Both the position numbers and the translations under genes were made by a program. A stretch of DNA of 23,707 nt from a virus, in the IMG/VR virus record IMGVR_UViG_3300037842_000663, positions 1 through 23,707 of that record. The stretch is one strand, 5' to 3'. Shown in pieces: positions 1 to 23,707 of this stretch; within the stretch, counting starts at the first letter, position 1; the number at the start of each line of letters is the position of its first letter. The notes below the pieces were generated by a model. That model saw only the letters and a program-made list of their open reading frames with translations. It had not been told where the DNA came from and searched no databases.

Positions 1-1
1 C

Positions 2-1765
2 ATTAAGTTTTTTGTTGACGCTATGTTAGGTGCATCAAAGTACACAGCAGAGATGTCTCGAAATATGTTAATCAGTCGTGAATCCGCAAGGGAATTATAT
101 AAGACAACAAAACTTCAAGCTGATAAATTTAACCAAATATCTAAAGAACAAGGCAATCAAACTATATTAGCTGCTGATTATCGAAAAGCCTTAAGTACTA
201 TTAATTCTCAATTAGGGGTACAATTAGACTTATCAAGAGGGTTTGGTCAACAAGTTACGGATAATGTATTAGAAGTAGCAAGAATGCAAGCGAATTTTGG
301 GTTAAGTGCTGAATCTGCAACTCAATTATTTGCGGAATCTGTTAAAACCGGTACATCTCTTCAAGATAATAATAAAGAACTATTTGGTAACCTTCAAATA
401 ATGTCAACTCAATCTGGGATACAAGTTGATATGAATAAAACTATTGAAGAAGCTGCAGCTATTCAAGGTAATTTAAGAGCTAATTTTAAGTTCATTACTA
501 ATAATATAGCACAAGCAGTATTCCAAGCAAAATTATTAGGTTTAAATTTATCCCAAGTTGCAGGAGCTGGAGAAAAATTACTTGATTTTGAATCCTCTAT
601 AGGAGCTGAAATGGAAGCTGAGTTACTTATAGGTAGACAATTAAACTTAGAAAAAGCAAGAGAGTATGCCTTAATGGGTAATACTAAAGGCTTAATGGAA
701 GAAATATCAAAAGAAGCTGGAACTCAGGAAGATTTCTTAAATATGAATATCATTCAGAGAAAAGCATTAGCAAATGCTGTTGGGATGGAAGTCAATGAGT
801 TAGCTGATATGTACGAGAGTAAGGCTAAAAATGATGCTCTAGCTGAAAAAAGTCTAAAACTCCAAAACCAATTAGAAAAAGAAGGAATAGTAATAAGAAA
901 AGATGCCGATGGTAATATTCTTAATTCTATGGCTGAAATTGCAGCATCCTCTAGAGCTACGGGAAAATCAGAAAAAGAAATAAGAGATATATTAGGTGGT
1001 CAGGTATACTTAAGAAAGCAAGAAGAGGATTCTACCCAAAAATTTAACAAAGCTTTGGGTCAAGCAAAAGAAGCATTTGCAAATTTAGTTGATGGTGGTC
1101 TTTTAGATAAACTTATAGCAGGTTTAACCGGGTTAGTAGAAAGTTCTTTATTTTCTGGGTTTGTTGAAGAAGGAGAAGCAAGCTCTTTAGCTGCGATTGC
1201 CGAGGATGAAGAAAAAGCTAAAAAATTCAATCTAACAGATGACGAAAAGGAAACATTAAAATCTGCTGAAACACAAATTACAGGTATAGAAAAAGCAGCT
1301 ACAATCGCAGGTTCGGCAGCAGCTGGGGCAGCAACAGGAGCTCTAATAGGAAGTATAGTACCAGGTATAGGTACAGCTGCAGGAGCCATAATTGGTGGTC
1401 TTTGGGGGGGTCTATCATCTGCTTTAGCAACAGGTATTGTAGATAATATACAAGAAGAAAAATTAGAAGATGCTAAAGAAATTGCAAAAACTAAAGGAAT
1501 TGATGGGTTTGCTGTAGATGATTTTATCCTAAGACCAGGACAATCACCAATTAAATTTAATAAAGACGATTTATTAATAGGAGGAACAAGTTTAGAAGGT
1601 AGTGGTGGTAGTGGTAATAGTAATAATAGTGATAATAGTGGTAATAGTAGTAATATAGAAAAACTTCTAGAAAAACTACTAGCAGCCGTAGAGCAAGGGG
1701 GAGACGTATACATGGATGGTGCTAAAGTAGGTAAATCTATGGTTATGGCGACTTCTAATATTTAA
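2..1765 (+). CDS. Tail tape-measure-like protein (5' end outside window)
   Basis: The frame is open from base 2, so the first visible ATG (23) is probably internal and the gene starts upstream of the window. The visible part is Ala/Gln/Glu/Lys-rich and largely helical, as expected of a tape measure that sets tail length inside the tail tube. Around nt 1309-1440 there is a hydrophobic Gly/Ala-rich stretch with repeated small-xxx-small spacing (glycine-zipper type), suited to membrane insertion during DNA delivery. Nt 1602-1656 encode a Gly/Ser/Asn low-complexity linker. The end, with a VDDFILRPGQSP segment and a VYMDGAKVGKSM segment, resembles the C-termini of tape-measure proteins in T4-like marine phages; this is recalled resemblance, not a search. 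Baseplate genes follow immediately. It could be another long structural protein, but the position and composition favour the tape measure. Confidence 0.7.
   Translation: MKFFVDAMLGASKYTAEMSRNMLISRESARELYKTTKLQADKFNQISKEQGNQTILAADYRKALSTINSQLGVQLDLSRGFGQQVTDNVLEVARMQANFGLSAESATQLFAESVKTGTSLQDNNKELFGNLQIMSTQSGIQVDMNKTIEEAAAIQGNLRANFKFITNNIAQAVFQAKLLGLNLSQVAGAGEKLLDFESSIGAEMEAELLIGRQLNLEKAREYALMGNTKGLMEEISKEAGTQEDFLNMNIIQRKALANAVGMEVNELADMYESKAKNDALAEKSLKLQNQLEKEGIVIRKDADGNILNSMAEIAASSRATGKSEKEIRDILGGQVYLRKQEEDSTQKFNKALGQAKEAFANLVDGGLLDKLIAGLTGLVESSLFSGFVEEGEASSLAAIAEDEEKAKKFNLTDDEKETLKSAETQITGIEKAATIAGSAAAGAATGALIGSIVPGIGTAAGAIIGGLWGGLSSALATGIVDNIQEEKLEDAKEIAKTKGIDGFAVDDFILRPGQSPIKFNKDDLLIGGTSLEGSGGSGNSNNSDNSGNSSNIEKLLEKLLAAVEQGGDVYMDGAKVGKSMVMATSNI
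1602..1656 (+). repeat. Low-complexity Gly/Ser/Asn codon repeat inside the tape-measure-like gene
   Basis: Short units of the type GGTAGT/AATAGT/GATAGT repeat in tandem and encode a flexible Gly-Ser-Asn linker. It joins the RPGQSP segment to the C-terminal KLLEKLLAAVE helix. The sequence is slippage-prone, so length variation between related phages would be expected. Confidence 0.6.
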
Positions 1766-1767
1766 TA

Positions 1768-1783
1768 ATATTTATAATAAAAC
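1768..1783 (+). promoter_or_regulatory. Candidate late promoter element (ATATTTATAATAAAAC)
   Basis: This 16-base sequence recurs with one T/C difference at 17801-17816. In both places it lies 36-38 bases before an ATGGC start, in the short gap after a stop codon. It contains TATTTATA, the reverse complement of the T4 late element TATAAATA, but the downstream genes are on the + strand. A phage-specific late promoter is an inference from recurrence and position only. Confidence 0.3.
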
Positions 1784-1805
1784 AACAAATTAAAAACAAT
1801 AAATT

Positions 1806-2105
1806 ATGGCAAATTCAATCGAAAAAATGTTTAAAACAGATGGTTCGGCTTTAGGAGTTCCAGTATCACCAGCGAGCCCACAAGCCCCAGATGCTGTTAG
1901 TGTTGTAGGTAATTCATTACTCCACAATCAATATTCTAATATAGGTGATCCTACTCTAACTAACCCGGCGTATGATAATTTTGGAGCAGGAGCTATGGGG
2001 TACACAAACCCATCAACATCACAATTAGGTGAACAAACTCAAGCATATCAAGAACCAGTAAACAGATACGCAAATAACTTACCTGACGGAGCAGCAGGAA
2101 TTTAA
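1806..2105 (+). CDS. Small virion-module protein, unknown function
   Basis: This 99-aa protein is rich in Pro, Ala, Asn, Gln and Ser and has neither a predicted membrane segment nor a motif I recognise. It begins MANSIEKMFKTDG and ends with a Gly/Ala-rich tail. The gene sits between the tape-measure-like gene and a baseplate protein gene, with 9 bases to the next ATG, so it is probably a minor structural or assembly protein. The start has an A-rich leader and ATGGC context, like several neighbours, and follows the candidate late element. Composition suggests a mostly disordered protein. No function can be assigned. Confidence 0.75.
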   Translation: MANSIEKMFKTDGSALGVPVSPASPQAPDAVSVVGNSLLHNQYSNIGDPTLTNPAYDNFGAGAMGYTNPSTSQLGEQTQAYQEPVNRYANNLPDGAAGI

Positions 2106-2114
2106 AAATAAACT

Positions 2115-4187
2115 ATGCCTCTAATAAATTTCCAAACAGATTTAACTAATCTGCCTTGGGGAAGAGATAGACGTGATGGGGCTGATAGCAATCAACCTTA
2201 CATTACTTCTGAAATTCCATCAGGGTTAGAATCTGATGGCCTTCCTGTAAGATCAGGCCCTGATTTTATTGTTAGAGGAGGATTAAAATCAGTTTCAAAT
2301 GCTTTAGATGATGTAAGTCGATTAACACAAATGTTTATCGATACTAAAAACCCATCAGCAGGTTTAGGATTTATAGCTAAACAAAATATATTATCTAGAA
2401 CATCAGTTAAAACCCCAGCTTCATTTGGTTTAGGATATGCAGGGGTCACACCTTATAGATGGGAAGAAGGACCGGGAGGATTAAAAGCTGCTGGGGGTGG
2501 AAATATCAATCAGGGAGTTTATACACCTATAGGAACTTTAGCAACAGCTTTAGGTAATGGTTTAGGATTACATGCTAATTTATTAGGTTTAGATCCTTTT
2601 TCACCCATGAGTGGTGTAGTAGAAGGATCATTATTTGGAGGTGATTTAGGTTTAAATACTTATGAAGCTGCTACTAAACTATTTAATGAAACTTCTGATG
2701 GTAATAGATTAGTTACATTCTATAATAGAGCTACAGAGGTAGGAACTGATGAAGATCAAAACGTATTTTCTTATAGTGGGGGTCCTGGAGCGGTACTAGG
2801 AATAGGTTCAACAAATATTAGATTTGCGGATCAAAGAACAGGTGCTGCAAATGTATCCGGTATGAGTATAATAGCAGGAACTTACCAAGTAGGTAAAGCA
2901 GCTCAAACATACTCAGATCAAATTCCAGACTTAACAGTAGGAGATTTTTCATCTACAGGAGCGAAGTATGCTACTAACAAATATTACCAAATATACTCAG
3001 GATATTCAAATTCAGAAGGTTTATTTGGAGATACAGGGGATGCTATATTTGTGGGACCAAATGGTTTTACACAAAGATTTAATAATAATCCTAACGAAAT
3101 AATATCAGGCTCATTAACCCCAGACTTTGATATTTTATATAAAAATAATTCAAGAACATTTACTCAAAAGCAATTAGTTTTTCAAGATAATGTAATTGAA
3201 GGACAACAAACAGGTCTATATCCTAAAGATTTTAGAAAACAATTATATACTGCTTCTGTAGGAACAGAATTACCACCTACTGAAGATCCTAAAAATCCTA
3301 CCCAAGGAGGTTCTCAACAATCAACAGTATTATCAATTTCTCCATCCTATAGAATTAAAAACAAAGACGAAAGACTTAATATGGGAATGCCTGGAAAAGA
3401 AGGAGGAGAATTAAGAGAAAATTACTTAGGAAAGAAAAATGTTTGGAATTATGGCTTACCAGCAAACAAATTACAAGCATTAGATAAAATAACAGCAATG
3501 CCTATGTACGATGGTACAGGGCCAGATACAAACCAACCCATTAATGATTTAGTTAAATTTAGGATAGCAGCAATAAATAATGATAAAAGCAATGGTGAAG
3601 CTGTTTATATGCATTTTAGGGCTTTTATAAATAATTTTAGTGATAATTATAGTTCTACTTGGAATGCTGTAAACTATGTGGGAAGAGGAGATACATTATG
3701 GAATTATGGGGGGTTTGGAAGGACAATTAATTTAGGATTTACAGTAGCAGCTCAATCTAAAGCAGAATTAATTCCTATGTATAAAAAATTAAATTATTTA
3801 GCTTCAACCCTAGCACCAGATTATACATCAGCTGGGTTTATGAGAGGTAATTTGGTAAGACTAACCATAGGAGGCTATCTATATGAACAACCGGGTTTTA
3901 TAACTAGTCTAAATTATGATATACCACAAGAATCACCATGGGAAATAGCTTTAAATGAAAAAGGTGGCTCAGATAATAGTGTTAAAGAACTACCTCAAGT
4001 TATCAATGTAAGCGGGTTTTCGTTTACTCCTATTCATACATTCCTACCTGAAAAACCAAACAAAGCAAATAATCCAAATAGTAAATTTATTGCATTAAGT
4101 AATGGTGTAAATAATAATTACAATGATGAGTATTTAACATATCAACCAACAAGAGGAAGTGGTGGAGATAACAATAATCAAACCTAA
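2115..4187 (+). CDS. Baseplate / tail-tube cap-like structural protein (gp48/gp54-like C-terminus)
   Basis: This 690-aa protein has no signal peptide and abundant Gly, Asn, Ser and Tyr, typical of a virion protein. The segment from about residue 480 to 660 contains AVYMHFRAFINNFSDNY, then YVGRGDTLWNYGGFGR, TINLGFTVAAQSKAEL and MYKKLNYLASTLAPDY. This resembles the domain found in T4-like baseplate hub and tail-tube cap proteins (gp48/gp54 group), where a beta-sandwich caps or initiates the tube. The N-terminal two thirds I do not recognise, and it makes the protein about twice as long as gp48 or gp54, so extra decoration or a fusion is possible. The stop overlaps the next ATG by one base (TAATG), indicating translational coupling to the wedge-like gene. 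Assignment is by remembered family pattern and position. Confidence 0.6.
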   Translation: MPLINFQTDLTNLPWGRDRRDGADSNQPYITSEIPSGLESDGLPVRSGPDFIVRGGLKSVSNALDDVSRLTQMFIDTKNPSAGLGFIAKQNILSRTSVKTPASFGLGYAGVTPYRWEEGPGGLKAAGGGNINQGVYTPIGTLATALGNGLGLHANLLGLDPFSPMSGVVEGSLFGGDLGLNTYEAATKLFNETSDGNRLVTFYNRATEVGTDEDQNVFSYSGGPGAVLGIGSTNIRFADQRTGAANVSGMSIIAGTYQVGKAAQTYSDQIPDLTVGDFSSTGAKYATNKYYQIYSGYSNSEGLFGDTGDAIFVGPNGFTQRFNNNPNEIISGSLTPDFDILYKNNSRTFTQKQLVFQDNVIEGQQTGLYPKDFRKQLYTASVGTELPPTEDPKNPTQGGSQQSTVLSISPSYRIKNKDERLNMGMPGKEGGELRENYLGKKNVWNYGLPANKLQALDKITAMPMYDGTGPDTNQPINDLVKFRIAAINNDKSNGEAVYMHFRAFINNFSDNYSSTWNAVNYVGRGDTLWNYGGFGRTINLGFTVAAQSKAELIPMYKKLNYLASTLAPDYTSAGFMRGNLVRLTIGGYLYEQPGFITSLNYDIPQESPWEIALNEKGGSDNSVKELPQVINVSGFSFTPIHTFLPEKPNKANNPNSKFIALSNGVNNNYNDEYLTYQPTRGSGGDNNNQT

Positions 4188-4507
4188 TGAATAGGTACTC
4201 TAACGTAAAAGAAATAAGAAATACAAATGAATTTGTAGGCACTATTGGTACTAGATATTATACCAATAATACTTATCCCGAGGTTCTCCCAAATGAAAAT
4301 GATATATGGGTTGAAACAGAGTTTGGTGATAGATTAGATTCGTTAGCATTTCAATTTTATAATGATGTTACCTTATATTGGGTAATATCTATAGCAAATC
4401 CAAATAAAATTAATATGGGCTCCTTATTTTTAGACCCTGGTACCCAAATAAGAATCCCAACAAATATAGTCCAAATAGTAGATAGTTATAATATATTAAA
4501 TAGGTAA
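4187..4507 (+). CDS. Baseplate wedge protein, gp53-like (LysM-like fold)
   Basis: This 106-aa protein has a C-terminal half reading FGDRLDSLAFQFYNDVTLYW, ISIANPNKIN and LDPGTQIRIP, i.e. the LysM-like pattern GDrLdsLA-yyd-LyWvIa-N-p-pG--irIP. This is typical of gp53-family baseplate wedge proteins, which hold wedges together around the hub in contractile tails. It is much shorter than T4 gp53 (about 196 aa), as is common in distant myoviruses. The ATG overlaps the preceding stop by one base, and the next gene starts 6 bases after its stop, so it is part of one baseplate translation unit. A small tail-tip LysM protein is the main alternative. Confidence 0.75.
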   Translation: MNRYSNVKEIRNTNEFVGTIGTRYYTNNTYPEVLPNENDIWVETEFGDRLDSLAFQFYNDVTLYWVISIANPNKINMGSLFLDPGTQIRIPTNIVQIVDSYNILNR

Positions 4508-4512
4508 AAGTT

Positions 4513-7443
4513 ATGGGTCAATCATTTACAGGAACCCCTTTTGATCAAGGTGTAAAAACTCAAATAGAAACAAGACAAAAATCTTTAGGAAAATATACTA
4601 ATATTCCTTCTAAAGATCTTCAATACTACACTACTAAAACCCCATTCTTAAGATTAGCAAGCTCAGTTGATTTAGAATTTTATAGTCCATTAAAAGGAGT
4701 CCCTAAACAGTTAAAAGATTTAGGGTATGATGTTGGAACATGGGATGGAGATTATTTAGCAAAAAATATTATTTTACAAGGAGGAGTAGCCAGTTATGAT
4801 AAAGATAAAAAGAAAGATTTTCTACAAGCTGGTTTAAATAATGGTAGTAGTATATTTAATGGCGCTTATGGGTGGGGAGGAACATCAGAAAGAGGATATA
4901 TTCCTATGCCTGGTATTACAAATGCTGATGTAACTTATTATAATAATGGGGCTTTATCAAAAACTACTATAAATATAAAATGTTATAGTAAAGCTCAATT
5001 CCAATTAATAGATATACTTTACTTAAGACCAGGATATACTTTATTAATGGAATTTGGACATTCTGTATGGTTAGATAAGAAACAAAATCTTAAATCTATG
5101 GATAGTTTCTTAACAGAACCTATGTCTAAATTTCTTTCACCTGATGAAGGAACAAACCAATACGAAATTTATCAATCTATTAAAACGGCTAGAGAAACAT
5201 ATGATTATAATTATGAAGCTTTTTTTGGTCAAATAAGTAATTTTAATTGGCAATTCAATAGTGATGGTAGTTATGATTGTCAAGTTCAATTAACTTCTAT
5301 AGGTGATGTTATTGCATCTTTAAAATGTAATATTACTGATCCTTCTATACCCGATATAGATGTTAATGAAAATAAAAGCTGGTGGGAAAAACATATTCCT
5401 ACTTCTGATACGCACAAAGATGCCCCACCTTTAGTATCAAATGCAAATAAAACAACAATAAATAGGGAGTTATTTAAAATATATCAATCTGCCCAGATGT
5501 CAAAACCTAAAACTAATACTCTTATAGATTATACACTTTCAGAGTATGTAGGGGTTGATGAAAATGGAAAACCAGAAACACCAACCTCATTAAAATTTGA
5601 AAAAGGATTACTTGCTATTCCTGGAACTACAACAGATATAAAGCAAAATGAATCACCTCAAGTTTATATAAAATATGGAGCGTTTTTAGCTTATTTACAA
5701 TCAAAAGTTTTATTATATGATAAAAAAACTGATACACCTTTGGTTGTTTTTGATATGGATTTTAAAAATCTCGATAAAGATGAAAATGTAATATTTAAAG
5801 TACCAGGACAATTTTCAGCAGATCCTAGAGTATGTATAATTCCTTATTCAAATACTAATATAGGAGAAGGTGTAACTCTACCCCAAACAAAAATTAATGA
5901 AGTTGTTTCTGCAACAGCCTGGGAATATCAAACTTATTTAGGTAGAGTAGGTAATATTATGGTAAATGTTAATTTTTTAGCTACTTGTTTAGTAGATGCC
6001 TCTGATGAAAAGGGTAATATTAATGTTATTGATTATCTTAAAAGTATTAATAATGGGTTAATAACAGCATTAGGAGATATAAATGAATTTAAAATTAAAT
6101 TATCTGATGATGGTTTAAAGTTAATATTTAATGAAAATATCCCCCAAAGAAGAACACCAGACACTCCAACAAGTGAGTATACCAGATTTAATGTGTATGG
6201 TGTAAAACCTGGAATTGAGGGAAGTTTTATTAGAAATGTAAGTTTAAATGCTTCAATTCCTTCAAATTTTGCAACTATGATATCTATTGGAGCCCAAAGT
6301 AATGGAAACCAATTATCTGAAAATGCAACTTCGTTTTCAAATTATAATATGGGGTTAGCAGATAGGATTATAAAAGTAAAAGAAAGTATTTACCCTAAAA
6401 AAACACCAACTACTGAAGATGAAGTAGATGAAGTAACAATAAAAACTAATTTTGATGATAACATAAATGCATCTAATGAAGAAGGTGCAAGTTTATTTTT
6501 AAAAATTTATGGGGATACAAGTTTAAAATTTTTAAATGATAATATAGGTTCTTTAGTAAGTCACAATAAAACCCATGCTTCTTTATTAGTAGGAAAATTA
6601 ACTAAAGATAACCAAATACAAGCTCCTTTCTTTTTACCATTTAACTTCCAACTTGAAATGGATGGACTTTCAGGTATGAAATTATATCAGAAATTTTTAA
6701 TGACTGATGACATTTTACCACCTACGTATGCTAATGATGGGGTTGATTTACAAATTACAGGCATAAACCATAAAATAGACACATCAGCTTGGATTACAGA
6801 AGTAACTACTCAAAGTGTAGCAGCCGAAACTTTAGGAGCACCTGCAAGACCAAAACAGTTAGTATCATCAGCAACAACCCAACAATCATCTAACCTATCT
6901 AATTCTTTACCTTTATCAAACACAGAAGCCCCAGCTTCCCAAGATCCGGAATCAATTACAAGATTTAATGCAATGCAGGCATCATATAATTGGGTATTTA
7001 GTAGAGATGGTGAAGTTAAATCGATGTGTGCTAGATGGTCTTATAATTTAGCTTTAAATTATATAAAATATTTGAAAGGTTACAACCCTGAAAAAAGACA
7101 ACTAGCAGCTGGTGGTAATGCTAATAATAATAATGAATATTATAATAATTTAACAGCTTTAGGATATACTAAAACTCAATCAGTTGTAACTAAATCACAA
7201 TTATTAAATTCATTAGCTACTCGTACTTGGGGTTATGGAGATATAGTAGCTTATTATTGTAATGATGGTCCTACAAATATGAGTCATGTAAAATATGGCC
7301 ACACACAAGTTTATGTAGGGGATATTAATTCTACTAAATGGACAACATCAACCCAAACCAACTATAATACTGATTTCCCTTATAGATCAAGGGTGGGAGA
7401 TAATTGGACGTATTTAATATTTACAGCACCCTCAACATCATAA
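4513..7443 (+). CDS. Large baseplate protein with C-terminal NlpC/P60- or CHAP-like peptidase domain
   Basis: This 976-aa structural protein has Asn/Tyr/Ser-rich beta-type sequence in its first roughly 800 residues. These include a TYYNNGALSKTTINIKCYSK segment and a YTLLMEFGHSVWL segment, suggesting a hub or central spike-associated baseplate protein. The last roughly 150 residues look like a separate cell-wall hydrolase domain: SMCARWSYNLALNY places a candidate nucleophile at C839, and WGYGDIVAYYC followed by YGHTQVYVGD gives a candidate catalytic His at H930. This Cys/His arrangement is that of NlpC/P60 or CHAP peptidoglycan endopeptidases/amidases. An Asn/Gln/Pro/Ser-rich linker (about 800-820) separates the parts. 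The likely role is local digestion of peptidoglycan during DNA injection. The start has the AAAAGTTAT leader. The third catalytic residue cannot be fixed by eye. Confidence 0.65.
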   Translation: MGQSFTGTPFDQGVKTQIETRQKSLGKYTNIPSKDLQYYTTKTPFLRLASSVDLEFYSPLKGVPKQLKDLGYDVGTWDGDYLAKNIILQGGVASYDKDKKKDFLQAGLNNGSSIFNGAYGWGGTSERGYIPMPGITNADVTYYNNGALSKTTINIKCYSKAQFQLIDILYLRPGYTLLMEFGHSVWLDKKQNLKSMDSFLTEPMSKFLSPDEGTNQYEIYQSIKTARETYDYNYEAFFGQISNFNWQFNSDGSYDCQVQLTSIGDVIASLKCNITDPSIPDIDVNENKSWWEKHIPTSDTHKDAPPLVSNANKTTINRELFKIYQSAQMSKPKTNTLIDYTLSEYVGVDENGKPETPTSLKFEKGLLAIPGTTTDIKQNESPQVYIKYGAFLAYLQSKVLLYDKKTDTPLVVFDMDFKNLDKDENVIFKVPGQFSADPRVCIIPYSNTNIGEGVTLPQTKINEVVSATAWEYQTYLGRVGNIMVNVNFLATCLVDASDEKGNINVIDYLKSINNGLITALGDINEFKIKLSDDGLKLIFNENIPQRRTPDTPTSEYTRFNVYGVKPGIEGSFIRNVSLNASIPSNFATMISIGAQSNGNQLSENATSFSNYNMGLADRIIKVKESIYPKKTPTTEDEVDEVTIKTNFDDNINASNEEGASLFLKIYGDTSLKFLNDNIGSLVSHNKTHASLLVGKLTKDNQIQAPFFLPFNFQLEMDGLSGMKLYQKFLMTDDILPPTYANDGVDLQITGINHKIDTSAWITEVTTQSVAAETLGAPARPKQLVSSATTQQSSNLSNSLPLSNTEAPASQDPESITRFNAMQASYNWVFSRDGEVKSMCARWSYNLALNYIKYLKGYNPEKRQLAAGGNANNNNEYYNNLTALGYTKTQSVVTKSQLLNSLATRTWGYGDIVAYYCNDGPTNMSHVKYGHTQVYVGDINSTKWTTSTQTNYNTDFPYRSRVGDNWTYLIFTAPSTS

Positions 7444-7445
7444 TT

Positions 7446-8105
7446 ATGTATATTCCAAAAAGTAGAATACTAACAAACCAATATACTAACGATAATAAAT
7501 TAGTGTATAAAAGCAATGGGGAAAGTTATACCGGTTTTTACTATAAAACTTTTGAAGGTAAATACTTTACAGGTAAAACCCAAAATGACCCACCTAATGA
7601 AGAATTAGAATTAGTAGAAGATATAAATTCAATTCCTATAGTTGAACAACCTCAAAATTCAATAGCTTATAGTGATGCACCTACTATATTTGAAGATATT
7701 AACACACCAGGATATTCAGAAAGTATGGTAGTAAAATATGCTACTTTACAAGAAGTAGATTTAACCAAATCCACATTAATTAATATGCCGACCCAATTTT
7801 ACCCTAATCCCGGGGAAGAGGAGTATGCTATTGGTAGTTTTACTAGATATTTTTGTGTTAAAACCAACCAACCAATTTGGCTTGAAATTTCACCTGAAAC
7901 TTTTGATAAATTAAATAATAGAAGCGGTGAGTGGTTGTGGCAACCTTACCAATTAGTAACTTTACAGTGGGTTTTAGTAGGAGAAAAAAAATATGTAGCT
8001 AATACAAATAGAAATATTATATTATTAGCTGAAAAAAGAAATAAAGTAGTAGGCCTAAATAAATTTCTAAGAGGCAATTGGTTAAAGTTTTACAAAGAAG
8101 TTTAA
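7446..8105 (+). CDS. Unknown protein at end of the virion module
   Basis: This 219-aa protein begins MYIPKSRILTNQYTNDNK. I place the start at 7446 because an upstream in-frame ATG (7404) would overlap the preceding peptidase coding region by 40 bases, while 7446 lies 2 bases after that stop. The N-terminal part contains YKSNGESYTGFYYKTFEGKY and FTGKTQND, a pattern I recall in small virion-associated proteins of marine T4-like phages, but no function comes with it. The rest is polar, with two Trp-rich patches (GEWLWQPYQLVTLQW). No transmembrane segment or catalytic motif is seen. Position argues for a tail or neck component. A TTGG-N17-TATATT promoter for the replication genes begins just after its stop. 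Confidence 0.65.
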   Translation: MYIPKSRILTNQYTNDNKLVYKSNGESYTGFYYKTFEGKYFTGKTQNDPPNEELELVEDINSIPIVEQPQNSIAYSDAPTIFEDINTPGYSESMVVKYATLQEVDLTKSTLINMPTQFYPNPGEEEYAIGSFTRYFCVKTNQPIWLEISPETFDKLNNRSGEWLWQPYQLVTLQWVLVGEKKYVANTNRNIILLAEKRNKVVGLNKFLRGNWLKFYKEV

Positions 8106-8113
8106 ATTACAAT

Positions 8114-8142
8114 TTGGTTGTTTGATTTTTAGTTTGTATATT
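8114..8142 (+). promoter_or_regulatory. Promoter TTGGTT-N17-TATATT before the DNA polymerase gene
   Basis: The -35-like TTGGTT (8114-8119) and -10-like TATATT (8137-8142) are separated by exactly 17 bases, and TTTG immediately precedes TATATT. The same arrangement occurs at five other sites in the window. It resembles Bacteroidota housekeeping promoters (TTG ... TAnnTTTG). The polymerase ATG follows 17 bases after the -10, so the leader would be very short. Confidence 0.65.
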
Positions 8143-8158
8143 AATCAAAAATAAAGTT

Positions 8159-9418
8159 ATGTTTTGGTTAGTAGAATCTGAGGATCAAATAAAAAGGTTT
8201 TGGCAAAGTGGTTATAAGGAAGCATTTGTAGAAGTAATTCCATATAATGATACTATTCATCCCACCCAAAATAAAGTTTGTGCTGTTTATATTCGTCCGT
8301 TAGTATCAACGAAAGGATTTATGTTGCCCATTTCGCATAGTGAAACGATTAATGCTAGTATTGACAATATAAAACACATATTATCAAATTATGATGCGTT
8401 GTATGTGCGTGATAAGAAAGAATTCTTACATTATTTTCCACTAAAAACTCTTTATGACATAACACTTAATTCTCATACGTATATACGCGAGACAACCCAA
8501 ACCCACTCTTACTTCTACAGCAAGATGGGTGATAAAAAAGATTTAAACCGCATTATTCCAATAGTAAAACACTATGAATATTGTGAAAATCTATTTAATA
8601 ACTTAAAATTAAAAATAAATGAGCCAATCAACGAATTTTACAACACAAAAGCCTCAGTGGTATTCAACGCCGTGGAGCGAAGTGGTTTACGAATTGATAG
8701 AGAAAAATTCCAATCGCACTTTCACGATGTCGATGGAGATTACGTCTACACCCAATTCAACTTCAAAACCCTTACAGGAAGACCAAGTAATAAATTCAAA
8801 GGAGTAAATTATGCCGCAATACCTAAAGACAACGGCAGTAGAGAAAGTTTTATCGCAAGTAATGACTGCTTGCTTGAGCTTGATATTGGTGCTTATCATC
8901 CTACTTTGTTGGCTAAGTTGGTCGATTATGATTTTGGTGATGAAGATATTCATGCTGCCTTTGCAGAAATGTACGGTGTGGATTACCAAAAAGCTAAGGA
9001 GCTGACGTTTAAACAACTATATGGAGGAGTATTTGATAAGTATAAAGATTTAGAGTTCTTTAAAAAAGTACAAATATATACTGATGACTTGTGGGCTCGC
9101 TTCCAAAGTGAAGGTTACATTGAATGTCCTATTTCTAAAAAAATATTTTATAGGGATGAGTTGGAAGATATGAAACCACAAAAACTATTGAATTATTTAC
9201 TCCAAAACTTGGAGACCTCATATAATATTCGTATATTGTGGGAAATATTTAAGATATTAAACAATGCAAAAACTAAACTAATACTATATACCTATGATTC
9301 TTTTTTGTTTGATTTAGATAGAAGTGAAAGGGGAAAAATTGAGGGGATATTAAATATATTTAAAGATAATAAATTAAGCATAAAATTTAATTATGGCAAC
9401 ACATACAATTTTAAATAA
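8159..9418 (+). CDS. Compact family A DNA polymerase
   Basis: This 419-aa replicative-type polymerase is much smaller than Klenow fragment (about 600 aa) or T7 polymerase (704 aa). PolA landmarks occur in order: TGRPSN (206-211, cf. SGRLSS) with NYAAIPK following; motif A around LELDIGAYHPTLLAKL with D242 as metal ligand; DIHAAF (263-268); a motif B/O-helix-like KAKELTFKQLYGG (278-290); LLQNLETSYNIRIL (347-360); and motif C YTYDSFLFDL with D380, where most homologues have HDE. Residues 1 to about 140 look like a shrunken 3'-5' exonuclease domain, but I cannot find its acidic residues, so proofreading is probably absent. The thumb region is also short. A FEN-type nuclease is encoded separately downstream. 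It has its own promoter and a TAAAGTTATG start context. The PolA assignment is strong; activity is inferred. Confidence 0.85.
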   Translation: MFWLVESEDQIKRFWQSGYKEAFVEVIPYNDTIHPTQNKVCAVYIRPLVSTKGFMLPISHSETINASIDNIKHILSNYDALYVRDKKEFLHYFPLKTLYDITLNSHTYIRETTQTHSYFYSKMGDKKDLNRIIPIVKHYEYCENLFNNLKLKINEPINEFYNTKASVVFNAVERSGLRIDREKFQSHFHDVDGDYVYTQFNFKTLTGRPSNKFKGVNYAAIPKDNGSRESFIASNDCLLELDIGAYHPTLLAKLVDYDFGDEDIHAAFAEMYGVDYQKAKELTFKQLYGGVFDKYKDLEFFKKVQIYTDDLWARFQSEGYIECPISKKIFYRDELEDMKPQKLLNYLLQNLETSYNIRILWEIFKILNNAKTKLILYTYDSFLFDLDRSERGKIEGILNIFKDNKLSIKFNYGNTYNFK

Positions 9419-9881
9419 ATCTGCTAATATGTATAAGATAGACGACTTCCAGGAGTTGAATAACTTAAAGATAAGCGATTTGAACAATAAACTATTTTGC
9501 ACATTTACAACTTTAGCAGAATTAGATGGTCTTTTAGACCACATAACATCTAGCTACTCTATAATGTATAACAAAATATTTGTTTTACATATTAAAAGTA
9601 ATGATGAGTATGTTTGTACATACAACATAGATCAAGGCAACACAGCATATTTAGATAGAGATACTTTACCTACTAATACTATAATGGTGCATAGGAAAAA
9701 AGATACTAATACTTTATATACTATTAATGCTTTAAATGAATTAATTAAAAAATTAAATGGGGGAGTAGTTGATACTAAATTCCCTATTGATTGGCAACAT
9801 TACAAAAACACGGTTTTGTTGACACAACATGATGAGTTAAAGCAACTCAAAACAAAGATTTTCAAGATTATTGAACTTTAG
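9393..9881 (+). CDS. Unknown protein between DNA polymerase and ssDNA-binding protein
   Basis: This 162-aa protein overlaps the polymerase gene by 26 bases if translation begins at 9393 (ATGGC). An in-frame ATG at 9429 (MYKIDDFQELNN) would remove the overlap and is an equally reasonable start giving 150 aa. The protein is soluble-looking, Asn/Leu/Ile/Thr-rich, and ends with FPIDWQHYKNTVLLT followed by a basic, Leu-rich helix LKQLKTKIFKIIEL. In T4 the gene next to gp32 encodes the helicase loader gp59, and gp33 lies nearby, but I see no sequence resemblance that would justify either name. Its place inside the replication operon suggests an accessory replication or late-transcription factor. 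This is context only. Confidence 0.6.
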   Translation: MATHTILNKSANMYKIDDFQELNNLKISDLNNKLFCTFTTLAELDGLLDHITSSYSIMYNKIFVLHIKSNDEYVCTYNIDQGNTAYLDRDTLPTNTIMVHRKKDTNTLYTINALNELIKKLNGGVVDTKFPIDWQHYKNTVLLTQHDELKQLKTKIFKIIEL

Positions 9882-9882
9882 G

Positions 9883-9911
9883 TTGGTAGTCTGAAAATTA
9901 GTTCTTATATT
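9883..9911 (+). promoter_or_regulatory. Promoter TTGGTA-N17-TATATT before the ssDNA-binding protein gene
   Basis: TTGGTA (9883-9888) and TATATT (9906-9911) are 17 bases apart, with TTCT before the -10. It begins directly after the stop of the preceding gene. The start codon at 9949 leaves a leader of about 30 nt containing AAAAGTTAT (9935-9943). Confidence 0.65.
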
Positions 9912-9948
9912 AACACAGTTATTAAATTAAAATTAAAAGTTATAAAAC

Positions 9949-10791
9949 ATGGATTTAAACGCAATTAAAAAGCGCCTGAATGATTTTCAAAATCAGGCCA
10001 ACAATTCAGGAGGTGGTCAAAGACAACTATTCTGGAAACCCTCAGTAGGTAAACAACTAATTAGAGTTGCACCTAACAAATACAACAAAGACTTCCCATT
10101 TACAGAAATGAGATTCTATTATGGAATTGGTAGTAAACGAGTAATGGCTTCTCCTTCAAATTGGGGTGAGAAAGATCCAATTATGGAATTTGCTAAACAA
10201 CTTCGTGGTACTAATGATAAAGAAAATTGGAGATTAGCTAAGAAATTAGACCCAAAAACTCGTATTTTTGCACCTGTAGTAGTTCGTGGTCAAGAAGATG
10301 AAGGAGTTAAATTATGGCAGTTTGGTAAAGAAGTTTATCAAGAATTTTTAAATATGGCGGCTGATGATGAAATTGGTGATTTTACAGACATTGCTGGTGG
10401 TAGAGATATTAAATTATCTACGGTAGGACCAGAAACAAATGGAACACCATATAATAAAACGTCAATTGGTCCATCACTTAAAACATCTCCAATTCATACA
10501 GATGCAGCATTAGTTGAAAAACTAATAAATGATCAAGCTGACCCAATGAAAGTATTTAAACCACTTTCTTATGATGAAATGAAGGCAGCTCTTCAAGAAT
10601 TTCTAACACCAGATGGTGAAGGTGAAGAAGGATCCATTTCTTCAGAGCCTGCGGTTGCATTTGATAGTGATGAAAAAAAGTCTAATTATTCATTAGATAC
10701 AACATCAACTAATGTAAAAAAGACAAAAGCAGCTCAATTTGATGATTTATTTTCTGATGATAAAAAATCAGATGATGATTTACCATTTTAA
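9949..10791 (+). CDS. Single-stranded DNA-binding protein, gp32-like, with SSB-type C-terminal tail
   Basis: This 280-aa protein coats ssDNA at the fork and organises replication and recombination proteins. The core (about 25-140) follows the gp32 layout: FWKPSVGKQLIRVAP, then FPFTEMRFYYGIG, then DPKTRIFAPVVVRG and VKLWQFGKEVYQEFLNM, which corresponds to the strand region preceding the conserved FGKKIWDKI of T4 gp32. The entire protein has no cysteine, so the zinc ribbon of T4 gp32 cannot be present. The C-terminal third is acidic, Ser/Asp/Glu-rich and presumably disordered, ending in DDDLPF. This matches the DDDIPF-type tail of bacterial SSB rather than the T4 gp32 end. The gene lies directly before uvsX (10-base gap) under its own promoter. 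Family call is confident; partner binding by the tail is inferred. Confidence 0.85.
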   Translation: MDLNAIKKRLNDFQNQANNSGGGQRQLFWKPSVGKQLIRVAPNKYNKDFPFTEMRFYYGIGSKRVMASPSNWGEKDPIMEFAKQLRGTNDKENWRLAKKLDPKTRIFAPVVVRGQEDEGVKLWQFGKEVYQEFLNMAADDEIGDFTDIAGGRDIKLSTVGPETNGTPYNKTSIGPSLKTSPIHTDAALVEKLINDQADPMKVFKPLSYDEMKAALQEFLTPDGEGEEGSISSEPAVAFDSDEKKSNYSLDTTSTNVKKTKAAQFDDLFSDDKKSDDDLPF

Positions 10792-10801
10792 TTAAAATTA
10801 T

Positions 10802-11878
10802 ATGGCAAGAAAGAAAAAATCACTATCGGAGGCAGTCTCCTCAGAAATAAAAGCAAAATTTAATTTAGATGGATTTAAATCTAAAAAAGGTTTAACATCT
10901 AAAGCTAAATTTAAAGAACAAGAATGGATCCCACTTTCTAAAGCTTATCAAGAAATTACATCAGTACCAGGAATTCCAATGGGACATATTGTTTTACTTA
11001 GAGGCCACTCAGATACAGGTAAAACAACAGCTCTATTAGAAGCAGCAGTTGAAGCCCAAAAACGTAAAGTACTTCCTGTATTTATTATTACAGAGATGAA
11101 ATGGAACTGGGAGCATGCTATTCAAATGGGTCTAGAAGTTGATGAAGTTATTGATGAAGAAACAGGTGAAATTGTAGATTATGCGGGTAGTTTTATTTAT
11201 GTTGATAGAGAATCAATTAATTCAATTGAAGATGTAGCTGGATTTATTTTAGATTTGATTGATGAGCAAAAAGGAGGTAATTTACCTTATGATTTATTAT
11301 TCCTATGGGATTCAATCGGGTCAATACCTTGTGAAATGTCTCTGAAATCCAATAAAAATAATAACGAATGGAATGCAGGTGCTATGGCTACCCAATTTGG
11401 TAATAATGTAAACCAACGCATAGTATTATCACGTAAAGAAAGCAGCCCATATACTAATACACTTGTGTGTATTAATAAAGTTTGGACTCTAAAAGCAGAA
11501 TCACCAATGGGTAAACCTAAATTAATGAATAAAGGGGGATATGCTATGTGGTTTGATTCTACATTTGTAGTAACATTCGGTAATATCATGTCAGCTGGAA
11601 CTTCAAAAATTAAGGCAATTAAGGATGGTAAACAAGTTGAATTTGCTAAAAGAGTAAATTTACAAGTTGATAAAAACCACATTAATGGTGTTACTACTAG
11701 AGGTAAAATTGTAATGACTCCTCATGGCTTTATACTTGATAATGATAAATCATTAAAATCTTATAAAGAAGAAATGAAGGATGAATGGAAAAAAATTCTA
11801 GGTGGTGGTGATTTTATAATTGCTGAGGAAGATCAAGCATATACAGACATCACAACTCACACAGACGAGCCACAATAA
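10802..11878 (+). CDS. uvsX: UvsX-like RecA-family recombinase
   Basis: This 358-aa ATPase performs strand exchange in recombination-dependent replication and repair on ssDNA coated by the gp32-like protein. Walker A is GHSDTGKT (68-75), the catalytic-glutamate segment is IITEMKWNWEHA (E98), and Walker B is LLFLWD (165-170) followed by SIGSIP. A central NEWNAGAMATQFGNNVNQRI segment and KVWTLKAESPMGKPKLMNKG correspond to the L1/L2 DNA-binding region of UvsX/RecA folds. The N-terminus is very basic (MARKKK) and the C-terminal tail is acidic. Length is close to T4 UvsX (about 390 aa). It starts 10 bases after the ssDNA-binding protein gene and has ATGGC context, so co-transcription is likely. 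A hairpin/promoter element follows its stop. Confidence 0.92.
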   Translation: MARKKKSLSEAVSSEIKAKFNLDGFKSKKGLTSKAKFKEQEWIPLSKAYQEITSVPGIPMGHIVLLRGHSDTGKTTALLEAAVEAQKRKVLPVFIITEMKWNWEHAIQMGLEVDEVIDEETGEIVDYAGSFIYVDRESINSIEDVAGFILDLIDEQKGGNLPYDLLFLWDSIGSIPCEMSLKSNKNNNEWNAGAMATQFGNNVNQRIVLSRKESSPYTNTLVCINKVWTLKAESPMGKPKLMNKGGYAMWFDSTFVVTFGNIMSAGTSKIKAIKDGKQVEFAKRVNLQVDKNHINGVTTRGKIVMTPHGFILDNDKSLKSYKEEMKDEWKKILGGGDFIIAEEDQAYTDITTHTDEPQ

Positions 11879-11880
11879 AT

Positions 11881-11917
11881 TTTGATACCCGGAGTATCTT
11901 TCGTATATTCCGGGTAT
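11881..11917 (+). promoter_or_regulatory. Promoter embedded in a 13-bp hairpin, between uvsX and the 5' nuclease gene
   Basis: The -10 TATATT (11904-11909) is preceded by TTCG. A -35-like TTTGAT (11881-11886, 17-base spacer) or TTGATA (11882-11887, 16-base spacer) lies upstream. An inverted repeat pairs ATACCCGGAGTAT (11885-11897) with ATATTCCGGGTAT (11905-11917), with one G-U pair and a 7-base loop, so the hairpin covers most of the promoter. There is no U-tract after it. It may act as a terminator/RNA-stability element for uvsX, as an operator, or both. Confidence 0.55.
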
Positions 11918-11930
11918 AAAACTAAACGAG

Positions 11931-12956
11931 ATGAAACAAAAGGAATTATTAAGTCTCCTCAATAATCTTGATGAGCATGGAGAAGAGACTGTAGAAGGAG
12001 AAAGAATACTAGTAATAGATGGTTTAAATCTATTTTTTAGGAACTTCGCAATGATGAATATGGTAAACCCAGAGGGTGTTCATATTGGGGGTTTAGGTGG
12101 TTTTTTTCGTTCTTTGGGTGCTGAGATTCGTAGGGTTGATCCTACTCAAGTTTATATAGTATTTGATGGGGCGGGATCAGCTAATGCTAGAAAAAATCTC
12201 CTACCAGAATACAAATCAGGAAGAGATCTACAACGTATCACTAATTGGGATGCTTTTGATAATAAGGATGATGAAGATGATGCTAAAGTTGATCAAATAG
12301 TAAGAATTATTCAATATTTAAAAACATTGCCTGTAAAAACTATAGGGATCCCTAAAGTTGAAGCAGATGATGTTATTGCGTATTTATCAGATATTATTCC
12401 ACAATCCCCCAAAGATAAAGTATTTATTGTTTCTTCTGATAAAGACTTTCTCCAATTAATAAATGACAATGTTATTGTATATCGTCCTATGGAAAAAGAA
12501 TTTTATACTAAAGAAACGGTAGCTGAAAAATTTAAAATGTCACCTCACAATTTCATCCTTTATAAAACATTAATGGGTGATAACTCTGATAATGTTAAGG
12601 GGATAAAAGGATTAGGAGAGAAAAAATTACTCAAATTATTCCCTGAATTAAGTAAGAAAGATATGTCATTAGATGATATTTATAACATTTGTGAATCTAA
12701 ATTCAAAGAGAATGTTATATATGCCAGAGTAATCCAACATATAGATGATTTAGAAAAAAATTACAAAATAATGGATTTATCTAATCCTATGTTAGATGAA
12801 AACGATAAAAAATATTTAACTCAGGTTGTTAATACTAATGATTATAATTATCTTCCTGATCAATTCGTGGCATTCTATAATGAAGATAAGTTAGGAGGAA
12901 TGATACGCAATGTAAATTTTTGGGTAAAAGATGTTTTTGAAAAATTCAAGTTATAA
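11931..12956 (+). CDS. FEN-type 5'-3' exonuclease (T4 RNase H-like)
   Basis: This 341-aa flap endonuclease-type protein is expected to remove RNA primers and 5' flaps on the lagging strand. The metal-binding acidic set of the family is visible in order: ILVIDGLNLFFRNF (D30), YIVFDG (D79), KVEADDVIAYL (E144, D146, D147), VSSDKDF (D170, D172) and LMGDNSDNVKGIKGLGEKK (D217, D220 plus the helix-hairpin-helix). Length fits T4 Rnh (305 aa) rather than the pol I N-terminal domain. Because the DNA polymerase here carries no 5' nuclease, this gene supplies that activity separately, as in T4. It starts 14 bases after the hairpin/promoter and ends 13 bases before the helicase gene. Confidence 0.9.
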   Translation: MKQKELLSLLNNLDEHGEETVEGERILVIDGLNLFFRNFAMMNMVNPEGVHIGGLGGFFRSLGAEIRRVDPTQVYIVFDGAGSANARKNLLPEYKSGRDLQRITNWDAFDNKDDEDDAKVDQIVRIIQYLKTLPVKTIGIPKVEADDVIAYLSDIIPQSPKDKVFIVSSDKDFLQLINDNVIVYRPMEKEFYTKETVAEKFKMSPHNFILYKTLMGDNSDNVKGIKGLGEKKLLKLFPELSKKDMSLDDIYNICESKFKENVIYARVIQHIDDLEKNYKIMDLSNPMLDENDKKYLTQVVNTNDYNYLPDQFVAFYNEDKLGGMIRNVNFWVKDVFEKFKL

Positions 12957-12969
12957 ATAAAAAAGTTAT

Positions 12970-14334
12970 ATGACGTTAACAAGTTTAAACCAATATGGAA
13001 ATCATTTCCAAATTAAAATCCTTTCATCTCTTTTAACACATAAAGAGTTTTTAACTAATATTCATGATATTTTAAGTGATGAATATTTTGATAATCAAGC
13101 ACACCAATGGATTATCAAAGAAATTCTTAGGTACTATGACAAATATCATACTACCCCCTCAATGGATACTCTTAAAGTAGAGCTCCAAAAAATAGAAAAT
13201 GAAGTACTAAAACTTTCAGTAAGAGAACAATTAAAATCAGCATATGAATCATCAGATGAAGATTTAGAGTATGTTCAAGAAGAGTTTTCAACATTTTGTA
13301 AAAATCAACAACTTAAAAGAGCACTACTTAATAGTGTAGACTTACTTAAAGCTGGGGATTTTGATGGTATTAAATATTTAGTAGAATCAGCATTAAAAGC
13401 AGGAAATGATAAAAATGTAGGGCATGAATATAATAAAGATATTGAATCAAGGTTTAGAGAAGATGCAAGAAGTGTTGTTGCTACTCCTTGGGAAAGAGTT
13501 AATGATATACTGCAAGGAGGTCTCGGAAATGGAGATTTTGGTCTTATATTTGGTAATCCAGGAGGTGGTAAATCATGGAGTTTAGTTGCTTTGGGGGGTT
13601 ATGCTGTAAGAATGGGTTATAATGTAATCCACTATACATTAGAATTAGGTGAACAATATGTAGGAAGAAGATATGATGCTTTCTTTAGTAAGATACCAGT
13701 TGATAAAATATTAAAAAACAGAGATAAAATTGAAGATATTATTCCTGAATTGCCTGGTGAATTAATTATTAAAGAATTCTCTACAGGAAGAGCTACAATA
13801 TCAACAGTAGAATCACATATCCGTAAAGTAGAAGATTTAGGGATTAAAGCAGATTTAATCATAATTGATTATGTAGATCTTCTTTCAACAAAAAAGCGAA
13901 CAGCTGATCGTAAGGGGGAAATTGATGATATTTATACAAGCACTAAAGGACTTGCTCGTGAACTAAACGTTCCTATTTGGTCAGTTTCTCAAGTAAATCG
14001 TGCAGGTGCAAAAGATAATGTAATTGAAGGAGACAAAGCTGCTGGATCATATGATAAAATAATGATTACAGATTTTTGTCTATCTCTTTCAAGAAAAGCA
14101 AAAGATAAAGTTAATGGTACAGGTAGATTTCACATTATGAAAAATAGATACGGAATGGATGGTTTAACATTTGGGGTAAAAGCAGATACCTCAACAGGCC
14201 ATTTTGAGGTACATGATTATAATGCTGAGGATTATGAGGATGATTCCCCACCTCAACAAAATCAAGGTTATGGTGATTTTGATACATTTGATAAAAAAAT
14301 GTTGAAAAATAAATTTTTCGAACTAAATTCTTAA
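12970..14334 (+). CDS. Replicative DNA helicase, DnaB/gp41-like
   Basis: This 454-aa hexameric 5'-3' helicase drives the fork. The N-terminal domain (about 1-150) is helical with the DnaB-N style start FQIKILSSLLTHKEFL and DEYFDNQAHQWIIKEIL. The RecA-like motor follows: ATPWERVNDILQGGLGNGD, Walker A GNPGGGKS (195-202), HYTLELGEQYVGRRYDAF with E225 as the catalytic glutamate, Walker B LIIIDYVDLL (296-305), WSVSQVNRAG (motif H3) and the arginine-finger region KNRYGMDG. Length agrees with T4 gp41 (475 aa). The gene begins with an AAAAGTTAT leader and follows the 5' nuclease gene by 13 bases. No separate primase is seen nearby, so priming must come from elsewhere in the genome or from the host. 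Confidence 0.92.
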   Translation: MTLTSLNQYGNHFQIKILSSLLTHKEFLTNIHDILSDEYFDNQAHQWIIKEILRYYDKYHTTPSMDTLKVELQKIENEVLKLSVREQLKSAYESSDEDLEYVQEEFSTFCKNQQLKRALLNSVDLLKAGDFDGIKYLVESALKAGNDKNVGHEYNKDIESRFREDARSVVATPWERVNDILQGGLGNGDFGLIFGNPGGGKSWSLVALGGYAVRMGYNVIHYTLELGEQYVGRRYDAFFSKIPVDKILKNRDKIEDIIPELPGELIIKEFSTGRATISTVESHIRKVEDLGIKADLIIIDYVDLLSTKKRTADRKGEIDDIYTSTKGLARELNVPIWSVSQVNRAGAKDNVIEGDKAAGSYDKIMITDFCLSLSRKAKDKVNGTGRFHIMKNRYGMDGLTFGVKADTSTGHFEVHDYNAEDYEDDSPPQQNQGYGDFDTFDKKMLKNKFFELNS

Positions 14335-14356
14335 TTAATAAAATAAAAAAAATAAT

Positions 14357-15349
14357 ATGGCAAAAAAGACCTCCCTCCTTGAAGAAAGGATAGTTTACAA
14401 ACCTTTCGAATACCAAACAGCATTTGACTTTTGGTTAGCACAACAACAAGCACATTGGCTACACACAGAAGTACCAATGATGTCTGATGTTAATGATTGG
14501 AAACAAAACCTATCAGAAACAGAAAAAAATATAATTGGGTCTATCCTGAAAGGATTTGCTCAAACTGAAACCGTAGTAGAGGAATATTGGTCGACATTAG
14601 TAACAAAGTGGTTCCCAAAACCAGAAGTAAAAATGATGGCTATTGGTTTTGGTGCTAATGAAACAATTCATGCTGAAGCTTATTCTTTACTTAATGAAGA
14701 ATTAGGTTTAGATGATTTTAGTGAGTTTCTAGAAGATGAAACTACAATGGCTAAAATTGGAGGTCTAATGGAAGTAAATGCTGATATGCAAACCGGAGAG
14801 CATTCGCTTCATGAAATAGCAAGATCATTAGCTATTTTCTCTGCATTTACAGAGGGTGTTAATTTATTCTCATCATTCGCTATTTTATTATCTTTTAAAT
14901 TAGAAAATAAATTAAAAGGAGTAGGTCAAATTGTTGAATGGAGTATTAGAGATGAATCTATGCATTCAGATGCTGGGTGTTGGTTATTTAGAACATTAGT
15001 AGAAGAAAATCCAGAAATTAATACCCCAGAGTTAGAAGAAGATGTTAAGAATGCAGCCTTACTTTCATTAAAATTAGAATTAGATTTTATTGATAAAGTA
15101 TATGAGTTAGGTGATTTAGATACATGCAACAAATATGATTTAGTATCATTTATTAAAAATAGGGTTAATACTAAAATGAGTGATTTAGGTTATGGCCCCG
15201 TGGTGAATGGTATTGATGAAGATGCAGTTCAAAGAATGAAATGGTTTGATAGTTTATCAGCAGGTAAACAACACACAGATTTCTTTGCTTCGAGGGTGAC
15301 CAACTATTCTAAAGGTGTTCAAAATTGGGACGCAAATAGTTTATTCTAG
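14357..15349 (+). CDS. nrdB: Ribonucleotide reductase small (beta) subunit
   Basis: This 330-aa class I R2 protein generates the radical needed for NDP reduction. The six metal ligands can be placed by spacing: E71 (in FAQTETVVEEYW), E102 and H105 (in ANETIHAEAYSLL), E166 (FTEGVNLF), and E200 and H203 (RDESMHSDAG). The 31-, 3-, 34- and 3-residue intervals match E. coli NrdB, but the first ligand is Glu where E. coli has Asp84. Y109 occupies the radical tyrosine position (four residues after H105). It precedes nrdA, the reverse of the E. coli order, with 23 bases between. It starts 22 bases after the helicase gene with ATGGC. The metal type (Fe or Mn) cannot be read from sequence alone. Confidence 0.93.
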   Translation: MAKKTSLLEERIVYKPFEYQTAFDFWLAQQQAHWLHTEVPMMSDVNDWKQNLSETEKNIIGSILKGFAQTETVVEEYWSTLVTKWFPKPEVKMMAIGFGANETIHAEAYSLLNEELGLDDFSEFLEDETTMAKIGGLMEVNADMQTGEHSLHEIARSLAIFSAFTEGVNLFSSFAILLSFKLENKLKGVGQIVEWSIRDESMHSDAGCWLFRTLVEENPEINTPELEEDVKNAALLSLKLELDFIDKVYELGDLDTCNKYDLVSFIKNRVNTKMSDLGYGPVVNGIDEDAVQRMKWFDSLSAGKQHTDFFASRVTNYSKGVQNWDANSLF

Positions 15350-15372
15350 AAAATATATAGAATCAGAAAAAT

Positions 15373-17088
15373 ATGGAAAATAACGCGTTACAAGCAGATT
15401 ATACAAATTGGGTTAAAGGTAAAGACTATCCTGAATTTATGGATGAAATATCTTTAGCTACAATTAGCAAAGGATATTTACTTCCTGGAGAAACAGTTAA
15501 ATCAGCTTATAGAAGAGTTGCAAATGCAGCAGCAACAAGACTTAAAAAACCAGAATTAGGGCCTAAGTTTATGAGAATTATGTGGAATGGTTGGTTAGGT
15601 TTAGCTTCACCTGTAATATCAAATATGGGTACTGATAGAGGCTTACCTATATCATGCTTTGGTGTAGATACACCGGATTCTATACGTGGTATAGGTCTAA
15701 CAAACGCAGAACTAATGAAATTAACAGCATCCGGTGGGGGTGTAGGTATTTCATTAAATCGCATTAGACAACGTGGTGAAGAAATAGCAGGAAATGGTAA
15801 ATCTGAAGGTGTAGTTCCTTGGGCTAAAATTTATGATTCATCAATTATTGCTACTAATCAAGGAAATGTTAGAAGAGGAGCAGCATCCGTTAACTTAGAT
15901 ATTGAACATGGAGATATAGATGAATTTTTACAAATTCGTAGACCTAAAGGTGATCCAAACAGACAATGTTTAAACTTACACCAATGTGTAGTTGTAGGAG
16001 ATTCATTTATGAGAAAATTAGAAGCTAGAGACCCAGAGGCAATGAATAGGTGGGCTACAGTTTTAAAAGCAAGAATGGAAACCGGAGAACCTTATATAAT
16101 GTATAAGGATAATGTTAATAAAGATAATCCTATTGCCTATAGATTAAATAATTTAGATGTAAGTATGACAAATATTTGCTCTGAAATTACATTATTTACA
16201 GATGAAGAACATTCATTCATTTGTTGTTTATCATCAATGAATTTAGCAAAATATGAGGAGTGGAAAGACACAGATGCTGTTGAATTAGCAACTTGGTTTT
16301 TAGATGGTGTAATGCAAGAATTTATTGATAAATCAAATGGTAAAGATTCATTAAGAAGAACTCACTTTCATGCTAAAAAAGGCAGAGCATTAGGTTTAGG
16401 AGTTATGGGGTGGCATACCTTTCTCCAACAAAAAGGACTTCCATTTAACTCAATAGCTTCAACAGCTTGGACACATACAATTTTTAGTAATATTAGAGGA
16501 AAAGCTGAAAAAGCTTCTATGGATTTAGCTAAAGAATATGGAGAGCCACTTTGGTGTAAAGGAACAGGAATGAGAAATACCCATTTATTAGCAGTTGCAC
16601 CCACAGTATCAAATTCAGTTATTGTAGGTGGTATTAGTGCAGGTATTGAACCTCTACCAGCAAATATTTATACCTTCAATGGAGCAAAAGGTACATTTAT
16701 TAGAAAAAATAAATCACTACAAACTATATTAAAAGCAAAAGGTGAAAATAAAGATAAATGGTGGGAGCAAATGCTTCAAGATGATGGATCAGTACAAGGC
16801 TTACCTGATAGTGTTTTAAACCCAGACGAAAAAGAATTATTTTTAACATTTCCTGAGGTAAACCAATTAGAATTAGTTAGGCAAGCAGCTATTAGACAAA
16901 GATACATAGATCAAACCCAATCATTGAATTTATCTTTTGATGTGAATGATTCCCCAAAATGGATCAATCAAGTTCATTTAGAAGGATGGAAATTAGGAAT
17001 CAAAACATTTTATTACCTAAGAACTGACTCAGTAATTAAAGGTGATTTAGGTAGTCGTATGGCTGAGTGTGTAAGTTGTGAAGGATAA
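15373..17088 (+). CDS. nrdA: Ribonucleotide reductase large (alpha) subunit, short form without ATP cone
   Basis: This 571-aa catalytic subunit has the RNR set: C95 in LPISCFGVD (redox partner), N267-C269-E271 in TNICSEI (thiyl radical Cys and its neighbours), C284 in CCLSSMNL (second redox Cys), the tyrosine pair of the radical chain in KTFYYLRTDS, and the C-terminal shuttle CVSCEG (C566, C569). E. coli NrdA is 761 aa with an N-terminal ATP cone; here the protein begins almost directly with the catalytic fold, so the allosteric activity domain is absent. The ORF is intact, so this is a short lineage, not a truncation. It works with the NrdB encoded just upstream to feed phage DNA synthesis. 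The following methyltransferase gene starts 2 bases after its stop. Confidence 0.93.
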   Translation: MENNALQADYTNWVKGKDYPEFMDEISLATISKGYLLPGETVKSAYRRVANAAATRLKKPELGPKFMRIMWNGWLGLASPVISNMGTDRGLPISCFGVDTPDSIRGIGLTNAELMKLTASGGGVGISLNRIRQRGEEIAGNGKSEGVVPWAKIYDSSIIATNQGNVRRGAASVNLDIEHGDIDEFLQIRRPKGDPNRQCLNLHQCVVVGDSFMRKLEARDPEAMNRWATVLKARMETGEPYIMYKDNVNKDNPIAYRLNNLDVSMTNICSEITLFTDEEHSFICCLSSMNLAKYEEWKDTDAVELATWFLDGVMQEFIDKSNGKDSLRRTHFHAKKGRALGLGVMGWHTFLQQKGLPFNSIASTAWTHTIFSNIRGKAEKASMDLAKEYGEPLWCKGTGMRNTHLLAVAPTVSNSVIVGGISAGIEPLPANIYTFNGAKGTFIRKNKSLQTILKAKGENKDKWWEQMLQDDGSVQGLPDSVLNPDEKELFLTFPEVNQLELVRQAAIRQRYIDQTQSLNLSFDVNDSPKWINQVHLEGWKLGIKTFYYLRTDSVIKGDLGSRMAECVSCEG

Positions 17089-17090
17089 AA

Positions 17091-17783
17091 ATGAAAAAAG
17101 AATTATTTAAATACCCAAAAGCTGAAGAGGGAGTTATCGATGATTTCTATAAAGAGATTTTTTATGATAATGAATACAATAGATATGGTGCTAAAGTTCA
17201 AGTTGGTGATATTTGTATAGATTTAGGTGCTTTTGTTGGGATGTTTTCACATTTTGCTTTAACAAGAGGAGCATCTAAAATATACAGTGTAGAAATTAAT
17301 CCTGAAAGTTATAAGTGCTTAGTAGAAAATACTAATACAATCCCAGAAATTAAAACGTTTTTAGGGGAAGTATCTGATAGACATGATGGCAAAAATTTAT
17401 ATAGTGTAGAAGGAATTATAGAAGATAATAATCTTAAATATGTTGATTTTGTTAAAATGGATATAGAATGGGCGGAGTATCCTGTTTTAATAAACATGAA
17501 AGATTCAACATTAAATAAAGTTAAAAAATGGGCTATAGAAATCCATTTAAATTGGTTAAGAGATGGTAAGATTTGGGAACATGGCCCAGATTTTCATCAT
17601 CATAATACCAGCAAATTACTTTATATAATGGATAAATTTTCAACAAACGGATTTAGCATAGCATTAGAGCATGTCCATAAACAACATAATATAATGATGT
17701 TATATGCATGGAAAGAAAAATCAAAAATGAATAATAAAGACCTAGAAGAGGAAGAATTTGATATTTTAACCCAAGCTCATTAA
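17091..17783 (+). CDS. FkbM-family SAM-dependent methyltransferase
   Basis: This 230-aa Rossmann-type methyltransferase has SAM motif I IDLGAFVGMFSHFAL (43-57) and acidic loop VEINPESYKCL (E68), followed by YVDFVKMDIEWAEYPVL (117-133), the FkbM signature in which KxDIEGxE is usual; here Trp replaces Gly. FkbM enzymes O-methylate sugars or other small acceptors. Phage members are frequent in aquatic myoviruses but their substrates are mostly unknown. The gene begins 2 bases after nrdA stops, so it is translationally linked to the nucleotide genes, although its product need not act there. The C-terminus is acidic and Lys/Glu-rich. Modification of host or phage glycans is the default inference. 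Confidence 0.85.
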   Translation: MKKELFKYPKAEEGVIDDFYKEIFYDNEYNRYGAKVQVGDICIDLGAFVGMFSHFALTRGASKIYSVEINPESYKCLVENTNTIPEIKTFLGEVSDRHDGKNLYSVEGIIEDNNLKYVDFVKMDIEWAEYPVLINMKDSTLNKVKKWAIEIHLNWLRDGKIWEHGPDFHHHNTSKLLYIMDKFSTNGFSIALEHVHKQHNIMMLYAWKEKSKMNNKDLEEEEFDILTQAH

Positions 17784-17800
17784 ATAAAGAATTTTAATAC

Positions 17801-17816
17801 ATATTTATAACAAAAC
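17801..17816 (+). promoter_or_regulatory. Candidate late promoter element (ATATTTATAACAAAAC)
   Basis: This is the second copy of the 16-base element seen at 1768-1783, differing in one base. It starts the lysis/membrane module, 36 bases before an ATGGC start. A further partial copy, ATATTTATA, lies at 18143-18151 after the hairpin. The promoter role is inferred from recurrence. Confidence 0.3.
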
Positions 17817-17836
17817 CCATAAAAATTAAATAAAAA

Positions 17837-18088
17837 ATGGCAAAAAAAGCAAAAACAGCAAAAGCTGTTAAAAAAACAGATGAACCCTCTCCAAGTTGGT
17901 TAAAAAGAACATTCAATGTAGTTAAAGATTGGATTGTTGGAAATGGAATTGAAGGAATCTTAGGATTAGTTTTAGGATTATTACTTTGGTCTTTTGGATA
18001 CAAAGTATACGCAGGATTCGCATTTGGTGTATTTGCTACACGAAATTGGGATCTAGCTAAATCATCAATTTTAAAATTAATTAAGTAA
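17837..18088 (+). CDS. Small Lys-rich membrane protein, unknown function
   Basis: This 83-aa protein has a strongly basic, Ala/Lys-rich N-terminus (MAKKAKTAKAVKK), an amphipathic segment SWLKRTFNVVKDWIVGNG, then a hydrophobic Gly/Leu stretch of about 35 residues (ILGLVLGLLLWSFGYKVYAG onward) that could form one long or two short membrane helices. No enzymatic motif is visible. It is the first gene of the lysis/membrane module and is followed by a terminator-like hairpin, so it may be expressed as its own unit. A holin-like or membrane-anchoring structural role is possible; I cannot choose. Confidence 0.7.
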   Translation: MAKKAKTAKAVKKTDEPSPSWLKRTFNVVKDWIVGNGIEGILGLVLGLLLWSFGYKVYAGFAFGVFATRNWDLAKSSILKLIK

Positions 18089-18114
18089 TATAATTTTACA
18101 ATAAAACAATTAAA

Positions 18115-18142
18115 AGAGGGATGCATATTAATGTATCCCTCT
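18115..18142 (+). terminator. Strong hairpin after the small membrane protein gene
   Basis: AGAGGGATGCAT (18115-18126) pairs with ATGTATCCCTCT (18131-18142) over 12 bp with one G-U pair, closing a 4-base ATTA loop. The 3' side is followed by ATATTTATA, not a clean U-tract. On the opposite strand an A-tract precedes it, so it could work weakly in both directions. All neighbours are on the + strand, which favours terminator or mRNA-end function. Confidence 0.65.
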
Positions 18143-18207
18143 ATATTTATACACGAATAGTTTCCCTAAAATGTTGCAAAATGGTACAAAAATTAAAAAA
18201 TCAGATT

Positions 18208-18441
18208 ATGTCTTTTACAAATATATTTAAAGATGACAATACTTACAATGAAAAAACAATTGTAGGTTTTTCTTCATTCGCAGTAATGACAGTTTTTGCG
18301 ATTGTAGACATTATAACGGGTGTGTGGGGGAAAGAATTAATTATTAGTGACACAATTTTTAATTCTTTTTTAATTATGACTTTAGGAAGTTTTGGTATTG
18401 ACGGAGCTACTAAAATTTTCAAAAAAACCAAAACAAAATAG
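18208..18441 (+). CDS. Small membrane protein, putative holin-like
   Basis: This 77-aa protein reads MSFTNIFKDDNTYNEKTIVG at the start and has two hydrophobic segments, FSSFAVMTVFAIVDIITGVW and then FNSFLIMTLGSFGIDGA, with a basic C-terminus (KKTKTK). The topology and its place immediately before the endolysin gene suggest a holin or accessory lysis protein; I recall similar small proteins in flavobacterial phages. I chose 18208 because the in-frame ATG at 18121 lies inside the hairpin and its extra residues look unlike protein. ATG 18181 (adding MVQKLKNQI) remains possible. The endolysin ATG follows 1 base after its stop. Confidence 0.65.
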   Translation: MSFTNIFKDDNTYNEKTIVGFSSFAVMTVFAIVDIITGVWGKELIISDTIFNSFLIMTLGSFGIDGATKIFKKTKTK

Positions 18442-18442
18442 G

Positions 18443-19321
18443 ATGGTATTAAGACTAGGTTCAAAAGGAAGAGATGTTAAAGATTTACAAGAATTTTTAA
18501 AAATTGGAGCTGATGGTATCTTTGGTAAAGGAACAGAAAAAGCAGTTAAAAAATTTCAAAAAGAAAATAAGTTAGTTATTGATGGGGTAGTAGGTCCTAT
18601 CACTTTAGAATTTATGGGTTTAATTAGTACCGATAATTCAGAAACAATGTATAGTGAATCTGACTTAACAATTAATAAATTTTATTTACCAAAAGGAGAG
18701 TATAAAGAAGGCCCAGTCCAACCAGAATATTTATTTTTACACCACACTGCAGGGTGGAATAATCCTTATAGAACAATTGAACATTGGGGACGAGATAATA
18801 GGGGTTGTGTAGCCACAGAATTTGTAGTAGGTGGACAATCAATTAAAGGTAATGACAACAAATATGATGGTGAAGTAGTTCAAGCTTTTCCTGAAGGAAA
18901 TTTTGGTTGGCATTTAGGTAAAAATGGTTCAAGATCTATGCATGTAAATTCTGTAGGTATTGAAGTTAATAATTTTGGTTATTTAAAAGATGGTAAAACT
19001 TATGCGGGAACAATAGCTGATGAGTCTCAAATTATTGAGTTAGATGAAGAGTTTAGAGGATATAAAACATGGCATAAGTACTCAAGCGAACAAATTGAAT
19101 CTTTACGAAAACTTATCATATATATTGCCAATAGAGATAATATTGATGTTAGAGCAGGTCTTCCATCATTAATTAAACAACATGGCGCAAAGGCTTTTGA
19201 ATTTAATTCTGATGCTTATTATGGTAGGGTAAAAGGTTTATGGACACACACAAATACTAGAAAAGATAAATTTGATATGTCACCTCAACCAAAATTATTA
19301 GAAATGTTGATAAATTTATAA
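18443..19321 (+). CDS. Endolysin: peptidoglycan-binding domain plus N-acetylmuramoyl-L-alanine amidase
   Basis: This 292-aa lysin cleaves the bond between MurNAc and the stem peptide. Residues 1 to about 62 form a PG_binding_1 domain (LGSKGRDVKDLQEFLKIGAD, GIFGKGTEKAVKKFQ, VIDGVVGPITLEFMG). From about 92 an amidase_2 (T7 lysozyme/PGRP) domain follows: YLFLHHTAGW gives zinc ligand H100 or H101, and FGWHLGKNGS and NSVGIEVNNFG are family signatures. LWTHTNTRKDKFDMSP provides the second His (H269) and the Asp (D278) at the position of the usual KxDPGP. The start at 18443 is preferred over the in-frame ATG at 18392 because the latter would overlap the holin-like gene and add non-domain residues. 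Holin-like genes lie on either side. Confidence 0.9.
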   Translation: MVLRLGSKGRDVKDLQEFLKIGADGIFGKGTEKAVKKFQKENKLVIDGVVGPITLEFMGLISTDNSETMYSESDLTINKFYLPKGEYKEGPVQPEYLFLHHTAGWNNPYRTIEHWGRDNRGCVATEFVVGGQSIKGNDNKYDGEVVQAFPEGNFGWHLGKNGSRSMHVNSVGIEVNNFGYLKDGKTYAGTIADESQIIELDEEFRGYKTWHKYSSEQIESLRKLIIYIANRDNIDVRAGLPSLIKQHGAKAFEFNSDAYYGRVKGLWTHTNTRKDKFDMSPQPKLLEMLINL

Positions 19322-19325
19322 ATAA

Positions 19326-19739
19326 ATGCAAACAAAAATTACAATAGTGGGAATAACATCATTTTGTACATACCTATGTACATACTTTCTAAATCTATCA
19401 ATGGACAATGCAGAACAGTACTTAGCGGTTGTAGCTGTATTATGGTTAGATGGGATTTTCGGCATTTGGGCTGGAGTAAAAAGAGAAGGATTTAAAACTT
19501 ATAAAGCGTTAAGAATAACAAGAAATACATTCGTATGGTTAGCAATTCTTACTGTTATCCTAATGATAGAAAAAGGATTTACAGGATCAGGTTGGCTATC
19601 AGAGGTAATTATTGTACCGTTTATGGTAATGCAGTTAATAAGTGCCCTTAAAAATGCTTCTGTGGCAGGTTTAATTCAAATCGAACAATTAAATAAAATA
19701 TTAGACCGAATAGATAAGCACAAGGGATTTAGAAACTAA
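19326..19739 (+). CDS. Phage holin family protein
   Basis: This 137-aa membrane protein has about four hydrophobic segments: ITIVGITSFCTYLCTYFL, YLAVVAVLWLDGIFGIWAG, NTFVWLAILTVILMI and WLSEVIIVPFMVMQLISAL. The LDGIFGIWAGVKREGFKTYK segment matches the pattern of the Phage_holin_4 (toxin-secretion/phage-lysis) family, in which an Asp in a membrane helix is followed by Gly-rich turns and a basic loop. The C-terminus is charged (LNKILDRIDKHKGFRN). It starts 4 bases after the endolysin stop and precedes another membrane protein gene by 10 bases, a classical lysis-cassette position. Its product would permeabilise the inner membrane to release the amidase. Confidence 0.8.
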   Translation: MQTKITIVGITSFCTYLCTYFLNLSMDNAEQYLAVVAVLWLDGIFGIWAGVKREGFKTYKALRITRNTFVWLAILTVILMIEKGFTGSGWLSEVIIVPFMVMQLISALKNASVAGLIQIEQLNKILDRIDKHKGFRN

Positions 19740-19749
19740 ACCCCAAAAT

Positions 19750-20910
19750 ATGTTTAAAAATTTTCAACAAAAATTATTTCCATTATTAATAGCATTTTCT
19801 GCTTTGTCAGTAAGTGCATCTGCTGCTTTTTATTCAATAAGTGGCCTTAGTAAATTATTTGCAGGAGCTGCCTTTGCAGTTATTATAATGGCTGCTTCAT
19901 TAGAAATTGCAAAGTTAGTAATAGCATCTCTTCTATATCAATACCGAAAAGGATTACCAAAATTTTTAAAATATTATTTATCTATAGCTTGTGTTGTTTT
20001 AATATTAATAACATCTATGGGTATTTACGGCTTCCTATCAGCAGCATACCAGGAAATAGCCGCTAAAGCAGGAACAATTGATGCTCAAATTGCATTAGTA
20101 GAAGTAAAAAGAGATAATGTTAAAGGTCAATTACTTGTATATAATGAAGAGAAATCATCTATTAATGAGGCTGTGGCTAGTTTACGAAATGGCTTATCTA
20201 CGAATAAAATACAATATACAGACACATTAGGTAATGTAATTACAACAACATCTTCATCCACCCGTAGAGCTTTAGAAAAACAATTAGATCAAGCAATTGA
20301 AAGACAAACTATAATTAATTCTAAAGTAGATGATTTAAATGAAGATTTATTTAAATATGAAACTGAAATAGTAGAAATAAAAACAAGTGATGCTATAACA
20401 AGTGAATTAGGACCCTTAAAATATCTATCAGGATTAACAGGAATCCCAATGGATAGAATTATTAACTATTTATTATTAACTATTATATTTGTATTTGATC
20501 CTCTAGCAATAGCACTTGTAATAGCCGCTAATTATGCTTTTGAAAGAATAAGACCAAATACAAAAAAAAACCTTTACGGGGAAAAAGTAAAAATTGAAGA
20601 AGATGCGGGAGATAGCATTAAAGAAGAAATAGAGGAAAATCTTTGGGACAAACCAGAATCTTGGGATAAATCTATTATCGATGAGGAAGAATCATCTAGT
20701 ATGTATGAACACGCTTATAAATCTCCTATCAAAGAAGAACGCGGGTTACCTGAAGGGTACGCATCTGAAATTGGAGAATTAGAAGAAAAAATAAAAAATA
20801 CCTCAAAAACAAACAAAAGAGGTCCTAGAGGTTTAGTAGCTTTAAATAAAAAGTTAAAAGAACTCAAAGGAAAAAATAATGATGATGACGATTTAGTTAT
20901 TCGTTATTAA
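19750..20910 (+). CDS. Multi-pass membrane protein with central coiled coil, unknown function
   Basis: This 386-aa protein has three N-terminal membrane helices (about 10-30, 38-62, 76-95), a long charged, coiled-coil-prone middle (about 98-215, including EKQLDQAIERQTIINSKVDD), a fourth helix (about 237-262, INYLLLTIIFVFDPLAIALV) and an acidic then basic C-terminal tail. The DPLAIALVIAAN end of helix four is a feature I recall in unnamed membrane proteins of large phages, without known function. It is the last gene of the lysis module and precedes a strong terminator, so it may be an outer-membrane-disrupting (spanin-like) or lysis-timing factor. It lacks a lipobox or a single-pass i-spanin layout, so a spanin is only one option. 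Confidence 0.75.
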   Translation: MFKNFQQKLFPLLIAFSALSVSASAAFYSISGLSKLFAGAAFAVIIMAASLEIAKLVIASLLYQYRKGLPKFLKYYLSIACVVLILITSMGIYGFLSAAYQEIAAKAGTIDAQIALVEVKRDNVKGQLLVYNEEKSSINEAVASLRNGLSTNKIQYTDTLGNVITTTSSSTRRALEKQLDQAIERQTIINSKVDDLNEDLFKYETEIVEIKTSDAITSELGPLKYLSGLTGIPMDRIINYLLLTIIFVFDPLAIALVIAANYAFERIRPNTKKNLYGEKVKIEEDAGDSIKEEIEENLWDKPESWDKSIIDEEESSSMYEHAYKSPIKEERGLPEGYASEIGELEEKIKNTSKTNKRGPRGLVALNKKLKELKGKNNDDDDLVIRY

Positions 20911-20935
20911 AAAAATATCCAACTATATAAGTAAG

Positions 20936-20962
20936 AAAGACGCCTTAATCGGCGTCTTTTTT
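20936..20962 (+). terminator. Intrinsic terminator ending the lysis module
   Basis: AAAGACGCC (20936-20944) pairs perfectly with GGCGTCTTT (20951-20959) over 9 bp with a 6-base loop, and the 3' arm runs into a six-T tract (20957-20962). It lies 26 bases after the membrane protein stop and just before a new promoter. This is the clearest Rho-independent terminator in the window. Confidence 0.9.
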
Positions 20963-20980
20963 ATTTCTATGCGAAAATAT

Positions 20981-21009
20981 TTGGAGAAGCGGGGGAGGGT
21001 TCGTATATT
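20981..21009 (+). promoter_or_regulatory. Promoter TTGGAG-N17-TATATT after the terminator
   Basis: TTGGAG (20981-20986) and TATATT (21004-21009) are 17 bases apart, with TTCG before the -10 and an unusually G-rich spacer. It restarts transcription directly after the terminator. It also settles the start of the next gene: an ATG at 21020 would fall almost on the transcription start. Confidence 0.65.
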
Positions 21010-21046
21010 TACCATGTAAATGAGATTAAAAACAAATAAAGGTTAT

Positions 21047-21322
21047 ATGAATATTAAAAAACAATTGCAAAAAGGTAATGTAAAATTTACAGTTAAAGGT
21101 ATTACTACTTATTGTAAAGGTGATGATGGTAAGTATGGAATGAATCCAAAAATATTTAAAGTTAGTCAAAAGGGTGGTTCTATTCATGCTGAATTTGATG
21201 GTATGAATGTTACTAAATGGGGTCCTACCTGTGTTACATTGTATACATTTGATATGTTAGGTAAAAAATCAGTAGGTAAAATTAATTATAAGGAAATCAA
21301 AATTATTAACCAAAATAAATAA
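21047..21322 (+). CDS. Small unknown protein
   Basis: This 91-aa protein begins MNIKKQLQKGNVKFTVKG and is Lys/Gly-rich with an alternating hydrophobic pattern that suggests a small beta-sheet fold (KFTVKGITTYCKGDD, FKVSQKGGSIHAEFDG, GPTCVTLYTFDM). Net charge is positive. I see no known motif. I chose 21047 because it has an AAAGGTTAT leader typical of this genome, whereas the in-frame ATG at 21020 sits only about 11 bases after the promoter -10. It heads a cluster of small genes and is followed 4 bases later by an acidic microprotein, so the two are probably co-expressed. Nucleic-acid binding is a guess from charge only. Confidence 0.7.
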   Translation: MNIKKQLQKGNVKFTVKGITTYCKGDDGKYGMNPKIFKVSQKGGSIHAEFDGMNVTKWGPTCVTLYTFDMLGKKSVGKINYKEIKIINQNK

Positions 21323-21326
21323 AAAT

Positions 21327-21464
21327 ATGTTTATAGATATTGAAGTATTAGCAGACCAGTGGGAATTAGAGCAAGAATTACTTGCCGAATTACAAGAAGA
21401 ATTATTAGAAAATCCAGGTATTATTATCTCTGAAGAAGGAGAAGAAGACGATCTACCATTTTAA
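21327..21464 (+). CDS. Acidic 45-aa microprotein ending in an SSB-type DDLPF tail
   Basis: The frame encodes 45 residues starting MFIDIEVLADQWELEQ, continuing with a Leu/Glu-rich helix (ELLAELQEELLENPG) and ending EEGEEDDLPF. The last five residues are identical to the end of the gp32-like protein encoded in this window (DDDLPF) and match the SSB C-terminal tip that recruits many replication and repair proteins in bacteria (PF essential, preceded by acids). The rest is acidic and has no OB fold. It starts 4 bases after the preceding stop in an AAAAAT context, so translation is plausible. The role is inferred: a decoy or competitor for SSB-binding proteins. Its small size means the coding call rests on the coherent sequence and location. 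Confidence 0.65.
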   Translation: MFIDIEVLADQWELEQELLAELQEELLENPGIIISEEGEEDDLPF

Positions 21465-21465
21465 T

Positions 21466-21522
21466 ATGAAAGTAAAACTATTAAATATAACTCCTATAAT
21501 AGCAGAATCTTTAAAATGGTAA
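21466..21522 (+). pseudogene. 18-codon stub with a ThyX-like beginning
   Basis: An ATG one base after the preceding stop opens 18 codons, MKVKLLNITPIIAESLKW, then TAA. MKVKLL-x-xTP is how many flavin-dependent thymidylate synthases (ThyX) begin. Nothing downstream in the remaining roughly 65 bases to the next gene continues such a protein, and thyA follows soon after. It may be the remnant of a thyX gene, or a short peptide of no relation. The resemblance is from memory over only ten residues. Confidence 0.25.
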
Positions 21523-21540
21523 AATTTTTTTTAGTTTAAT

Positions 21541-21569
21541 TTGGTTTGCAGTGTTTCTTTTTGTATATT
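21541..21569 (+). promoter_or_regulatory. Promoter TTGGTT-N17-TATATT before the thymidylate synthase unit
   Basis: TTGGTT (21541-21546) and TATATT (21564-21569) are 17 bases apart with TTTG before the -10. Its hexamers are identical to those before the DNA polymerase gene. The next ATG (21589) carries the AAAAGTTATG context, giving a leader of about 12 nt. Confidence 0.7.
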
Positions 21570-21588
21570 ATACACAAATTAAAAAGTT

Positions 21589-21726
21589 ATGAGTATAAAA
21601 AATGAGGAACTTATCCTTAAAGAAATCTCTAAACTTCGCCCCTTAAATTATAATAGATTTATGTGGTGGCGTCGTTTTGATCAAAAGAAAAGACCATTAG
21701 ATAATAAAACACCACGAAAAATATGA
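21589..21726 (+). CDS. Small basic protein coupled to thyA, unknown function
   Basis: This 45-aa product starts MSIKNEELILKEISKLRPLN and contains an aromatic/basic patch, YNRFMWWRRF, followed by a Lys/Arg-rich tail. Its TGA overlaps the thyA ATG in an ATGA, so the two genes are translationally coupled, and it is the first gene after a strong promoter with the standard leader AAAAGTTATG. No homologous family comes to mind. It may be a small regulator or partner protein, or mainly a translational leader for thyA. Confidence 0.55.
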   Translation: MSIKNEELILKEISKLRPLNYNRFMWWRRFDQKKRPLDNKTPRKI

Positions 21727-22901
21727 ATAAATTAGACGAACAATACAGAGGTATTTTAGCTGAACTCCTGTATAATGGAAGGGAAAAAGGAGATAGAACC
21801 GGAACCGGAACCTTATCTAAATTTGGAATGCAAATTAGACACTCAATGTCTGAAGGCTTTCCATTACTAACAACTAAGAAAATGCCATTTAAAACAATCA
21901 CTACAGAACTGTTATGGTTTCTTAAAGGTGATACGAACATTAAATATCTTGTCAATAATGGATGTAACATTTGGAATGGTGATGCTTATAAGAGATATGA
22001 AATGGAATTTGAAAAAGGTAATGCCCCCGGTGAAACTTTGCTAGTTCAGAGAGTAGAAGGTAAATCTACTAAAAGAAAATTCTCAATGGAGAAGTTTATT
22101 GCAATGATTCAACATGATGATGAGTTTGCTAAGAAGTGGGGTGATTTAGGTCCTGGATATGGTTCGCAGTGGAGAAGTTGGAACTCAAGGCCATGGATAC
22201 CCAGTGCATATTTAGATGAAAATGGGGCTCCTGTAATCAATGGTTCGCAATCAAAACATGGGGGTATGACTCGTGAGATTAAAGTTATAATTGATGGTAT
22301 AGACCAAATCGAAAACCTAATCAACGAACTTAAAACAAATCCAGATTCAAGACGATTAATGGTTTCAGCATGGAACGTTGGTGAGATAGACCAAATGGTA
22401 CTTCCACCATGCCATTATGGATTTCAAGTTTATACAAGAGAGTTGAGTTTTGAAGAAAGATTTAGATTATGGAACAGTACCTATATGCCTATGAGTCAAC
22501 ACACTACAGAAGATATTACAATGTTTAAAACGCATACAAAAGAAGAAAATGAAAAAGTATTTAGTGAAGTTAATGTCCCAACCAGAGCAATTTCTCTAAT
22601 GTGGAATCAACGTTCAGTAGATACATTCTTAGGTTTACCATTCAACATTGCTTCTTATGGTTTATTACTTGAAATGATTGCTAAGGAAGTGAATATGGTA
22701 ACTGATGAATTGATTGGTAATTTAGGTGATGTACATTTATACTCTAATCATATTGAACAAGCAAAAGAACAGGTTAGTAGAGATGGTTTTGATTTACCTA
22801 CTATTAAACTATCAAATGTAGATATTTTAAATGGAGAATTTGACTACGAATTAATAAACTACACTTCAGCAACAGCAATTAAAGCACCTTTAAGTAATTA
22901 A
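21723..22901 (+). CDS. thyA: Thymidylate synthase (ThyA), enlarged by insertions
   Basis: This enzyme converts dUMP to dTMP with methylene-tetrahydrofolate. Family landmarks: GDRTGTGTLSKFG (R25, phosphate binding), FPLLTTKKMPFKTITTELLW, GYGSQWRSW, NPDSRRLMVSAWNVG, MVLPPCHYGFQVY with catalytic C230, LMWNQRSVDTFLGLPFNIAS, and LGDVHLYSNHIEQAKEQ. At 392 aa it is well above E. coli ThyA (264) and T4 Td (286). The excess lies in about 93-140, 155-188 and, right after the catalytic strand, 238-288 (ELSFEERFRLW onward). These segments interrupt surface loops and leave the catalytic residues intact, so an active enzyme is expected. The ATG overlaps the preceding stop (ATGA). Together with RNR it supplies thymidine nucleotides for replication. 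Confidence 0.93.
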   Translation: MNKLDEQYRGILAELLYNGREKGDRTGTGTLSKFGMQIRHSMSEGFPLLTTKKMPFKTITTELLWFLKGDTNIKYLVNNGCNIWNGDAYKRYEMEFEKGNAPGETLLVQRVEGKSTKRKFSMEKFIAMIQHDDEFAKKWGDLGPGYGSQWRSWNSRPWIPSAYLDENGAPVINGSQSKHGGMTREIKVIIDGIDQIENLINELKTNPDSRRLMVSAWNVGEIDQMVLPPCHYGFQVYTRELSFEERFRLWNSTYMPMSQHTTEDITMFKTHTKEENEKVFSEVNVPTRAISLMWNQRSVDTFLGLPFNIASYGLLLEMIAKEVNMVTDELIGNLGDVHLYSNHIEQAKEQVSRDGFDLPTIKLSNVDILNGEFDYELINYTSATAIKAPLSN

Positions 22902-22904
22902 ATT

Positions 22905-23084
22905 ATGATAGAAGCAATAAAACATGCATTAGGTCTTTGTGGTGAGCATTGGCATCCAAATATTTTTACTCTTCTTTTAAGTGGGGTTGGATTATTGCCG
23001 ACCTATTCGTATATTAAGTATAAATTAAAAAGTTATAGAAATGAAAGTAAGTCACGAAACACCTCTTTGTTTACTAGAAGATAG
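22905..23084 (+). CDS. Small membrane protein of 59 aa, unknown function
   Basis: The frame begins MIEAIKHALGLCGEHWHPNI, followed by a hydrophobic helix FTLLLSGVGLLPTYSYI and a basic tail (KYKLKSYRNESKSR). The pattern LGLCGexxHPN followed by one membrane helix and lysines recurs, as I recall, in tiny proteins of Bacteroidota phages and prophages, with no function known. It starts 3 bases after the thyA stop. Its 3' end overlaps the next gene by 44 bases, and the promoter for that gene lies inside its coding region (22987-23015), so its last codons may be under dual constraint. The last 15 or so residues look unconstrained. Confidence 0.55.
   Translation: MIEAIKHALGLCGEHWHPNIFTLLLSGVGLLPTYSYIKYKLKSYRNESKSRNTSLFTRR
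22987..23015 (+). promoter_or_regulatory. Promoter TTGGAT-N17-TATATT inside the 59-aa gene
   Basis: TTGGAT (22987-22992) and TATATT (23010-23015) are 17 bases apart, with TTCG before the -10. The next gene starts at 23041 behind AAAAGTTAT (23028-23036). It is the only member of the promoter family that overlaps a likely coding region. Confidence 0.6.
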
Positions 23085-23376
23085 TAAAAAATTTAATGGA
23101 AACCAAGTGATACCAGGCTATAATATCAGTTCAATACTAATACTTGAGCAAAGAGCAAAAGAACTTGGTATAACAGATTTACAACACGCAGAAAACGGTG
23201 GTGAATATCATATCAAAGAACTTGGATATTGGGTAGATGGGTATAGTAAAGAAAAGAATATAGTAATTGAATATTATGAAAAACATCATAGTAGACAGAA
23301 TGAACGAGATTTACGTAGACAAAAAGAAATAACGGATTTACTGAAATGTGAATTTATAATTATAAAAGAACAATGA
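23041..23376 (+). CDS. Small EDxHD/Vsr-like nuclease domain protein
   Basis: This 111-aa protein has a C-terminal half fitting a minimal nuclease of the PD-(D/E)xK or EDxHD (Vsr-related) group: E55 in GGEYHIKELG, D66 in YWVDGYSKEKN, then IVIEYYEKHHSRQNERD with E77/E80 and H82/H83, an Arg-rich helix RDLRRQKEITDLL and the strand CEFIIIKE. I recall free-standing or homing endonucleases of this kind in phages, with the form VDGY..NIVIEYDExHH..D..R...I...L.C.F. The N-terminal 20 residues, MKVSHETPLCLLEDSKKFNG, instead resemble the start of a different, larger conserved phage protein, so the gene may be a chimera. The stop overlaps the next ATG (ATGA). Nuclease activity is inferred. Confidence 0.6.
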   Translation: MKVSHETPLCLLEDSKKFNGNQVIPGYNISSILILEQRAKELGITDLQHAENGGEYHIKELGYWVDGYSKEKNIVIEYYEKHHSRQNERDLRRQKEITDLLKCEFIIIKEQ

Positions 23377-23690
23377 AGTTAATAGATATATATAATAAGA
23401 TATTCGATATCACCGAGAAATCAGATTCAGCTCGTTATTATGAAAATAATCCCGAAGCCCGTAAGGTAAAAGCCAAAACAGACAAAAAGATTAATTCGAA
23501 ACCTGAACAAGTAACGAAACGAGTAGAGGCCAACAAAGCTCGTAGACAAGCTAAAGCTAGTGGTAAAAACGTAACAGGTAAAGATGCATCTCATACCAAA
23601 AATGGTATTGTATTCAAAGAAACCTCAAAGAATCGAGGTAGTTCTTCAGATACCAAAGGTGACAGAAATGCACGTGGTAAAAAAAATTAA
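23373..23690 (+). CDS. Small highly basic phage protein, unknown function
   Basis: This 105-aa protein is rich in Lys, Arg, Asn, Ser and Thr, with a short hydrophobic N-terminus (MKLIDIYNKIFDI) and the rest probably disordered. The central and C-terminal part carries EARKVKAKTDKKINSKP, RRQAKASGKNVTGKDASHTK and a final NRGSSSDTKGDRNARGKK. The motif GKDxSHTKNG followed by NRGS..D..GDRxARG is one I recall in small proteins of many tailed phages without an assigned role; DNA binding or packaging in the virion is possible from the charge. The start overlaps the nuclease-like gene stop by ATGA, so the pair is co-translated. Confidence 0.7.
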   Translation: MKLIDIYNKIFDITEKSDSARYYENNPEARKVKAKTDKKINSKPEQVTKRVEANKARRQAKASGKNVTGKDASHTKNGIVFKETSKNRGSSSDTKGDRNARGKKN

Positions 23691-23707
23691 ATAATATTAC
23701 CAAAATA

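Follow-up and report, generated by a model that had tools for sequence, protein, structure and literature searches.

The C-terminal tails of bacterial SSBs serve as the principal address label for enzymes of recombination, restart and repair, and the terminal phenylalanine of these tails is held to be essential. Several defence systems are triggered by phage SSBs. In E. coli, more than 17 proteins read the SSB tail, and in RecO the Pro-Phe end sits in a hydrophobic pocket (PMC7913777). E. coli RecO binds a tail peptide of 15 residues with a K of ~1.2e7 per molar, and RecO, RecQ and RadD all change in activity in the presence of the SSB tail alone (PMC7913777). The tail by itself, with no SSB attached, is thus enough to produce an effect. 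Phages also encode small proteins, of less than 100 aa, that bind host proteins and act on them, and a review of these proteins mentions neither SSB nor single-stranded DNA (PMC11323111).

The microprotein described here resembles these small phage proteins in size and probably in binding other proteins. The window, i.e. the whole stretch of DNA analysed, is a 23,707-base IMG/VR virus record which carries T4-like replication genes and comes from an uncultured phage that probably infects Bacteroidota. According to the original prediction, the microprotein may mimic the SSB tail and could act as a decoy for host SSB partners or bridge them to phage replisomes, and no phage protein of this type was known to have been described. 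We likewise found no phage SSB-tail mimic in the open-access literature searched, which is weak evidence of novelty.

Results

Occurrence and conservation of the microprotein gene

The microprotein gene lies at 21327-21464 on the + strand, with an ATG start, 45 codons and a stop (MFIDIEVLADQWELEQELLAELQEELLENPGIIISEEGEEDDLPF), and the predicted EEDDLPF end was confirmed exactly. Besides the microprotein, the window contains just one frame of 30 aa or longer that ends in LPF, that of a gp32-like protein. Among 60 dinucleotide shuffles of the window, such LPF-ended frames averaged 0.07 and none ended in [DEN][DG]LPF.

The 45-aa frame is also present in 18 other IMG/VR contigs, three of which are 163-164 kb long, and together with the window these represent eight distinct DNA alleles. 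The start and stop positions are conserved, the stop codon being TAA or TGA, and pairwise dN/dS values are mostly 0.04-0.15, the highest being 0.31 for one pair. A spurious frame was rejected on these grounds: the 21327-21464 frame is a genuine conserved gene under purifying selection. The loss of the frame or of its tip in close relatives, which would have spoken against the original prediction, is not observed.

With regard to the distribution of changes on a tree of the eight alleles, the N-terminal motif MFIDIEVLAD(Q/R)WELEQEL (residues 1-18; 21327-21380, + strand) is the most conserved part, with a minimum of 10 nucleotide changes and 1 amino-acid change. Residues 19-35 accumulated at least 35 nucleotide and 13 amino-acid changes, and the acidic residues 36-42 a minimum of 12 and 7, respectively. 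In the terminal LPF (codons at 21453-21461, + strand), a minimum of 4 nucleotide changes led to no amino-acid change: each of the three codons varies silently and the Leu-Pro-Phe residues are invariant in 8/8 alleles. Given the codons present, a random change in LPF has a ~29% chance of being silent, and the probability of four out of four silent changes in an unconstrained sequence is therefore ~0.7%. It follows from these counts that two parts are selected separately, the N-terminal motif and the terminal tripeptide, the latter independently of the remaining tail, and that the acidic linker drifts. The predicted conservation of the tip thus holds for LPF but not for DDLPF as a whole, since DDLPF, NDLPF and DGLPF all occur among the alleles. 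A chance tip was rejected, given that the shuffles yielded no match and that all eight alleles keep LPF. Nor is the tip conserved on account of an overlapping downstream gene, because the downstream neighbour differs among relatives while LPF is constant.

The microprotein has no Pfam or PHROG match and no PDB relative (best E 2.1). A tblastn search against 50,697 phage records returned nothing even at E=10, although low-complexity filtering may have hidden the query. No bacterial homolog was found in one scan of genome contigs, nor in four Flavobacteriaceae genomes, which included no positive control.

A two-gene unit with a likely promoter

The upstream partner gene lies at 21047-21322 on the + strand and encodes 91 aa, or 100 aa from an earlier ATG at 21020; in the relatives that carry the microprotein it mostly encodes 108 aa (range 91-112 aa). 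The microprotein gene is directly downstream of it wherever both flanks could be read (seven relatives), and the two form a two-gene unit. Upstream of this unit (20980-21012, + strand), a promoter-like element, TTTGG-N19-TATATTTAC, is found in the window and in 7/7 relatives compared, with a variable spacer sequence; it occurs once in the window, against 0.01 matches expected. It resembles the Bacteroidota -33 TTTG / -7 consensus and is likely to be a Bacteroidota-type promoter. A terminator-like hairpin at 20936-20959 (+ strand) separates the unit from the 386-aa gene at 19750-20910; it was listed on the - strand, and its T-run was read directly on the + strand.

The partner protein (window 21047-21322; L110 5659-5985) is predicted to comprise a helix and seven strands, with a pLDDT of 91, and no convincing fold relative was found (Foldseek best E 0.087; VIA best Z 4.9). 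Chains of SspB, a ClpXP adaptor, gave weak matches (Z 3.4-3.8), which are within noise. Given its beta-rich model and the adjacency of the two genes, the 91/108-aa protein might bind nucleic acid and receive an SSB-type tail in trans from the microprotein, the pair acting as a split SSB. We consider this very unlikely, as the OB-fold match is not significant and other phages carry a relative of the 91-aa gene but lack the microprotein. The latter observation also marks the microprotein gene as accessory.

The downstream neighbours of the microprotein vary among relatives and include a SET-domain gene and unrelated frames. The SET-domain protein (PF00856; E 1e-11 in L110) is encoded downstream of the microprotein in several relatives, among them L110 (6122-6535) and L107 (6140-6541), and is not there in the window. 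In the window, an 18-codon frame at 21466-21522 (MKVKLLNITPIIAESLKW) has halves that match the start (MQVKLLNITP) and the end (PIIAEALKF) of thyX and looks like a thyX deletion scar. A thyX gene (PF02511) is present in the neighbourhood in relatives (L121 4153-4806, L110 7006-7662); in its place the window has thyA, at 21723-22901, just downstream of the 18-codon frame.

The tip resembles those of gp32 and host SSBs

The acidic tail and SSB-like tip of the microprotein, EEGEEDDLPF (21432-21461, + strand), were compared with the tips of gp32 and of host SSBs. The gp32-like ssDNA-binding protein at 9949-10791 (+ strand; PF08804, E=5e-15) has the DDDLPF end that had been predicted, its C-terminus being SDDDLPF (tail FDDLFSDDKKSDDDLPF). 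All 80 gp32 homologs fetched have a terminal Phe; their tips are DDLPF (66), NDLPF (7), DPLPF (3) and, one each, DGLPF, DELPF, DDLSF and EESPF. All three variants of the microprotein tip are among them. The comparison with the host SSB tail, which had been suggested at the outset, revealed mostly NDLPF (44) and DDLPF (27) among 80 Flavobacteriaceae SSBs, which were fetched with a consensus bait, the scores describing the fetched sequences only.

The SSB tail of Flavobacteriaceae (SSB-Ct, PF00436) and the microprotein tail are thus alike in that [N/D]DLPF follows a linker which is acidic or disordered, and in that the same changes are tolerated before LPF. All eight alleles share the acidic tip ending in Pro-Phe that characterises bacterial SSBs. 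In contrast to an SSB, however, the microprotein has only 45 aa in total, the OB domain is absent and a helix replaces the DNA-binding core; it has no Pfam match, and the window has no PF00436 match. The DDLPF tip is likewise common to the microprotein and the gp32-like proteins (PF08804, phrog_1192), both of which are encoded by the same phages. Nevertheless, gp32 has a DNA-binding core and an extra FDDLF motif, whereas the microprotein has neither: 9949-10791 matches PF08804 and the microprotein matches neither PF08804 nor any PHROG.

The nearest annotated isolate, as judged by gp32 (41% identity across the first 221 residues), is Flavobacterium phage immuto, in which neither the gp32 LPF tip nor the microprotein was found. 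T4 gp32 ends in TDLDDLLNDL and immuto gp32 in KFDDLFN. In the gp32 tails of the window phage group (window, L177-L256), FDDLF is followed by the terminal DDLPF; immuto stops after FDDLF. Judging from the T4 and immuto ends, DDLPF seems to have been added after an older FDDLF motif in the window phage group. This comparison suggests the gain of a host-type tip, one that resembles the SSB tail of the likely hosts.

The same tripeptide ends SsbA and SsbB of Streptococcus mutans, the last six residues of SsbA being DDDLPF, and in some strains the C-terminal LPF of SsbA is sufficient for degradation by ClpXP, LPY being tolerated (PMC5143411). The LPF end of the microprotein could accordingly be read by a ClpXP-type protease or adaptor and shorten the life of the microprotein, perhaps also that of gp32. 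We regard such a degradation tag as improbable. The likeness is one of sequence to a degron of a few strains in a distant phylum, and LPF is unrecognised in E. coli, S. gordonii, S. sanguinis and several S. mutans strains (PMC5143411). Furthermore, the residues before LPF largely stay acidic in both the microprotein and gp32, a feature that a tag of three residues would not require, and gp32 has to persist during infection.

Predicted structure and distant relatives

The family structure model was made on the L017 relative, standing in for the window protein, and shows a helix at residues 3-26, the remainder being of low confidence. The microprotein is thus predicted to consist of a helix followed by a disordered acidic tail. 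This model and the lack of a Pfam or PHROG match agree with the original view that it has no ssDNA-binding domain. The hydrophobic moment of the helix in the window protein is not above that of shuffles, i.e. it is not significantly amphipathic.

Two more distant relatives were considered. The L017 homolog (4679-4819; 31.6 bits) encodes MDIEVLADRYQEEQEILKQIVDELVKNGEDINIFTDLDEGEDDNLPI and ends in DDNLPI. The L133 candidate (5983-6123), whose homology is more doubtful, has LDPEVLGDRYQEEQEL within a 46-aa frame and no tip. Both retain the N-terminal motif and neither has the terminal Phe, i.e. the SSB-like tip is not retained in these distant homologs; the helix is therefore what defines the family, the SSB-like end being a property of one clade.

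These observations bear on the decoy that had been proposed. In a pure form of it, many copies of the microprotein would sit in the SSB-tail pockets of host proteins for repair or defence and so keep these proteins away from phage ssDNA, and the helix would serve only as a carrier or oligomeriser. The match of the tip to host SSB and gp32 tips fits this proposal, as does the tight binding of the free tail peptide to RecO (PMC7913777). Retron-Eco8 is triggered by phage SSB (PMC12887533), and AbpAB is reported to be so as well (PMC10732053), so that SSB-sensing proteins can matter in defence. However, a mere carrier would not require the degree of constraint seen in the N-terminal 18 residues. 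The main argument against a simple decoy is that the distant homologs retain these residues rather than the terminal Phe. The SSB-type tip of the original prediction stands at the level of sequence, but the simple decoy is weakened and we now consider it unlikely.

Other phage proteins ending in LPF

The 163-kb relative G001 carries gp32, the microprotein and, in addition, a 79-aa frame (117330-117578) ending in KQKQEELPF. This frame belongs to a family of 74-80 aa proteins (RYVVTMDMYVYAENDYMARKRAHKM...; L454-L473, 1501 onward; G001 117330-117578; L094 3893-4129) which is unrelated to the microprotein. The family comprises 20 loci, 49-100% identical to the query, and 20/20 members have an [LM]PF C-terminus, down to 49% identity; the residues before [LM]PF vary and are not strongly acidic. 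That two unrelated small proteins of G001 share a terminal motif speaks for a common reader.

Frames ending in EEDDLPF number at least 77 in viral contigs and many of them look like SSB, gp32 or other replication proteins, ten having been tested against family libraries. Among the matches listed, the microprotein is the shortest complete frame, and short unclassified frames of 70-83 aa are also present, such as the 75-aa and 70-aa proteins without family match in L301 (7556-7780), L335 and L323 (11323-11532). The end is also found on a DnaD-like replication initiator (phrog_428 / PF09524; L274 1703-2464), which is not an SSB. Its last seven residues are the same as those of the microprotein, but it is a replication protein of 254 aa without sequence relation to it.

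The C-terminus could instead be an unrelated acidic tail, suited for example to a basic pocket of an RNA polymerase or nuclease, its likeness to SSB being convergent. The 16 D/E and zero K/R of the microprotein recall many acidic phage inhibitors, and L017 ends in NLPI. Yet LPF is fixed while the charged residues drift, gp32 has the same tip and the 74-80 aa family has [LM]PF, and convergence consequently seems a rather unlikely explanation. The selection on LPF, the range of gp32 and SSB tips and the second family with [LM]PF indicate together that the resemblance to SSB tails is selected rather than due to chance, and support the reading of the tip as an SSB-type tail selected in its own right.

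Discussion

We propose that the microprotein is a small two-headed adaptor, with an N-terminal helix for one partner and an SSB-type tip for another, a reading to which we assign a probability of roughly 40%. It is favoured because the helix is the best conserved part, and the N-terminal motif, being retained in L017 and L133, implies another surface for binding. The conserved helix would hold one partner, and the acidic Leu-Pro-Phe tail would dock in a pocket that reads the tail of SSB or of phage gp32; this docking is inferred. The tail readers would be proteins for replication, recombination and repair, encoded by the host and perhaps by the phage, and the microprotein would recruit or occupy them without binding DNA. 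Which of them reads the tail, and whether it would be recruited or blocked, are guesses at this stage. Several observations speak against the adaptor: the helix of the window protein is not significantly amphipathic, L017 ends in DDNLPI and thus without Phe, the L133 candidate has no tip, and other readers of an acidic LPF terminus, such as a protease, are conceivable.

More broadly, we tentatively suggest that the present group of T4-like phages, with Bacteroidota as hosts, may possess a set of small proteins, comprising the 45-aa microprotein and the 74-80 aa family, which use the SSB tip as a standalone docking tag, beside a gp32 that has gained a host-type tip. Such a tag would put helices or domains onto SSB readers, or block these readers. 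If this is true, the tag would have been copied onto unrelated small phage proteins, given that two families are found in related phages and both in the 163-kb G001. The 45-residue protein, being the label only, would then represent a minimal and testable phage tool for redirecting or silencing the whole set of enzymes that read SSB.
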